NCBI GenBank assembly: GCA_040218535.1
Contig: JAVJRG010000012.1
Coordinates: forward strand, 1,302,001-1,366,000
DNA from: Lacipirellulaceae bacterium
GTDB lineage: Bacteria > Planctomycetota > Planctomycetia > Pirellulales > Lacipirellulaceae
Reading direction: 5' to 3'
Length of the DNA: 64,000 bases
In this document: piece after piece, positions 1 through 64,000 of the stretch
Numbering within the stretch: the first letter of the stretch is position 1
Layout of the letters: each line of letters starts with the position of its first letter
The notes under the pieces: model-generated
Database searches by the model: none
The model's input: only the letters and a program-made list of their open reading frames with translations
What the model was told of the DNA's origin: nothing
Position numbers and translations under genes: made by a program

Positions 1-13
1 ATACGGTCTTCAG

Positions 14-349
14 TTAGAAACCGACGCTAACTGAGACATCTGGGGTGTAGTAAGCACCACCATAATAAGCTCCGCCGTAAACTGGGTAAGCCGGACGCAC
101 GATGGCGGGGCGTACTACGGGACGCACGACGGGGGCGACTACTGCGGGTCGAACCACTGTGCGAGCCACAGGAGCGGCGACCACTCGGCGAACAGGGGCG
201 ACAACACCGACGGTGCGACGCACGGGGGCGACGGTTCGGACGGGGGCGACGACTCGGCGAGCCACGAAGGGACGGGCCTCAGCGTCTGATCCGCCAACGA
301 AGGTCATGCCAGTGGCGACAACGGCGACTGCAAGGAATTTCTTGAACAT
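14..349 (-). CDS. small secreted Val/Pro/Arg-rich low-complexity protein
   Basis: The predicted protein has 111 residues. I start it at the ATG of MFKKFLAVAV because a GGGAGAG ribosome site lies just upstream and the residues before it read as untranslated leader. Residues 1-25 form a signal peptide ending DAEA. The mature part is built from V-A-P-V-R-like units rich in Val, Pro, Ala and Arg, followed by a Tyr/Gly stretch and the C-terminus PDVSVSVGF. The final Phe after alternating hydrophobic residues resembles an outer-membrane or surface C-terminal signature. The next gene (710-1018) ends almost the same way. I recognise no enzyme domain; a structural envelope role is inference. Confidence 0.75.
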   Translation of the reverse strand: MFKKFLAVAVVATGMTFVGGSDAEARPFVARRVVAPVRTVAPVRRTVGVVAPVRRVVAAPVARTVVRPAVVAPVVRPVVRPAIVRPAYPVYGGAYYGGAYYTPDVSVSVGF

Positions 350-648
350 GGTTTCTCTCCCGAATAAAGGTCTTGCCGGCAGGTCTCTCAGGTCTGACGG
401 CGGGTTCTCTGAAACGTTGGGTTTCAAGTTGTCGCTCGACTCTGAGCGATCTGCTAAAAGAATATGCATTCGCTGTGCCAATTCGATTGGATGCGACGTA
501 AGGTTATTTATAGCAATGACTTAGATTATTCGCATGCTATCGGCTGCTTCCAGGAAAAGCCTTGGTGTTGCTTAAATGATGTCATTCGAAAATCAAAGAG
601 ATGTCTAATTGTGCAGCAATTTGATGTCGATTCGTTGTCACTCAAAGG
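350..648. other. intergenic stretch upstream of the Val/Pro/Arg-rich gene
   Basis: This stretch should hold the promoter and leader of the gene ending at 349. It is more AT-rich than its surroundings. I see no convincing coding region; short open frames here lack a ribosome site and family resemblance. Confidence 0.4.
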
Positions 649-681
649 AAAAACCCTATAGCCGGGATCCCGACTACAGGG
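649..681 (-). terminator. rho-independent terminator
   Basis: Read on the minus strand, a stem with CCC..TAG.CGGG pairing CCCG.CTA..GGG is followed by TTTTT. It lies 28 bases downstream of the stop codon of the Gly/Tyr-rich gene (710-1018), which it should terminate. Confidence 0.8.
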
Positions 682-709
682 CTTGTCGCAATTAATTGTC
701 AATTTCGGC

Positions 710-1018
710 TTAGAATCCGAAGGAAACGCTCACGCCGCCGCGACCGTAGCCGTAACCACGGCTGTAGGGATGGCCGTAGCCATAGCCGCGATAAGCGCTC
801 CGATAGACACTCGGGCCGCGACCATAGTAAATGCCGGGACGCGGGGCGTAACCGTAGCCACCACCATAGTAGGCAGCTCGGCCATAACCAGCGCCGTAGC
901 CATATCCATAGCCGCCACCACCGTAGCGGCAGCCGCCGGCTTCAGCTTCGGAGGCACTTGCCCCGGCAAAAGCAAACGCAGCGACAGTACACAGTGCTAG
1001 TAGGGATTTACGAATCAT
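710..1018 (-). CDS. small secreted Gly/Tyr-rich protein
   Basis: 102 residues, starting at the ATG of MIRKSLLALC, which is preceded by AAGGAGAGAG. Residues 1-27 are a signal peptide (ending SEAEA). The mature chain is dominated by GGGYGYGYG-like runs with a few Arg and Pro and ends GGVSVSFGF. Gly/Tyr-rich proteins of this sort are usually structural, but no named family was recognised. Its C-terminus matches that of its downstream neighbour (14-349), suggesting a shared localisation signal. It has its own terminator at 649-681, so it is probably transcribed alone. Confidence 0.8.
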   Translation of the reverse strand: MIRKSLLALCTVAAFAFAGASASEAEAGGCRYGGGGYGYGYGAGYGRAAYYGGGYGYAPRPGIYYGRGPSVYRSAYRGYGYGHPYSRGYGYGRGGVSVSFGF

Positions 1019-1349
1019 TTTCTCTCTCCTTTGGCGCGGGAGGGGGCGCCACTTGAATAGGCGGCGGAGCCGCGGCAACCACTGCGCGGTCCGGTCGCTT
1101 GACCGGGAGATAATTAGGCAGTTGGTATGCCAAAAGTGGGGTTCGTTGCAGAAGTGCTTTTCAGCAAATAGCTTACGTCGAGTGTGGTTGAAATCCGCAA
1201 GCGTCATCGATCGACGGTAGCGTGATCGTGATGACCACAAAATGTCTCGAACTCGCTACTGTGAAACGACTTGCGGCGATTCGCAGCGTGAAATGAGTTG
1301 GGTGAGGTGGAGGTTGCAAGAAACTATGGTTGGATGGTCTGCACCCTAT
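1019..1349. other. promoter-bearing intergenic region of the Gly/Tyr-rich gene
   Basis: No gene is visible. The stretch contains a perfect small hairpin (CCGGTC-GCTT-GACCGG, 1091-1106) and a GC-rich patch, and should contain the promoter of the gene starting at 1018. Confidence 0.35.
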
Positions 1350-1892
1350 TTATTCTGACCCCGGCTCCGACCTTATTTGGATGCCGTTGCGTACCCGTTT
1401 CTGGTATTCAGAAAAGCCAGGAACAGGTTGACTGCTATCGAGATGAATGCCGATGGTCGAAAAATCGCCTTTCGCCTTCACGACTTCTCGCCATTGCTGC
1501 CTATCGAAAGCATGATAATCTCTGGCGTAGGAAATGGAGCGTCCCTCAATGGCTGTTATCTCCAGTATCAGGAATTCTGGCTCATCGATGAGTCTGGTGA
1601 CCTTTCCTGTCTGACGGTCAACTTCGACCGGCAAGCTCATGTGCAACTCATAGCGACCGCCGAACAAGAACTCGCTACGCCACTCAACACGATTGGGCTT
1701 TTCGTAATTGGTCGTGTAATGCCACGCTGGACCAAAGAGATCGTCTATTTGTCTCGCTGCAAGAATCTTGGCGTAGCCCGAGGTCACCATCGCCTTCTGT
1801 GACGGCCACTTTTCTGCCTTAGTGAGAAAATTCTGTGTGCAGCCCAGCAACAGCATGCACAAGGTAGCCGTGCATGCAGTACGTGTGGACAT
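1350..1892 (-). CDS. putative lipoprotein of unknown function
   Basis: 180 residues. The N-terminus is a short lipoprotein signal with lipobox LLLGC (Cys18), so the protein is probably lipid-anchored and exported. AAGGTG before the ATG supports the start. The rest is a small mixed-charge domain with no motif I recognise. It lies 11 bases downstream of the oxidoreductase gene (1904-3382) on the same strand and is likely cotranscribed with it. No function can be assigned. Confidence 0.75.
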   Translation of the reverse strand: MSTRTACTATLCMLLLGCTQNFLTKAEKWPSQKAMVTSGYAKILAARQIDDLFGPAWHYTTNYEKPNRVEWRSEFLFGGRYELHMSLPVEVDRQTGKVTRLIDEPEFLILEITAIEGRSISYARDYHAFDRQQWREVVKAKGDFSTIGIHLDSSQPVPGFSEYQKRVRNGIQIRSEPGSE

Positions 1893-1903
1893 AATGGCAC
1901 CTT

Positions 1904-3382
1904 TTATGGCTTGGTGAGCGCCTGCTTGATCTGAATCACTTCCTGGCGTTCCGGCAGCTTCTTGTAGTAGTCGTCCAGTGGATAGCAGCCACTGATGATG
2001 CCGTGTCGAGGGGCAGTTGTGCAGTCGCTGAAGGTGCGGCAGATGAGTTTTCGCTTCAGTTTTCCCTCACGGGAGACGTCCAGCGGAAGTTCGGGATAGC
2101 TTAAGACCATTCGTCCTAGGCCGACAAAATCCACCCAGCCGTCTCGCACGGCAGCTTGCCCGACATGGGGCAAGTAATCTTGCAGATACGAATAGCCACT
2201 ACCAACCAGCGGAACGTACCCGTGGCCGACTTCGGAGAGCGCGGTTTTGCACTCGCGCACCATCTGCAGGTGACGGGCTACGCCGAGCAGCGGGTCTTCG
2301 GGAGGGAGGTAGCCGTCACTGGGAGGAAAAGCAGCCGGGCGGAGCAAGTGGGGAATGTAATAAGGGCTGCCGCAGCTTAGGTTGAGCAGCGAGACTCCGT
2401 GCTCGATGAGGTTGTTCATCAACTCAAGCGGTTCGGCAAGGTCGTACTGCATGGGATCCTGAGGATCCACGCCGAAGCCGAATTCATAGGGCAGAAGTTG
2501 CTCATACTCCATCGGCTGACCCGTTTCGCGACTCGTTCGATAGGGAATCGAATCGAAGACGCTCAAGCGAACGCCGATGATGAGGTCCGGCAGCTCTTCG
2601 CGTACGCGGTCGATGATGGAAAGCAGCAGTCGACTTCGCCCCGCGAGGTCGCCGCCGTATTTGCCTGGCCGCGAGCGTGCACTGAGGAACTCGTGCAGCA
2701 AGTATCCGTGGCACGATTTGATGTCGACGAAGCGGTAGCCAACCTCTGATGCTAAGCGTGCCGCGGTGACATAATCTTCGATAAGTCCTTCGAGCTGCTC
2801 ATCAGTCCACACGATCGAGTCGTCTTTGGGATCGATGCCAAACTTTTCATCGAGCAACGGGTGATGGTAGGCGATTCGTGGTTCCCACTTGTGGTGGTCG
2901 CTGGGTTTACAGAAGCGACCGGAGTGGGTTAGCTGCAAACCGACAAGCAGGTCGTCGGTACTTAAATCTTGCTCGCGATGACCGACAAGCAGTTCGTCCA
3001 GTAACGCTTTCAGTCCCGCGCGGTTACTTTCCAGGGCAAGGGTTTGATTGGGGTTTGCCCGTCCATCAGGCCTTACCGCTGCCGCCTCGCCGCCCCAGAT
3101 AAGCTTCGCTCCGCTTTGGCCAAACCGCTTCCAGCGACGAAGTGTGCGTTTAGACGGGCTGCCGTCAAGATTCGCATCCCAGCCTTCCATGGGATGAATG
3201 CACCAGCGATTACCAACTTTGAAATCGCCAACCTTGATTGGTTGAGCTAGCGGCGAACCTTGCTCCGCAGTGAGAATCTTCTCATCGAGAGGTAGCGAGA
3301 TTCCGAGTTCAGCAGCATGCTGGGAGAGTTGCTCGACCCTCTTGAGTTGAGCGACCTTTGGGAACGAAAGGGTGTCTGACAT
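1904..3382 (-). CDS. old-yellow-enzyme family NADH:flavin oxidoreductase
   Basis: 492 residues, cytoplasmic. This is an FMN-dependent TIM-barrel oxidoreductase of the old yellow enzyme / 2,4-dienoyl-CoA reductase superfamily, which reduces activated C=C bonds with NAD(P)H. Visible family features are GGEAAAVRPDGR near residue 100, LTHSGR near 155, the CHGYLLHEFLS active-site segment near 225 followed by YGG, and the phosphate-binding VGLGRM near the C-terminus. An extra tail contains three cysteines (C-x6-C-x11-C) reminiscent of the cluster-binding region of dienoyl-CoA reductases, but there is no second pyridine-nucleotide domain. The first 40 residues are an additional extension. The substrate is unknown. 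It sits between two lipoprotein genes with short gaps. Confidence 0.88.
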   Translation of the reverse strand: MSDTLSFPKVAQLKRVEQLSQHAAELGISLPLDEKILTAEQGSPLAQPIKVGDFKVGNRWCIHPMEGWDANLDGSPSKRTLRRWKRFGQSGAKLIWGGEAAAVRPDGRANPNQTLALESNRAGLKALLDELLVGHREQDLSTDDLLVGLQLTHSGRFCKPSDHHKWEPRIAYHHPLLDEKFGIDPKDDSIVWTDEQLEGLIEDYVTAARLASEVGYRFVDIKSCHGYLLHEFLSARSRPGKYGGDLAGRSRLLLSIIDRVREELPDLIIGVRLSVFDSIPYRTSRETGQPMEYEQLLPYEFGFGVDPQDPMQYDLAEPLELMNNLIEHGVSLLNLSCGSPYYIPHLLRPAAFPPSDGYLPPEDPLLGVARHLQMVRECKTALSEVGHGYVPLVGSGYSYLQDYLPHVGQAAVRDGWVDFVGLGRMVLSYPELPLDVSREGKLKRKLICRTFSDCTTAPRHGIISGCYPLDDYYKKLPERQEVIQIKQALTKP

Positions 3383-3408
3383 GAAAGCTCTGGGGAGGGG
3401 GCGTTCTT

Positions 3409-3948
3409 CTACTTTGCGGATTCGAGAGCGTACTTGAACCAGACTTTCTCAGACTCGTCGGTGAGTTCTGTCTCGAGTTGCCATCTGTCATCCAGGTAGG
3501 TCAGCTCGTACTTCTTTGTTTCGCTTTCCGAACGATGGAGGATCGGTTGAATCTCCGCATTCTCCGGCGCCTCGCCCGTGAGGGGATTCTCGCCAGATCG
3601 GAAAGAGATAAACCGTTTCGTCACGACGTTGATTTCCCCTTTCGGTAGCGTTTCCGACGCTTCTTGAGGTGCTTCGGAGGTTTCCTCAGGGGCGAGGAAG
3701 CGGTGGCTGATTTCGCGCTTGACAATCAGCCCAATATCACTGGTGGAGTCCTTGGTTAAGTCTTTCAGGCGGCCGACGAGCACTTCGAGCTTTTGCTTCG
3801 GCGTCAGCTTCGGGGCGGGAGCGGCAGGCGGCGCGGATTGCTCGCATCCTAGGGAAACAACGATCAGAAGCACGCCAAGGTAGCCGTTTGCTTGAGTCGA
3901 CCCCTTCGTGCGTTGTGCCTGAGAGAGTAGTGCCTGAGAGAACCGCAT
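3409..3948 (-). CDS. putative lipoprotein
   Basis: 179 residues from the ATG at 3948; a TTG five codons upstream is a weaker alternative. A hydrophobic segment ends in the lipobox VVSLGC (Cys35), then a Pro/Ala linker precedes a soluble domain of about 130 residues without recognised motifs. The long N-terminal region before the hydrophobic core is unusual for a lipoprotein signal, so the true start could lie further in. It ends 26 bases before the oxidoreductase gene and follows the acidic DLF-motif gene by 65 bases, so the four genes from 5807 to 1350 may form one transcription unit. Confidence 0.65.
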   Translation of the reverse strand: MRFSQALLSQAQRTKGSTQANGYLGVLLIVVSLGCEQSAPPAAPAPKLTPKQKLEVLVGRLKDLTKDSTSDIGLIVKREISHRFLAPEETSEAPQEASETLPKGEINVVTKRFISFRSGENPLTGEAPENAEIQPILHRSESETKKYELTYLDDRWQLETELTDESEKVWFKYALESAK

Positions 3949-4013
3949 GCTGAGACGTATCAAGTTGCTCCTCGACGCTAATGCCGCGCCGGGAGCTAGG
4001 ATCCTGAGTGGGG

Positions 4014-5807
4014 TTATTCAAACAGATCGAACGGATCGTCGTCGGCTTCTTCATCTTCATCGGACGAGGTCTCTTCCTCATCAGATTCTTCCGAGGTGTC
4101 GTCGGTTGTTACGCCTTCCTCGGTTGGTCCTTCAGCGACCTCTTCCTCAGCCACTTCCTCTTCGGCTGACTGTTCGTCGGTGCCTGTCTCTTCAGGCATC
4201 TCTTCCTCAGCGGATTCTTCTTCAGAAGCTTCGGAGGAAGGCGATTCAGCCGGCTCGTCGAAGAGGTCGAACTCTTCCGCTGCGTCCTCTTTCATCGGCG
4301 GAGCTTCCTCCTCCAAGTCGAAGAGATCATCAACTGGAGCCGGCGCTGTTTCGCTTGGCGCTGGGAAATCAGCAGGGGCGGGAGGCAGGTCTTCAGCGGG
4401 CGAGAACGCCTCTTCGGGACCTAGTTCAAAAGCTTCGTCAGCGGCAGGAGGAGTTGCTATCCCTGGGCCAGTCGGCGGCATGATTTCTGGAATTGAAATC
4501 TCTGGCTTGGGAACCATATCGCCCACGGCACGTCCCAGGATGCCCAGCAACTTCTTCGAACCCACCTTACTTGCTTCAGGAAGTTCTGCCTCAGGGGCTT
4601 CTTCCGTGGGCACTTTTTCTTCGCTGGTAACCTCTGCGGCTGCCGGTTCGTCGAGATCAAACAGATCGTCGCTGGCGGCGACTTCCTCGAGCGAGTCTGC
4701 TTCGAGCATCTCCTCGGCAGTGTCTGCCGTAACTGGGTCTTCTGTGGCTGGGTCTTCCGTAGCTGGCTCGTCACTTGGTGCTTCGTCCGTCTCGGTACTG
4801 AAGAGATCGTTGCTTGCTCCTAGATCATCGGCTTCAGCTTCGAATTCAGGTTCTGCGTCAAAAAGTGAATCGGCTGCTTCCGGCGTCGCGGCGGGAGACT
4901 CGGCCTCCATTTCTGCGGTGTCTGGCTGAGCAGGTTCTGCAGGTTCTTCTGCAAAGAGATCAGCCGCTGGCTCAGGGTCTGGCGTTGCTTCTGTCGTTGT
5001 TGCTGGCTCAGCGGGAGCTTCAAACAGATCGAAAGCTTCGGGCTCTGCAGTTTCAGCCTCTGGGGTTTCAGCGGCCAGCTCAGGTTGTGGAGTCGCAGCC
5101 GGTTCGGTCGGTGCGACTTCTTCCTTTGGCGTCTGAGTGGTTTGTACGGGGATTTCCTCGACGGCCTGTTGTGGTTCGACAGGGCGAGTCGCGGGGGCTA
5201 CCTCAGAAGGACCTGCTTCAGCATAGCTGCCGGGTACGACTTGAGTGTCAGGCGTAATGATCTGCACGCTAGAGGAATCGAGCAACTTTTCGACAGGCAC
5301 CTGAACGGGTTTGCGCAACACATATGTCTCGCGCTTTTTCAGGTTTTGAGATCGCGTCTGTTGTTCCTGATTCATCGAGTGAGATGCCGTTAGTTGCCCT
5401 TCGCGCCGGATGCTCTCAAGCGTTCTTCGATTGGCACCTTGAACACGCATGAGCGCTTGGTTGATTCCTCGGGCGGACCCCGGGTTACGGGCTTCCATCG
5501 CGGCACCCAACTGCATGTCCTGCTCTGCCTCGTACTGACGACCTTGTTGAAGTCGCGCAAGGCCACGGAAGTAGTAGGCTCGTGGATCGCGCGAACCCGC
5601 GTTGATCACTGCCGTTAGCTGACGATCTGCTTCAGCAGACCGCCCCGAGAAGTAGGAGTGAATACCGCGCCCCATCACAGCCGAAACCGAAGAGCGCCCA
5701 GCCGAACTGCGTTGTGACCATGCGGTCGCTACGTCGAAGGTCGTCAGCGTGACGCAGGTGATGACGAAAAGCAATTGTGCAGGTTTGCGAGGAAAGGTCA
5801 GTGGCAT
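4014..5807 (-). CDS. exported acidic protein with TPR-like N-terminus and repeated DLF motifs
   Basis: 597 residues from the ATG at 5807, which has GAGGTG upstream; an in-frame TTG five codons earlier is less likely. Residues 1-29 form a signal peptide. Residues about 40-120 look like a TPR pair (a YYFRGLARLQQG segment). The remaining 450 residues are Pro/Glu/Ala/Asp-rich and predicted disordered. Within them the tripeptide DLF recurs at roughly 260, 283, 334, 381, 494, 514 and 594 (SLF at 314), mostly in acidic contexts, and the chain ends DPFDLFE. The regular spacing suggests short binding motifs for a partner. No function is known. Confidence 0.75.
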   Translation of the reverse strand: MPLTFPRKPAQLLFVITCVTLTTFDVATAWSQRSSAGRSSVSAVMGRGIHSYFSGRSAEADRQLTAVINAGSRDPRAYYFRGLARLQQGRQYEAEQDMQLGAAMEARNPGSARGINQALMRVQGANRRTLESIRREGQLTASHSMNQEQQTRSQNLKKRETYVLRKPVQVPVEKLLDSSSVQIITPDTQVVPGSYAEAGPSEVAPATRPVEPQQAVEEIPVQTTQTPKEEVAPTEPAATPQPELAAETPEAETAEPEAFDLFEAPAEPATTTEATPDPEPAADLFAEEPAEPAQPDTAEMEAESPAATPEAADSLFDAEPEFEAEADDLGASNDLFSTETDEAPSDEPATEDPATEDPVTADTAEEMLEADSLEEVAASDDLFDLDEPAAAEVTSEEKVPTEEAPEAELPEASKVGSKKLLGILGRAVGDMVPKPEISIPEIMPPTGPGIATPPAADEAFELGPEEAFSPAEDLPPAPADFPAPSETAPAPVDDLFDLEEEAPPMKEDAAEEFDLFDEPAESPSSEASEEESAEEEMPEETGTDEQSAEEEVAEEEVAEGPTEEGVTTDDTSEESDEEETSSDEDEEADDDPFDLFE

Positions 5808-6085
5808 GAATTGGCACCTCAACGTGTAGGCAGGAATCCTTCGGTCGGAAGGCTCTTTGCTAATACACGAAACCGTTTGAATATAAGTGACTGAACAGGC
5901 GAATCATCGAATGCTCGGGAGGCACAGTTCTTCAGCGAGCTTGCCCAAGATATCCCCCCGGACATCTCGCACCGAAAGCTCTATCCTACTCACAGATTGG
6001 CTTGCCGTCACGTCTGGCCATACAACCGCGACAACCGTCAGGACGAAACGAGAGCTAGAAACCGCCTCTAGCAGCTTCGTCGATC

Positions 6086-9000
6086 CTAGAGATCAGCATC
6101 CCCAGAGTCTAAAGCCTCGATTTTTTGCTTGGTCTGCTGGTATCCATCTTGCTCAAGTGGAGTCACCACGGAGGGTTCCAGCCCTAGTTCCTCCGCCCGA
6201 TTCCATGCCGCAATGGCCTCGTCCTTATTGCCAGCGAGCAACTCGGCCTGTGTCAGGTGGAAGAATTTACTAGGCGTTTCGCCGATGCGAACGGCCATTC
6301 GCATGTCTTCAACGGCCTTATCTGCATTTCCAGCAGCAACATGAATAACTCCGCGGGTGTCGAGAACGTCAGACAACGGACCGAGCAGCTCGATCGCTTG
6401 GCCAACGAGTTCCAGTGCTCTATCGACCTGCTGACCACTCAGAGCGTACAAGTAGGCCAGATTATTGGTGGCGCTGGCACGAATCGTCATCGGCAGATCG
6501 TCACGTTCAAGCATCTTCTCATAGGCGGCAATTGCCTTGTCGAATTGCTCTTGAATCTCGAAGGTTTCTGCTTCCGCAAGCAGGCGTGATGCTGCTTCGG
6601 GGTCGTCGCGAAGGGCTCTTTGGACTCGCTGGTTTACGACATCGTCGAGCTTATCGCCGTACTCAGGTCTTCGAGCGCGGAGGGCAGCGACACTGGCTTG
6701 CAAAATAGAAGTCATATTGTCATTAAAGAACGGACGCATGTCTTGCAATCCTTGCTCAGCATCCAGGTGCATGGCTCGCAGTTTGGCCAGCTGCAATCGT
6801 ATTTCGGCGTTGTTCTTTTGGTATTTGAGGAACGTCTCCATAAGTTGTTCCGCGTACTCATAATCTTTTGCACCTGTTGCAATTTTCGCGACGGTGAGTA
6901 ACCGCGGGAGGGTTTCGTTCGTCAGCTTGCGAGCGCTAGGCGTCAACGCCTCGAGCAAGCGTCGCGTCTGCTTGGTGTCGCCCCGAGCAGCAGCCAGTTG
7001 GATGCGAAGCTCACCGGTCAGCTTGCCCTTGGGATCAAGTTCCTGGATGCCGGTCAAATATCGGTCAGCTTCCTTGAATTCCCCTTTCTCAATAAGCATG
7101 GCGAGGTACATCACGCGAATTTTTACATCATCGGAATAACGCGTTAGTAGTTCTTCAGTGTGTTCTTTGCAGGCCTCCCATTCACCAACTTGAAAGAGGA
7201 GCCGAGCTAGACGAACATCGCTTGCTTTCTGTAGGCCGACTCTTTTCTTGAGATCTTGAAAGATGTCAACAGCACGTAGCCAAGAGTTGGGATCGCGACG
7301 GACCGCCAGAATGTCCGCCAGAAGGTTGGCCATCTGCTCTTTCTCTTGGGCCGCCTCGTAAGCAGTGGTCAGCAATTTTTCCGCTTTCACAGAGTCGCGA
7401 TAATCTCCCGTGCGTGCCATCATCGTGGCGGCTTTGCGCAGAGCCCACTGAGCATCATCACTATCAAATGCAATCTTGCCATCGTAGGCTTCATTGATGA
7501 TGTGATTAATGAAAGGCTTTGCTTTTTCGATGATCTCAGGAGAGCCGGGCTTGTTCACATCCCAAATCAGGTAGAAATTGGCCATTTCTCTCGCGGCGCG
7601 TGAGTCTTGAGGGCCGGACTCCCAATCGGCTAACTTGATGTTCTCAGCGCGAGTCCACTTTCCGACGCGAAGGTAATACTGAGCCGTCAGATTTGGGATG
7701 AAATTCGCATCCAATGCGAGCTGGGCACGTCGAAGTGTTCTTTCGACTTCGTCAGGTTCCTTGCGTTGCAAATAGATAGTGACCAAGGCGTTCCAGGCAC
7801 GTAGGCTGCCGGGCTGTAGCTCGACGGAGCGATTGGCAGCTTCGATAGCGGCATCCAGATTGTTCGCGTTGCTTGCCATGTCTGCGAACCAGAGCTGAAC
7901 GTTCGCGTCCTCAGGCGCTGATTCCACAAGTTTCTCAGCCGACTTGTAGGCCCCTTCCGCATCGCCAACATTTCGCAGGATTTCTGCTTCTGTCGTACTG
8001 AGAAGCGCGGCGCGCTGCGTCAACGGGATCGCCTGCATTTGACGATAAGCCTCGTCGTACTGCCGTTGTCGGGCGAGCAATCGGACCAAGATGGCTACGA
8101 CCTGAGGTTGAGGCCGGGCATTCTTGAATGCCTCGCGGAAACTCTCGATCGCTGCACCAATGTCTCGCGAGTCTTCGGTGCCTTGCAGGGCAAGCTGACC
8201 TTGTAGTACATGTAACTTCGACCAACTTGGTCGTTTGACGAGCGCTTTCTGGATCATATCGCGAGCTTTCTCGAGCTCGCTAGCCGCCAAGCCCCCCGTG
8301 CTGACGCCAGTCATGATGCGTCGAGCGGAGAGAGCCAAGTAGGCAGGGTCCTCTTTATCGCCGAGATACTTCAGCAGTAGCTCTTGGGATTCTTCCATCC
8401 GTGCATCGTTGCGATCCTGGGCAGCGATTTCAAAGAGGGACTCATAAAGCGATACCGTGCTAGGAGATAGCTTGGTCGCCTTGAGCGTTGCTCGCCAAGC
8501 CTCGTCAAGCTTGCGAAGAGATCGATACTCTCGCCCTACGGACTCCCAGATCATCGCCTTTTGACGATCGTTCCAGTCCCCCATGTTTTCCGTTACTGAG
8601 AGGATCTGATCCGACAGCCTATCATCACGAGTTTCACGATAGAGTGCGGCTAGCAAGTCGGCACGCATGATTCGCGAAGAAGGGGTGTCGCCAAACTTTT
8701 TAACCGTCTTGTCGAGCGACTTCAGCGCCACAGACGGCCCTTTGCCCGGCATAATTTTCAACAGTCGAGCAACCGAATAGTGGATGTTGACGTCCTGATC
8801 GTCTTTTGCGTAAGCGTCGCGGATGCGATTCTGGGCTTCTTTCCAGCGTTCGCGTGCAGCGGCTACCTGTGCTTCATAAAGGTGCTTCTGCGCTTCGGTT
8901 GCCAGCTTTCGATCAACTAAGCTATCGATGAAACGCTGCACTGTAGACCAATCTTGCTCAGAGTCATCGAGTGTGAGCTGCTTGTCGATCTGGGCTTGCA

Positions 9001-10537
9001 ACTCCTGGGCTGGACCTTTCGCCCCATCGGCTCCAACTCTTCTGCGAAGGTCCGTCAGATTCTTCGCGACAAGTTCGCTATCTGGGAAAGCCTGCTTTAG
9101 CGATTTCAAAACGTCGAGTGCCAAGTCGTTCTCAGAGATGAGCTGGTGGCATTGCGCTTGCAGAAGCCCGGCTCTTAGCTGCAGGTCCTTGTCGACCGTG
9201 AGTTTCGGCCTTACTTGCTGATAGAACTTGATCGCCTTCTTGTAGTCGCCAGACGCCTGTGCCTGGCGGGCACGATAGTATGTGGCAACCGACTCAAAGA
9301 TGGGGTGCTTGCCGCGGTCGAGCTCTTCTAGCTGTTTCTCGAGCTTCTCAGTCTCTCCATCAACAAGTAACAGCTCGGCAAGAAGTTTTGCGGAGTAGTA
9401 ACCTTGCAGGACAATCCCTTGCTTTTTCTGTATTTCGTAGAGGTACTCCTTCGCTTCTTCGTTTTTCTCCTGGGCCAGCAAGGTCAGGGCAATGCGATGT
9501 TCAAACGGGCTACTATTCTCTGCCGTCGTTTCACCCTCGCGATAAAACTTCAGGGCTTCATCGTATTGTTCGTCGTTAAATGCCCTGAGGCCCTTGGCAA
9601 GAAGTACTTCGGGTTCCTCGGGGCCCAATTCGTAGGCTTTGCTCAAAGATTCTTCAGCCTGATTCTCGAGTTCTTCAATTCCTGAGTCGATTTCCTCCTG
9701 CTTCTCTTCGATTTCTTCTCGGATCGCTTCTTTCTGATTCTCTGAAGGGGCTTTCAGTACGGCCGTTTCGAGAGTGGCGATTTCGCGCTGGCCGCTTTTT
9801 CTCGCCTTCGAGAGTTTTCTGCGAACCGCGTCGTAGTTTGTCAGATGCGACTTGTAGTTGTCGGGATTGGCGACAACCATCTGTTCGATGATTCGCTCTG
9901 TTAATTCTTCAGTATCTTCCAGCGTCGAGAGATGGCTTGAGAGCAAGGCGTAGGTGTCGATCTCTCCGGGAGCCGTCGCCTTGTCGATGTCGAACTCTTC
10001 CGTGGCCCGGTTGTAGCCGATCATTTCATAGCCATGCTTCAGCATCTTGCTGTACGACTTTGCTCGATAAAGGCACAAGGCCTTCAGAGACTGCAACTCA
10101 GCGTCCTCCGGGGTGTCAGCAATCAAGAGTTCGAGCGTCTTCAGAGCGTCGGTCGGTCGCCCAAACTTCAATTGAATCTCGACCCACTTGCGACGAATCT
10201 CCGGATCGTCGGTCTTTGTGACCGTGTCTTTGAGAATATTGAAAGCTTTTTGAGCGTCCTCAATCGTGCTTTGCTCTTCTTGGGTGATGTCGTCGGCGAG
10301 GTGCGCCAAGCGGATGCGAACCTCTTCGTCGTCTTTGCGAAGCTTAAGGTACTGCTCGAGATTCTCACGTGCCTTGACCAGATCGCCCTCAGACTCCAAA
10401 CGGTCGGCTCGAACGAGAAGCTTGGTCGCATTGTTGCTGACCTGATAGGACCAAGCACCGTAGGAAAGTGCTGCAAAAGCCACACTGCCGACCACGAGAA
10501 TGGCCAGCAAAACGTAATTGACGCGATATCGTTGCAT
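6086..10537 (-). CDS. very large membrane-anchored TPR protein
   Basis: 1483 residues beginning at an ATG. Residues 7-27 form one membrane segment (YVLLAILVVGSVAFAALSYG) with little before it, so most of the protein lies outside the cytoplasm. The rest is almost entirely helical tetratricopeptide repeats (for example LLVRADRLESEGDLVKA at the start, AYLYALSGQQVDRALELVGQ near the end). A Glu/Lys-rich coiled-coil insert lies around residues 240-300. Such proteins scaffold complexes; the partner is unknown. The gene stands alone, with 263 bases downstream and 269 upstream free of genes. Confidence 0.85.
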   Translation of the reverse strand: MQRYRVNYVLLAILVVGSVAFAALSYGAWSYQVSNNATKLLVRADRLESEGDLVKARENLEQYLKLRKDDEEVRIRLAHLADDITQEEQSTIEDAQKAFNILKDTVTKTDDPEIRRKWVEIQLKFGRPTDALKTLELLIADTPEDAELQSLKALCLYRAKSYSKMLKHGYEMIGYNRATEEFDIDKATAPGEIDTYALLSSHLSTLEDTEELTERIIEQMVVANPDNYKSHLTNYDAVRRKLSKARKSGQREIATLETAVLKAPSENQKEAIREEIEEKQEEIDSGIEELENQAEESLSKAYELGPEEPEVLLAKGLRAFNDEQYDEALKFYREGETTAENSSPFEHRIALTLLAQEKNEEAKEYLYEIQKKQGIVLQGYYSAKLLAELLLVDGETEKLEKQLEELDRGKHPIFESVATYYRARQAQASGDYKKAIKFYQQVRPKLTVDKDLQLRAGLLQAQCHQLISENDLALDVLKSLKQAFPDSELVAKNLTDLRRRVGADGAKGPAQELQAQIDKQLTLDDSEQDWSTVQRFIDSLVDRKLATEAQKHLYEAQVAAARERWKEAQNRIRDAYAKDDQDVNIHYSVARLLKIMPGKGPSVALKSLDKTVKKFGDTPSSRIMRADLLAALYRETRDDRLSDQILSVTENMGDWNDRQKAMIWESVGREYRSLRKLDEAWRATLKATKLSPSTVSLYESLFEIAAQDRNDARMEESQELLLKYLGDKEDPAYLALSARRIMTGVSTGGLAASELEKARDMIQKALVKRPSWSKLHVLQGQLALQGTEDSRDIGAAIESFREAFKNARPQPQVVAILVRLLARQRQYDEAYRQMQAIPLTQRAALLSTTEAEILRNVGDAEGAYKSAEKLVESAPEDANVQLWFADMASNANNLDAAIEAANRSVELQPGSLRAWNALVTIYLQRKEPDEVERTLRRAQLALDANFIPNLTAQYYLRVGKWTRAENIKLADWESGPQDSRAAREMANFYLIWDVNKPGSPEIIEKAKPFINHIINEAYDGKIAFDSDDAQWALRKAATMMARTGDYRDSVKAEKLLTTAYEAAQEKEQMANLLADILAVRRDPNSWLRAVDIFQDLKKRVGLQKASDVRLARLLFQVGEWEACKEHTEELLTRYSDDVKIRVMYLAMLIEKGEFKEADRYLTGIQELDPKGKLTGELRIQLAAARGDTKQTRRLLEALTPSARKLTNETLPRLLTVAKIATGAKDYEYAEQLMETFLKYQKNNAEIRLQLAKLRAMHLDAEQGLQDMRPFFNDNMTSILQASVAALRARRPEYGDKLDDVVNQRVQRALRDDPEAASRLLAEAETFEIQEQFDKAIAAYEKMLERDDLPMTIRASATNNLAYLYALSGQQVDRALELVGQAIELLGPLSDVLDTRGVIHVAAGNADKAVEDMRMAVRIGETPSKFFHLTQAELLAGNKDEAIAAWNRAEELGLEPSVVTPLEQDGYQQTKQKIEALDSGDADL

Positions 10538-10806
10538 CGAATCGGTTCCAGTCGAATCAGAATCAGAAGGGTTGCTTGTGGTCCTGGATTAACGGCTTGC
10601 CTGCAGCAAACCATCTAAGGCACTTGGCCAGCAGGGACGAACGTCCAGGTCGAAGGCTATCCTAAGCAGGACATTGTCTCTATCTCATCAACGCCAACCG
10701 CAGTTACCCGCACGGAGTACTAGATCTTCAGTCTTAGCGCTTGGGCAAGAATTGCCGTAAACATAATGGTATCAGTGGTCTGCGTCGTGTCAACGAGTTC
10801 GCCCTT

Positions 10807-12531
10807 CTACTCGATTTCGATACGCACCGGACGTGACAGCAGTTCAGGTGTTCCGACGGTTTGGGCTTGCAGCATGATGGGGCCGCGACCCAACTTGCTT
10901 GCCGCGATTTCCAGCTGCCCTGAGCCTTTCGTCAGGCTACCCAGATTCCGGCCGTTGTGCGTGACGACTGTCTGCATGGGGCTGGTTGTCTCCACCTCAA
11001 GGCGGATTGTCGACTCAAGGTTGAACTGCTGTCCGCCAGAAATCCGCAGCTCGATCGCTTCACGCAAGTTCTTGACCATCACCTCCTTGCTCCAGCGACT
11101 CTGCGTCTGCACCCTCGATTTCTCGAGGCCAACAACAACCAAACGATGGTAGCCGTCAGCCAACGGGGTTGTGTCCCAATCGTAGGTCTGCCCGGGGGCA
11201 ATCGTGGCTTGCTTCCTGCCGTCCACGTGAACCTCGTAGCCGAGGATCTCTGGAAGTTTTCCACTCCCTTGGTCTTGGCCTTCGACCCGTTTGGCAACTG
11301 GCTTCAGTGTGACCTTGCCGGAGACAACTGCCGGAAGTTCGCTGCCCAACGAGATGTCCGCCTGCGTTGCCCACGGCTGGCAGAGAGGATCGCCCACGAT
11401 CAGCAGTTGAAAGGGGGACTGCACCGACTGGTAGAACGACTCCGCCAGCGAGCACCCACGGGCGTAGTGGAGGTGAAGGGACGCATTAGGAAACTTGCTC
11501 GGATCAGCCGTGGGTTCGATGACCGTCCCCGAGGCTCCGGCAGCCCCGTTGCGTAGGTAGTGGGATAATAGGGTCTGACCTCGCTTTTCTTTCGGCAAGT
11601 CGAACCGGCCCCCGAGGCTCGTCAAATTGTCAACGATCGCGCCTGGCGTCAGCCCAACTTTGCCGGTCAGGCTTGGTTTGGGAGAGCCCATCGTGATGCC
11701 GATGACATTCTTCTTTCCTTCGGGAACGATCCCCGGGACGACACTCGCAGTCAGATCAAGCTTTCGCAGGGCATTTACTGCCGGTTGAAAAGTCTGTTTC
11801 CGGACCTTCGTGCGAATGTCCCCATTGAGCATGTAGCAAACTCTCGCCTTGGGACGGGTGAAATCTGCCTGCTTGGCCAACCTCAGATAACGCAAGATTT
11901 CATCAACGTCGTTTCCACCGCCGTAGGTCACTCCCAAGGAAACACACATCAGATAGCGGAGCCCCGACTTCGCGTCGAGCTTCCCTCCCGGTTGCCAGTG
12001 AATCTGCCCGCGAAAGCTTTGCGACTGTTGCAAGCTCGTCGCGAAAGAAGGGCAATAAAAGTTGGTGTTCAACCCGAACAGTTCGATCCGTTCAGAAAGA
12101 GTGAATTGGTAAAGATAAGTCGCACCCGTTAGCGAGACGACTTTCCTTAAGGTCTTGGGCAACTTTTGGTCTTTCAACTCCTGACGATAGTCGATCGAAA
12201 TAGGGTAGTGAGTGCTGTAGACGACCATGTCAATCTGCCCGCCCAACTTTCTCTCATTGATTTCGTCAATGATCGGACGCAGAATCTCTTCGCGGAAGTT
12301 TTTCGGACGGGTCGTTTTCCTGGCAGGATTCCAAGAAAGATAGAACACATTACTTGCGGGGATTTCTCGCAAGTCCTGATAATGATTTGCAACGGTCAGC
12401 GAGTCCTCACTCTTGGGATTAACCACCAGGAAGACATTCTCCGGGCCGCCTCCAGCTAAGGCTAAGCGCTGTACCGAAATAGCCGCTGCCAGTACGAGGA
12501 TGAGAGATTGTAGCTGGTGTCTGGCGATCAC
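10807..12531 (-). CDS. TIGR03790 family exported protein
   Basis: 574 residues with a GTG start and a signal peptide ending LALAGGG. The stretch GGPENVFLVVNPKSEDS, then ANHYQDLREIPASNVF, is the hallmark opening of TIGR03790, a family of unknown function found mainly in planctomycetes and other large-genome bacteria. The middle contains a substrate-like motif region with GYSH-type loops (LSHYLRNGAAG, LHYARGCSLAESFYQS). The C-terminal 200 residues look like Ig-type beta domains. It is probably periplasmic or secreted. It is divergent from the ABC ATPase gene at 12672 and shares a 140-base promoter region with it. Confidence 0.8.
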   Translation of the reverse strand: MIARHQLQSLILVLAAAISVQRLALAGGGPENVFLVVNPKSEDSLTVANHYQDLREIPASNVFYLSWNPARKTTRPKNFREEILRPIIDEINERKLGGQIDMVVYSTHYPISIDYRQELKDQKLPKTLRKVVSLTGATYLYQFTLSERIELFGLNTNFYCPSFATSLQQSQSFRGQIHWQPGGKLDAKSGLRYLMCVSLGVTYGGGNDVDEILRYLRLAKQADFTRPKARVCYMLNGDIRTKVRKQTFQPAVNALRKLDLTASVVPGIVPEGKKNVIGITMGSPKPSLTGKVGLTPGAIVDNLTSLGGRFDLPKEKRGQTLLSHYLRNGAAGASGTVIEPTADPSKFPNASLHLHYARGCSLAESFYQSVQSPFQLLIVGDPLCQPWATQADISLGSELPAVVSGKVTLKPVAKRVEGQDQGSGKLPEILGYEVHVDGRKQATIAPGQTYDWDTTPLADGYHRLVVVGLEKSRVQTQSRWSKEVMVKNLREAIELRISGGQQFNLESTIRLEVETTSPMQTVVTHNGRNLGSLTKGSGQLEIAASKLGRGPIMLQAQTVGTPELLSRPVRIEIE

Positions 12532-12671
12532 GTTGGTGTCTTGCCTGCTTGAATGTCTTGTTGAGTCAGAGAAGTGACCAGTAATTTCTAGGTTTCCATT
12601 TCAGAAATAGCAAACCCAGAGGCCGTCATTCTCGTTTGACGGCCTGGGCTACCCACGGGATATTCGGAGAT

Positions 12672-13400
12672 ATGCCCGATTCGACTGCCACCCAGCGCGA
12701 AGTCATCTTCGCCGCCAGAGAAGTCACCAAAACCTATCATATGGGCGAGGTGGACGTGCAGGCCTTACGAGGCGTTGATCTCGAACTCTACGCCGGCGAG
12801 TTTATCGTCCTGCTGGGGCCTTCGGGCAGCGGCAAAAGTACTCTCTTGAATATCTTGGGTGGGCTCGACTCTCCGTCCTCGGGTGAAGTGATGTTTCGTG
12901 GCGAACCGCTTACTCAGTTCACTGACGCCTCACTCACGCGTTATCGCCGCGAGCACGTTGGGTTCGTCTTTCAGTTCTACAATCTCATCCCTAGCCTCAC
13001 GGCAAAAGAAAACGTCGGACTGATCACCGAGATCGCCAAGAATCCGCTGACGCCTGAAGAGTCTCTAGCGTTGGTCGATCTCGCCGACCGAATGGACCAC
13101 TTTCCAGCTCAGATGTCTGGCGGCGAACAGCAACGCGTCGCCATCGCTCGCGCCGTGGCAAAGCGCCCCGATGTATTACTTTGCGATGAGCCCACCGGCG
13201 CGCTCGACGTGCAAACCGGCGTGCTGGTCCTCGACGCCATTCAAAAGATCAACCGCGAGCTGGGTGCCACCACAGCCGTGATCACTCACAACGCCGTAAT
13301 CGCCGACATGGCCGATAGAGTGATTCATTTGTCGGGCGGGCAGATCACGGGGGTGGAGCGGAATACGAATCAACGACCGGCGAGGGAATTGACGTGGTAG
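12672..13400 (+). CDS. ABC transporter ATPase, MacB/LolD type
   Basis: 242 residues starting at the ATG of [10 protein letters not shown]; a TTG 36 bases upstream would add residues without homology. Walker [10 protein letters not shown] (49-57), signature MSGGEQQR and Walker [13 protein letters not shown] are complete, and a D-loop and H-switch (ITHN) follow. The sequence pattern is that of the MacB/LolD/FtsE class that powers FtsX-type permeases in mechanotransmission rather than direct transport. The matching permease is encoded just downstream at 13778, beyond an intergenic repeat. The substrate is unknown. Confidence 0.93.
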
Positions 13401-13439
13401 GAAGTTTGCATAACGAGATACCACGAAGTGGTTACATAA

Positions 13440-13711
13440 CATAGCCCAGGGCTCGACCATCACGAGCCCCAGTGAGTGTGGTCGTACCCTGGGTCAAAGT
13501 TAGCCACAAGAATTCGACCGTCCAAGAAGCGATGCGTACCGAAAAACGACGGGGCAGGTCGAAACGGGTTATGGTGACCTCGGCCCGTTGCGACCTCGGC
13601 AATCCGCCGTCGGTACTCAATGTGTTTCTCTCGGTCGCTGAATCCATGTCGCCTAAACCTAGGGTAGGTCAAGACTCGCTGACTCTCGCCGTTGACCAAC
13701 CCTAGGCTATG
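13440..13711. repeat. planctomycete-type intergenic repeat with inverted AGCCC/TAGGG ends
   Basis: The left end reads ATAGCCCAGGGCTCG and the right end CAACCCTAGGCTATG, an imperfect inverted pair. Inner blocks ACCCTGGGTC (near 13487) and CCTAGGGTAGGTC (near 13658) repeat the theme. Short frames inside it have no credible start or homology. I recall this type of element from other planctomycete intergenic regions, but could not compare copies here. It covers the ATG pair at 13709, which argues for a later start of the permease gene. Confidence 0.6.
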
Positions 13712-13777
13712 ATGGGTAATGCCTGCGGCGTAATGATTCCTATCGAAAAATCGAAATTACTTCTGTTCGCCCCACGA

Positions 13778-16147
13778 ATGCTCCTCTCCCCCCTCAACCG
13801 CAAGACGCTCCGCGACCTTTGGCAGATGAAGGGCCTCGCCGTCGCGATTGCCATGGTCATGTCCTGCGGCGTGGCGACGTTTCTCCTTTCACGAAGCATG
13901 TTGCACTCGCTGGAGCTGACGCAGCAGACCTACTACGACCGCTACGAATTCGCTGATGTCTTCGCTTCGCTCAAGCGAGCTCCAAACACGCTACGTGAAC
14001 GCATCAACGAAATCCCCGGCGTCGCTCGTGTGCAGACGCGGATCGTCGTTGGCGTGAACCTGTCTATGGAAGGGCTGGACGAACCCGCCTCGGGAAGGCT
14101 CATCAGCGTGCCCGACGACCGCGAGCCGCTGCTCAACCAGCAATTCCTCCGCCGCGGTCGTCGACTCACTCCCCGCGCGGATAACGAAGTCCTCGCCAGC
14201 GAGGCGTTCGTCAAAGCGAACAACCTTCAACTCGGCGATACGATCTCCGCGGTGATCAACGGTCGGATGAAGCAGCTACGCATCGTCGGTGTTGCCCTCT
14301 CCCCCGAGTACATCTACGAAATCAAGCCGGGCGACATCGTGCCCGATAACCGTCACTTCGGCGTCTTCTGGATGAACGAAGAGGCCCTCAGCACCGCTTA
14401 CGATCTTGATGAAGCGTTCAACGACGTGTCGGTCTCCCTCCGTCGCGATGCTTCAACCCCTGAGGTCATCGACCGCCTCGACGACTTGCTGGAAGAGTAC
14501 GGCAGCCTGGGGGCCTACGATCGTACCGATCAAATCTCCCACCAGTTCGTTGATAACGAGATCGAACAGAATCGCAACATGGGCATGTTCGCACCGACGA
14601 TTTTTCTCGGCGTGGCCGCGTTTCTGCTGAACGTCGTCATGTCGCGGACGATCAACAGCCAGCGGGAACAGATTGCAGCACTCAAGGCGTTTGGCTACTC
14701 GAATCTCGAAGTCGGCTGGCACTACATCAAGTCGGTATTGCTCATCGTCACCGGCGGTCTTTCCGTGGGAATTCCGCTAGGGTTATGGTTCGGAAGGGTT
14801 GTCACGGAGATGTACGCCAAGCTGTTTCACTTTCCCGATTTCACCTATCGAGTCACCGGAGGAATCGTCCTCACGGCGGTCGGGGTGAGCGTTGCCGCTG
14901 GCGTCCTCGGAACGCTTCGTGCCGTTTGGAAAGCGGTCAGCCTCCCGCCGGCAGAAGCGATGCGGCCCGAACCACCGACCGGCTACGGCCCAACGATCGT
15001 CGAGCGACTTGGCCTCGGCAAGTTTTTCCCACCCGTGGCGCGTATGGTGTTGCGGCAACTAGAACGTCATCCGGTAAAGACGGCCCTCTCGACGTTTGCT
15101 GTCGCGCTGGCAGCGTCAGTGTTGGTGCTGGGTAACTTTTTCGAAGATGCTGTCGACTACATGATGAACGCCCAATTTCACTGGGTGCAGCGTTACGACA
15201 TGGCGGTGGTCACGAGCGACCCCGTTTCTGATCGAGCCGTTTACGAACTGGGCAGTCTTCCTGGCGTCTTGAAAGTGGAACCGAACCGTTCCGTCTCCGC
15301 TCGCATGCGCTCCGGGCCCCACAGCCGTCGGGTTGGCATCATGGGAATCCGACCGGACGCCGACCTGTTTGGCCTGGTGAACATGGACGGTCGCGAAACC
15401 CCTCTGCCACCTGAGGGGCTGCTCGTCTCCAAGAAGCTAGCCGAAACCTTGCACGTCGATGTGGGCGACTTTGTGCAGGTGGAAGTCCTCCAAGAGAAAC
15501 GCCCCGTACGGCAAGTGATGATCGCCGCCACGCTGAAAGACTTTGCCGGACTGAGCGCGTACATGGACATCGAAAGTCTCCACCGAATCATGCTAGAAGG
15601 CCCAGTTGTGACGGGGGCACATCTGCTCGTCGATCCGGCCCACGAAACAGAGCTTTATCGCGAACTCAAGGAGACACCGCACATCTCGGGCGTGGTGGTG
15701 AAGCGACACGCCATCGAAAGCTTCGCCAGCACGGTGGCCGAAAACCTCGGCACGATGAAGTCGATTAACCTGCTGTTCGCGGTCATCATTGCTGTGGGGG
15801 TAATCTACAACAGTGCTCGGATTTCGCTCGCCGAACGAACCCGCGAACTGGCAACACTTCGCGTGATCGGCTTCACACGCCGCGAGATTTCGAGCATTCT
15901 GTTGGGAGAGTTGGCGGTTGTGACACTGCTGGCAATACCGCTAGGCTTGGTCATGGGCCGCGGCTTCGCTTGGTGGATGTGCACCGCCTTCGACCAGGAG
16001 CTCTTCCGCTTTCCCTTGGTAATTAGCCGTTACACTTACGCATGGTCTGCGTTAGTAGTATTGGTGGCGTCGATCGCCTCGGGGCTTGTCGTAAGACGAC
16101 GCTTGGACGAACTCGATCTCGTTGCGGTGCTAAAGGCGAGGGAGTGA
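13778..16147 (+). CDS. FtsX/MacB-type ABC permease
   Basis: 789 residues from [19 protein letters not shown], the usual beginning for this permease type. An in-frame ATG at 13709 lies in the preceding repeat and is doubtful. Architecture: one membrane helix near residue 25, a large extracytoplasmic domain (about 50-270), three helices forming an FtsX unit (about 270-400), a second extracytoplasmic domain (about 470-660), and a final three-helix FtsX unit. This double arrangement is typical of permeases paired with LolD-like ATPases, here the gene at 12672. A role in moving lipids, lipoproteins or peptides at the envelope is inferred. Confidence 0.88.
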
Positions 16148-16151
16148 AGTA

Positions 16152-16291
16152 GTTTTCAGTTGTCAGTGTTCAGTTTTCAGTCTTCGATGTAGCGCTGATT
16201 CTGGAGGCAACGCAAGTGACCTCATTCCGCTTGCCTTGCAGACAATCAAACTTGATGTGAACTGAACACTGAAAACTGAATACTGAAAAAC
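16152..16291. repeat. inverted repeat of CAGTTTTCAGT / ACTGAAAACTG units
   Basis: Left arm 16152-16181 (GTTTTCAGTTGTCAGTGTTC...) and right arm 16261-16291 (ACTGAACACTGAAAACTG...) are reverse complements with few mismatches, separated by about 80 bases. The pair fills the gap between the two permease genes and could form a long RNA hairpin. Confidence 0.8.
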
Positions 16292-16294
16292 TCT

Positions 16295-17134
16295 ATGCTT
16301 CACCCCGGCCTTATCCTTCGCTCCCTCGCCGCCAGCCGCGCCTTGCTTCTCGGCTGCGGCGTGATGCTGTTCGCGTTTATCTGGTTACGAGTTTGGGTCG
16401 CTTCACAGATCGACGGCAACTCGGTTCTCGATATGTTTGAGAGCTTACCGTCGTTCTTCGGGAAACTTTTGCCAGTGCCCATTGATGCGCTGGCCGCTCC
16501 TTTGGGTCGTGTTGCTTTCGGGTACGAAGAACTCCCCGTGGTTTTGATGGCCGCGTTGTGGGCCGTCTCGCGTGGCTCGGATTGCTTCGCCGGGCGAATT
16601 GGTGACGGCACGATGGAGATGCTGCTCGCCCAACCCTTGAGGCGACTGACCATTGCCAACTCGCACACGGCGGTGTCGATCCTCGGGGTGATCCTCCTAG
16701 GAGGCATCGCTTGGCTCAGCACGACCTTCGGAATCGCAACCTCCAAGTTCGAAATTCCTCCTTCCGCGCTCTCCTACTGGCCGTCGACGATCAACTTCGT
16801 CGGCATCGGAGTGTTTCTCTTAGGAATGTCGACGCTCGTCTCCGCATTGGCAAGCTCCCGTGCTCAAGCGGTAGCCATCATGGTCGGCTTTTACTTTTCA
16901 CAAATCGCCTTCAAGATCGTCGGCCTGCTCTCCGCCGATTACGCGCTGTTGAAGAAGTTCTCATTCCTCACCGCTTACGAGCCCACACTGCTGACCGTCG
17001 GAATCCCCGAGAATTCCGAGAAGTATCTACCAATGTTCTGGCAATACAACGCGATCCTCTACGGACTCGGCGCAATGGCACTAATCGCAGCCACGACGAT
17101 CTTCTGCAAGCGGGATGTGCCGGCACCGCTGTGA
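16295..17134 (+). CDS. ABC-2 type permease
   Basis: 279 residues with about six membrane helices. The cytoplasmic loop FAGRIGDGTMEMLLAQPLRR matches the conserved G-x-GT-x-E-x-L-L-x-x-P segment of ABC-2 permeases of the NosY type. ABC-2 permeases normally work with a DrrA/NosF-type ATPase, but no such gene is adjacent; the only ATPase nearby is MacB-like (12672). Its own ATPase may be encoded elsewhere. An inverted repeat separates it from the FtsX permease by 147 bases. Confidence 0.85.
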   Translation: MLHPGLILRSLAASRALLLGCGVMLFAFIWLRVWVASQIDGNSVLDMFESLPSFFGKLLPVPIDALAAPLGRVAFGYEELPVVLMAALWAVSRGSDCFAGRIGDGTMEMLLAQPLRRLTIANSHTAVSILGVILLGGIAWLSTTFGIATSKFEIPPSALSYWPSTINFVGIGVFLLGMSTLVSALASSRAQAVAIMVGFYFSQIAFKIVGLLSADYALLKKFSFLTAYEPTLLTVGIPENSEKYLPMFWQYNAILYGLGAMALIAATTIFCKRDVPAPL

Positions 17135-17168
17135 TGCATCAATGCCCAGCCGCGGAGCGGCGAAAGTT

Positions 17169-17377
17169 CATAGCCCCGGGATTTATCCCGGGGTGACCAG
17201 TACATCGCTCGCTTTCGACCGAGCGAGAGGCGTTCTATTTGAACGGCGGATCACCGAGGTCGAAACATGCCGCGGCTAGTTTCGGTCTCGGCAACACTCC
17301 GCTGGCTCGCAGTCCGCAAAGCTCGACCGAAGATCGTCAATTGGCATTCCCTACGCGATAAACTCCGGGGCTATTAA
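17169..17377. repeat. intergenic repeat bounded by ATAGCCCCGGG and CCGGGGCTATTA
   Basis: The left end is a tight hairpin (TAGCCCCGGGATTTATCCCG, then GGGTG) and the right end reads GATAAACTCCGGGGCTATTA, complementary to it. The overall plan, AGCCC...GGGCTA ends around some 200 bases, resembles the element at 13440-13711. It separates two convergent genes. Confidence 0.65.
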
Positions 17378-17400
17378 CGAATTGCTTGTGGACTTAGAGG

Positions 17401-18486
17401 TTAAGGCAACTCATTCACAAACCGCTGCACTTGCGCATCAAGCAAATCGAAGTCCTTCCCAAACGCCGCGGCAAAGTCGGCGACGCGTTCCTTCGACGGG
17501 TACTGGGTAAACGGTTTCCGCGCCGCCACACGAGCTAGATACCGGGAATACTCTTTGGGCTGCGTCTCGCAGAGATAGAACGAGAGCGTCCACGCCGCGG
17601 CGTACGACTTGCCAGGGTTCCGCGCGAACGCACTATCGCTGGCCACCGTTTGCAGGATCCATTCAGGGTGACCACCGGGAACACTGCGGCGGAAGTCGTC
17701 GAGCCGACCACGATTGATCCGTGTTTCTATTCCTTGCAGCGAGTTCGCTCCCCACACGCCGGGCGCTTCGAACATCATCGCCAGCCCTTCGACCAACCAA
17801 CGGGGTTGCTCTGCAAATCGCCGATGAACGCCCGTGTTGTAGGCTGTCTGATGGGTCGCTTCGTGGATGATGGTCTCGGCGTTGGCGAGCCACTCCGCGT
17901 CGCCGCTTCCTCCGGTGATGTCGAACAAGAAGATACGATTACTCTGAGGCGAGTAGTGCCCGAGCGTCCCCGGCTGCAACGGCGTGCCATCCGCGGCGGC
18001 GTAATGGTAATAGTCTGTCTGATTGCGAAACACCACGGCAGCGAGTGGTGTTTTCGGCTTCTGCATACGAAAACCACGGACGCTCATGTAATGGTTAAAC
18101 GATCGATAGAGCGACTCTAACCGATTCGCCCAAGCCGCCCACTGCCCGCGCGGATGCACGACGACAAAGTGTTGGGTGGTCGCGACGTCATAAGTCCGAT
18201 CAAACTCGCCCCGTAGGCGTTCGACCATCTGGGCACTGGTATAGCCAACGAAACCCTTGCCAATCTTCTTCGCTTGCTTCGCCGCCTTGGGGTGAAACTC
18301 ATGCAACTGCCCATCCCGCCCCAAGAGCATCATCTGCGAGTCGCTCCAAGCCAACGGCTGCCCTTCAATCCGCTTGCCCTCGACCGTCGCGCGCAGCATG
18401 AAGTTTGCAGGTCCTTTAGCACTTGCGGAGTGCACGCTTAGCCAGGAGGCGAGTATCACAGAGAGGATAATGCGGAGAGGGTCCAT
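17401..18486 (-). CDS. DUF1570 protein, exported, with HExxH zinc-peptidase motif
   Basis: 361 residues from the ATG at 18486, giving a signal peptide (MDPLRIILSVILASWLSVHSASA). An upstream in-frame start at 18558 would add 24 residues with no signal character. The motif IIHEATHQTAYN (HExxH) followed about 20 residues later by WLVEGLAMMFE is the gluzincin arrangement: two His ligands, catalytic Glu and a downstream Glu ligand. DUF1570 proteins carry this pattern but are biochemically uncharacterised. An extracytoplasmic metallopeptidase is a reasonable inference. Confidence 0.83.
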   Translation of the reverse strand: MDPLRIILSVILASWLSVHSASAKGPANFMLRATVEGKRIEGQPLAWSDSQMMLLGRDGQLHEFHPKAAKQAKKIGKGFVGYTSAQMVERLRGEFDRTYDVATTQHFVVVHPRGQWAAWANRLESLYRSFNHYMSVRGFRMQKPKTPLAAVVFRNQTDYYHYAAADGTPLQPGTLGHYSPQSNRIFLFDITGGSGDAEWLANAETIIHEATHQTAYNTGVHRRFAEQPRWLVEGLAMMFEAPGVWGANSLQGIETRINRGRLDDFRRSVPGGHPEWILQTVASDSAFARNPGKSYAAAWTLSFYLCETQPKEYSRYLARVAARKPFTQYPSKERVADFAAAFGKDFDLLDAQVQRFVNELP

Positions 18487-18634
18487 GGTTCTTGTAGGGT
18501 TGAGCCCTTGTGATTTCTGGCCAAATCTGATCGGCGAGCAAGTGTAGCTCACCGGCATGCAATTGCTTCGTTGTAAGGCGTAAAGTCGTTACAATGGACC
18601 ACGCGGACAGACCTCATTGCCGATGGTGCCAGTT

Positions 18635-19954
18635 ATGCGTTTTGCAGCAAAGCTTTTCCTATTGTTTGTACTGCTCTCGACGAATCTACGATCGTCGATG
18701 GCCGACGAAGAGGAGCTGCCTGACTGGCACGAGGAAGCCACAGAGCTCGTGCAGAAGATCATCAAGAGCGATGATCAGAAAGTCGTCGACGAGCAAATGA
18801 AGCTCACGGAGCTTGCCCCACTTCGCCCCGCGGAGTCGCTCGAAGCCTTCCTCGCCATTCTGCAGCCGCAGCAAGACATCTCGAGCACGGCCCAGACGCG
18901 ACTTCGCCGTGTTCACACCGCGGTCGTGGATGCGGCCGCTGAGCAGATCTTCCTGCCCAGCAAGTTTTCGTTCAGCGAACAGCAAGTTCCGCTGGACGAT
19001 GTTTTGGAGCATCTCGAAAAACAAACCGGCAACCGGCTGATGGATTACCGCGGCCACATCGGGCAGGAGCGAACGCCGCGGACGCTCTCACTGAGCATCA
19101 ACGACCGCGACTTTTGGCCAGCCGCGGATGAAATCCTCGATCAGGCCGCGCTCAAACCGTACGAATTTTCAGGCGACGAGGGACTGGGGCTCGTTGAACT
19201 GGAACCCGGCTCGACCACGCGCAAGAGCCGCGGTAGCTACGCGGGGCCGTTTCGCATTGAGGCGACGGAGTTGACCACGAGACGGAGCATGGTGACTCCT
19301 TCGGAGAATCGCCTAAACGTGACGATCAACGTCGCCTGGGAACCCCGCCTGCAGCCAATTTCCATGACGCAGAAAGTTGCCGACGTGAGTGCCTCCGACG
19401 ATCGCGATGAGCCAGTACCCATTAAGTATCCCGACGCCGAGTTCGATATCGATCTGCAGCAGAATTCTTACGCCACCGAAATCCTGTTGCCCTTCGAGCT
19501 TCCCAATCGCAAGTCGAGCCGCCTGAAATCACTGACGGGCAAACTGACCGTCCTCGCCCCGGCACGGCAAGTCGAGTTTCGGTTCGGCAAAATCAAAGAG
19601 TCGCTAGGCACGGAGAAGGAAGCCGACGGTGTGTTCGTCAAGCTCACCCGCTTTGTTCCGTTAGAGGGATTGTGCGAGATCCACATGCGGATTCGGGTGA
19701 AGGGAAAGGCTGCGGAACTCGATTCCCACGGCGATTGGGTGTTCGACAATCTGGCCGTGCTGGAAAATGCCGACGGCAAGACGCTCGACAACGCCGGGTA
19801 CGAAACGACAATGCGTTCTAACGAAGAGATAGGCTTTGCGTATCTCTATGAACTGGAAGGCGACATCGCTGATTATACGTGGGTCTACAAAACCCCCGCG
19901 GCGATTCGCGCAAAGACAATCGAGTACGAACTACGAAACCTGCCGTTGCCCTAG
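18635..19954 (+). CDS. exported hypothetical protein
   Basis: 439 residues from the ATG of MRFAAKLFLL; an ATG four codons upstream (18623) is possible. Residues 1-24 are a signal peptide. A region near 115-180 (VPLDDVLEHLEKQTGN, then LSLSINDRDFWPAADEIL) resembles the short secretin/TonB N-terminal (STN-like) fold seen in many planctomycete exported proteins. The C-terminal half is beta-rich with no recognised motif. It is divergent from the DUF1570 gene and convergent with 20197-20757 across a large inverted repeat. Confidence 0.75.
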   Translation: MRFAAKLFLLFVLLSTNLRSSMADEEELPDWHEEATELVQKIIKSDDQKVVDEQMKLTELAPLRPAESLEAFLAILQPQQDISSTAQTRLRRVHTAVVDAAAEQIFLPSKFSFSEQQVPLDDVLEHLEKQTGNRLMDYRGHIGQERTPRTLSLSINDRDFWPAADEILDQAALKPYEFSGDEGLGLVELEPGSTTRKSRGSYAGPFRIEATELTTRRSMVTPSENRLNVTINVAWEPRLQPISMTQKVADVSASDDRDEPVPIKYPDAEFDIDLQQNSYATEILLPFELPNRKSSRLKSLTGKLTVLAPARQVEFRFGKIKESLGTEKEADGVFVKLTRFVPLEGLCEIHMRIRVKGKAAELDSHGDWVFDNLAVLENADGKTLDNAGYETTMRSNEEIGFAYLYELEGDIADYTWVYKTPAAIRAKTIEYELRNLPLP

Positions 19955-20204
19955 AATTTCAACGCAAAGCCGCAGAGGACGCTAAGAAACGCGAAGAAAG
20001 GTCTTTTAGCCACAGATGAACACGGATGAACACAGATAAGATTTACTAGATCAAACAAACACCTGTTCGAGATGAACAGCGTGAGTAGATGTGGGATTAC
20101 TGTTATGTGCAACTAAGAATTATCTGCGTTTATCCGCGTTCATCTGCGGCAAGAATAATTGTCTTTGCGATTCTCTGCGTTCTTCGCGCCTTTGCGTTAA
20201 AATT
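19955..20204. repeat. large nested inverted repeat (AACGCAAAG / CCACAGATGAACAC family)
   Basis: Outer arms AATTTCAACGCAAAG (19956-19970) and CTTTGCGTTAAAATT (right end near 20204) pair. Inner arms carry CCACAGATGAACACGGATGA (from 20010) and its complement TCCGCGTTCATCTGCGG (ending near 20149). It lies between two convergent genes, with the right arm running into the stop codon of the minus-strand one, and may act as a two-way terminator. Similar CACAGATGAACACGGATG blocks are widespread in planctomycetes. Confidence 0.8.
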
Positions 20205-20757
20205 GCCCAAACAGCGACCCCACATCGACAATCTGCGTCCCAGCCGTTTTGATCTCATCGATCCAGCTTCCAAGGTTCAACGGATCGCTCGGATCGCAAC
20301 GGAGCAGATGCTCGACAACCTCCAGGGCCATCTCTTTCTTGCCGAGCCCGTCGAGCGTCCAAACTAGGCCGCGACCGCAATCGTAGAAGGTCCGGTTTGC
20401 CGGATGCAATGCGGGAAGCGGTGTTGGATGCTTCGCCTTGCGAAGAGCTTCCTGACCGATCTTGTAGCCGAACCCAAAATGCCCCCGCGCCAACGGCAAA
20501 TCGTTATCCACCTCGGCGGCGAGTTTCCCCAGCAGAAAATGAGCCTCCATCATCTCGCTGCAACCTTCGAGCAGCCAGCGGAGCTCATCGATCGCAATGT
20601 CCGCCTCCCCTTCGGCGATCATCGTCTGGACTTCTTCAAGATCCTCGGCCCGCTCACGAACACACTTGGGGGGCATCAACACCCAGCCGCTGCCCGAAGC
20701 GTTCCGCTTGACGGTCGTACGGTTAGGGTTTGAACGGTTGGAAGAGCGTTTGGGCAT
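20197..20757 (-). CDS. small TPR-like protein
   Basis: 186 residues from the ATG of MPKRSSNRSN; the longer frame upstream runs through an inverted repeat and is not credible. The N-terminal 40 residues are basic. Residues 45 onward are helical with TPR-like spacing (DIAIDELRWLLEGCSEMMEAH, split here as two helices). No signal peptide, so cytoplasmic. The start faces the zinc-ribbon gene at 20927. Function unknown. Confidence 0.7.
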   Translation of the reverse strand: MPKRSSNRSNPNRTTVKRNASGSGWVLMPPKCVRERAEDLEEVQTMIAEGEADIAIDELRWLLEGCSEMMEAHFLLGKLAAEVDNDLPLARGHFGFGYKIGQEALRKAKHPTPLPALHPANRTFYDCGRGLVWTLDGLGKKEMALEVVEHLLRCDPSDPLNLGSWIDEIKTAGTQIVDVGSLFGQF

Positions 20758-20768
20758 CTGATAATCAT

Positions 20769-20830
20769 AACCCGAAGCGTAAGCGAGGGAGAACCAGTGT
20801 TCGTTGTCTCCCTCGCTTACGCTTTGGGTT
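20769..20830. repeat. palindromic repeat AACCCGAAGCGTAAGCGAGG (copy 1)
   Basis: Two 23-base arms (20769-20791 and 20808-20830) differ at one position and enclose a 16-base loop. A second copy of the same family lies at 34439-34499. It occupies the shared upstream region of two divergent genes. Confidence 0.88.
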
Positions 20831-20926
20831 GTGATTAGATGGCATCGTTCACGTGACACGTTCACTCGCTTATATTGACACTTCAAAGCCGACAGCCAAT
20901 CGCCGAGAGCCGACAGCCATCCAATC

Positions 20927-21364
20927 ATGCTGAAAATCCGCTGCGTCAACTGCCAGGGAGAATCCCAAGTCGCTCCCGAATCGATCGGCCAGGTCGTCGC
21001 GTGCCCGCATTGCGGCAAGCCGACGCCGGCGACTCAGCAGGAAGCAACGCCGCCCCCTCCGCCAACTCAAGCTCCGCCACCACCGCCACCAGCGAAAACT
21101 CCTGCAACCAAGCCCCCACCGCCTCCGCCGCCGGCCCCATCGCTTGCGTCTTCGCCGTCGGAAGTGGAAACTCCTGCTCCGGCTAAGCCGCAAGCGGAGA
21201 TTGAGCCTGAAGAAATTGCTCCGACGGAACCGGAGCCCAAGAAGCCCCTCACGCGTGAGCAGCAACTTGCTCGGCGAGCGAAGTTGAAGTTGCTGCTGGC
21301 GATTGGCAGCGCACTGCTTTTAGCGATTATCGCCGTGGTGCTTGCCAAGCTTGGGCAACCGTAG
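20927..21364 (+). CDS. zinc-ribbon, proline-rich, tail-anchored protein
   Basis: 145 residues. Residues 1-30 form a zinc ribbon (CVNCQGE...CPHCGK, C-x2-C then C-x2-C), preceded by the usual MLKIRC opening. Residues 42-110 are a proline-rich linker with polyproline runs, then an acidic part. A basic patch precedes a single membrane helix (LLLAIGSALLLAIIAVVLA) at the extreme C-terminus, placing the ribbon and linker in the cytoplasm. This layout is common in planctomycetes but has no known role. fumC begins 81 bases downstream. Confidence 0.78.
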   Translation: MLKIRCVNCQGESQVAPESIGQVVACPHCGKPTPATQQEATPPPPPTQAPPPPPPAKTPATKPPPPPPPAPSLASSPSEVETPAPAKPQAEIEPEEIAPTEPEPKKPLTREQQLARRAKLKLLLAIGSALLLAIIAVVLAKLGQP

Positions 21365-21445
21365 CACGGCGAAACCGCAAGCGATAAACTACCAACCATT
21401 ACTTCAACATTCCTTCATTCCACCACTCCCGCCACCAACGATACC

Positions 21446-22870
21446 ATGTCTGAGACGAGAACCGAACGCGACACGATGGGCGAAATGCAAGTCCCCGCCG
21501 ACGCTCTTTACGGAGCCTCGACCGCCCGCGCGGTTGAGAACTTCCCGATTGCCAACCGCCCACTTCCACCCGCGGTGATTCACGCCTTCGGTCACTTGAA
21601 GGCCGCGTGTGCGCAAGCGAATAAGGACCTGGGGAAGCTCGACGCACGCCTGGCCGACGCGATCATCGCCGCGGCCGATGAAGTTGCCCAAGGGAAGCAC
21701 GATGCGCACTTCCCGGTCGACGTCTACCAAACCGGCAGCGGCACCAGCACGAACATGAACGCCAACGAGGTGATCGCCTCGCTCGCCAACGAAAAGCTCG
21801 GCCTCGGCGCGACAACTAAGGCCGAAGGCGGCGTGCATCCCAACGACCACGTAAACATGGGGCAGTCGAGTAACGATACGTTTCCAACGGCGATGCATAT
21901 TGCGGCATATGTCGAGATTGATGCTGCGCTAGAGCCTGCGATGATACGATTGACCCAGATGCTCAGGGCGAAGGCTGAGCAGTGGGATTCAATCGTAAAG
22001 ATTGGCCGCACGCATCTAATGGATGCAACGCCAATTCGCATTGGCCAAGTTTTTGAAGGTTTCTTTGGTCAAGCTGCAGACGCTCAGGGTGAAGCCCGAG
22101 AGGCTGCCCATAGTGATCTGCGAGCTTTGCCTATTGGTGGCACCGCAGTCGGTACGGGCATCAACACCCACCCCGATTTTTCAGCGTCAGTTTGCGAAGT
22201 TTTGACGAAACGGTTAATTGATGAAGAGGGGTACCAGGGATTCTATGAAACGGGGGTGCATACGAGTTCACAAGCCGCGAAAGATCACTTCGTCAGCGCA
22301 CACGGAAAGCTCAAATCGGCTGCCGTCTCCCTCTCAAAAATTGCCAACGACATTCGCCACCTCGGCAGCGGACCGCGTTGTGGCATCGGCGAGTTGGTCC
22401 TACCGGCGATTCAACCCGGCTCGTCCATCATGCCGGGCAAGGTGAACCCGGTCATCTGTGAGAGCGTCATGCAAGTTTGTTGCCGCGTGATTGGCAACGA
22501 CGCGACCGTTACGATGGCAGGCATGGGAGGCGTCGGTTCGATCTTCGAGTTGAACGTCGCTATGCCGGTGATGATTGATGCATTTCTGGAAAGTGTTTCG
22601 CTGCTGGCGAATGTGTGCGACGTGTTCGTCGACAAACTGCTCACGGGGCTGGAAGTGAACGAAGAGCGTTGCGCGGAGTTGCTCGACGCTTCCCTGATGA
22701 CGATCACGGCGCTCGCCCCAGAGATCGGCTACGAAAAGTGCGCGCAACTCGCCAAGCAGGCGCACAAAGAGAATAAGACGATCAAGGGCCTCGTGAGCGA
22801 ACTCGGCCTGATGCCTGAGGAGCGACTGAACGAGCTGATGGACTATGACAGCATGACTCGGCCAGGTTGA
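21446..22870 (+). CDS. fumC: fumarate hydratase class II
   Basis: 474 residues, the normal family length. It hydrates fumarate to L-malate in the TCA cycle, in the cytoplasm, as a tetramer. Visible features are the TGSGTSTNMNANEV segment, the GRTHLMDATPIRIGQ catalytic-His region and the lyase signature GSSIMPGKVNPV. The related aspartase cannot be fully excluded on motifs, but the general match is to class II fumarase. Between about 21880 and 22270 the codon third positions are clearly poorer in G+C than in the flanking parts of the same gene. The reading frame and motifs remain intact throughout. Confidence 0.93.
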   Translation: MSETRTERDTMGEMQVPADALYGASTARAVENFPIANRPLPPAVIHAFGHLKAACAQANKDLGKLDARLADAIIAAADEVAQGKHDAHFPVDVYQTGSGTSTNMNANEVIASLANEKLGLGATTKAEGGVHPNDHVNMGQSSNDTFPTAMHIAAYVEIDAALEPAMIRLTQMLRAKAEQWDSIVKIGRTHLMDATPIRIGQVFEGFFGQAADAQGEAREAAHSDLRALPIGGTAVGTGINTHPDFSASVCEVLTKRLIDEEGYQGFYETGVHTSSQAAKDHFVSAHGKLKSAAVSLSKIANDIRHLGSGPRCGIGELVLPAIQPGSSIMPGKVNPVICESVMQVCCRVIGNDATVTMAGMGGVGSIFELNVAMPVMIDAFLESVSLLANVCDVFVDKLLTGLEVNEERCAELLDASLMTITALAPEIGYEKCAQLAKQAHKENKTIKGLVSELGLMPEERLNELMDYDSMTRPG

Positions 22871-22879
22871 CTTCTTCTC

Positions 22880-23100
22880 CATTAGTCTCTGCTTTCTCTG
22901 CCACCTCCTGTTCAAAAACTGCGCCTCCTGTTGCGCCGATCTGCTATCAAGTGCGAATGTGGAAATCAGCAATCTGCGTAAGATTTTCCGATTTCGCGGA
23001 TTTTTCGTGATGCGAGGCGAAGCCCCACGTCGATGCAACTCAGGAGTAGCCCGCGCTCTCCTCGCGCAGGCGCTTAGCTAGCACGCTAGCTCTTATCCAC
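22880..23100. repeat. degenerate intergenic repeat remnants
   Basis: The region after fumC has a single arm reading CTCTGCTTTCTCTGCCACCT and, near 23049-23095, short self-complementary blocks (GCGCTAGC-like). They look like partial copies of planctomycete intergenic repeats. No gene is visible. Confidence 0.35.
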
Positions 23101-23132
23101 TTATTGTTGCCCCCTACAGCGGATGAATTCAC

Positions 23133-24935
23133 ATGGAAGTGAAGCATCGAATTGTCTCGACAATCGCACTTTTCCCGATGGCCCTCCTCTCGCTGAGCAT
23201 GTCGTCCACATGGAATGACTGCTTCGGCCAGGAAGCACCGGGCGTCGCCGTCGTCACGGCGAGCGATGCCTCGATTGGCCTCCAGCAACCTTCGGGGGTC
23301 GGCCTCAAACAGCCAGCGGCGACTGTAAGCGTTGAAACGATTGACGACCAAGCCGTTCAATTTGCCACCGACCTTTCGACTCCCGTGGTTTCCGACGCGA
23401 AGGCGGCACCGCAACCGACGGTTGTTTCGAACAATAGCCGCAGCGCGCCGATGAGTCCTCTACCGTTGAGGGTGATGAGCCGCTCGCCCCAGTTGCAACT
23501 TCGTGGTCAGGGCCTGCGGATGCGTTCCATGGCTCGACCAGCGCCCCAGTCGACCGCTTTGAATCGCTGGTCGAAGAATTCCAGCCAATCGACACCGAGT
23601 GAGAAGATGCCGCTACGTGCAAAACTTGCTTCGCAGTCGACTCCCATCGAACCGGTCAATCAACCACAGGCGATTGTTAGCTCCGCGGGTTCACCCGACG
23701 TGAAACCACAGGCAGTCGTCCTCGATCAAAACCCAACGCAAGACGACCAAGAACTGCTGACTCGCTACGATCAAGAATGGGAAACAGCGGCCCATCCGCC
23801 AATGCCCGAGCGACCTGTTGTTTCCCAAGCGGCAACCGCAGCCGTGCTGAAATCGCCCGCCGCTGATACGGAGCCTGTCGCCCTGGCGTCTGCAACTCGG
23901 GAAGCACCCGGTCAGCAGGCAACACATCAACAAGCACCGGCCTGGGTTGGTACGCTTGTCGAAGCTCACAAACTTTCGCAACAGGCGAAGACACAAGCCG
24001 AATACACCGAAGTCGCCAAGCTAGCCGCCGTCGCGCTCCGCAACGGTGCTGCAGGCGAGAGTGCAGTCTTTGGTCGTGAACTGGTTGGCTGGGCACTTAA
24101 CCGACGTGGCGAACTACGGTCCGACGAAGGGCAGCCTGACTTGGCCAGTGCCGACTTTGCTGCAGCCATCCAGAGCGACCCGAAGTGCTGGCGAGCGATT
24201 CATAATCGGGGCGTCAGTTCCGCGCAAGCCGGTGATTTCGCTTCCGCGTTTGACGACTTCGCTCAGGTGATTCGCTTGAACCCGCAGTTTGCCAAAGCCC
24301 ATTCCAATCGGGCGACGCTTTACGTGCAAGCTGGCAAGCTGGATCTTGCCGCTGCCGATTACGAAAGTGCCTTGAAGATTGACAGCAGCCTCACCGCGGC
24401 CCACGTTGGCTTGGGAAGGCTACATCATGCCCGTGGGAATTTGACGAAGGCCTTGCAGCATTTCGATCAGGCATTGATCGGTGAAGACGCAGCCGCTGAG
24501 GTCTTCTGCAGCCGTGCTGACCTGAACAGCGACTTGGGACGCTACGATGCTGCTCTGACGGACTACGCGAAAGCTGTCGAGCTTAATCCTGAGTTTGCGC
24601 ACGCTTACCGTAACGGCGCTTGGCTGTTAGCAACGTGCCCGGATGAACGTTTCCGCGACGCGCAGAACGCGCTTGAGGGAGCACAGCAGGCTCTAGCATG
24701 TGGCTACGGCGAACGGCACGTCGCTCTCGACACTTTGGCTGCCGCTCAGGCAAATGCGGGACAGTTTCAGCAGGCCGTTCAGACACTGAAGCAGGCGATT
24801 GCCCAGGCCCCACAGGAAGCCGCCGCGAGCTACCATCATCGACTCGCTCGCTACCAAGCAGGTCTGCCTTTCCGCACCCAGCCGATCATCAACGGCAACC
24901 ACACGGACGTGCAGCGAGCAGACTTTCGGGAGTAA
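23133..24935 (+). CDS. exported TPR protein
   Basis: 600 residues with an ATG start and a signal-like N-terminus (VSTIALFPMALLSLSMSS). Residues 35-270 are low-complexity, rich in Gln, Pro, Ser and Ala. Residues about 275-580 hold around seven TPRs with canonical residues (AIHNRGVSSAQAGDFASA, FDDFAQVIRLNPQFAKAHSN). The likely job is protein-protein scaffolding outside the cytoplasm; the partner is unknown. It stands alone, with 262 bases upstream. Confidence 0.83.
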   Translation: MEVKHRIVSTIALFPMALLSLSMSSTWNDCFGQEAPGVAVVTASDASIGLQQPSGVGLKQPAATVSVETIDDQAVQFATDLSTPVVSDAKAAPQPTVVSNNSRSAPMSPLPLRVMSRSPQLQLRGQGLRMRSMARPAPQSTALNRWSKNSSQSTPSEKMPLRAKLASQSTPIEPVNQPQAIVSSAGSPDVKPQAVVLDQNPTQDDQELLTRYDQEWETAAHPPMPERPVVSQAATAAVLKSPAADTEPVALASATREAPGQQATHQQAPAWVGTLVEAHKLSQQAKTQAEYTEVAKLAAVALRNGAAGESAVFGRELVGWALNRRGELRSDEGQPDLASADFAAAIQSDPKCWRAIHNRGVSSAQAGDFASAFDDFAQVIRLNPQFAKAHSNRATLYVQAGKLDLAAADYESALKIDSSLTAAHVGLGRLHHARGNLTKALQHFDQALIGEDAAAEVFCSRADLNSDLGRYDAALTDYAKAVELNPEFAHAYRNGAWLLATCPDERFRDAQNALEGAQQALACGYGERHVALDTLAAAQANAGQFQQAVQTLKQAIAQAPQEAAASYHHRLARYQAGLPFRTQPIINGNHTDVQRADFRE

Positions 24936-25032
24936 GCACCTGAGCCCTAAAGCGTTAGTTCCAGAGCCGAGAAGCATCAGTTCCTGAGCCGAGGTGCGTC
25001 AGCTCTCGGGTTGACCTCTCACACGCTTCCAC

Positions 25033-25053
25033 CCGCCGGCTAACGCCTGGCGG
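25033..25053. repeat. short palindrome CCGCCGGCTAAC/GCCTGGCGG
   Basis: A compact hairpin (CCGCCGGC-TAAC-GCCTGGCGG) lies between two convergent genes. It has no T-tract, but could help terminate either. This sequence type recurs in planctomycete intergenic DNA. Confidence 0.55.
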
Positions 25054-25085
25054 CTCATTGAGATATTTGTGGAGTTGTTATTGCT

Positions 25086-25946
25086 CTACATAAACCACCA
25101 CTCGCCGGTCTTCACTACATAGACCCCGAGTAGGAAGTTCGTCACGGCGTGGGCGACCACGCAGTCCCAGATGTTCTTCGTGCGGATCATCAGCCACGTC
25201 ACCAGGCTGAACCACACGAACGCCGCGAGCAGTTCGCCTGGGTGCATCAGCATCGGAATAGCCGTCCCCGCCACGATGGCCGCCGGCGTGACGTAGCCGA
25301 AAGGGACACGCTCGAAGCGGTCGTCCACGACGAACCGCATGGCGAGCCCTCTCAAGAAGAACTCTTCGAAAATCGGCACCAGCACCGCCAGTCCGATAAA
25401 CCGGACCACAAGGAATCCATAAGCCCACAGCGGGTTATCGGCGAGCTCTTCCAAGGGGTTATACGCGCTACGCGTTCCTGATTCGACCAACCAGCCCAGT
25501 CCGATCGGCTTGAGCAGAGCGACTTCCAGGTCGAGCTTGCAGAGAGCAATCCACAGGACGATCCCCACCACGCCAACCACAAAAGCCAACGGGCTGACTT
25601 TCAGTGGGAAGGTGCGATAACCCGGCCAGACGGCGATCATCGTCGCGATCACCAGTGCAACCTTCAGGGTGTAGATCACCGGGTAGTAGCGGTAGGGGAT
25701 CAACGCATCGGCGGTCTCGACGGGGAGCGAATCGAGCGAGTTCTCATCGGCCTGCGTCTCGGCTGAGGCTTGCTCTTTCGCCTTTGGCTTAGAATCGGGC
25801 GTGGGCTCCAGCGTGGTCACCAGCATGAAAACGACCATCGGCAGCAGGAAAGTTGCGAACGGCCACCGCCGCAGCCAGCCCTCGGGCAACGGTTGTGGGG
25901 CGGGCAAATCGCCGTATTCCGGGGTTTCTTCTTCGATCTCGGTCAT
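25086..25946 (-). CDS. CPBP-family intramembrane protease, PEP-CTERM-associated type
   Basis: 286 residues from the ATG at 25946; an upstream start at 26060 would add 38 residues, judged spurious. About eight membrane helices. CPBP/Abi motifs: Glu-Glu at 194-195 in FEEFFLRG, His235 in MHPGE, and His266 in VVAHAVTNF, the expected metal ligands and catalytic Glu of this glutamic/metallo-type protease family. The central region (YTLKVALVIATMIAVW) resembles TIGR03008, the CAAX-protease-like family linked to PEP-CTERM sorting. Three PEP-CTERM proteins elsewhere in the window fit that link, but no exosortase is present here. Confidence 0.82.
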   Translation of the reverse strand: MTEIEEETPEYGDLPAPQPLPEGWLRRWPFATFLLPMVVFMLVTTLEPTPDSKPKAKEQASAETQADENSLDSLPVETADALIPYRYYPVIYTLKVALVIATMIAVWPGYRTFPLKVSPLAFVVGVVGIVLWIALCKLDLEVALLKPIGLGWLVESGTRSAYNPLEELADNPLWAYGFLVVRFIGLAVLVPIFEEFFLRGLAMRFVVDDRFERVPFGYVTPAAIVAGTAIPMLMHPGELLAAFVWFSLVTWLMIRTKNIWDCVVAHAVTNFLLGVYVVKTGEWWFM

Positions 25947-26352
25947 CGATGGTAATTCAAAGCGAGAAAAGCACTTAGGAGCATAAAGAGAAGAAGTATA
26001 GCCCAAGAAGTAGAGATAAAAGAGCCACCCGATTCGCCACAGGGCTCGCCACGCGCTCAAAATCGCTCTGGCGGCATCTCGACGAACAGCCTAAAAACCA
26101 GGCCTAAAAGTCCCCTAAACCGAGGCCGTAAGGAGAGTTTGGGCTAGCAGTTCTGCACCGATTACGTAGAATTGAGAGCTTGGTTTCGACTCGCTAGCGA
26201 TCGCTATGCGTTCAACGGCAGTAAGACTCGTGGTCGGAACCAATCCCACCTTTGTGTCCAAGCCGCGAGGCGTAAGCCCGCGGGTATCCCCACGGCATTT
26301 CCCTTCCCTTTCCACCGCAGTATTTGATTAAGGCCAGAACGAGGCAATCACC
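25947..26352. other. divergent intergenic region upstream of EF-G
   Basis: No gene is visible in 406 bases. It should carry the promoters of the CPBP protease (leftward) and EF-G (rightward). A GAGG motif at 26336-26342 precedes the EF-G start. A partial palindrome around 26267-26288 (GCCGCGAGGCGTAAGCCCGC) resembles planctomycete repeat fragments. Confidence 0.4.
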
Positions 26353-28461
26353 ATGGACCTCAGTAAAGTTCGCAACATCGGTATCTCCGCTCACATCGAC
26401 TCGGGTAAGACGACCCTCAGTGAGCGTATCTTGTTTTACTCCGGACGGATTCACAAGATCGAGGATGTGCGTGGCGGCGGTGACGGTGCCGTGATGGACA
26501 ACATGGAGCTGGAAAAGGAACGCGGCATCACGATCGCCTCAGCCGCGACCTACCTGAAGTGGGACGGCTACGACATCAACCTAATCGACACCCCAGGCCA
26601 CGTTGACTTTACTGTTGAGGTGGAGCGTTCGCTTCGCGTACTCGACGGTGCAATTCTCGTGCTATGCTCCGTCGGCGGTGTTCAGTCACAGTCGATGACC
26701 GTCGACCGTCAGATGAAGCGCTATCACGTGCCTCGCTTGGCGTTCATCAATAAGATGGACCGCACCGGTGCGAATCCGCACAGCGTCGTCGAGCAAGTCC
26801 GCGACAAGCTGGGTGCCGATGCGGTACTGATGCAGATCAACATCGGCAACGAAGACAAGTTTGAAGGCGTCGTCGATCTAATCGCGATGAAGGCCTACTA
26901 CTTCGATGGCTCCAACGGCGAGAAGGTCCGCACTGAGGACATCCCCGCTGATCTCCAAGAAGAAGCGGAAAAGTATCGCGCTCAGATGCTCGAGTCGTTG
27001 AGCATGTACAGCGACGATCTCATGGAGAAGCTGCTGGCCGAAGAAGAGGTTGGCGAAGACCTGATCCACGACATCGTGCGTCACGCCGTGATTGAGCAAG
27101 AGTTCTGCCCTGTGTTCTTAGGTTCTGCCTTCAAGAACAAAGGCGTTCAGCCACTGATGGATGCGATCACTCGTTACTTGCCTTCACCTCCCGAGATCAC
27201 CAACACCGGCATGGACCCCCAGACCGGTGAGAAGCGTGTCCTCGAATCCGATTCGACCAAACCACTTGTTGCGATGGGCTTCAAAATCACCGACGACGAG
27301 TACGGCCAGCTTACGTACACGCGTCTCTACCAGGGCAAGATCGCCAAGGGCGGTACCTACTTCAATCAGCGTACCGGCCGCAAAGAGCGGTTCAGCCGCA
27401 TCGTGAAGATGCACTCCGACAAGCGTGAAGAAGTTGATGCCGGTGAAGCAGGCGACATCGTCGCAATCATGGGCATCGACTGTGCTTCTGGTGACACCTA
27501 TTGCGACGAGGCGAACTACTGCTCGCTGGAAAACATCTTCGTCGCTGATCCGGTCATCAAGATGTCGATTCAGCCGATGTCGCGTGACAACTCCGACAAG
27601 CTCAGCAAGGCACTGCAACGCTTCCGCAAGGAAGATCCCACGTTCCACGTCTTCACCGACGAAGAAACCAACGAGACGATTATCGCTGGGATGGGCGAGT
27701 TGCACTTGGAAGTGTACGTCGAGCGAATTCGTCGCGAGTACGGCGTCGAAACCGAAGTCGGTGCCCCGAAGGTGAGCTACCGCGAATCCGGCCAGCAGCC
27801 GTTCGACTTCGATCACAAGCGAAAGAAGCAGTCTGGTGGTTCAGGTCAGTACGGCCACATCATCGGCACGATGCGTCCGATGAGCGACGACGACCGCGCC
27901 GCGATGGAAGAGAAGGGCGAGTCGGGCATGCTCTACTTCGAAGATCAGGTCACCGGCGGTCGTATTCCCAAGGAATATATCCCCGCTGTGAAGAAGGGCT
28001 TCGAAGAGATGATGGAGAAAGGCCCCTTGGCCGGCTACCCCGTGGTCGACATGGCTGTCGAACTGAAGGACGGTACCTTCCACGACGTTGACTCCAGCGA
28101 CATGGCGTTCAAGCTGACCGCTCGCGAATGCTTCCGCGAGCACTTCAATCGCATGAAGCCGCAATTGCTTGAGCCGATCATGAAGGTCGAAATCGAATGC
28201 CCCGAAGAGTTCCAGGGTTCGGTTGTCGGTCAAGTCAGCTCGAAGCGTGGCATGATCGCCGAAACGGAAACTGCCAATGGCATGACGACGATCATCGCCG
28301 AGGTACCGCTGGCTGAAACCTTCGGCTACTCGAACGATCTCCGCAGCCAAACGCAAGGTCAAGGCACCTTCTCGATGGAGTTCGCCAAGTACGCCCCCGT
28401 GCCTTCGAACATCCAGACCGAGATTATCGAAGAGCGCAAGAAAGAATTGCAGCCCGCCTAA
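26353..28461 (+). CDS. fusA: elongation factor G, mitochondrial/spd type
   Basis: 702 residues. EF-G catalyses GTP-dependent ribosome translocation. G1 reads [10 protein letters not shown] (ordinary bacterial EF-G has AHIDAGKTT), G3 DTPGHVDF, G4 NKMDR; domains II to V follow at normal length. The [13 protein letters not shown] opening and [13 protein letters not shown] are hallmarks of the mtEFG1/spdEFG1 subgroup found in mitochondria, spirochaetes and planctomycetes. In organisms with this form a second copy (spdEFG2) commonly handles ribosome recycling; it is not in this window. The gene is not next to rpsL/rpsG/tuf as in many bacteria and has its own terminators. Confidence 0.95.
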
Positions 28462-28534
28462 GCAGACCCCCGCTTAGGCGGGCCCCGTCCAATACCTCGG
28501 TCGCTGAGCTTTGCTTGGCGACCGAGGTTTTTTT
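28453..28534 (+). terminator. double hairpin terminator after EF-G
   Basis: A perfect 11-base stem (CCCGCCTAAGC / GCTTAGGCGGG, 28453-28482) includes the stop codon. A second stem (CCTCGGTCGC / GCGACCGAGG, 28495-28527) is followed by seven T residues, a classic intrinsic terminator. Confidence 0.9.
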
Positions 28535-28552
28535 GTTTTGGTTGTCAGAGTG

Positions 28553-28654
28553 TTGTCAACGAATTGCACGAATCTCACGAATGCTCGTTGGATGCCTTGA
28601 GCAGAAGCCAAAGCCACCTTTTTTATTCGTGCAATTCGTGAGATTCGTTGACAA
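28553..28654. repeat. inverted repeat with permuted ACGAATTGC/ACGAATCTC units
   Basis: Left arm 28553-28582 starts TTGTCAACGAAT, then TGCACGAAT, then CTCACGAAT. The complement of the right arm (28625-28654) has the same three units with the last two swapped. It ends 10 bases before the secretin-like gene. Confidence 0.8.
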
Positions 28655-28664
28655 AAAGAACCGC

Positions 28665-29897
28665 TCACCGCACTTCCAAGACCAAGTAGAGCTGGGCATT
28701 CTCTCCCGCTGGCTCTTGAGCTTGGTTGCGGCTGCTCTGCGGGGCAATATGCGTCATCCCGCCCACCAGTACCGGTTTGCCCAACGGCATTCGCAATGTT
28801 GTCGTTAGTTCCTGCGTGTCAATTGCGACGAGGTCCACGTAGGGTGGCTGGGGAGAGCCAACTCGCTTGCCGAATTCACTATTCTCGCGATCTTGCTGCC
28901 CTTCGACCGTGATTGTTGACTTGAGATCAACAACCGCCTCTTCGATGCCTCGGATCTTCGTGGGCCGGATTTCGAGCAACGCACCCGAATTGTTCGTCGT
29001 GATGACTGGCTGATAGCCGACACTCGAATCGCGATCCTTTGTGACGCGACCAGAACTTAAGTTCTGCGCGAACTGAATTCGAACTTGGCCGCGATCCGCA
29101 ACCAAGTGTTCCCGCTCGTGAGGATTTTCTAAGCTTCCGACCACAGGAATCCAACTCGACACATTGTTTCGTCGTGTACCGCTGATCAGATAAACAAGTT
29201 GGCCGCTGAAGCAGTTGGTAATTCCTCGCAGGCTCGTCCCGCGGCGAGTGAACTCGGAGAGCAAAGCCGGATCCACCGTCGGTGGGCTCTCTTTGCCGGT
29301 CATCAGCTTGTCGAGCTCATCGGAGCTAAGCAGCAACCAACGGGCATCAATCGTCAGCGTTTTCTGATCGGCTTGATTCTTGGCGAGCGAGTTGAGCAGG
29401 CCCTCGATCTGTGAGTGAGCGTTGCGCGACTGCCAAACGACCAGTGAATTTCCGAACGGCTGGATTTCTGCCTCACCCGAACCGTTCTCCTGCCAACTGG
29501 CAAAGTCTACCGTGGAGACGATCACATCAATCAACTGATCGAGCTTCGCCGAGTTGGCACTAGCTCCGGCAGGTTGAGGCATTCCTCCGCCACCGAACTG
29601 GGCAAGCCATTGCGGGCGGTGCCCCTGAGGTTGGGCAGCCAAGTCGTCTTCGACACTAAACATGCCACCCCCTCCTCCGCCTCCCATTCCGCCACCACCT
29701 CCGCCAAGCCCACCTCGCCCTCCACCCCTTACTGGTAGTAGCTTCGAGGAGTCATCGTAGGGCCGATCCTGAATGCTCATCACCAGGTCACCGACGTCGT
29801 AGGTGCGCAGGATGAACTCGTTATCATTTTGAGCGAAAGAGGGAGAGGCAATGAAAAGTAATGCGATTGTTGTGAAAGTAATAAATGATTTTGACAT
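28665..29897 (-). CDS. secretin-like exported protein
   Basis: 410 residues with signal peptide (1-22, ending PSFA). Residues 55-80 are poly-Gly. The N-terminal part (FILRTYDVGDL...) and the segment LIDVIVSTVDFASW...FGNSLVVWQSRNAHSQIEGLL, given here in two pieces, resemble the N-domains of type II/III secretins. The C-terminus (MPLGKPVLVGGMTHI...LYLVLEV) resembles the secretin end. The full pore domain looks shortened, so this may be a secretin-related protein rather than a working outer-membrane channel. It follows the ECF sigma and HEAT-repeat genes on the same strand after a 198-base gap. Confidence 0.7.
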   Translation of the reverse strand: MSKSFITFTTIALLFIASPSFAQNDNEFILRTYDVGDLVMSIQDRPYDDSSKLLPVRGGGRGGLGGGGGGMGGGGGGGMFSVEDDLAAQPQGHRPQWLAQFGGGGMPQPAGASANSAKLDQLIDVIVSTVDFASWQENGSGEAEIQPFGNSLVVWQSRNAHSQIEGLLNSLAKNQADQKTLTIDARWLLLSSDELDKLMTGKESPPTVDPALLSEFTRRGTSLRGITNCFSGQLVYLISGTRRNNVSSWIPVVGSLENPHEREHLVADRGQVRIQFAQNLSSGRVTKDRDSSVGYQPVITTNNSGALLEIRPTKIRGIEEAVVDLKSTITVEGQQDRENSEFGKRVGSPQPPYVDLVAIDTQELTTTLRMPLGKPVLVGGMTHIAPQSSRNQAQEPAGENAQLYLVLEVR

Positions 29898-29947
29898 GAT
29901 TGATTCCTCAAAAAACCAGAAGTTAGAAAACGTATTTCAATTCGAGC

Positions 29948-29980
29948 CAACCCCTAGCCCCTAGCGCAAGCTAGGGGTTG
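29948..29980. repeat. hairpin CCCCTAGC-GCAA-GCTAGGGG
   Basis: A perfect eight-base stem with a GCAA tetraloop (29958-29977), flanked by an alternative CAACCCCTA/TAGGGGTTG pairing. A related block follows near 30010-30028 (CCCAGGCTCGCGCCAGGGGC). It lies between the secretin-like and HEAT-repeat genes. Confidence 0.75.
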
Positions 29981-30095
29981 TGAACTATGAGCGACTCTTC
30001 ACTTTCAACCCCAGGCTCGCGCCAGGGGCTACTTCGTTTGAGATAGTAAACTTTGTGACGTTGCAACACACGACTCATAACTCACATCTCACGCC

Positions 30096-31202
30096 TCACC
30101 TCAAGGCCCACTGGAGTCGAGCGTGATTGAATTGCCCCAACAACTTCGGATTCTGCGAAGCATCCAGCAGAAACGCATTCGCCTGGGGGCAACGACAGGC
30201 GAACAATGCGAACCAAGTTTCCTCATTCTGCGATGGTTGCCGCACTACACGCTCGATCAAAGCCTCAGTGACGGTACAGTCAAAAGACTTGCCAATTGCT
30301 TCGGTCGCCGCCGATCGTGTCCTCGGGTTGTCGTCGTCGAGTGCAGCGATCAACCGTTGCGAGATCATCCGGCGAGCTTCGCCATTGGTAATCCGCTCCG
30401 TGAGCTCCGGCCAACTTTCGATTCCCGCAATCGCCTCGAGTGTCGAGAGCGCTGTGGCGCGTAGTTCATCTGATTCAGTGAGTTCGATCAGTTCATCCAA
30501 AGAGGCCTGCGAGCCATGGATGGCTAACAAGCGAAGGATTGCCGATCGCTCTTCAATGGTGCCTAAGGGAAGTCGATCGAGTAGTTCTATTTCAACGGTT
30601 TCACTGGCGAAGCCCTGAAGAGCCAGTAAATGACCCGCAGCGATTTCAGGACGAGTCACAAGTTGTTCAAGAGAGTCTTCGATCGCCTCGTGAAGCGTCT
30701 TTTTCGTTTTCGGCAGACGGACTCTTGTGCGAGCCATGAACATGCGTCGTTCCAGATCGGTAGGCTCGCGACCAATTGATGCTGCCGAATCTGGCGGAGC
30801 GGGACGATTCGCGGCAATGACTGATTCCGGTTGCGTTGGTGGTTTTGGTGTCGGTTTGGGCAACTTCGATTCTTCTTTCGCTCCATGAAGCGGTGTCGCA
30901 TTGGCAACCCGACTGTCCTCCTCAACGGGTTTGTCCTGAGCAACTTCCGCCGGCTGCGAAGACTCGCCGGGTGAAAGCACCGAGTAAGTAACCAACCCTC
31001 CCGTAGCGATCAAGAGAACAGCCGCCGCCATCCAAGGCACGAGACGACGGCCCGAAGTGTTAGTTTCTGACTCGCCAAGTGATTGCCAAAACTGCGTCAA
31101 GCGTTCCGTTTGCAATGGCTCTGGTGCAGAGGATTCATCGCTCAAAGCACGGTGAATCAATGCGTCGAGCGTATCGTCCGGTTGTTCGTAGTGATCGCTC
31201 AT
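30096..31202 (-). CDS. membrane protein with HEAT-like repeats, candidate anti-sigma factor
   Basis: 368 residues. Residues 1-53 are cytoplasmic and carry a short DALIHRALSDES segment as seen in anti-sigma-like regulators of planctomycete ECF factors. One membrane helix follows (WMAAAVLLIATGGLVTYSVL, 54-76). The outer part has a Pro-rich linker and helical HEAT-like repeats (near 180-330: AILRLLAIHGSQASLDELIEL). The start overlaps the stop of the sigma gene by ATGA, so the two are translationally coupled. An anti-sigma role is inference from position and topology. Confidence 0.78.
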   Translation of the reverse strand: MSDHYEQPDDTLDALIHRALSDESSAPEPLQTERLTQFWQSLGESETNTSGRRLVPWMAAAVLLIATGGLVTYSVLSPGESSQPAEVAQDKPVEEDSRVANATPLHGAKEESKLPKPTPKPPTQPESVIAANRPAPPDSAASIGREPTDLERRMFMARTRVRLPKTKKTLHEAIEDSLEQLVTRPEIAAGHLLALQGFASETVEIELLDRLPLGTIEERSAILRLLAIHGSQASLDELIELTESDELRATALSTLEAIAGIESWPELTERITNGEARRMISQRLIAALDDDNPRTRSAATEAIGKSFDCTVTEALIERVVRQPSQNEETWFALFACRCPQANAFLLDASQNPKLLGQFNHARLQWALR

Positions 31203-31768
31203 ATGTTTTTTTCAATGGGCTGATCTGCTGAGTGGTAATCGATTGCTTCCGCGATTGACTTCCTCGCTAGGTGCAGGCATGAATACACATTGGCCGTGCT
31301 GATCTCCAGCACCTTGGCAATGGTTACTACGTCGAAATCCTCCTCGCCGTATTTCAGCAAAGCCACTTCACGCTGGCGAGCAGGTAAGCGGTCGATGGCA
31401 GTTCGGATGGCATTGTGCAGTTCATCACCGATCGCTTTCTCTTCCGGTCGCGGCCGTAAGTCGTGTATCTCTTCACTTGACACATGGCTCGCTGGCCGTA
31501 CTCGCCGGCGTCGATCCCGATCGATATTCACCAGCAGCTGCATCATCCAAGCTCGGAAAGTTTCCGCTCCTTGGCACGTTGACCATTTATCAAACACCCG
31601 GCACAAAGTCTGCTGCACCACCTCCTCCGCCGTGTGGGCATCCCCCGTCAAGCGTCGTGCAAAGCGAAGCATCGCGGGAAGGTGCTCGATTACCAGCTCG
31701 TCGACCTCTCGCTTCGTCAATCTCGCGAAGGAAGATCGCTCAGCGGAAGGATCGGGCGGACTCGACAT
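31199..31768 (-). CDS. ECF RNA polymerase sigma factor
   Basis: 189 residues. Region 2 (LPAMLRFARRLTGDAHTAEEVV) near residues 29-55 binds the -10 element and core polymerase. Region 4 (LPARQREVALLKYGEEDF...VVTIAKVLEISTANVYSCLH, given in pieces) near 125-170 binds -35. Region 3 is absent, as in all ECF sigmas. Coupled by ATGA overlap to a membrane protein that likely controls it. The regulon cannot be read from the sequence. Confidence 0.93.
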   Translation of the reverse strand: MSSPPDPSAERSSFARLTKREVDELVIEHLPAMLRFARRLTGDAHTAEEVVQQTLCRVFDKWSTCQGAETFRAWMMQLLVNIDRDRRRRVRPASHVSSEEIHDLRPRPEEKAIGDELHNAIRTAIDRLPARQREVALLKYGEEDFDVVTIAKVLEISTANVYSCLHLARKSIAEAIDYHSADQPIEKNI

Positions 31769-32026
31769 GGGCGGAGTGAACCAAGCGTGGGACTATTTAG
31801 TGAGACGCACGTGCCTCAGGAATCTCAAAGACAAAACGAAGGAAAAAGCAGTTTTCTTCGATCTAGAGGTGTTTGGGTCGCGAAAGCTGCCATTTATTGG
31901 CTGAATTGGCAGATTGAGGACATCATAGACTAGGCGAAGTACGGAACAGACATTCTCTCCTCAGACAGCGAGCTGGCGGCTTTCGCCCGGCTTGTCTTCT
32001 TAATAAATCAGGAATAGGCGACCAGC

Positions 32027-34423
32027 ATGAATTCTAAACCCTCGACACGTTTGCGTATGGAAACCCTAGAGCCACGTTTGGTCTTGTCGGCTACGTTTCA
32101 GGATGCCGGCATCGATCAGTTGGCGATCAACGCGATTAGTGCTAGCCAGTATTCCAGCATCATTCTGGCGGACGAGACGCTGCAGAACACCCTCGATGCG
32201 ATTGCCGGCACGCAGACGGCACCCGCGGGAGCGACGGTTCTGACCAGCGAAGCTCAATTCGCGACGATCACTAGCGGCACGGTAAACAATCCAAACGTCT
32301 ACCTCATTCAAGGCGACTTCAACATCACCAGCACGATTAACGTCCCAAGTAACGTGCACATTTATGTTGAGGGATCGATTTTCAAACAAGGCTCATTCAC
32401 CGCCCCCGGTGGTGTGCATTCAGTAGAGAACGGTAGCGATTCGATTTTCCGCGTGGATGGCACGGACAACATCAAGCTGATTGGTGTCGACAATGCACTG
32501 CTTCATAGCAATCCTAACCTGCAAGCGTCCGCGCCGCATACAACGGCGATTTACATCACTGGGAACGCGGACAACATCGAGGTCGACGGCTTTGAAATTG
32601 CCAACGTCTGGGAAGGTGTCGTCGCACGTTCCGGCGGACTGAATATCGACGACGTGGTTATCACGAACAATCACATCCGCAACACCGTGGGGCGAGCAAT
32701 TTGGTCGCTGGGCTCGAACAATACGATTGCCGCCCATAACTTCATCACCAATGCCGGTGTTGACGGCCTCGACTGGGACGCTTTCACGGATTCGGCGATC
32801 GGTTACGAAAACGTGGTGATCGGTGCGGGTCGTTGGGCCGGCTTTGTTGAGGAAGCTGCTCACGACAGCTACTTCATCCGTGGGCTCTCGCTAATCGTTG
32901 ATCTGAACAACCCCAACCGCGGCTTCATGCTCGGCTGGGCTGACAATGGCACGACCATCGGTGTGGTGAACAACTCCGGCCAACAAACCCGCCACAACTA
33001 CTTCATTGACAACGTCGTCTTCGATCCCGGGAACATTCCTAACTCAGGCGGCGACTACTTTGCCAAGGCAAACACTGGCGGCAAAGGCCCGACATACTTC
33101 TGGGCAAACCGTGGATTCGGCGCGGGCCAATCGACCAATAATTTCGACAACGCGGAGTGGCTGACCTTCGTGCCCACCGCCGGTGGACGCGACAATGCAG
33201 TCAACGGTGTGCAGTTGTTGGCCGATCTCGATGCTCAGTTCAACGTGCCCAGTCTGGGTGACTTTAACTCCGATGGCAACGTCGATGCCACAGACTTGGC
33301 GCAATGGCAGGGCGACTACGGACTGAACGGCGATTCCGACGCCAACGATAACGGCCAATCCGACGGGTTCGACTTCCTCGCTTGGCAGTCGAATTTCGAG
33401 CTTCCGCCTGAAGCACAAACTTTCACCATTCTTGATACCGACTATACCAGTGCCGAAGGCTACAACACGGGCAACTTGCAGGCTCACCCCGAATGGGCCG
33501 GCCAACAGATTGCCCAGATCGATGCCAGTGGCTCAGGGACGGTCACTTCGATTGGTGGCCCTTTCGATCGCAATATGCACTCGTTCAGTCCCACCGGTGG
33601 CCTTGCATTCAATGCGGACGACTCGCTGAGAATTACCTTCGATTACCAATTCAATCTCAGCGGCAACGTCAACACGAATATGGCCAACGTCGGATTCCGT
33701 AACGAATTTCCCAACGCGGGCAATGGTTTCGAGTCGAAACCGCTGCAAGGGTTTCACATGGAGTTCAACGTCTTCGAGTCTTCGAATGGGGGCAGCGTGA
33801 AGTTCTTCCCCGACCTGAACGACACGGCGAACGCCGATGCTCTGATCCTCGAAGGCCCGGAGGTTGGCGTGAACCCCGCCGGGGGCGATCTTGTCTCCGA
33901 CAACCTACGGATCACTTATCAGGCGAGCACCGACGGAGCTGGGAACTGGACGGTCGATAGCCTTGAGGTCGAGAACCTCGACACTTCGAACACCTTCACT
34001 TACGCAGGTCCCACGCAGACCTTCACCTATTCGGCCGCGGACGCCTACTTCTCTCAGCAACTAGCACCCAATGGCGATACTTCGTTTACTGCCGTTACTG
34101 ATGGCGTAAAGTACGAGTACACCACCGCGGGCAACTCGGTAGCCGCTGCGAGCGCACCAGCGAGAACTTCCGAGAGCGGCCAGTCGCCCGACTTCACTCC
34201 ACTAGCCCAAGCTTTGGCTGAGTCGCCAAACGGCAACTCCCAAGAGTCGGAATTTGCAGAAGCTAGTCATGAGGTGCCTCAGCAGGTCGACCGTTCCGTA
34301 AACGGGCTATCGAACGCTAGCCTTGAAAAAGCGAGCATCGTCGGTTCCGAGGACAGCTCTTACGAGGAGTCTATCGATCTTGCCCTAGCAGAATTTGACT
34401 TCGGGCTCCGCACGCTACTGTAG
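32027..34423 (+). CDS. LEPR-XLL surface protein with beta-helix, dockerin-like and lectin-like parts
   Basis: 798 residues. AGGAATAGG precedes the ATG. The N-terminus has METLEPRLVLSA (residues 11-22), the LEPR-XLL signal found on large exported planctomycete/verrucomicrobial proteins. Residues 80-370 are a right-handed beta-helix of the pectate-lyase fold (repeats such as NIEVDGFEIANVWEG). Residues 407-456 carry dockerin-like calcium loops (DFNSDGNVDATDLAQW and a second DSDANDNGQSDGFDF). Residues 460-690 look like a concanavalin-like beta-sandwich. The dockerin-like part is internal rather than terminal. Probably binds or cleaves polysaccharide at the surface. Confidence 0.85.
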   Translation: MNSKPSTRLRMETLEPRLVLSATFQDAGIDQLAINAISASQYSSIILADETLQNTLDAIAGTQTAPAGATVLTSEAQFATITSGTVNNPNVYLIQGDFNITSTINVPSNVHIYVEGSIFKQGSFTAPGGVHSVENGSDSIFRVDGTDNIKLIGVDNALLHSNPNLQASAPHTTAIYITGNADNIEVDGFEIANVWEGVVARSGGLNIDDVVITNNHIRNTVGRAIWSLGSNNTIAAHNFITNAGVDGLDWDAFTDSAIGYENVVIGAGRWAGFVEEAAHDSYFIRGLSLIVDLNNPNRGFMLGWADNGTTIGVVNNSGQQTRHNYFIDNVVFDPGNIPNSGGDYFAKANTGGKGPTYFWANRGFGAGQSTNNFDNAEWLTFVPTAGGRDNAVNGVQLLADLDAQFNVPSLGDFNSDGNVDATDLAQWQGDYGLNGDSDANDNGQSDGFDFLAWQSNFELPPEAQTFTILDTDYTSAEGYNTGNLQAHPEWAGQQIAQIDASGSGTVTSIGGPFDRNMHSFSPTGGLAFNADDSLRITFDYQFNLSGNVNTNMANVGFRNEFPNAGNGFESKPLQGFHMEFNVFESSNGGSVKFFPDLNDTANADALILEGPEVGVNPAGGDLVSDNLRITYQASTDGAGNWTVDSLEVENLDTSNTFTYAGPTQTFTYSAADAYFSQQLAPNGDTSFTAVTDGVKYEYTTAGNSVAAASAPARTSESGQSPDFTPLAQALAESPNGNSQESEFAEASHEVPQQVDRSVNGLSNASLEKASIVGSEDSSYEESIDLALAEFDFGLRTLL

Positions 34424-34438
34424 CTAGCAGCAGTTCAT

Positions 34439-34499
34439 AACCCGAAGCGTGAGCAGGGGCTATACGCTTAGGGTTTGTCCCTCGCTTACGCTTCGGGTT
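34439..34499. repeat. palindromic repeat AACCCGAAGCGTAAGCGAGG (copy 2)
   Basis: Left arm 34439-34458 and right arm 34479-34499 pair, with small differences. Same family as 20769-20830. It lies between the convergent LEPR-XLL and endonuclease/phosphatase-family genes. Confidence 0.85.
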
Positions 34500-34528
34500 A
34501 CGATTTTGAAAACACTTCGAGTCGCCCG

Positions 34529-35794
34529 TTACCGAATTCTGTTTCGCGACAAACTAACGGCGCTGATCAGTAGCAAGATGAACGCCGATGGTTCAGGCAC
34601 CGCTGCCAACGAGGTTGAACTGCCTGTGAAGTCTCGTTGAATCGCCAAAAGATCGAGCCCGTCGACGGTACTATTCCCATCACTGTCGCCGTCACCGAGG
34701 GCTGCCGCTACGGCTGCGTAGCCATTCTGCCAAACCGCTAAGTCCTGATCATCGACGGTGCGGCTGAAGTCAAAATCACTGTCGGCGAAATCGAATAAGC
34801 GGAAGTCGACCACCACGGGGAGGTGATCGTAGTTGTTTCCTGAGCCGTCAACCGTCACGTCAAGCTGCTGCAAGCCTGTCGCCGCGCGATCCGCGGCACT
34901 CATCTCTACCGTATTGAGAATGAACTGCTTCGACACGTCCAAGGCTGAGTCCGAGTAGACCACAAAGTCGAGCACACCCGGTGCAAAGCGTGAGTTGTCG
35001 TTCCGCCAAGTGTACTCGTTCGACCCGGTCACGTTATGCTTAGGCCGTGCATCGGTCAGGGTGCTGCCGTCCCAGTCAGGGGGAAAGTCAGCCCCGTAGG
35101 TGAACTCGTTGATGATGTTGCCATCGAGCAAGGTGTCCAGCGGTTGTGTTCCACCCACTAGGTTTAAGTCGCCCACGACGGCAAACGGTGTTCCCGGCTC
35201 GAGGTCGACTGCCCCGCCAGGAGTTCGCGCATCGCGTATCCAGTTCACAATCGCGTCGGACTGCCGCTGCCGCAGTTGGTCTTCAAAGCCACCGACGTCG
35301 CCACAGCATTTGTAATGATTGTTGAGAAAGTAAAAGTCGCTGTCGTACTGGTCGTCGGGCAAATCCACCAGCGCGATCGCTTGGCGACGATCGCCAGCAG
35401 GCGAAGTGTCGTCCCGCTGCATCGAAAGCGGATACTTGCTAGCGATCACGTTGGTGCCTCCCTGATAGACCTGCCAGCCATCACCCCCTAGCGGCGTTAA
35501 CGTATTGAGCAGCACGCGCACATCCTCACCCGTTTTCGGCGTGCAGTCATTGCAGAAAGGATTGCCGATCTCTTGCAGATTCAAAATGTCAGGATCAAGC
35601 GCGGTAAACACCCGCTCGAACTTCGCACTCTGAAAAACGTTATTCTCAGCAAAGATCGAATCCCACAAGACGTTGTAACTCACCACACGGAGGTCACTTG
35701 CCTGCGAACGATCAAGAAAGGTGCCCGTCTGTGCCATGGCTAGCTGAGAGCAGAAGAGTAGCCAGAGTGGGAATGCGTAGCGGAGAGTCTTCAT
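34529..35794 (-). CDS. exported endonuclease/exonuclease/phosphatase-family protein with PEP-CTERM tag
   Basis: 421 residues with signal peptide (1-21). The EEP fold shows VVSYNVLW (38-45), NLQEIG with the metal-binding Glu, a VVGDLNLVGG segment and YDHLPVVVDF (Asp-His dyad). This family cleaves phosphodiesters in DNA, RNA, phospholipids or inositol phosphates; the substrate is open. Dockerin-like loops follow near 345-395 (DFSRTVDDQDLAVW, GDSDGNSTVDGLDLL). The last 24 residues are a PEP-CTERM signal (VPEPSAFILLLISAVSL then RNRIR). Confidence 0.88.
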   Translation of the reverse strand: MKTLRYAFPLWLLFCSQLAMAQTGTFLDRSQASDLRVVSYNVLWDSIFAENNVFQSAKFERVFTALDPDILNLQEIGNPFCNDCTPKTGEDVRVLLNTLTPLGGDGWQVYQGGTNVIASKYPLSMQRDDTSPAGDRRQAIALVDLPDDQYDSDFYFLNNHYKCCGDVGGFEDQLRQRQSDAIVNWIRDARTPGGAVDLEPGTPFAVVGDLNLVGGTQPLDTLLDGNIINEFTYGADFPPDWDGSTLTDARPKHNVTGSNEYTWRNDNSRFAPGVLDFVVYSDSALDVSKQFILNTVEMSAADRAATGLQQLDVTVDGSGNNYDHLPVVVDFRLFDFADSDFDFSRTVDDQDLAVWQNGYAAVAAALGDGDSDGNSTVDGLDLLAIQRDFTGSSTSLAAVPEPSAFILLLISAVSLSRNRIR

Positions 35795-35958
35795 TCGGCA
35801 GGTGGTCGGGAAGTATTCGTAAATGATAGAATGACCATTATATGAGAGCGTGAAGAAGCCTGCAAAGTTGTGGGCGAAGAATCGCCGCAGAAACCAAAGA
35901 CTAGACTTGTCTCTTTAGATGAACTTTTTGCCTGCTCAGTAGACCGAACAAGATTGCC

Positions 35959-37482
35959 ATGCCGAAGTTGCCCTTTATTACTTACTTTTTTGTCGCGATC
36001 CCGTTGCTGCTGAATCCTCTGACTCTTGCTGACGAAGGAACAACTTCTGCACTCTGGGGCAATCGAGGCGAAATCTGGCAGCCTGGGGGACGCTTGCCGG
36101 ACTATTCTTATGCGGGCTACCACCGTGGTGAGAAACCGCTTCCAAACCTACTACCCGAAGTAAGCGTGCTCGACTTCGGAGCAGTCGGTGATGGCGAAAC
36201 CGACGACACCGCAGCCTTCAAGCAAGCTCTGAAAGAAGCCGCTGGCAAAACTATCGAAATTCCCGCAGGGCGATATCTCATTACTGACATTTTGGAGATC
36301 ACCAAAACGGGGACTGTGCTTTTGGGGGCCGGCCCTGATCAGACCGTACTTTGGGCTCCGAAGCCTTTGGAAGAGATTCGTCCTAACATGGGTTCCACAA
36401 CAACGGGTGATCCCACCTCGAACTATTCCTGGTCAGGAGGCGTCGTTTGGGCCCGTGGCGATTGGAGGGACAAACCTTTAGCGAAGGTGACGGCAGCAGC
36501 CCAACGGGGGACGACTTCGCTTGTGGTGGACGAACCGGAGGCGTTCGAAGTTGGCGACGAAGTGAGGCTGACTCTTCAAGGCGACGAGCAGCAGTCTCTC
36601 GCTAGCCACCTCTATGCAGACGACCCGTCGGATCTCAAGCATCTGAAACCGGTAAAACAAAACTGGTTCGCCCGCGTCACGAAGGTTGACCAAGAGGAGA
36701 AGTGTCTCACTTTCGACCGCAACCTGGTCTTCGATGTTCGCCTAGAGTGGAGCCCGACCCTCTTGCCAGCGCAGAGCAGTGCCGAAGAAATTGGCATCGA
36801 GAACCTGGCTTTCGAGTTTCCCGTCACTCCCTACGGCGGGCACTTTAGCGAACTCGGTTACAATGCGATTGCGTTTAGCAATCTCCGCAACAGCTGGGTT
36901 CGCAATGTTGAAGTTCGCCATGCCGACAGCGGCTTCTTCATCGGTGGTGCGAACAATACGCTGCAAAACATCCGCTTCCACTCAAGTCGTCAGCGCGATA
37001 GCCGTCGCAACTGCACCGGACATCATGGGGTCACTCTTGGAGGTACGGACTTGATGCTCGAAGATTTCGAGATCCAAACGAAATTCATCCACGATATAAC
37101 CATGACTCGCGGCTCAGCATCCAACGTTGTGCGTCGTGGCAGGGCGGAAGACCTCACCTGCGACCACCACAAGTATGCGAACCACTCGAATCTCTATACA
37201 AACCTCAACGCCGGAAGGGGGACGAACATTTTCCGTTCTGGCGGCGGAGCCAAACGAGGCCGCCACGCCGGTGCTTGGAACACTTGGTGGAACATCCGTA
37301 CCCGCCGACCTGTGAAGTATCCAACCGGTTGGGCACCAGAGATGATCAATATCGTTGGGGTGAAGTCAAACGAAGAGAGCCAAACAGCCACAGCCGGCCG
37401 CTGGTTCGAAACGATTTCCCCTGAGCAACTGCGTCCCGAGGATCTTTATGAGTCGCAGCTAGAGAAGCGGCTGGGTAAGTAG
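35959..37482 (+). CDS. exported pectate-lyase-fold protein
   Basis: 507 residues with signal peptide (1-24). The segment LDFGAVGDGETDDTAAFKQA near residue 74 is the standard opening of the pectate lyase 3 / phage tailspike-like beta-helix superfamily. Parallel beta-helix turns continue to about 440 (NAIAFSNLRNSWVRNVEVRH). Polysaccharide lyase or glycosidase activity is likely, but the substrate cannot be read. No dockerin or sorting tag. It is divergent from the PEP-CTERM phosphatase-family gene (164 bases between), so both may respond to the same carbohydrate. Confidence 0.83.
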   Translation: MPKLPFITYFFVAIPLLLNPLTLADEGTTSALWGNRGEIWQPGGRLPDYSYAGYHRGEKPLPNLLPEVSVLDFGAVGDGETDDTAAFKQALKEAAGKTIEIPAGRYLITDILEITKTGTVLLGAGPDQTVLWAPKPLEEIRPNMGSTTTGDPTSNYSWSGGVVWARGDWRDKPLAKVTAAAQRGTTSLVVDEPEAFEVGDEVRLTLQGDEQQSLASHLYADDPSDLKHLKPVKQNWFARVTKVDQEEKCLTFDRNLVFDVRLEWSPTLLPAQSSAEEIGIENLAFEFPVTPYGGHFSELGYNAIAFSNLRNSWVRNVEVRHADSGFFIGGANNTLQNIRFHSSRQRDSRRNCTGHHGVTLGGTDLMLEDFEIQTKFIHDITMTRGSASNVVRRGRAEDLTCDHHKYANHSNLYTNLNAGRGTNIFRSGGGAKRGRHAGAWNTWWNIRTRRPVKYPTGWAPEMINIVGVKSNEESQTATAGRWFETISPEQLRPEDLYESQLEKRLGK

Positions 37483-37594
37483 CTGAGCTGTATTAGCTGA
37501 TCAAGCGCGGCAAATTCCCTCTCGAACTACCCACCAGAAAGGTTTGTGTCGAAAGATATGCGGTAGCTCACCGCAATGCGAAGCCGCTCGATGC

Positions 37595-37816
37595 TCATTC
37601 TTGCCCGGCAGCGAGAATCCGCTCAATCTCATCGACGCTCATTCCCTGATCGATCATCTCGCGTTTGAAGTCCGTGCTCACTCGATGCGAAGCGAACTTC
37701 TGCACCTCCTTTGCAACGCCAACGATGGCTGCGACAACGAAAAACAGCGACCCCAAGATGATAATCATGTTGAAGGGGATTGGCACTTCCACGGCTGTCT
37801 TGAGCATTTCAGACAT
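37595..37816 (-). CDS. small single-pass membrane protein
   Basis: 73 residues. One membrane helix (MIIILGSLFFVVAAIVGVA, 17-35), then a basic cytoplasmic part (KEVQKFASHRV) and an acidic amphipathic end (MIDQGMSVDEIERILAAG). The sequence is well formed for a genuine small gene, and similar tails (RGMS-x-EEIE) occur in other planctomycete small membrane proteins, from memory. Function unknown. It is convergent with the beta-helix gene. Confidence 0.7.
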   Translation of the reverse strand: MSEMLKTAVEVPIPFNMIIILGSLFFVVAAIVGVAKEVQKFASHRVSTDFKREMIDQGMSVDEIERILAAGQE

Positions 37817-38201
37817 CGTCGATTCCTAGGACTTGGGGCTTTGGGGGTGCGGGTAAATGAGTTGTTCGACCAGCAAACAGAAATCTTGGACTGCGACTAG
37901 AAGAATTCAATTTGGGCTATGGTTTCCTCGCGATTTGACCAGGTCTGACTGCAAGTGAGGGCCGTAGATACTAGCTCAACTATTAGCGAAAGGCTGCGGG
38001 ACTGTTTGACTGTGATATATCGATAGTGCATACTTTGTTGACTGACATCTACCTCATTACCCCACGCTCATGCCTTGTTCGGCCAGTAGCCGATCTTCTT
38101 AGACTTAAACGCCACGCTGGTTATTCAACTAGCCTTCTTCTGCGTTTATGGCGTGACGGCATCGTACCGAATATGCTTCATTCCCTGTAATAAGGACCTC
38201 T
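37817..38201. other. AT-rich intergenic region
   Basis: 385 bases with no gene. AT content is higher than in most of the window and continues into the cyclophilin gene. AAGGA at 38188-38192 is the ribosome site for the gene at 38202. Confidence 0.45.
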
Positions 38202-38957
38202 ATGCTCACAAAGTTATCGATTTACACACGTTTCGCTGCTGCATTCAACATGATTGCGCTTTTGGGTCTTACGCAGGTAGCTGCGGAAGATACCGTTGTC
38301 CGATTTCAAACTAACGCTGGCAGGTTTGATGTATTGCTCAATCCAACAAACAATCAAAATCTACAACCCCTCGTCGATAGCTTTCTTGATTACGTAAATA
38401 GTGGTCGATACGACAATACGGTTATGAATCGGTCTGCTGATCTGATTTCGGGAGACGACTTTGTCACTCAATGGGGTGGCTTTGTCGCTGATGTCGCAAC
38501 AGTGGATCAATTGGGAACAGGCGGGTTTTCAACAGTTGAGGAGTTTGATTCGGTAATTCTGGACGCCGACAACGACGGCGAGATTGATTTTGATACAAGT
38601 GGCTTAGGAAACACAATCGGGACAGTGGCTTTTGCTTTGCGTTTTGGGGGGCCAAACACCTCGTCCAGTAGCGTTTTTGTAAACCTCAGTGACAATTTGT
38701 TCCTAGAAGAACAGGGGTATGTACCATTCGCGGTGGTTCAAGATCTGGCGGCTTTCATTGATACCATTGCCGACCTTCCAACGTTTGACCTTAGTTCACA
38801 AATTGGCTCTCCTGGCAACCTTGCGTATACTGACGTGCCTATTCTTGGTCAAAATAGATTCGTTGTCGTACGACGAGCATTCGTCATACCAGAGCCTGGA
38901 ACTCTCTCGCTCTTCTTGTCGGTAGGTTCAATTCTTGTGATGCGCAGAAAACGGTAA
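38202..38957 (+). CDS. exported cyclophilin-type peptidyl-prolyl isomerase with PEP-CTERM tag
   Basis: 251 residues with AAGGA seven bases before the ATG. Signal peptide 1-28 (ending VAA). The cyclophilin fold shows TNAGRFDVLL, a LVDSFLDYVNSGRYDN helix, FVTQWGGF in place of the usual MIQGGGF, NTIGTVAFAL and SSVFVNLSDN. The usual FHR is MNR here: Arg retained, His lost. About 30 extra acidic residues (ILDADNDGEIDFD) interrupt the fold. The end is a PEP-CTERM signal (IPEPGTLSLFLSVGSI then MRRKR). Codon use is markedly AT-rich compared with neighbours. Confidence 0.85.
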   Translation: MLTKLSIYTRFAAAFNMIALLGLTQVAAEDTVVRFQTNAGRFDVLLNPTNNQNLQPLVDSFLDYVNSGRYDNTVMNRSADLISGDDFVTQWGGFVADVATVDQLGTGGFSTVEEFDSVILDADNDGEIDFDTSGLGNTIGTVAFALRFGGPNTSSSSVFVNLSDNLFLEEQGYVPFAVVQDLAAFIDTIADLPTFDLSSQIGSPGNLAYTDVPILGQNRFVVVRRAFVIPEPGTLSLFLSVGSILVMRRKR

Positions 38958-39515
38958 GTGAGCTATTTTTCTCATTTCAGGCATCACTCGGATACCTATC
39001 ACTCCGTCGAGGTTTGTTTGCTCAGCAACCCTGCCAACTCCCCAAAAACCACACCAGTTTTTGGCCACACGATTGGCTAAAATGAACTCACCCCAGCGAT
39101 CTCTGAAAGTTGGCCCGAAGCTCAACACAGGGCATTGCGTGCCTTCGAGGCCTTCGCTGAGCAAAAGTCTCTACCACCTGCTTTGGCAATTGTGCATAAA
39201 GTCTTGCTGTAATTGGACTAACGACGGGAGAGTGGTGGCAGGGGAATTGCACTTTTGCACACGGAAATGCGGCGAGCGTGCAAAAGTGCAATTGTCGGGG
39301 CCTGGAAGACTTGATGGCAAGCTTTGGCGTGAATGACGGAGGAAAGACTCGGTAAATGCCACAGAACACAATGAGAAAACGCCCTCTCATCGCACGAACC
39401 CGATACGCTATACTTGAGCGGAAGGCGACTGCGGTGCAAGCACCGTGGTCAGATTAGGATTCTGAATAGTCATCCCTCCAGCCGAAACCCTACTACCTAA
39501 ATACCTACGCTCGCA
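38958..39515. other. intergenic stretch before sdhB
   Basis: 558 bases without a credible gene. It contains the hairpin at 39245-39293. Short frames overlapping the hairpin are antisense to nothing known and lack ribosome sites. A TATACT (39409-39414) could be a -10 element for sdhB, but I see no matching -35. Confidence 0.4.
39245..39293. repeat. perfect 16-base inverted repeat AATTGCACTTTTGCAC
   Basis: Arms 39245-39260 and 39278-39293 are exact reverse complements around a 17-base loop. No T-tract follows, so a terminator role is doubtful. It resembles planctomycete intergenic elements. Confidence 0.85.
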
Positions 39516-40364
39516 ATGATTGCACCAGCCCAAGCACCGCAGCTTAATTCGTTTGAAGTTCGCATCCTTCGCCAGGACGGCCCCGAGGAGCCGAGTCGTT
39601 GGGAACGCCACACGGTCACTTATGAGCCGAATCTCAACGTGATCAGCGTGCTGCAAAAGATCGCCGCACAGTGTACGACTTCCGACGGCGACACGACCAC
39701 GCCCGTGGCCTGGGACTGCAACTGCCTAGAAGAGGTCTGTGGCGCCTGCACGATGCTGGTCAACGGAAAGACACGTCAATCGTGCTCGGCGTTGGTGGAC
39801 AGTTTACTCGCTGAGAACCCCGACGGCATCGAGCTTCGCCCGATGAGCAAGTTCCCGGTGATGCGTGATTTGGTTGTGGACCGCGGGCGAATGTTCCGAG
39901 CTTTGGAGCGAGTCAACGCTTGGGTCGATGTCGACGATTACTACGACCGCGGTGACGGCCCACGGGTTTCCCAAGAAACTCAAGAGATGCGCTATCCGCT
40001 CTCCGAGTGCATGACCTGCGGCTGCTGCGTTGAGGCTTGCCCGCAGTTCACCAAGGCCGAAGTGAGTCGCCGTCATGATGAGACCGACGCCGAGTATAAA
40101 GAGCGACAAGATGCCGCCTACGATCAAGAATTCGTTGGAGCCGCCGCCATCAGCCAAGCGATGCTGTTCAATGCTCACCCGACTGGCGCGATGAACGCCG
40201 GTGAGCGGCTTGACGCCCTGATGGGCCCTGGAGGCATCCAAGCCTGCGGCAACGCCCAGAACTGCGTGAGCGTCTGCCCCAAGAGTATTCCACTCACACG
40301 CAGCATCGCCAAAGCCGGTCGTCAGACAACACTGCACATGATCAAGAAGTGGTTTGATCGGTGA
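39516..40364 (+). CDS. sdhB: succinate dehydrogenase iron-sulfur subunit
   Basis: 282 residues. It passes electrons from the SdhA flavin to quinone through three clusters. Ligand motifs are all present: the [2Fe-2S] set CNCLEEVCGACTMLVNGK plus a later Cys, CMTCGCCVEACP for [4Fe-4S], and CGNAQNCVSVCPKSIP for the [3Fe-4S]/[4Fe-4S] sites. The gene lies on the plus strand, about 2 kb from sdhA and in the opposite direction, rather than in an sdhCAB operon. Confidence 0.95.
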   Translation: MIAPAQAPQLNSFEVRILRQDGPEEPSRWERHTVTYEPNLNVISVLQKIAAQCTTSDGDTTTPVAWDCNCLEEVCGACTMLVNGKTRQSCSALVDSLLAENPDGIELRPMSKFPVMRDLVVDRGRMFRALERVNAWVDVDDYYDRGDGPRVSQETQEMRYPLSECMTCGCCVEACPQFTKAEVSRRHDETDAEYKERQDAAYDQEFVGAAAISQAMLFNAHPTGAMNAGERLDALMGPGGIQACGNAQNCVSVCPKSIPLTRSIAKAGRQTTLHMIKKWFDR

Positions 40365-40758
40365 GTTGGAGCTCTCAGCCGTGAGCTGTCAGCTTCGTGC
40401 AAGTCGCCATTAGCCGGCGAGCACAACATTGCTGGAATTGGCTCGCCCGGAGCGATGTCGCCCCCGGAAGTGGCCAAGAAAATAATCTTCACAGGCTCTT
40501 CAGATACGCTACAATGCGACAGTTCGCAGGTGGCAATTCAACTCAGATCTGAGCAGTAGAATAGGCACCAGCCGCCCGCGAGCTTGAGTCTCTTCAAGAG
40601 TTTCACTTCTTTTCTTTGGCAACCGAGGAGGTTGCTCAGGTGCGGAAGGCGGACTGCTCCTCGCAAGTGGCAGTGCAAAGCTGCTCAGACGTCTGCTTTC
40701 GTAGTGAATCGCTTTCGTTCAATCCCTTTGATCGCCAGCGATGTCGGAGTTCGTTCAG
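40365..40758. other. leader region of the RRM gene with structured segment
   Basis: No gene is visible. The last 170 bases before the RRM start are rich in self-complementary blocks. A perfect hairpin (GCAACC-GAGGA-GGTTGC, 40619-40635) puts an anti-Shine-Dalgarno-pairing GAGGA in its loop, and CTCTTCAAGAG (40590-40600) is palindromic. It may be a long regulated 5-prime leader, as bacterial cold-induced RNA-binding genes often have. Confidence 0.4.
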
Positions 40759-41031
40759 ATGAAGCTGTACATTGGAAATCTTTCTTACAACACCTCACAG
40801 GAAACTTTGGAAGCGGCGTTTACCGCGCATGGCGACGTGAGCGAAGTGGCGATCATCAACGATCGCGAAACGGGCCGCCCCCGCGGTTTTGCCTTCGTCA
40901 CAATGAACAACGATGACGAAGCCCGCAGTGCGATGGAAGCCGTCAATGGCCAAGAAATCGACGGTCGTACCGTGACGGTCAACGAAGCGCGGCCCAAGCC
41001 CCAACGCAGCGGCGGTGGCGGACGCTGGTAA
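40759..41031 (+). CDS. small RRM RNA-binding protein
   Basis: 90 residues from the ATG of MKLYIGNLSYNT, where the family usually begins; an in-frame ATG at 40741 would add six residues. A single RNA recognition motif fills the protein: RNP2 LYIGNL (3-8), RNP1 RGFAFVTM (near 43-50). A short Arg/Gly tail (RSGGGGRW) ends it. These glycine-tailed single-RRM proteins, known from cyanobacteria and planctomycetes, are often cold-induced and bind single-stranded RNA. It ends 30 bases before a convergent gene. Confidence 0.92.
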   Translation: MKLYIGNLSYNTSQETLEAAFTAHGDVSEVAIINDRETGRPRGFAFVTMNNDDEARSAMEAVNGQEIDGRTVTVNEARPKPQRSGGGGRW

Positions 41032-41060
41032 GAAGTTTAGCCGTGGCACTCGTGCCGCGT

Positions 41061-42365
41061 TTATTCTGCCGAGAGATCAACGCGAATCAGCTCTTGGTCG
41101 TTGCGTGCAAAGACACTCTGCATGGCAAACGCCGGGTGCGACCAGATCGTCATTCGGCGTTGCACTTTGCGGGTGGGCTCAAGAAGCTGTGCGCGAGCAA
41201 GCTCGTGATAACCTTTGCCGTCGAGCTTTGCTTGAATGAGCTCCCCCTGCTCGTTCGCCAGGTAAACTCGTTCGCCACTCATTTCGAGGTGCGGCACAAG
41301 AAAAGCGTTCCACCATCGGCCCTTACCGGTGGCATCACGCGTTTCCCAGACGAGCTCACCTGTCTTCGTGTCGAGACAACGGAGTTGTCCGTAGCTGCTC
41401 ATGCCATAGAGGTATTCGTCAGTGACGATTGTGGTCGGCATAATCGAGTGCAGCGAGTCGTTCTTAATTTCGTTGTTGCCTTTGGTCGATCTCCAGAGTT
41501 CAGTTGGTGTTACCCCATCCTCACCGAGGTCGAGCATCAAAGGGCCTTCGTAGAAGGCGGTCAGGAAAAGCCGCTTGCCGAGCTTGCGGGGCATCGGGAC
41601 GGTCAGGGCGTAGTTGGTGGGAAACGGATACTGCCAAAGCAGTTTCCCATTCGCCGGATCGAGCCCCGAAACGTGCGTCGCATGCCAGATGATAAGCTGC
41701 CGTCGTCCGCCGAACTCAAGAATCACTGGCTGGCAGTAGCCGACCCCAGGATCATCCAGGGACCGCCACAGTTCTTCGCCCGTATGCTTGTTGAAACTCA
41801 CGACCAAGGCACCGTTTGCTCCGCCGACGAGACAGATGAGTTGGTCTCCTTCGACCAGCGGAGCCCCTGCCATGCCCCAAGTTGGGAGCTTCGTGCCAAA
41901 GTCTTTTTGAAAGTCCTTCTGCCAGATGATCTCGCCAGTTCCCACCTCAAAGCAGAACAGATGCCCAACTGCTCCGATCGTATAGACCCGCTGGTCGTCC
42001 ACGGTCGGAGTCGCACGTGGGCCGGCGGGGTAGCTGATGGCGTACGGGGCTTCGTATTTGTGCAACCAGAGGGGCTCGCCAGAATCGGCATCGAAAGCGT
42101 GAACCCTTTCGAGATTTTCTTCAGCAACGCGATCCGTTACAAAAACCCGTCCGTCAGCAACTGCCGGCCCTGCGTAACCTTCGGCGATGGGGGCGGACCA
42201 GACTCGATTCAGCTCCTTGGGGAGGGTTTCGGCAAGGCCCGTTTCCCGCCAGATGAGATCTCGCTGCGGACCACCCCACTGCGGCCAATCGTCGGCTGTT
42301 GCTTCGCTCTGAAACAAGCAGAGATAGACGGCAATCCCAAGAAGCATCCTGAGGGGCTGGTGCAT
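41061..42365 (-). CDS. exported PQQ-like beta-propeller protein
   Basis: 434 residues with signal peptide (1-24). WPQWGGPQRD at the mature N-terminus, followed by seven or eight beta-propeller blades with the AxDxxTGExxW tryptophan-docking pattern (for example AFDADSGEPLW, FNKHTGEELW, CLDTKTGELVW), identifies the quinoprotein/BamB-like group abundant in planctomycetes. There is no evidence it binds PQQ. It lies 26 bases downstream of sdhA on the same strand and may be cotranscribed with sdhCA. Another member begins at 63508. Confidence 0.88.
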   Translation of the reverse strand: MHQPLRMLLGIAVYLCLFQSEATADDWPQWGGPQRDLIWRETGLAETLPKELNRVWSAPIAEGYAGPAVADGRVFVTDRVAEENLERVHAFDADSGEPLWLHKYEAPYAISYPAGPRATPTVDDQRVYTIGAVGHLFCFEVGTGEIIWQKDFQKDFGTKLPTWGMAGAPLVEGDQLICLVGGANGALVVSFNKHTGEELWRSLDDPGVGYCQPVILEFGGRRQLIIWHATHVSGLDPANGKLLWQYPFPTNYALTVPMPRKLGKRLFLTAFYEGPLMLDLGEDGVTPTELWRSTKGNNEIKNDSLHSIMPTTIVTDEYLYGMSSYGQLRCLDTKTGELVWETRDATGKGRWWNAFLVPHLEMSGERVYLANEQGELIQAKLDGKGYHELARAQLLEPTRKVQRRMTIWSHPAFAMQSVFARNDQELIRVDLSAE

Positions 42366-42391
42366 GATGAGTTTTCATGGATTCGAGAGGA

Positions 42392-44410
42392 TTAGCGGAC
42401 AGGTTCCGCAACCGCTGCGGCAACGCCTGTACCGCCACGGTTAGCGTTGGCCACCCGGGCGGCTCGCGCGGTGCGTTCCTTCCAAACTTCCTCGATGACT
42501 TCGCCACCAACTAGTCCGTACAGGCGAGGTCGTGGAGGGATGAGCGAGGTATCAACTTCCTCGTAGGTAAGCTGTGGTTCGCCTTCATTGTCGAGGGTTG
42601 CAACCGTGCTTTTCAGCCACTTCCGGTTCTTTTCCTCGAAAGCATCACACCATTGTTCCGCTTCACGTTTACGGCCCGAGGGGTCTGTCGACTCAATGCC
42701 GGGCATGTTGAAGTCAGGCTTGTAATGAGCGCCACGACATTCGTCGCGAGCAAGAGCGCCTTGGAGGAGAGTCTTGGCCAACGGGAACATGTCGCGGAGG
42801 CTCTTGGTGAATACTACGTTTTGGTTCGTCCAGTTGCCAGTGTCACTGAGTGAACAGTTCTCGACCTTTTCGCAAAGTTCGTTAACAGTGCTCAGGGCGT
42901 TACGGAGTTGGCTATTATCACGTACCACGGTGGCCGCCTTGGTCATCACGTCGCCTAGCTGCTGATGGAGAACGTAAGGATTCTCGCGTCCCCCTTCACG
43001 GGTAAGCAGTTTGTCGTGCTCCATCTGCTTAACCGCCCGTTGGCCGCGGAGGAGTTGGTCGTACTTCTCGTCACTGGCTGAGTCATCCAGCGAGTTGATC
43101 ATGTTCTCAATGCAGGGGGCAGCGAACAGGCCACTGAAGATGCAGGAGAGTAGCGAGTTAGCCCCGAGACGATTGGCACCATGATACTGATAGTCACACT
43201 CGCCAATGGCGTAGAGCCCGGGGATGTTCGTTTGTTGGTTCCGTGGCGAACCGGGAACGAGTCCACCTTCAGCCGTCCGTTCGTAATCCGCCCAGAGTCC
43301 GCCCATCGAGTAGTGGACCGCTGGGAAGATCTTCATCGGGTTCTCCCGAGGATCGACGCCCTGGAACTTTTCATAGATATGCAAGATGCCGCCGAGCTTT
43401 CGATCTAATTCAGCTCTTGGGATGTGAGTAAGATCGAGGTAGACGCATTGCTTTTCGGTTTCAACGCTGAGGCCTTCGTTGACGCAGACGTTGAAGATCT
43501 CGCGCGTGGCAATGTCACGCGGCACAAGGTTGCCGTACTCAGGGTACCGCTCTTCCAGAAAGTAGTAACGCTCCCCAGTGGGGATATCGTCTGGGGCACG
43601 ACTATCGTGAGGTTTGCGTGGAACCCAGACACGCCCCCCTTCGCCACGGGCCGACTCGCTCATTAGGCGGCATTTGTCCGCGCCGGGAATTGCTGTGGGA
43701 TGGACTTGAATGAACTCGCCATTGGCATATTTGGCACCGGCTTGGAACGCACGGCTGGCGGCAGCACCGGTGCAGGCCATGCTCATTGTGCTACGGCCAT
43801 AGATCAAGCCGCAGCCGCCGACGGCCATCGCCACAGCATCGGCGGCGAAGGAGCGAATCTCCATCGTGACGAGATTCTGTGCGATCGCACCACGGCAGCG
43901 TCCATTTTCGTCGATAACGGGGCCGAGGAAGTCCCAGCCTTCATACTTCGTGACTTTGCCTTTGGATTCCCAGCGGCGGACCTGCTCGTCGAGGGCATAG
44001 AGGAGCTGTTGCCCTGTTGTTGCTCCGGCAAACGAGGTTCGCTTGAACAGCGTGCCACCAAAGCGGCGTTGGTCGCGGAAGCCCTCCTGGGTACGGTTGA
44101 AGGGGACGCCGAGGCGGTCCATCAGGTTGATAATCCGCGGAGCCCAGTCAGCCATCTCCTTAACCGGCGGTTGGTGCTGGAGAAAGTCGCCACCGTAGAC
44201 GGTATCGTCGAAGTGGAGCCACTCGTTGTCGCCAAGTTGCCGCGTACTGTCATTGACGCTGTTGATGCCGCCCTGAGCACAAACGCTATGCGAGCGCTTC
44301 ACGGGGGTGAGGCTCATCAGGTCGACATCAATACCGGATTCGGCCAGCTTCATCGTGGCCGCCAGCCCTGCCAGGCCACCGCCGACTACTAATACACGTT
44401 GTTGAGTCAT
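42392..44410 (-). CDS. sdhA: succinate dehydrogenase/fumarate reductase flavoprotein subunit
   Basis: 672 residues from the ATG at 44410, with GAGAGG eight bases upstream; a longer frame to 44503 runs through an inverted repeat. It oxidises succinate to fumarate. FAD-binding VVGGGLAGL near the N-terminus, the SHSVCAQGGIN segment with the His that carries covalent FAD, and the RGEGG active-site region are present. The length and sequence fit the type-B (Bacillus/Bacteroidetes-like) enzymes that use one cytochrome b subunit. Preceded by sdhC. Confidence 0.95.
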   Translation of the reverse strand: MTQQRVLVVGGGLAGLAATMKLAESGIDVDLMSLTPVKRSHSVCAQGGINSVNDSTRQLGDNEWLHFDDTVYGGDFLQHQPPVKEMADWAPRIINLMDRLGVPFNRTQEGFRDQRRFGGTLFKRTSFAGATTGQQLLYALDEQVRRWESKGKVTKYEGWDFLGPVIDENGRCRGAIAQNLVTMEIRSFAADAVAMAVGGCGLIYGRSTMSMACTGAAASRAFQAGAKYANGEFIQVHPTAIPGADKCRLMSESARGEGGRVWVPRKPHDSRAPDDIPTGERYYFLEERYPEYGNLVPRDIATREIFNVCVNEGLSVETEKQCVYLDLTHIPRAELDRKLGGILHIYEKFQGVDPRENPMKIFPAVHYSMGGLWADYERTAEGGLVPGSPRNQQTNIPGLYAIGECDYQYHGANRLGANSLLSCIFSGLFAAPCIENMINSLDDSASDEKYDQLLRGQRAVKQMEHDKLLTREGGRENPYVLHQQLGDVMTKAATVVRDNSQLRNALSTVNELCEKVENCSLSDTGNWTNQNVVFTKSLRDMFPLAKTLLQGALARDECRGAHYKPDFNMPGIESTDPSGRKREAEQWCDAFEEKNRKWLKSTVATLDNEGEPQLTYEEVDTSLIPPRPRLYGLVGGEVIEEVWKERTARAARVANANRGGTGVAAAVAEPVR

Positions 44411-44461
44411 CAAAGTGCCTCTCGGATCAATACGCCTTATAGAATTGTCTCGCCGTGATCT

Positions 44462-44544
44462 AATGACCAATGAACAAATCCAAATGACCAATTCCGTTGG
44501 CAATACGCTTGCGATTGGTCATTTAGGCTTGGTCATTGGCCATT
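44462..44544. repeat. inverted repeat AATGACCAATG / CATTGGTCATT
   Basis: Left arm 44462-44492 (AATGACCAATGAACAAATCC...) pairs with right arm 44514-44544. It lies in the gap between sdhC and sdhA, and its right end includes the sdhC stop codon. It could form a hairpin in the sdhCA mRNA and change the relative yields of the two subunits. Confidence 0.8.
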
Positions 44545-45361
44545 ACTCTTCTGTCTCTTTTTCCGCTTCAGGCTCGTCGCTCCCATGCTCCTCATCCATC
44601 AGCCCTGCTTCGCGACGATGGTCGAGCATCTTTTCTTCAGTCGCTTTAACAGCTTCAAGCTTCTCAGGAGTATCAACGGCTGCTCGCATGCTGAACAAGC
44701 CAGTCATGGCGATGGCAGCTAGTAAGACACCAAAAGCTGTGCAGACCTTGGAGGCACGTTCCTGCGCTTTCTCGCTCGTCCAGACGCCCCAAGTGATGCC
44801 CATCGTCCACAGGCCGTTAGCCAGATGGTAGACGCACGAGAGAACGCCAATCACATAGAGGATCGTGACAAACGGGCCCTGCAAGGCCACGCCTGCGGTG
44901 GAAGTTGCACGATGAGGGTCGAACTGAGCGTGGTCGAGGTTCTTCATCGTTTCAAGCCAAGCCGGGTTGTGGCTGCCGCCGTGCATGTGCAACACGTGCC
45001 AGAGGATAAACGCAAAGGCGATCATTCCCGTGATCCTTTGCCATGTGTAGCGTCTGTTGGACGTGTAGCGATACTGGTTGGAATTGGGCATTGCTCCGCC
45101 GATAATCACGAAGCCGATCACGGCATGAAAGATCATCGGCAGGAAGATGAACGTCCACTCAACTAGTGGCAGTAACCGACCCAAGCGGTGAATCAGATCA
45201 ACATTGGTTTGGAAGGTCTCCTCACCGACGAAAACACTTGCGTTCGTCGAGAGGTGCAGGACCATGAAAGCACCGACAGGGATCAGACCTGAGAGTGAGT
45301 GGAGCCGGCGAATGAGAAAGTCGTTGCGGGCGAGAAAGGAAGGCTGCTGGGCTTGGTCCAC
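44543..45361 (-). CDS. sdhC: succinate dehydrogenase cytochrome b558 subunit
   Basis: 272 residues from the GTG at 45361, which has AGGAA at a good distance; an in-frame TTG at 45424 would extend it by 21 residues and sits only about 8 bases after the predicted transcription start. Five membrane helices with conserved His in RRLHSLSG, VLHLSTN, FHAVIG, WHVLHMHG and YHLANGLW, the heme ligands of type-B two-heme enzymes. The C-terminus (about 40 residues) is unusually acidic (EEHGSDEPEAEKE). Cotranscribed with sdhA. Confidence 0.9.
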   Translation of the reverse strand: MDQAQQPSFLARNDFLIRRLHSLSGLIPVGAFMVLHLSTNASVFVGEETFQTNVDLIHRLGRLLPLVEWTFIFLPMIFHAVIGFVIIGGAMPNSNQYRYTSNRRYTWQRITGMIAFAFILWHVLHMHGGSHNPAWLETMKNLDHAQFDPHRATSTAGVALQGPFVTILYVIGVLSCVYHLANGLWTMGITWGVWTSEKAQERASKVCTAFGVLLAAIAMTGLFSMRAAVDTPEKLEAVKATEEKMLDHRREAGLMDEEHGSDEPEAEKETEE

Positions 45362-45438
45362 GACGGGCGTTCCTGCGGAAAACTGAGTTTCAGCCGCTGA
45401 TTCATTCGCGGCAAGGAGCTGCAAAGTTCAAGCCGTTT

Positions 45439-45466
45439 AGTATAGAGCGGCCCCACTAAGTGACAA
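45439..45466 (-). promoter_or_regulatory. sigma-70-like promoter of sdhCA
   Basis: On the minus strand TTGTCA (45466-45461) and TATACT (45444-45439) are separated by 16 bases. Transcription would begin near 45432, just upstream of sdhC. Confidence 0.6.
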
Positions 45467-45513
45467 CCGTCGAACGTAGGGCCTTCGGAACGCCAGCAGT
45501 TCTCTCAGCCTAC

Positions 45514-45539
45514 AAAAAAGCGGCCTCAGAAGAGGCCGC
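45514..45539 (-). terminator. rho-independent terminator of the TPR gene's upstream neighbour region
   Basis: On the minus strand the stem GCGGCCTC-TTCT-GAGGCCGC is followed by TTTTTT. It lies just downstream of the TPR gene ending at 45571 and separates it from the sdhCA unit. Confidence 0.88.
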
Positions 45540-45570
45540 GGTGGTCTTGGTCGAGAATTCAGGCAGATGA

Positions 45571-47112
45571 CTACTGCCCAGCTCCGATCTCGTACTGCTC
45601 GCTAAGGTTCGGATTGCCCAGCAAACGTTGTGCTTCGGCCATCCGTTTTTTCGCCTTGGCCATATCTGGGTCATTCAGCAGTGCGGAACGGAAGGAGTTG
45701 ACGGCCTTTTCGTACTCTTCGATTTCCATGTGGCAGTAGCCACGCTTGTAGTAATGCTCCGCGTTGGTTGGCTCGTTGCGGATCGCATCGTTAAAGCTGG
45801 AGATGGCTCGTTCGTAGTCCTTCAGCTGGTAGTAGGCCATGCCGCGGTTCACGTAGGCGAGGGCAAAGCTTGGGTCCTTCGCGATGGCTTCGCCATACTT
45901 AACGATGGCTTCGCGATAGTCCTCCTCGTTCGCGTGACTCAGCCCCATCCAGAAATGTGGGACTGGGTCAACAAAGTCGACCGAGGCAGCTTGCTCGAAA
46001 TCGCCACGGGCGAGGTCATCGTAGCCCTGGTAGTGCCAGCAGATACCACGTCGCAAATAGGCCGCGGCCAGGTAAGGTGCTTGCTGCCCCGCGGGTGTGC
46101 TTTGAATAGCGGCGGTGAAAGACTTGATTGCTTCGCCGTATTGTCCGAGCATGCGCTCAGCAAGCCCGCGCTGGTAGTGGCCCAGTCCTGACTGTGGATA
46201 GCGGTCGGGATACTCTTCCAAGATCTTTTTTGCGTCGGCGATCACGGCCTCGTAAGCGGCTTCGCTCCCGGCGGTATCGTCTTCTTCGGCGCGCTCGTCA
46301 CCCAATCGAATGCGAGCGTTGGCACGCTGTAGGTAACCATCGACAAAGATCTTTAGGTCTGAACGTTCCTTAGGTTCGTAAGCTTCGATCGACTTGGTCA
46401 ATGATTCGATAGCTTCCTCGTACTTATCTTGAATGAGGAAAATCGTTGCGAGCGTTGAGAAGTTCTCGTAGTCGCCTGGGTCGAGTTCAGACGCTTTGTT
46501 CAAGTTCTTCTCGGCATCCTCATACTCATACAAACGAGCATGAGCGAGACCGCGGTCACGGTAAGCGCGGGCGTCCACTGGGTCTAGTGCAATTGCGTCG
46601 TCGAGAAAACGGATTCCGGTGACAGGGTCGTTCTGATAGTTGACTTCGATGTGTCCGATGTTCGACAGGACTTTCGCGTTCTGCCGATCAAGATCGAGTG
46701 CTTTTAAGAAGTCGTTGTAAGCAATGTCAATGGAACCAAGCTCAAGGGAAGCTTCGCCGCTACCGTTGTAGGCTTCGGCCGACTGGGCGTCGAAGTCGAT
46801 TGCGGAGCGAAATGCTTTCTTGGCGGCATCGTAGTCTTCGATTGCGAGCAGAGCCCGGCCCTTGGCGACATAGGCTTCCTTGTAGTCGCCCTGTAGCTTC
46901 AATGCTTGATTCAAAGCGGCAAGTGCTTCGTCGTTCTTTTCCTCTTCCAAGAGGCGGATTCCTTCCTCGTAGGCAGTAACGGCCTCGGGGGCGTAGAGGA
47001 AATTGGCGTCTACCGCGTCACCCTCGGGTGCTTCGTCTTGAGCTTGCCCGGAAGTCATCGCAAAAGTCAGAGGCAGTGCCAAGAGAACGGCATAAAGTGG
47101 AAATCGACTCAT
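45571..47112 (-). CDS. exported TPR protein
   Basis: 513 residues from the ATG at 47112, giving a signal peptide (MSRFPLYAVLLALPLTFAMT); a longer frame to 47283 is rejected for lacking it. About eleven tetratricopeptide repeats run from residue 50 to 490 (such as AYNGSGEASLELGSIDIAYN and AYVNRGMAYYQLKDYERAI). TPR superhelices bind proteins or peptides; the partner is unknown. Third large exported TPR protein in the window. Its terminator is at 45514-45539. Confidence 0.87.
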   Translation of the reverse strand: MSRFPLYAVLLALPLTFAMTSGQAQDEAPEGDAVDANFLYAPEAVTAYEEGIRLLEEEKNDEALAALNQALKLQGDYKEAYVAKGRALLAIEDYDAAKKAFRSAIDFDAQSAEAYNGSGEASLELGSIDIAYNDFLKALDLDRQNAKVLSNIGHIEVNYQNDPVTGIRFLDDAIALDPVDARAYRDRGLAHARLYEYEDAEKNLNKASELDPGDYENFSTLATIFLIQDKYEEAIESLTKSIEAYEPKERSDLKIFVDGYLQRANARIRLGDERAEEDDTAGSEAAYEAVIADAKKILEEYPDRYPQSGLGHYQRGLAERMLGQYGEAIKSFTAAIQSTPAGQQAPYLAAAYLRRGICWHYQGYDDLARGDFEQAASVDFVDPVPHFWMGLSHANEEDYREAIVKYGEAIAKDPSFALAYVNRGMAYYQLKDYERAISSFNDAIRNEPTNAEHYYKRGYCHMEIEEYEKAVNSFRSALLNDPDMAKAKKRMAEAQRLLGNPNLSEQYEIGAGQ

Positions 47113-47815
47113 GATCGGGTGCCTAGCTTTGATGGGATTGCAAAGGGTCGTGTCGCTACAGTTAGAGTGCCGTCCACACGAGGGTCTACGGCATGACTCA
47201 TTCGTTTGATACGCCGGCGACAACCAGGAAGTTCTGCCACGATGGCAGAGTCGATGTGATTTTCGCCTACGCCAAAATACCACGTTCCAACACGCTAGGC
47301 ACGTTTCGAGCGATTTGACGCAGACGTTTTCCTCGCCTCACCGAACGGGTGATCGGAAATTGCGGAATAAAACGTTTGCGATGACGCCTTGTCCTATCTT
47401 CTCGGACGTTATTAAGTCCTTTCAGTCGAGATGGAGAGCGTCAGTTTTTTGCCGCAGAGCGACATAGAAGAGCTTGGTTACCGAAGCTGCAAATGTGGAA
47501 AAAACCTCATTGGACTCTATCGCTTGGCCCACAGGGCTGGTCGTAATTTAGGGGCTCTGGGTTGTTTTGCGGTTTTGCGGTTCCTGGGTGGGGCCGATGG
47601 TGGCATTAGAACGATTCTGCAAATGACAAAACGCGCAGAAGGTTCTCCGTTCCAAAGAATAGGGATTCTCAACCGGGTTGCGACATAGCACATTTACGGC
47701 ATCGAGCTTGAGGGTGGGGAAGCCGCAGACATCAGCGGACAGAAGGCGATTGCGCGTTTCTGCAGCCAGTCGGCGGTTCATTGATGGCCTTTGAACGCTG
47801 CGTAAGGATTCTCCA
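47113..47815. other. intergenic region between TPR and sulfatase genes
   Basis: 703 bases without a credible gene. It should contain both divergent promoters. The sulfatase start has AAGGA at 47804-47808. I see no strong repeat or structured element. Confidence 0.4.
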
Positions 47816-50800
47816 ATGCTCTCAAACCTCTTCTTGCGGGAACCCCTGCGCCTATGTCGACGTGCTGCGGTAAAGCGTAACGGCATGACCGCCGCAGTTG
47901 CGACTCTAGCAGTCACTGTTGGAACTGCTATTAGTGGGGCGAGCCAACCAAATGTTTTGCTGATCTTTGGCGAAGATCACGGGGTGCAAATGGGCGCCTA
48001 CGGCACTCATGGAATCGAGACACCCAACTTAGATGCCTTGGCAGCGCAAAGCGTGCTCTTCGAAAAGGCTTATGTCACGTTGCCCACCTGCTCGGCGTCG
48101 AAGGCGTCGATCATGACCGGTCTCTTTAATCATACAACAGGCGCACTTCACAACGTGCAAGAGTTTGTCGGCTCAGCAGAGGAGTTGCAGCAAGCCAACC
48201 CGAGTTGGTTAAGCAACCCAAACGCTTCTTACAACAAACTTCGGATCGATCCCCAGTTTCCAACCCTCGTCGAGAAGTTCAGCGCAGCCGGGTATTACAC
48301 GGGAACTCAAAACAAGTTTCACTTGAGCAATCACGAATCGTTTCCTTACGACCATTGGTCCACGGGTAACAATGCGGGAAAGGTGGATAACTTCATTAGC
48401 GAAGCTCAAGCAGAGAACAAACCGTGGCTGCTCGTGCATCATGTGAAGCATACGCATCGTCCTTTCCCAACGACTGTCACTGTCGATCCCTACGCCGTCG
48501 AGTTGCCGGCCCACCTACCAGACACACCTGTCGCCCGACAAGACTGGGCTGAGTACATGTCTTCGGTAGAGAAGGCCGACAAGCAGGTCGGCGACGTGAT
48601 GAAGAAGCTCGAACGTTCAGGCGAAGCTGACAACACCATTGTTGTTTACGTTGGTGATCATGGGCCGGCCTATCACCGCGGCAAGCTGTCGACGTACAAC
48701 TTCGGGTTGCAGGTTCCTTTGCTGATCAGCGGGCCGGGAATCCAGCAGGGTGTGACAACTGCAGAGAAGGTTAGCACAGTTGATCTCATGCCCACCCTGT
48801 TGGACTATGCGAACATTGCCGAACCCGATCTGCAACATGGATCTTCACAGCGGGCGCTACTCGAAGGAAATCCGAATGCCCGTGGTCGGGATTATCTCGT
48901 CGGGATGGTGAAGAGCGACCGATCGATCACCGACGGGAGGTATCAGCTCATTTGGATGCCGAATGCCGAAGATACCGCGATGCCGCCCGATCATACGGAC
49001 ATTCCTATTTGGGGTAATCCGGTATATGGCGACATTGTTGCCAACAAGAACGATCCGGCCTACGCGGAGGCTTATCGTTTTCTCGACTTGGCGGACAAAG
49101 ATCTTCCGGACTATACCCGCCCCGAGTTCGAGTTCTACGATCTTGAGAACGATCGCTGGGAAGTCAACGACCTTGCATCCCTCTCTCAATACGATCCTCA
49201 CAAGAATCGCTTGAAAGTTGCTCTGCAATTGTGGGGGCATGAGCATGCGGATCCCGACGTCGACCTCTTCCGTGTTACTTCGGCGATGCCTTCCCATGCG
49301 GGACCGATCGATTTTGTCGATCGGTTCGATGGGAATCGCGTCGGACCGCTCAACAACGATCCGCAATGGAGAACGCGACTCTCCGGGGTAGGAGGCGAAG
49401 ACTTTCAGATTGATCTTGCTAGCGAGGAAGTCGATGCGCCGCGGGGGTTCAAGGCGCTGGCCACTTACGAGGATGCACGCAAGGGGACCGATGACGACTT
49501 CGTTGTCTCGGTCGATACGGAGTTCGACCTTCCTGGTGTGGGGGCGGGACTCGTGTTTGGATACGTCGACGAAGACAATTTTTTCGAGTTTCAATTGCTC
49601 GACGGAAGAACTGCCGCTCAAGGCCTCGACAAAGATGTGCGACTCTTGCATCGTACAGGCGGCGTCGATAACTTGCTGATCTACGAAACGGGCTTACCGA
49701 ATTACCAGGGGGGTCTGTACGGGCTCACTGCTGCGTACACGGCGACAACGCAGACTTTGGACCTGAGCATTCTCAACGACCAAAGTCAAAGCTATTTCAC
49801 GCACTCCCTGCAGCTCGATTCGCCGATCGCCGGAGGTAGTCTTTTCGGGATTAGCTCGTATCTTTCGAACCATGCGAAATTCGATAACTTCGCTCTTCAT
49901 ATTCCAGCGGTCAACACACAAAGAGGACGCATGGATCGGTTCACGTCCCGCTCAGGACCGCTGGACGAAGACAACCGATGGTCTCTGCGTCTTCCCGGTA
50001 CGAATGGGGAAGACTTCGTGATCGACCCGGCTGGGGAATTCGTTGATGCACCGCGTGGCTATCGAGCCTTAGCGACTTACGACAAAGAAACGCTCTACGC
50101 GAATGAAGATTTTGTTGTCTCGATCGAGACCCGCTTCAACCAACCAGGCGTTGGTGCTGGTTTGGTCTTTGGGTACACCGACGTGGATAACTTTTTCGAG
50201 TTCCAACTGCTCGATGGTCGCACTGCCGCCGAAGGAATCGACAAGGACGTCCGACTTGTCCAGATGCGGAACGGGGTTGAATCGATTTTGGTCTTCGATT
50301 CGAGCCTGCCTAATTACGACGGCGGTTGGTATCAGTTGTCCGCTGAGTACTCCGTGCTAGACCAGATCTTGGATCTGCAAATTCTAGACGACCAGGGCGG
50401 CCTTTACTTCACCCATTCTTTAGCGTTAGATAACGACATTGCCGGGGATAGTCTTTTTGGAATCAGTTCCTATCTGTCGAATCACGCAAAGTTCGACGAC
50501 TTCAAGGTCGACATAACCAGCTACGAAGTAGCTGACGGCAACCTGCTTGGTGATTTCAACGGCGATGAAGTGCTCGACAACCAAGATCTCGATCTCTTGA
50601 TTGCCGCGTTCGGACCTAGCAGCGAGGCAACCGCGCAGTTCAACTTGACCTTGCCCGACGAGATGATCGACGAAGCGGATCGCGACTTCTGGATGCAGGA
50701 GATTTTCCCGCTAGTGACCTCGGGTGGCGAAGTCTCGGCACTGATTGCCGGGGAGACCGCTGGAACCGAGGACCTTGAAGTCTGGGAAGACCACTTTGGG

Positions 50801-50998
50801 AATTCTAATTCCGTGGCTTGGGAAGAGGGGGACTTCGATGGCAATCTTGAAGTCGACGGGGCGGACTTCCTAATGCTGCAGACCTACTCAGGTAGCGGGA
50901 GTAGTCTTGCCCTGAACCAAGCGATTCCAGAACCCAGTTCCCTGGTGTTAATGCTGATATTCGCTACAGGTTTCGCTTTGCGGCTGAACCGTCGGTAA
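47816..50998 (+). CDS. large sulfatase-family protein with duplicated beta domain, dockerin-like part and PEP-CTERM tag
   Basis: 1060 residues. Sulfatase domain about 43-480: FGEDHG (first metal Asp replaced by Glu53), then Cys92 in TCSASKASIMTG where the formylglycine core C-x-P-x-R should be, and VYVGDHGPAYHRGK downstream. Residues about 500-696 and 705-900 are two copies of a lectin-like beta-sandwich sharing long blocks (VGAGLVFGY, FFEFQLLDGRTAA, LFGISSYLSNHAKFD). Then dockerin-like calcium loops (GDFNGDEVLDNQDLDLL) and a C-terminal PEP-CTERM signal (IPEPSSLVLMLIF...LNRR). Target probably a sulfated polysaccharide, if active. Confidence 0.88.
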   Translation: MLSNLFLREPLRLCRRAAVKRNGMTAAVATLAVTVGTAISGASQPNVLLIFGEDHGVQMGAYGTHGIETPNLDALAAQSVLFEKAYVTLPTCSASKASIMTGLFNHTTGALHNVQEFVGSAEELQQANPSWLSNPNASYNKLRIDPQFPTLVEKFSAAGYYTGTQNKFHLSNHESFPYDHWSTGNNAGKVDNFISEAQAENKPWLLVHHVKHTHRPFPTTVTVDPYAVELPAHLPDTPVARQDWAEYMSSVEKADKQVGDVMKKLERSGEADNTIVVYVGDHGPAYHRGKLSTYNFGLQVPLLISGPGIQQGVTTAEKVSTVDLMPTLLDYANIAEPDLQHGSSQRALLEGNPNARGRDYLVGMVKSDRSITDGRYQLIWMPNAEDTAMPPDHTDIPIWGNPVYGDIVANKNDPAYAEAYRFLDLADKDLPDYTRPEFEFYDLENDRWEVNDLASLSQYDPHKNRLKVALQLWGHEHADPDVDLFRVTSAMPSHAGPIDFVDRFDGNRVGPLNNDPQWRTRLSGVGGEDFQIDLASEEVDAPRGFKALATYEDARKGTDDDFVVSVDTEFDLPGVGAGLVFGYVDEDNFFEFQLLDGRTAAQGLDKDVRLLHRTGGVDNLLIYETGLPNYQGGLYGLTAAYTATTQTLDLSILNDQSQSYFTHSLQLDSPIAGGSLFGISSYLSNHAKFDNFALHIPAVNTQRGRMDRFTSRSGPLDEDNRWSLRLPGTNGEDFVIDPAGEFVDAPRGYRALATYDKETLYANEDFVVSIETRFNQPGVGAGLVFGYTDVDNFFEFQLLDGRTAAEGIDKDVRLVQMRNGVESILVFDSSLPNYDGGWYQLSAEYSVLDQILDLQILDDQGGLYFTHSLALDNDIAGDSLFGISSYLSNHAKFDDFKVDITSYEVADGNLLGDFNGDEVLDNQDLDLLIAAFGPSSEATAQFNLTLPDEMIDEADRDFWMQEIFPLVTSGGEVSALIAGETAGTEDLEVWEDHFGNSNSVAWEEGDFDGNLEVDGADFLMLQTYSGSGSSLALNQAIPEPSSLVLMLIFATGFALRLNRR

Positions 50999-51006
50999 TA
51001 CCTGCC

Positions 51007-51555
51007 TCAGTTCAGCGAAGTTTCGGGCTGCTCTTCCTCGCCGACGGGAATCGCCCGTCTGCCGTAGGCTTTGTTCGTTTTGTTGTAGGCCTCGCTAAAA
51101 GCCACGGCATCTTCGCCGGTGAATTTGCGATCAAGGGTACGCAGGAAGTCGTTGTGCAGGTAGAGATGCACGACATGATCAGCTGGCGGCCCTTCCGGTT
51201 CCTTTTTCTCAGGCTCCTTCTCCTCAGTTTCAGCCTCTTCTGAGGGTGCCTCCTTTTGGTCCTCTTCGGAGTCAGCTTCGACGTCCTTCTTGCTGGCTCG
51301 CTTCCGTTTGGGCTTTTCGTCTTTGTCGTCTTTCTTCGACTTCGCCGTTTTCCGGGGGGACTTCTTCTTGGGCGCTGCCTTTTTCTTGGCCGGCTTCTTC
51401 TTTGGCTTGGCTGTTTCCTCGACCTCTGAGTCTTCCTCGATCTCGGAATCGACTTCGGAATCTTCGAGTTCAGAGTCTTCCTCGATTTCGCTGTCATCCT
51501 CATCGACGAGATCGAAATCCCCGCCGAAAAGATCGTCTTCGTCGTCGTACGCCAT
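51007..51555 (-). CDS. highly charged protein with acidic and lysine-rich blocks
   Basis: 182 residues, no signal peptide. Residues 1-48 are acidic (Asp/Glu/Ser, with DDLFGGDFDLVDEDD); 49-92 are a Lys/Pro/Ala block (KPKKKPAKKKAAPKKKS) like histone H1 tails; 93-125 acidic again; 126-182 a short globular segment (VVHLYLHNDFLRTLDRKF...AYNKTNKAYGRR). The layout suggests nucleic-acid or ribosome contact, but no family was recognised. GAGG upstream of the ATG. It is convergent with the sulfatase gene, 8 bases apart. Confidence 0.72.
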   Translation of the reverse strand: MAYDDEDDLFGGDFDLVDEDDSEIEEDSELEDSEVDSEIEEDSEVEETAKPKKKPAKKKAAPKKKSPRKTAKSKKDDKDEKPKRKRASKKDVEADSEEDQKEAPSEEAETEEKEPEKKEPEGPPADHVVHLYLHNDFLRTLDRKFTGEDAVAFSEAYNKTNKAYGRRAIPVGEEEQPETSLN

Positions 51556-51660
51556 GCGAAATCTGCCTCAATCGAAACGAGAAACTAGAAGTGGCGAGAG
51601 ATGCTCACCGAAGAATCACCCAGTATCGGCGTCAAGCGGACCTGCGTCAATGACCCGTAG

Positions 51661-51774
51661 GTAGCCCTGTCGCTCCGCGACAGGAATTGCGGAGTCTGAG
51701 AAAGCTACCGACTTATGGCAATGGTCAGCATTCTTGATGTCGCTGCTTTTCATCCCGCGGAGCGGGATGGCTAC
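51661..51774. repeat. inverted repeat GTAGCC...CGCGGAGCG...GGCTAC
   Basis: Left arm 51661-51684 holds a self-hairpin (CCTGTCG-CTC-CGCGACAGG) and right arm 51751-51774 another (CATCCCGCGGAGCGGGATG); GTAGCC and GGCTAC bound the whole. It lies directly after the S41 peptidase gene and could form its terminator. Confidence 0.75.
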
Positions 51775-51775
51775 G

Positions 51776-53512
51776 TTACCGGCGGGCTGCCATACGCTGC
51801 TGGGCCTCGGCACGAGCCGCTTCGATGCCCGCTTGCAGGATGGCATCGGTCTGAGCAGGCACCTGTCCGTTGACGGGCTTAGCGGCGGTGCGGACGGTTA
51901 CATGCGGCTGTACGCCATTCTTGCTGATCTTGATGTCGTGCGGAGAATAGAACAACGCGGTTGTCAGGCGAATGCCCGCCCCTGCGTAGCCCAGCGGGAA
52001 GATGCCCTGCACGGAGCCCTTGCCGTAGGACCGCTCGCCAACCACGGCTCCACGCTCGTTGTCCTTGATGGCACCGGCGAAAATCTCGCTCGCACTGGCA
52101 CTGTCGCCATCTATGAGGACGACCAGCGGTACTCGCCAAGTTCCGCCGTAGTGGGCTTGGTAATTGAAGTCTTCTTGGGCACTTCGACCCTGCGTGCGGA
52201 CGATGCCACCCTTCTGTAGGAACTTGTCGGCAACCTCAACACTTGCCGTCAGCAAGCCACCAGGGTTTCCGCGGAGATCGAGAACCAGCGACCGCATCCC
52301 CTTGCCGTGCAGTCGCCAAAGAGCGGCGTCGAGATCGCGAGCGGTCGTTTTCTGGAAAGCGGGGATCCGGACGTAAGCGATCCCGTTGGCCGCATCGACA
52401 ATTTTCTCGCCTTCGAGGCTTGGCACGTCAACATGCTCACGACGAACGGTCAGCCGACGCGGTTGCTGGCCTTCGGTCACAGCGACAACTCGCACGGTGC
52501 TGCCCTCTTCGCCAGTGAGCATCGTAGCCGCTTGGTCAGTCGTCATGTCGGAAGTGCGAATGCCGTCGACTTCGACGATACGATCGCCATCTTGGATGCC
52601 AGCCCGCTCAGCGGGGCTGCCGGGGATGACGTGAACGATTAGGAGGGCACCATTGTCGGCTTTCAGCTCGACTCCCAGACCGACGAAGTTCCCCTCGATC
52701 TGCGAGTAAACGTCGCGAAGTTGGTCAGCCGTCAAGTAGGATGAGTAGTCATCGAGGCCACCTGCGGCGGCGGTGACGAACTCAAGCACGCTGGCTGAGC
52801 CATTCAAGCCGACGCGACGCTGGGCCAGTCGGGCAACTTCACCAGCTAACGCCGCCAAATCTTGGGGGCTGTTGATCGAGCGGGAACCGACGACTTGGTA
52901 GAGCTCACGTCGAAGTGCTTCGAGCTGATCGGTGCTGACGACAATCGCGTTCGATTTGCGGAACGCATCGTTGGTCAACGCGATGTCCAGCGAAGTAATC
53001 GCACGCACGCCCAGTCGCTGCCAAGGAGGCGTGTTTACGTAGTGGGTGTTGATCTTGCGTAATAGCTCCAGATATAGCGACAGCGATTGCTGGGTCGAAA
53101 GCGACTGGACCGACTGGCGGTAGCTACGGTCGTTGTAGCGTCGGTCGAGACTGTAGTGGAGCTTGGCAATGTCCTGGCGACGAACCAGCGTGCGCTCGCC
53201 AGGATGCTTTCTGAGGGCCTTTTCGTAATGGGTAAGCGCTTCGCTCCACCGCTTCTGTGTTTCTAGGTCGCTGCCTTCCCGCAAGATCGCTTCGAGCGTT
53301 GGGGCTGCGGTGCCTGCGCCCAGTGCGGATTCTGGAACGATGTGGATCGGTTGCTCAATGCCTGTCGCGTAAGAACCCGTTGCTGGGGCAGATTGGGCGC
53401 GGGCAGGCGAGAGAGAACTGGAGAGACCAACGAGGGCAATCGCGGCAAGCGACCACCAGACGTTCAATGTAGGGACCCGTTTCGGCATTGAGATGCTCAT
53501 TCGTTTTTGCAT
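51776..53512 (-). CDS. S41 C-terminal-processing peptidase
   Basis: 578 residues from the ATG at 53512 (a TTG farther upstream is weaker), signal peptide near 16-38. A TPR-like start (LTHYEKALRKHPGERT) is followed by the S41 helical part, a PDZ domain (GLGVELKADNGALLIVHV, then GIQDGDRIVEVDG) and the catalytic domain with Ser in GDSASASEIFAG and Lys in SYGKGSVQG, the Ser/Lys dyad of CtpA/Prc proteases. Such proteases trim exported proteins at C-terminal tails. The downstream inverted repeat probably ends the transcript. Confidence 0.93.
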   Translation of the reverse strand: MQKRMSISMPKRVPTLNVWWSLAAIALVGLSSSLSPARAQSAPATGSYATGIEQPIHIVPESALGAGTAAPTLEAILREGSDLETQKRWSEALTHYEKALRKHPGERTLVRRQDIAKLHYSLDRRYNDRSYRQSVQSLSTQQSLSLYLELLRKINTHYVNTPPWQRLGVRAITSLDIALTNDAFRKSNAIVVSTDQLEALRRELYQVVGSRSINSPQDLAALAGEVARLAQRRVGLNGSASVLEFVTAAAGGLDDYSSYLTADQLRDVYSQIEGNFVGLGVELKADNGALLIVHVIPGSPAERAGIQDGDRIVEVDGIRTSDMTTDQAATMLTGEEGSTVRVVAVTEGQQPRRLTVRREHVDVPSLEGEKIVDAANGIAYVRIPAFQKTTARDLDAALWRLHGKGMRSLVLDLRGNPGGLLTASVEVADKFLQKGGIVRTQGRSAQEDFNYQAHYGGTWRVPLVVLIDGDSASASEIFAGAIKDNERGAVVGERSYGKGSVQGIFPLGYAGAGIRLTTALFYSPHDIKISKNGVQPHVTVRTAAKPVNGQVPAQTDAILQAGIEAARAEAQQRMAARR

Positions 53513-54236
53513 GGGGAGGTCACGTCGCTTGAGCGGCAACGCATGCAGAGCTGCCAGATTCAGGAGGTCTGGCGACTCTTGGGCGGCATGAACTCACTTG
53601 GCGGGTGAGTCCTTGCCTAGCGGGCGCGTCGGGTCGAGAGCACGCTGGCTACCCAAAGTCTAGGACACAAAGTGCAGCCGGTCAAAATTGTGCGGTCGAC
53701 TTTCCGAGGGTCTTTGGTGGGTTGCCCCAAAGAATCGTCACAGCCGGTGCTTGCCGATGCCGCACTCGCGGGTGGTTCTGCCGTTGCAAGATGTGCCGGG
53801 AGTAGCGGTTGTGCAGGCAAAACCTTGTTGTACCTGCTGTGACTTTTCTGACGTAGGGAGTTCCCTGCCAGAGGTGCGCCTCGCAGCGATGCGAGGATCG
53901 TCCCCAATCCATTCGGTGTTTAGAAAAGCATCCTGCTCGAAAGAAGGCTGGTGTCATCTCGTCACTAGCCTGACTGGTAATTGTTACGCAGGGGCGCGAA
54001 AAGGGTTCGACAGAATCTGCTGCCAGCCGCGGTGCTACGCACTGCCGGAAGTTTGCCTTTTCTCTCGTGTAGATTTTTCCAAGTCGCGAAACCTTCTGAA
54101 GCCTCGAAGACCAGCAGTGCGTAGCACTGCGGCTGCTGAGCAATACATCGCTCCTTCAAAATGGTTGCTCGCACTGCTATCGTAATCCGCTCGTCACGAG
54201 ACAAGAGTTTACTGGAGCCAACCCTCAGAGCTTGCA
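53513..54236. other. intergenic region upstream of purH
   Basis: 724 bases without a credible gene, containing the inverted repeat at 54023-54137. It should hold the S41 peptidase promoter (leftward) and the purH promoter (rightward). I saw no purine riboswitch pattern. Confidence 0.4.
54023..54137. repeat. inverted repeat CAGCCGC-GTGCTACGCACTG
   Basis: Left arm CCAGCCGCGGTGCTACGCAC (from 54023) pairs with right arm GTGCGTAGCACTGCGGCTG (54117-54135), only two mismatches in 25 bases. The arms frame about 65 bases upstream of purH. Confidence 0.8.
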
Positions 54237-55838
54237 ATGCCCGATTCTTCTAGCCCAAAAATCGAACGTGCCCTCGTCAGCGTCAGCGACAAGACCGGAC
54301 TAGCTGAGTTCGCGAAGACGCTCGTCGACGCGGGCATCGAACTCTTTAGCACGGGTGGCACGCGAAAGCATCTCGAAGATGCGGGCCTGCCTGTAAGAGA
54401 CGTGGCCGATTACACGGGCTTTCCCGAGATGATGGATGGTCGGGTTAAGACGCTCCATCCGAGGGTCCATGGCGGGCTACTCTGTCGCCGCGATGATGAG
54501 AGTCACATGGCTGCCGCGCGCGAGCATGGCATCGAGATGTTCGACCTCGTAGTGGTGAATCTCTATCCCTTCGAGGAAACAATCGCCCGGGAGGATGTGA
54601 CGATTGAGGAAGCAATTGAGCAGATCGACATTGGCGGCCCGTCGATGGTGAGATCGGCGTCGAAGAACCATGCGTCAGTGACCATTGCGACTTCACCTGA
54701 GCAGTACTCAGAAATTGCCGAGCAGATCAAAGCCAATGGTTCGACGACGCCCGAGTTGCGTCGCCAGCTCGCGCTCGATGCCTTTACCATGACTGCAATG
54801 TACGACGTGGCGATCAGTAGTTACCTGGAATTCGTGAGCGAGGAGGAAGCAGAAGCCGCTGATGAGGGCTTGCAGGTCCCCGAAGAGGTTTCCATCGAAC
54901 TCGTGCATCGCGATTCCCTCCGCTACGGTGAGAATCCTCACCAGGAGGCCTTTCTCTTTGAGTTCGACGGCGCCTCGCCGAACAGCTTGGTCAACGCCGA
55001 ACAGCTCAACGGCAAAGAGCTTTCCTATAACAATTATCTTGACCTCGATGCGGCTCTAGCGATTGCCCGTTCACTCCCCTCCCCTGGAGTCGCTGTATTG
55101 AAGCACAACAATCCGTGCGGAGCCGCCACGGCTGCGACCCTCGGCGAAGCGATTGAGAAAGCTTGGGCTGGCGACCCGGTAAGTGCGTTCGGTTCGGTGC
55201 TGGGAGTCAACGTGCCCGTGGATGCAGCGCTGGCCGAGTGTCTGGCGGAGCCGGGGAAATTTGTTGAGGCGATTGTGGCGCCCGAATTTACTGGCGAAGC
55301 CCTGGAGATTCTCACCACCAAGCCGAAGTGGAAAGCGAATGTTCGGCTCCTGACCGTCGGCGAAGTTACGCCCGGTCACGGCCAGTACCAATGGAGGCAG
55401 ATTGATGGCGGGATGCTTTGCCAGACGGGGGACGATCTGCCGGACGAGCCCGGCGAGTGGAAAGTCGTCACCGAGGCCCAACCCACCGAAGAGCAACAGG
55501 CGGAGTTGGAATTCGCCTGGGCCGTTTGCCGTCATGTGAAGAGCAACGCGATTGTACTGACCCGTGATCAATCACTGGTCGGTGCAGGAGCCGGCCAGAT
55601 GAGCCGCGTCGACTCTGTTGAGATCGCAATCCGCAAGGCGGGCGACCGGGTGCAAGGCTCGGTGCTGGCCTCGGATGCGTTTTTCCCGTTCGACGATTCG
55701 ATCCACGCGGCCGCTGAAGCGGGAGTGACCGCCCTCATCCAACCCGGCGGGAGCCGCCGCGACGAGGAAGTCATCGCTGCCTGCAACCAGCACTGTCTGC
55801 CGATGGTGTTCACCGGAAAGCGGCATTTCAGGCACTGA
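54237..55838 (+). CDS. purH: bifunctional AICAR transformylase / IMP cyclohydrolase
   Basis: 533 residues, family-standard length. The N-terminal MGS-like domain (1-200; MDGRVKTLHPRVHGGLL) is IMP cyclohydrolase; the C-terminal domain (LKHNNPCGAA, then VKSNAIVLTRD) is AICAR formyltransferase. Together they carry out the last two steps of IMP synthesis in the cytoplasm. No other pur gene is nearby. It is followed by a strong stem without a T-tract at 55844-55880. Confidence 0.96.
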   Translation: MPDSSSPKIERALVSVSDKTGLAEFAKTLVDAGIELFSTGGTRKHLEDAGLPVRDVADYTGFPEMMDGRVKTLHPRVHGGLLCRRDDESHMAAAREHGIEMFDLVVVNLYPFEETIAREDVTIEEAIEQIDIGGPSMVRSASKNHASVTIATSPEQYSEIAEQIKANGSTTPELRRQLALDAFTMTAMYDVAISSYLEFVSEEEAEAADEGLQVPEEVSIELVHRDSLRYGENPHQEAFLFEFDGASPNSLVNAEQLNGKELSYNNYLDLDAALAIARSLPSPGVAVLKHNNPCGAATAATLGEAIEKAWAGDPVSAFGSVLGVNVPVDAALAECLAEPGKFVEAIVAPEFTGEALEILTTKPKWKANVRLLTVGEVTPGHGQYQWRQIDGGMLCQTGDDLPDEPGEWKVVTEAQPTEEQQAELEFAWAVCRHVKSNAIVLTRDQSLVGAGAGQMSRVDSVEIAIRKAGDRVQGSVLASDAFFPFDDSIHAAAEAGVTALIQPGGSRRDEEVIAACNQHCLPMVFTGKRHFRH

Positions 55839-55843
55839 TTCAA

Positions 55844-55880
55844 CCGCCTGGGGCTTAGCCGGGGCTAAGCCCCAAGCGGG
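55844..55880 (+). terminator. strong stem after purH
   Basis: Stem CCGCCTGGGGCTTAGCC / GGCTAAGCCCCAAGCGG with almost no loop. No T-run follows, so it may be an attenuator or a repeat unit as well as a terminator. Confidence 0.55.
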
Positions 55881-55894
55881 AAATATGCCTTAGA

Positions 55895-55924
55895 CTGGCA
55901 TTATTGGCCCATTTGGGTGATAAT
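55895..55924 (+). promoter_or_regulatory. possible promoter of the DUF1559 gene
   Basis: CTGGCA (55895-55900) and GATAAT (55919-55924) separated by 18 bases resemble a sigma-70 promoter about 110 bases before the start codon. Confidence 0.35.
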
Positions 55925-56034
55925 TGGTCAGTCAGGGCAAAAGAGCGGCAGAGTCGGGTCACATTGGCCGCTCATCGTCCGAGCAGCGCAAATTGCACGG
56001 ACCGGAACAGAACTTCTCTCAGAGGACTTATGCC

Positions 56035-57159
56035 ATGAAGTCAATCTCCATGCGTACCAATTTTTCAGACAAGAAGCCCAGTGGCTTTACGCTTGTCGAG
56101 TTGTTGGTTGTGATCGCCATTATCGGCGTGTTGGTCGGGCTATTGCTCCCGGCGATTCAAGCTGCTCGGGAGCGCGCTCGGCAAGCACAGTGTACGAATC
56201 GCCAGAAACAGATCTCGTTAGCAATGCAGAGCTACGCGACCACGGGTAGCAAGGGAGCATACCCTGGTTGGGCTCAAATGCAGAAGCTCGGGCCAGCTTC
56301 GGCGAACGCGGTCGGTAACAATGAAATCCCCATACCTTGGTCAGCGAAGTTGCTAAGCCAGCTTGATCGGCAAGGGCTGTGGGATCAGGTCGTTGACTCG
56401 AATGTCATTCTCAGCATGAATAATGCAGCGATCTACAACAATCTCCCGAAGATCGAAGAGTACGTTTGTCCGAGCCAATCACTGACGAACGATAAGCTCG
56501 CCGCTCTGACCTATGTGATGAATTCGGGCATGCACGATCCGGCGCCCAATTCGGGAGACATGCGAGGTACTTTCGCTAGTGACTTGAAGCCAAATGGTGT
56601 AGGACATGACCAGCGAACCCACCGAAGAGGCCCCGAAGTACGTCCCGGGGCCGACATGGAGGACGGTGCGTCTCAGACGTTTCTTCTTACGGAGAATATC
56701 CATAAAGACAACGATGTTGTTGGTTCAACAGGCATGCCTAGTACTTGGCTTGGTCCTGTCGTTGAGAATTTTCAAGGATCAGCACCATTTGAAATGACCT
56801 TGAATCCGGAGCAACGTTACGGATTCGTCTGGGAATATAATTCTAATAGTCCTCTGACGGTTTTCGCGGATGGCTATATGGCTCCGATTAATCGAGAATC
56901 CAGTCCCGCTCCGGCATCCTATGGTGCGGCTGGATTCATTTACGCTAGGCCTGCCAGTGATCATCCAGGGATTTTTATCGCGGCATTTTGTGACGGTGGT
57001 GTCAAGACACTCGATGAATCCATTTCTTATCAGGTCTATCAACAACTGATGACACCCGTCGGAGCCAAGGCCCGGGAAACCGAGGACACAACGACAGGGA
57101 GTCCGCCGAACTACCTGCAGGGTTTTATGAGCCCACCACTTTCGGATTCCGATTTCTAA
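56035..57159 (+). CDS. DUF1559 prepilin-type protein
   Basis: 374 residues from the ATG at 56035, with AGAGGA upstream. The type IV prepilin signal [19 protein letters not shown] has the cleavage Gly17, Phe18 and Glu22 (mature E5). The rest is the planctomycete DUF1559/SBP_bac_10 domain, closing with the H-X9-DG motif [13 protein letters not shown]. Planctomycete genomes carry dozens of such paralogues; they are thought to be pseudopilin-like surface proteins. Followed by a strong terminator. Confidence 0.94.
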
Positions 57160-57191
57160 GAGTTGTTGAAACACAAGGTTTGCTACTCATG

Positions 57192-57227
57192 CCGGCGTCC
57201 TCTTAGGAGGTCGCCGGTTTTTCTTTT
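57192..57227 (+). terminator. rho-independent terminator after the DUF1559 gene
   Basis: CCGGCGTCCTC-TTA-GGAGGTCGCCGG stem followed by TTTTTCTTTT. Confidence 0.93.
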
Positions 57228-57327
57228 AGGTTGGTCGCGTTAGCATGGGTTAATTCCGCGCGAGCGTAGCTCGCGGGCTAATCTAAATGCACACTCCCCT
57301 TTGGTCCCCACCCCTTACCCCTCACTA

Positions 57328-58011
57328 ATGTCTGACACGACTCCCCTCGACACCTCGCTCCTTCCGCCGCGGCAGATGTTTCGTTTGGCCGTGGATGTGC
57401 AGCGGTGGGAGCCAAAGAAGGGAGAGACGGTCGAGAAAATCAAACTGAGTGAGGAGTACCGATTGCCGGAGTTTGGCGAGCTTGACGGACAGCCGACCAT
57501 CGCCGACGTGCGAATGGGCTGGAGCGTTAAGGGGCTTGTTTGGCAGGTGGCGGTTGAAGGCAAATCGCAATTACCCTGGTGTCGGGAAGGGCGGCTTGAA
57601 GAAAGCGACGGGCTGCAAGTCTGGGTCGATACGCGGGCGACACTCAATGTGCATCGGGCGAGCCGTTTTTGCCATCGCTTCTGTTTTCTGCCGCGAGGCA
57701 CAGGACGAGGCGAGGCGGAACCGATCGCTGAGCAGATCCTCATCAATCGGGCCCGCGAAAATGCCAGGCCAACGCGTCCACGCGAGTTACAGATTGCCTC
57801 CAAGGTCACCAGTAAAGGTTACACCCTGACGGTGTTTGCGATTGCCGACGCGCTTGGTGGCTACGATCCGGTCGGCCAACCACGACTCGGCTTTACCTAC
57901 GCGCTGCTCGATCGCGAGAAGGGTCTGCAGACGTTGGGCCTCGGGCCTGGATTTCCCTATGAGGAAGACCCCTCGTGTTGGGTCGAATTGCGGCTCGTTG
58001 ACGAATCGTAA
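57328..58011 (+). CDS. CBM9-like/DOMON-like protein
   Basis: 227 residues from the ATG of MSDTTPLDTS; a TTG 27 bases upstream is weaker. The fold hints (MGWSVKGLVWQVAVEG, then ESDGLQVWVDTRATLNVHRAS, split here) are those of carbohydrate-binding family 9 / DOMON-like beta-sandwiches in which an acidic DGLQVWVDTR segment is typical. No signal peptide, so unlike most relatives it would be cytoplasmic. Function not assignable. Confidence 0.72.
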   Translation: MSDTTPLDTSLLPPRQMFRLAVDVQRWEPKKGETVEKIKLSEEYRLPEFGELDGQPTIADVRMGWSVKGLVWQVAVEGKSQLPWCREGRLEESDGLQVWVDTRATLNVHRASRFCHRFCFLPRGTGRGEAEPIAEQILINRARENARPTRPRELQIASKVTSKGYTLTVFAIADALGGYDPVGQPRLGFTYALLDREKGLQTLGLGPGFPYEEDPSCWVELRLVDES

Positions 58012-58178
58012 AACCGCGCTCCGCTTGGTTGGAATCTCTGGCAAGGATTCTTATCTTTCAGGATAAAAGACGCCGCCTCAAAGATGCTATCGTCAATAGC
58101 AGCGTTGACTGGAGAATCAGCTTCTCCTCTGAGATTGAATTGCTAGAGAGTGCTGTTCCACGCGGAGCGTGGAGTTAC

Positions 58179-58216
58179 AAAAAAACGCCAGCCAACAAAT
58201 GTGTTGACTGGCGTTT
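58179..58216 (-). terminator. rho-independent terminator of the HC-x4-C repeat gene
   Basis: On the minus strand AAACGCCAG..CAACA / TGTTGG.TGGCGTTT followed by TTTTTTT, 26 bases downstream of the stop codon at 58242. Confidence 0.92.
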
Positions 58217-58241
58217 AATGTTTCTACTTTTGGCGTGGAGA

Positions 58242-58601
58242 CTAGGCGACCAACTCTTCCTCGTCGTGGTCGTGATCATCGCCTTTGCAGTCGTCTTTGC
58301 CGCAGTGAGCCAGAAGTTCTTCTTCCTTGTCGTGATCTTTGCCCTTGCAGTCGTCTTTGCCGCAGTGAGCTAGAAGTTCTTCTTCCTTGTCGTGATCCTT
58401 GCCCTTGCAATCATCTTTTCCGCAGTGGGCGAGTAGCTCTTCTTCTTTGTCGTGATCTTTGCCCTTGCAATCGTCTTTGCCGCAGTGGGCGATCGTGTTT
58501 TCTTCCTTGTCTTCCTTCTTCTTGCTCTTGGCAAAGTCGGCGGAGGCGAAGCAGAAGCTAGCGAGTGCCAGCACAGCGAGAGAGTAGCTAAGCGTTTTCA
58601 T
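58242..58601 (-). CDS. secreted protein of four exact 20-residue HC-x4-C repeats
   Basis: 119 residues. Signal peptide 1-21 (ending CFASA). Residues 24-38 are Lys/Glu-rich. From residue 39 the unit HCGKDDCKGKDHDKEE plus ELLA recurs with period 20 exactly four times (His-Cys at 39-40, 59-60, 79-80, 99-100); the last unit changes to DDHDHDEEE. Each unit offers two Cys, two His and many acidic residues, a likely metal-binding surface. The 60-base DNA repeats are nearly identical, so copy number may vary. I know no family with this repeat. Monocistronic, with its own terminator. Confidence 0.8.
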   Translation of the reverse strand: MKTLSYSLAVLALASFCFASADFAKSKKKEDKEENTIAHCGKDDCKGKDHDKEEELLAHCGKDDCKGKDHDKEEELLAHCGKDDCKGKDHDKEEELLAHCGKDDCKGDDHDHDEEELVA

Positions 58602-58796
58602 GTTTCTTAAGTCTCCAGGTTTATGGAAGCAACCTAGCAGAGCAGAAGCGCTGAGCCGGGCAGTCCCGTCCGATTGCGATAAAACCCATTGTAGGCAATA
58701 TCGATTCGCGAAATTAGTGAGAATCAGTACAAATTGCCCGAAGTTGGCTGATTTTGTCCGATTTCTCGGTTTGCTAGCGAAGGGCTTACCGTGTTT

Positions 58797-59936
58797 CTAG
58801 CGAACTTCTAACATCCGCTCCAAGGCGACCAGCGACCACCGGGCCGTTTCCTCGTCGACTTCGATCGTGTTCACTGGCGTGCCAGCGGTAAGATTCTCCA
58901 AAGTCCAGCAGAGATGTGCGAGATCGATCCGGTACATCGTGGCACACATGCAGACCACCGGCGACAGGAAGTGGATTTCCTGCTCGGGGTGATCTTGTTT
59001 GAGACGATTTACCAAATGGAGCTCGGTGCCAATGGCCCACTTCGTGCCAGCAGGGGCAGATTCGACGCACTCGATGATTTTGCCCGTGCTGCCCGACTCG
59101 TCGGCTAGCTCGAAGACCTCCTTCGGGCACTCGGGATGAACGAGGATTTTGATCCCCGGATGCTGCTCGCGGAACATCGCCACATGCTCTGGTTTGAACA
59201 TTTGGTGAACGCTGCAATGGCCCTTCCAGAGGATCACTTTGCTGCCCGTGATCTGCTCTTCGGTGCTTCCACCGAGGTCTTCAGCGAACGGATCCCACAC
59301 GGGCATCTGCTCTTCGGTGATATTCATTCCTAAGGCGGTGTTCCGACCTAGATGCTGATCAGGAAAGAACATCACCCTCTCGCCCCTCTGGAACGCCCAC
59401 TCAAGCGCCGCCTTCGCGTTGCTACTGGTGCAGACGATACCGCCGTGTTGGCCGACGAAGGCTTTTAGGCTGGCTGCCGAATTGATATAGGTGACGGGGA
59501 TGATTTTCTCGGTGTCGATTACCTCGGAGAGCTCGTCCCAGGCGTCTTCAATCTGGCGGATGCCTGCCATGTCGGCCATCGAGCAGCCGGCAGCCATGTC
59601 GGGAAGCATCACGCGGACACGCTTGCCATTGCGTTCGGCGAGCTTCTCTGGACGGTTGGCTAGGATGTCAGCCGTCTCAGCCATAAAGTGAACGCCACAG
59701 AAGGCAATCGCCCGGCAATCGGCGCTGTCGGCAGCCAGTTGGCTCAGCTTGTAGCTATCGCCGGTCAGGTCCGCGCGGGCGATCACTTCGTCTTGCTGGT
59801 AATGGTGGCCGAGGATGAGCAGTTCAGGCCCCATCTGCTGGCGGACGGCCTCGATACGCTCAATCAGCGCATCGTTTTCCAGCGACTTGTAGGGCTTCAG
59901 TTCGTGAGTTGGTGCAGGTTCGGCGAGAGTGGTCAT
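58797..59936 (-). CDS. nadA: quinolinate synthase
   Basis: 379 residues from the ATG at 59936; another ATG at 59978 would add 14 residues. NadA condenses iminoaspartate with dihydroxyacetone phosphate to quinolinate in NAD synthesis and carries a [4Fe-4S] cluster. Characteristic ILGHHYQQDEVI near the start, FCGVHFMAETADIL and CTSSNAK with cluster Cys, and HPECPKEVFELAD with another are all visible. nadB and nadC are not adjacent. Confidence 0.95.
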   Translation of the reverse strand: MTTLAEPAPTHELKPYKSLENDALIERIEAVRQQMGPELLILGHHYQQDEVIARADLTGDSYKLSQLAADSADCRAIAFCGVHFMAETADILANRPEKLAERNGKRVRVMLPDMAAGCSMADMAGIRQIEDAWDELSEVIDTEKIIPVTYINSAASLKAFVGQHGGIVCTSSNAKAALEWAFQRGERVMFFPDQHLGRNTALGMNITEEQMPVWDPFAEDLGGSTEEQITGSKVILWKGHCSVHQMFKPEHVAMFREQHPGIKILVHPECPKEVFELADESGSTGKIIECVESAPAGTKWAIGTELHLVNRLKQDHPEQEIHFLSPVVCMCATMYRIDLAHLCWTLENLTAGTPVNTIEVDEETARWSLVALERMLEVR

Positions 59937-60093
59937 TGCGGGAGAATACGCTATTGGGGTCGGTTGCCAGGGCTTCATTGTAGAAGAACGGTCTGGCCGA
60001 GGACAGCTAGCATGCCAGGAGGGCTAAGGCTAGCAACGACTTTACCTTCTGGGAAAGTTTTACCTGCGTGAGGGCCGATAAGTAACAGAGACC

Positions 60094-60480
60094 ATGAGTA
60101 CCGACGCCCCCACTGCCGAAACGAACTCCACGGAAGCTGCGCTGCCAGCGTATACCCGTAGCTTGCTAAAAGTGAGCCTGCCGGTCCGTGTTCAGTTGGC
60201 CGAGAAGAAGGAAAAAGTGAAGAACGTCGTAGAGATGGGGCCGGGCACCATTCTGACCTTCACGAAAAGATGCGATGAGCCACTTGAGCTGTTCGTTGAT
60301 AATCAGCCGATAGCCGTCGGTGAAGCAGTGAAGTTGGGCGACAAGTTTGGCTTTCGGATTCATGAGATCACACTTCCTAGCGAGCACTTCTACCTGGTGC
60401 GGCGTAAGGCCGAGGAGCGTGTTGAGGGTGGTGACGGCGAAGACGCAAGCGTCGCGGAAGAAGCTGGTGAGTCGTCGTAG
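60094..60480 (+). CDS. solitary FliN/SpoA-domain protein
   Basis: 128 residues. Residues about 25-105 match the SpoA (FliN/FliM C-terminal) domain: LLKVSLPVRVQLAEKK, then GPGTILTFTKRCDEPLELFV, then VGEAVKLGDKFGFRIHEI. SpoA domains build the flagellar C-ring or the type III secretion sorting platform. No flagellar or secretion gene is adjacent. The N- and C-terminal ends are acidic and low-complexity. It may be a stand-alone flagellar component or a reused scaffold. Ends 3 bases before a convergent gene. Confidence 0.85.
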   Translation: MSTDAPTAETNSTEAALPAYTRSLLKVSLPVRVQLAEKKEKVKNVVEMGPGTILTFTKRCDEPLELFVDNQPIAVGEAVKLGDKFGFRIHEITLPSEHFYLVRRKAEERVEGGDGEDASVAEEAGESS

Positions 60481-60483
60481 TGT

Positions 60484-61335
60484 TTAGCCGTCGAGCTTGC
60501 TCGGCGCTGAGTTTGCACTCGCTTCGGTTTCCTTATCATCGCTCTCTAAGTTCGGCCACCAGTCACGTTTCCAGAAATCGTCTTCCCAAAGGTTGCCGGT
60601 TTCGATCACGAGTCGATCGCGCTTCTTGTCGATGGCTCGGTTAAGCTTCTTGGTAAGCTTCGGCCCGGTCAGTTCGCTCTCGATATGCTTACGTAACGCG
60701 TCCCCCAGTTCGCGAACCAGGGGGCCTTTGGCGTTACTGACACGTCGCAGGTTCAACTCGACGAGTTTCAGGCGCGCGTCGGTAATTCTTGGATCAAGCG
60801 CGAGGCCCGGTTTGTCCTTGACTTTGCTGGCCGTGAAGCCTAGTTCGCAGTCGAGGTCCAATTCGACACGCAAGTCACCGACGATTTCTAGTGCAATCAG
60901 GTGAACGCCATAGTTGTAGACTTTCGCACGTGCCCAAGCATCGAGCGTTGTCGCAACTTTCAAAGTGAATCCGATTCGCCCTGCTTCTAGAGAGCGCAGA
61001 CCAGTGATTGCAACCCTTAGATTCTCTTCTGGTTCGACGAGCTTGATTCGGTAGTGTTTCCACGTGCCGTGGTTGACCTCTTTCTTGCGACGGCGGAGTT
61101 TCATTTTGAAGCCCTTTCCTTCGGTCCGCAAGCCGGTCGTGATCCGCTTCGTTGTGCCCCAGTCCTTCTGTTTGTCGTAAGCTTCGGGGATGGCTTGCCG
61201 GATGAGGGTGCTAAAATTCTTGGCGAGCGCTTCTTGTGCGGGGTTTTCGTTCACCGCGACGCTTGCGGTTTCGCCGTGCGTAAAGTTTACCCATGAGCAA
61301 GCGAGCAAAACGGTGGCAAGTGAGCGTTTGAGCAT
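60484..61335 (-). CDS. exported hypothetical protein
   Basis: 283 residues with a signal peptide (1-22, ending HGE). The middle is beta-rich with Lys/Arg-rich strands (KGFKMKLRRRKKEVNHGT); the C-terminal 80 residues are helical and charged. No motif was recognised. It sits alone; downstream is the convergent SpoA gene. Confidence 0.7.
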   Translation of the reverse strand: MLKRSLATVLLACSWVNFTHGETASVAVNENPAQEALAKNFSTLIRQAIPEAYDKQKDWGTTKRITTGLRTEGKGFKMKLRRRKKEVNHGTWKHYRIKLVEPEENLRVAITGLRSLEAGRIGFTLKVATTLDAWARAKVYNYGVHLIALEIVGDLRVELDLDCELGFTASKVKDKPGLALDPRITDARLKLVELNLRRVSNAKGPLVRELGDALRKHIESELTGPKLTKKLNRAIDKKRDRLVIETGNLWEDDFWKRDWWPNLESDDKETEASANSAPSKLDG

Positions 61336-61491
61336 AGCAAGCGTGTTAGAGTTCTCCGGCGAGCTGTTAGCTCGCGGCTACCTCATTAAAGCTGAGAGCT
61401 GACAGCCGAAAGCTGATAGACATAAACATGTCAAGCGGCGATTCAAGCGGGCATTAGAATTACGTTCAATAGCAACTTGTCGTTCGCCAAC

Positions 61492-61532
61492 AAAAAAGAA
61501 CCTGCCCCAGGCCCGAAAGCCCGAGACAGGTC
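61492..61532 (-). terminator. rho-independent terminator of the Cys-rich gene
   Basis: On the minus strand ACCTGTCTCGGGC-TTT-... pairs with the GGGGCAGGT side and is followed by TTCTTTTTT. It lies about 85 bases downstream of the stop at 61618. Confidence 0.8.
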
Positions 61533-61617
61533 CTCAGAGGGGGAATCCAAGTGATTCCTTAGCTCGTCGAAGTGTCCTGCATGATGCCTATTCGTTCGAC
61601 GAGTCGATTATCCATTC

Positions 61618-62769
61618 TTAGCGAACAAAGCTAGCGGAAACCACTTTGCGAGGTTGAGCGATCCGTGCGTTTGGATCGGCAACTGGCGCGGGTGGGATTG
61701 GAGCAGCTTCGGTTGGGACGCTGACTTCAGCGGGAGCCGAGGAAGCAGCAGAAGCACCAGCGGTGCATCCGCAGCTTGGAGCGGCGCCACAGCAGCCATC
61801 GTTGCAACCGCAGCTTGCTTCGCAGCAGCCGTTGCTGCATCCGCAAGAAGCTTCACAGCAACCGTTCGAGCATCCGCAAGAAGCTTCGCAGCAAGAAGAC
61901 TTGCAGCACTTCTTACGACCGAACAGCTTGCTCAAGAAGCAGCTACGCTTTTTCTTGCAGCAGCAGCTCGAAGCGCAACCGCAGCTTGCTTCGCAGCAAC
62001 CGTCGCTGCATCCGCACGAGGCTTCGCAGCAGTTGTCACCGCAGCAGCCATCGCCACAGCAGTCGTCGGCACATCCGCAAGAAGCTTCGCAGCAGCAGTC
62101 GTCACCGCAGCAGCCATCGCCGCAGCAGTTGTCTGAGCAGCCACAGCTTGCTTCGCAGCAGCAGCTTTTCTTGCGATTGAAGAGCTTGCTCAAGCAGCAG
62201 GTACGCTTCTTCTTGCAGCAGCAGCTTTGAGCAGCGCAACCGCAGGAAGCTTCGCAGCAGCTGTCACCGCAGCAGCCATCGCCGCAGCAGTCGTCAGCAC
62301 ATCCGCAAGAGGCTTCGCAGCAACCGTTACCACAGCAGCCATCGCCGCAGCAGTCGTCGGCGCAACCGCAGGAAGCTTCGCAGCATCCGTCACCGCAGCA
62401 GCCATCACCACAGCAGTCGTCTGAGCATCCGCACGAGGCTTCGCAGCAGCACTTGCTCTTACGGCTGAAGAGCTTGCTCAAGAAGCAGCTACGCTTCTTC
62501 TTGCAGCAGCAGCTCGAAGCGCAACCGCAGGAAGCTTCGCAGCAGTTGTCGCTGCATCCGCAAGAGGCTTCGCAGCATCCATCGCCACAGCATCCATCGT
62601 CACAGCCGCAGCAGTCGTCGGCACAGCCACACGACTTCTCGCAGCAACATTGGGGCTCACAGGAGTCGCAGCCACAGCCGCAACCGAGCATTTTGTCCAT
62701 CAAGCCGCCGTAGCTTTGGCTTGTCAGACAGATGCTCAACATGAGCGCTCCTAACAGTTTACCTTTCAT
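61618..62769 (-). CDS. secreted, extremely cysteine-rich repeat protein
   Basis: 383 residues, AGGAGA before the ATG. Signal peptide 1-22. By my count about 109 Cys (28 percent). The body is made of two short alternating units: CCEASCGC (thirteen times) and CCGDGCC-like units, joined by SDD/ADD. Three basic segments of the form KKKRxCxLSKLFxRK occur at about 90-105, 186-201 and 272-287. The last 50 residues are an ordinary Pro/Ala/Val-rich tail. No Cys-free globular domain is present. Either a heavily disulfide-linked wall protein or a metal sponge is possible; function unknown. Strong terminator follows. Confidence 0.88.
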
Positions 62770-63507
62770 CGATCAACGTCTCCTATAACGTTGGGGACAC
62801 TTAAGGTGGGTGTGTCGGAAGTCGTCGACTTCGCTGGTATGCTCCGCACTCTCGCGTTGGTGTGTCGTGTTGACTTTGAGCGAGTGGCGTGGCGCCTTAT
62901 GGGTTGGCAGAGCGGCGGGAGTCGGGCTACCCAGCTCAAGTGGGCAACTTCGACACGTGGTTCTCATTGCGGCCGTCCCCGGGCAGTGTGTCGAACCTGG
63001 TCGAGCCAATCCATGACTCGAAACTCATCTGGGCCAGGAGTCCAACACTCGCAATGAGAGGTGGGCGTCGCCTCGTTCCTTTGCTGCACCTCGCTGTGAA
63101 CTAACGGTGCACCATGAAGCGACATCACGGACTATCGGCCCTGAGAAAGCAGGCGCTTGAGGATGCGGAAGTAATTTTCAGCAAGTGGTTTAGGTCAACT
63201 GTTGGGTAAACTTTGCCGGTCCGCGAAGCGGTTCTTGCGATACTGGTTGTCCGTTGGCGGAGCTGTGCGAGCGAGTAGAAATAGGGCGGAAAAGCTGCTA
63301 TGGTTTACCTAAGTTGACGTGCAGATTCGATCGTCTTTGTCAGTTTACGCAGCAGTCGGAAGAGTCGACTTCCGGGGAAACCATGCCCTAATCGTCACAG
63401 CTTCTCACTAGCAGCACGTCCGCTTGTCGAGTCATGCACCAACCAAGACAATAGTCCCTCCGGCATTCACGCCCCCGCCTTACCTACCTCTCCCCGAAGA
63501 GCTTGCA
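62770..63507. other. intergenic region between Cys-rich and quinoprotein-like genes
   Basis: 738 bases without a credible gene. Short frames have no homology or ribosome site. A weak inverted pair (GTCAACTGTTGGGTAAAC near 63194 and GGTTTACCTAAGTTGAC near 63303) may be a degenerate repeat. It should contain both divergent promoters. Confidence 0.4.
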
Positions 63508-64000
63508 GTGATCGAGTCACTTCCTCGCTACGCTAATCTTTGTTTACGAATCCTCATTCTCGGCTTGCTATTAAGCCCGACGAGCGACGCGTTCGCTGAG
63601 TCGTCTGCTGGTGGTTGGGCGACAGTCCGTGGCCCTCAACAGAATCGCAGTTCGACAGCCAAAGGTCTACCGACCAAGTGGAGCCCTCGCGGTGGCGAGG
63701 GGAGCAACTTACTCTGGAAGCGCGAGGACTTAGGGAGCCGAAGCACGCCGGTAGTTTTTGATGGCAAGCTTTACACGCTGGTGCGTGATAAACCGGGTAC
63801 GAAGAACGAGGGAGAGAAAGTCATCTGCGTTGACGCGAAGACGGGCGAGGATATCTGGGAACATGCGTTTAACGTTTACGCCGCCGATGTCCCTGATACC
63901 CGCGTCGCTTGGTCCTCGTGCGTGGTGGATCCCGAAACGGGTCGCGTCTACGCGATGGGCGTCGGTAACTATTTTTGTTGCTTGGAAGGCGATACCGGCA
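63508..64000 (+). CDS. exported PQQ-like beta-propeller protein (partial, runs off the window)
   Basis: At least 164 residues; it continues past the end. GTG start with GAAGAG upstream. Signal peptide (LRILILGLLLSPTSDAFAES). The mature start WATVRGPQQNRSSTAKGLP and blades such as CVDAKTGEDIWEHAF show the same quinoprotein/BamB-like family as the gene at 41061-42365. Confidence 0.82.
   Translation, partial: MIESLPRYANLCLRILILGLLLSPTSDAFAESSAGGWATVRGPQQNRSSTAKGLPTKWSPRGGEGSNLLWKREDLGSRSTPVVFDGKLYTLVRDKPGTKNEGEKVICVDAKTGEDIWEHAFNVYAADVPDTRVAWSSCVVDPETGRVYAMGVGNYFCCLEGDTG

Follow-up and report, generated by a model that had tools for sequence, protein, structure and literature searches.

The locus described here raises the question of what a small, export-like protein, built from tandem units that carry cysteine, histidine and acidic residues, does in a member of the Lacipirellulaceae. 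An initial annotation had proposed a secreted metal-binding array of four equal units, separately terminated and possibly sharing a role with a Cys-rich protein encoded nearby. In the window, that is, the whole stretch of 64,000 nucleotides that was analysed (genome G000), the open reading frame of the repeat protein was confirmed by translation, and its features are collected in Table 1.

Table 1. Features of the repeat-protein gene and its flanks, in window coordinates.
Feature	Coordinates	Strand	Basis
Repeat-protein gene, 119 aa	58242..58601	-	Open reading frame and translation; relative at the same place in congener G001
Signal-peptide-like hydrophobic stretch at the N-terminus (residues 1-19, with an assumed cleavage site)	58545..58601	-	Hydropathy
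Lysine/acid-rich linker, residues 20-38	58488..58544	-	Read from the translation
Unit 1, HCGKDDCKGKDHDKEEELLA	58428..58487	-	Repeat finding and codon comparison
Unit 2, protein identical to HCGKDDCKGKDHDKEEELLA	58368..58427	-	Repeat finding and codon comparison
Unit 3, protein identical to HCGKDDCKGKDHDKEEELLA	58308..58367	-	Repeat finding and codon comparison
Unit 4, HCGKDDCKGDDHDHDEEELVA, C-terminal variant with DHDHD; ends in LVA, the end of the protein	58245..58307	-	Translation
15-pair hairpin resembling a terminator, with a T tail	58183..58216	-	Hairpin scan
15-base block TGCCTACAATGGGTT, possible promoter, containing a -10-like TACAAT	58683..58697	-	Common to congener G001

The protein opens with the hydrophobic sequence MKTLSYSLAVLALASFCFA, followed by the charged linker and four units of period 20. 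Its export-like start is borne out by a 12-residue hydropathy maximum of 2.5 beginning at residue 8, and maxima of 2.3 to 3.0 lie near the N-terminus in all ten relatives; export of the window protein is predicted from hydropathy alone. The gene also appears to have a terminator of its own, as had been claimed, since the hairpin and its T tail lie just downstream on the same strand (58216-58183). The scan returned three such sites where 1.5 were expected in shuffles, and the other two have stems of 5-6 pairs. Upstream, TGCCTACAATGGGTT is the sole block of at least 10 bases common to the window and G001, and it begins 96 and 77 bases upstream of the ATG, respectively; a consensus scan found no sigma-70-type promoter. 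The core of this block, CCTACAAT, is absent from the examined stretches of seven of the eight other carriers, and in the eighth (G035) it occurs only far from the gene. Both the repeat gene and nadA (NadA confirmed by Pfam) are on the minus strand, 195 bases apart, with nadA upstream. The repeat gene faces a gene at 57328-58011 on the plus strand. The 227-residue product of the latter matches no Pfam family at E <= 0.001 and is found in 36 of the 43 family genomes, representing a conserved unnamed family. Elsewhere in the window, a very acidic frame of 182 residues (MAYDDEDDLFGGDFDLVDEDDSEIEED...; 51007-51555, minus strand) has no Pfam match at E <= 0.001, and the region 57500-63200 yielded no Rfam match at gathering scores.

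The tandem array is real and coding. Tandem Repeats Finder places it at 58269-58511 with a period of 60, 4.1 copies, 88% matches and a score of 344, and the protein compared with itself at a lag of 20 gives 61 identities in 99 positions, whereas the best lag between 5 and 59 averaged 17 and reached at most 26 identities in 2000 residue shuffles. The description of four units with identical period and two His each applies to units 1-3, which are identical in protein; unit 4 differs, being one residue longer and having a third His. Likewise, the 60-base DNA units, said to be nearly identical, vary in 9 of 60 columns among units 1-3, all nine at codon position 3, so these copies are not fresh. 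Pairwise comparison of their codons counts 19 synonymous and 0 non-synonymous differences (pS 0.61, pN 0), and variation solely at third codon positions means that the unit has been kept by selection.

The protein sequence of the unit is under selection within other genomes as well. The first four of the five units of G023 show 39 synonymous and 3 non-synonymous differences, with all of the 12 variable columns falling on third codon positions, and the seven units of G019 show 124 and 20 (pN 0.024, pS 0.72). For the three units of G034 the figures are 27 and 14 (pN 0.078, pS 0.75), a count in which the last unit, being shorter, contributes unaligned positions and so makes the non-synonymous figure too high. 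In G035 (4 to 0) and G007 (2 to 1) the differences are too few for a judgement. The counts exclude unit 4 of G000 and unit 5 of G023, whose lengths differ; with unit 4 included, over unaligned positions, G000 gives 33 synonymous and 15 non-synonymous differences. All these pairwise counts are not independent of one another, and they cover G000, G023, G019, G034, G035 and G007, with G001, G062, G064 and G065 left out.

These counts bear directly on the view that the array is a tandem repeat with rapid turnover and little function, retained as a side effect of slippage and unequal crossing-over. Patchy presence of the gene and the change of unit sequence and number between species, described below, are what such a repeat would display. 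The strong synonymous excess among units in G000, G023, G019 and G034 speaks against it, as does the recurrence of one plan in several genomic settings, and this reading is already disfavoured as highly improbable.

Relatives of the repeat protein occur in 10 of the 43 Lacipirellulaceae genomes, belonging to 3 of 14 genera, in a search with a ten-row profile at E <= 1; the same number is obtained at E <= 1e-5. As a single query against 59 genomes, the window protein finds only congener G001 besides the window itself, and the G001 protein finds matches in 5 of the 43 family genomes. A six-row profile added G007, G023, G034 and G035, the relative in G062 came from reading the surroundings of the 227-aa gene in 30 loci, and the profile made from all ten relatives confirmed them and added none. 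Weak family matches at G001:C1:3921000, G023:C3, G024, G019:C88 and G011 were dropped after inspection of their frames, the minus frame of G001:C1:3921000 having been inspected through an acidity filter only, which nothing passed.

Outside the family, no convincing member was found in draws from the order (396 genomes), the class (397) and the phylum (392). The 12 matches of the order draw at E <= 0.01 are the ten carriers plus G120 and G344, both of which were discarded for internal stops, the G344 frame also being antisense to a long open reading frame. The five matches of the class draw are four carriers plus G568, discarded as a longer acidic protein without Cys units, and the sole match of the phylum draw at E <= 0.001 is the window itself. 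These draws overlap and sample the larger groups, and no more than 10-11 candidates were scored in any genome; distant members may therefore have escaped detection. A scan of genome contigs returned no relative with the window protein and one with the G023 protein, an identical protein in Bythopirellula polymerisocia Pla144. Plasmid sequences contain no match, PDB sequences none at E <= 1, and the family is not described in the titles and abstract openings of the open literature searched.

The expected variation in copy number holds at the level of species, with 1 to 7 units among the ten relatives. Counted by eye, there are four units in G000, one each in G064 (a protein of 57 aa) and G062, seven in G019, three in G035, and five and three in the two Bythopirellula genomes, G023 and G034. 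G001 has two units plus degenerate stretches, G065 has about three, irregular, and G007 is irregular with five Cys-bearing segments. The array of G019 (L006 1468-1944) partly alternates DCGH and DCGN unit types, as duplication of a two-unit block would produce. A separate observation concerns the Bythopirellula pair, where a tract of about 3.9 kb (L053, about 1593-5500, against L054) has 98-100% DNA identity and the next 3 kb 71-86%, reflecting either recent exchange or an assembly matter.

All relatives follow a common plan, consisting of a hydrophobic stretch, [H/D]-C-G, usually a second Cys, and an acidic tail. A typical unit reads [H/D]-C-G, x(1-3)-C, an acidic stretch, and a short hydrophobic close ending in a small residue or Val; a hydrophobic stretch before the first unit and a similar one at the end of the protein are present in 10 of 10. 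After residue 25, every relative contains Cys and has a net charge between -10 and -52. The HC-x4-C motif singled out at first is not general: C-x4-C spacing is found in the window protein and G062, whereas C-x2-C, the commoner form, characterizes the regular units of G001, G019, G023, G034, G035 and G064. Some units of G007 and G065 have no second Cys, and His is not universal, with none after residue 25 in G035.

The units are held constant by selection inside a genome, yet are replaced between species. Mean unit identity within genomes is 0.90 in G000, 0.94 in G023, 0.89 in G034, 0.89 in G019 and 0.96 in G035, and the best match of these five in another genome is 0.58-0.74, except for the Bythopirellula pair (1.0). 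G065, with two compared units 0.48 alike and a best outside match of 0.67, and G001, with 0.74 on both measures, also entered with two units, depart from this pattern; G007 was left out. The last unit carries DHDH in the window protein, G001, G023 and G034, and last units are more alike than first units in five of the six pairs among these four genomes (0.58 vs 0.40 for G000-G023), the G023-G034 pair being reversed (last units 0.88, first units 1.0). This small sample suggests turnover among the internal units and retention of the terminal one.

No model in Pfam or NCBIfam scores above its cut-off with the window protein or its nine relatives, which together make up a small family unmatched by the curated libraries searched. 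Below threshold, the Pfam matches of five of the nine relatives include zinc-ribbon, zinc-finger or RING models, mostly through CxxC pairs, such as Zn_ribbon_5 in G023 (24.0 bits against a cut-off of 29.3) and zf-RING_5 in G019 (23.7 against 27.9); DmmA-like_C in G019 comes closest to its cut-off (26.4 against 27.4), and the same scan of the relatives also yields unrelated models. The sub-threshold Pfam matches of the window protein include no zinc-type model. Its match to Csx1_HEPN (PF09455), at 22.8 bits against a gathering score of 23, runs over the charged repeats and was taken as compositional. AlphaFold models both the window protein (ten-row alignment, mean pLDDT 46) and the five-unit G023 protein (alone, without alignment, mean pLDDT 45) as disordered, the sole helix in the low-confidence window model spanning residues 5-29. 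The two models would be compatible with a metal-free chelating chain and are no proof of it.

The repeat gene occurs in several genomic settings. In G001 it occupies the same place as in the window, between the 227-aa gene and nadA. G062 has it flanked by a relative of the 227-aa gene on one side and purK on the other, an arrangement that connects the window setting with the one around purE-purK in G023, G034 and G064. G007 and G019 have a common CYTH and SAM-synthetase setting (the CYTH gene of G019 judged by eye), and G035 and G065 a common alpha/beta-hydrolase setting. According to Pfam searches with 30 proteins of the window and loci, picked from a longer list, the named neighbours are mostly housekeeping genes, and no clear metal gene is among them. 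A succinate-dehydrogenase-like pair comes after the G023 repeat gene; the G064 gene has an Rrf2 regulator and a PAPS reductase in its vicinity, and the G065 gene a kinase and a gamma-glutamyltranspeptidase. In G023, a MacB/FtsX-like permease and an HlyD-like protein are encoded on the far side of purE, and similarity identifies close counterparts in G034 and G062.

With an exporter at hand near purE in these three genomes, the protein could be a multi-unit precursor, cut by a protease after each hydrophobic stretch (LLA, LVA, SFV and the like) to free metallophore or signal peptides of 17-25 residues. Such processing would account for the hydrophobic stretches that bracket the units in every relative, and the stretch before unit 1 is AVA in G007 and G019, which we take to resemble a signal-peptidase site. 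However, the exporter-like genes lie beyond purE-purK and are not seen in the other settings, the 30 scanned proteins include no Cys-modifying enzyme or plausibly linked protease (the gamma-glutamyltranspeptidase lies near the G065 gene), and single-unit members exist. The enzymes of known modified precursors were also not found, with MNIO in 0 of 10 carriers and DUF2063 in 0 of 43 genomes, which leaves a precursor of this kind rather improbable. Somewhat more doubtful again is the idea of a polyprotein whose products would be secreted peptides, metallophore-like or signalling; a protease recognising the hydrophobic stretch at the end of each unit would free near-identical Cys/His/Asp peptides, the number of units setting the yield; if true, it would be a multi-core peptide system on a general export route without an MNIO enzyme.

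The window also encodes, at 61618-62769 on the minus strand, an export-like and extremely Cys-rich repeat protein with CCEASCGC blocks, by its composition more striking than the repeat protein itself. It has no Pfam or NCBIfam match at E <= 1. At E <= 1e-5 it has matches in 38 of the 43 family genomes, some of which may be compositional because its composition is strongly biased. G034, a one-contig genome, has its best match about 3.7 Mb from the repeat gene and a weaker one 0.7 Mb away. In each of the seven remaining carriers that do not belong to the window's genus, another contig holds the best match, although for G019, G035, G064 and G065, whose repeat genes are on short contigs, the distance cannot be judged. 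A weak match in G062 shares the contig of the repeat gene at about 139 kb. Close spacing of the two genes is limited to the window genome and congener G001, so their proximity does not show a common role, and the suggestion of one is not supported by the distributions either (38 vs 10 of 43 genomes; not seen side by side in the eight carriers outside the genus).

That the family possesses this far more Cys-rich, export-like protein would agree with a role of the repeat protein as an envelope or matrix cross-linker, in which the paired Cys residues form disulfides between chains and acidic tails bind calcium, giving a disulfide-linked layer or holdfast matrix. The export-like start, the two Cys of most units, the acidic tails and the hydrophobic stretches between units would all suit such a role. 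A general wall part would not be confined to 10 of 43 family genomes, however, and the single-unit relative of G064 would be a poor cross-linker, which makes this role possible, if unlikely.

The best explanation, to which about an even chance (roughly 0.5) is given, is that the protein, exported and intrinsically disordered, works as an extracytoplasmic tandem array for binding and buffering metal ions, with unit number determining how much it can hold. In general, an exported chain in which Cys, His and carboxylates recur at regular intervals would be expected to take up soft and borderline metals. Each unit would offer soft ligands, two Cys in C-G-x(1-3)-C and often a His beside the first, and add a hard acidic tail; the array would thereby hold zinc, copper or the like, its capacity scaling with unit number as internal units are gained and lost. 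A protective or storage role may follow from such buffering. In favour of the metal-binding array are the third-position-only variation in G000 and G023 with the synonymous excess in G019 and G034, the single plan of the ten relatives, all with Cys and net negative charge after residue 25, and the sub-threshold zinc-type matches in five of nine relatives. Against it count the lack of a recognised metal gene among the 30 proteins scanned from the window and loci, the nearest themes being Rrf2 and PAPS reductase (G064) and gamma-glutamyltranspeptidase (G065), the non-conserved His and the G007 and G065 units without a second Cys, the hydrophobic stretches between units, which are not needed for chelation, the Cys residues, which may be oxidised once exported, and the outcome of the sub-threshold scan, with unrelated models among the matches and no zinc-type model for the window protein itself. 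The by-eye counts of 1, 2, 3, 4, 5 and 7 units form a natural dose series across species, and since it includes cultured Bythopirellula, the metal question is directly testable.

Among known systems, bacterial metallothioneins of the BmtA/SmtA type are similarly small and Cys- and His-bearing, and a metal buffer is likewise proposed here. The known ones are folded cytosolic proteins, whereas the repeat protein has an export-like start and tandem acidic units, and no metallothionein model is among the Pfam matches.

A closer likeness is to the Buf_EGKCG/oxazolin precursors, which the text describing them (PMC12452194) presents as exported proteins with a variable number of short, 17-residue Cys-bearing repeats, and whose products, the oxazolins, are reported there to bind copper. 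The present family differs in that its regular units measure 17-25 residues and carry long acidic tails; the EGKCG motif is in none of the ten repeat proteins as read, GKC occurring as HCGKC or DCGKC. A beta-helix model is reported for a mid-size Buf_EGKCG member in the same text (PMC12452194), whereas the two models obtained here are disordered. Sizeable shares of bufferin genes are described there as unlinked to MNIO genes, so only a genome-wide absence of MNIO counts. MNIO (PF05114) is found in none of the ten carriers and in 2 of the 43 family genomes (the non-carriers G022 and G027), and the partner DUF2063 (PF09836) in none of the 43, while the same searches detect them in 2 and 1 of 14 control genomes, respectively. 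Three of the carriers have a genome completeness below 90% (G019 72, G065 83, G064 87), and for these the absence carries less weight. The 'CxxxxC' MNIO precursors, compared by their description in that text (PMC12452194) only, share with the window protein an export signal and the C-x4-C spacing, and differ from the family in that C-x2-C is commoner among the relatives and no MNIO was found in the carriers. Given that distribution of MNIO and DUF2063, the repeat protein is on this evidence not an MNIO-modified RiPP, although it may work like one. If it does bind metal, it would be an exported modular buffer, with its capacity set by repeat number and seemingly operating without the bufferin/oxazolin enzymes.
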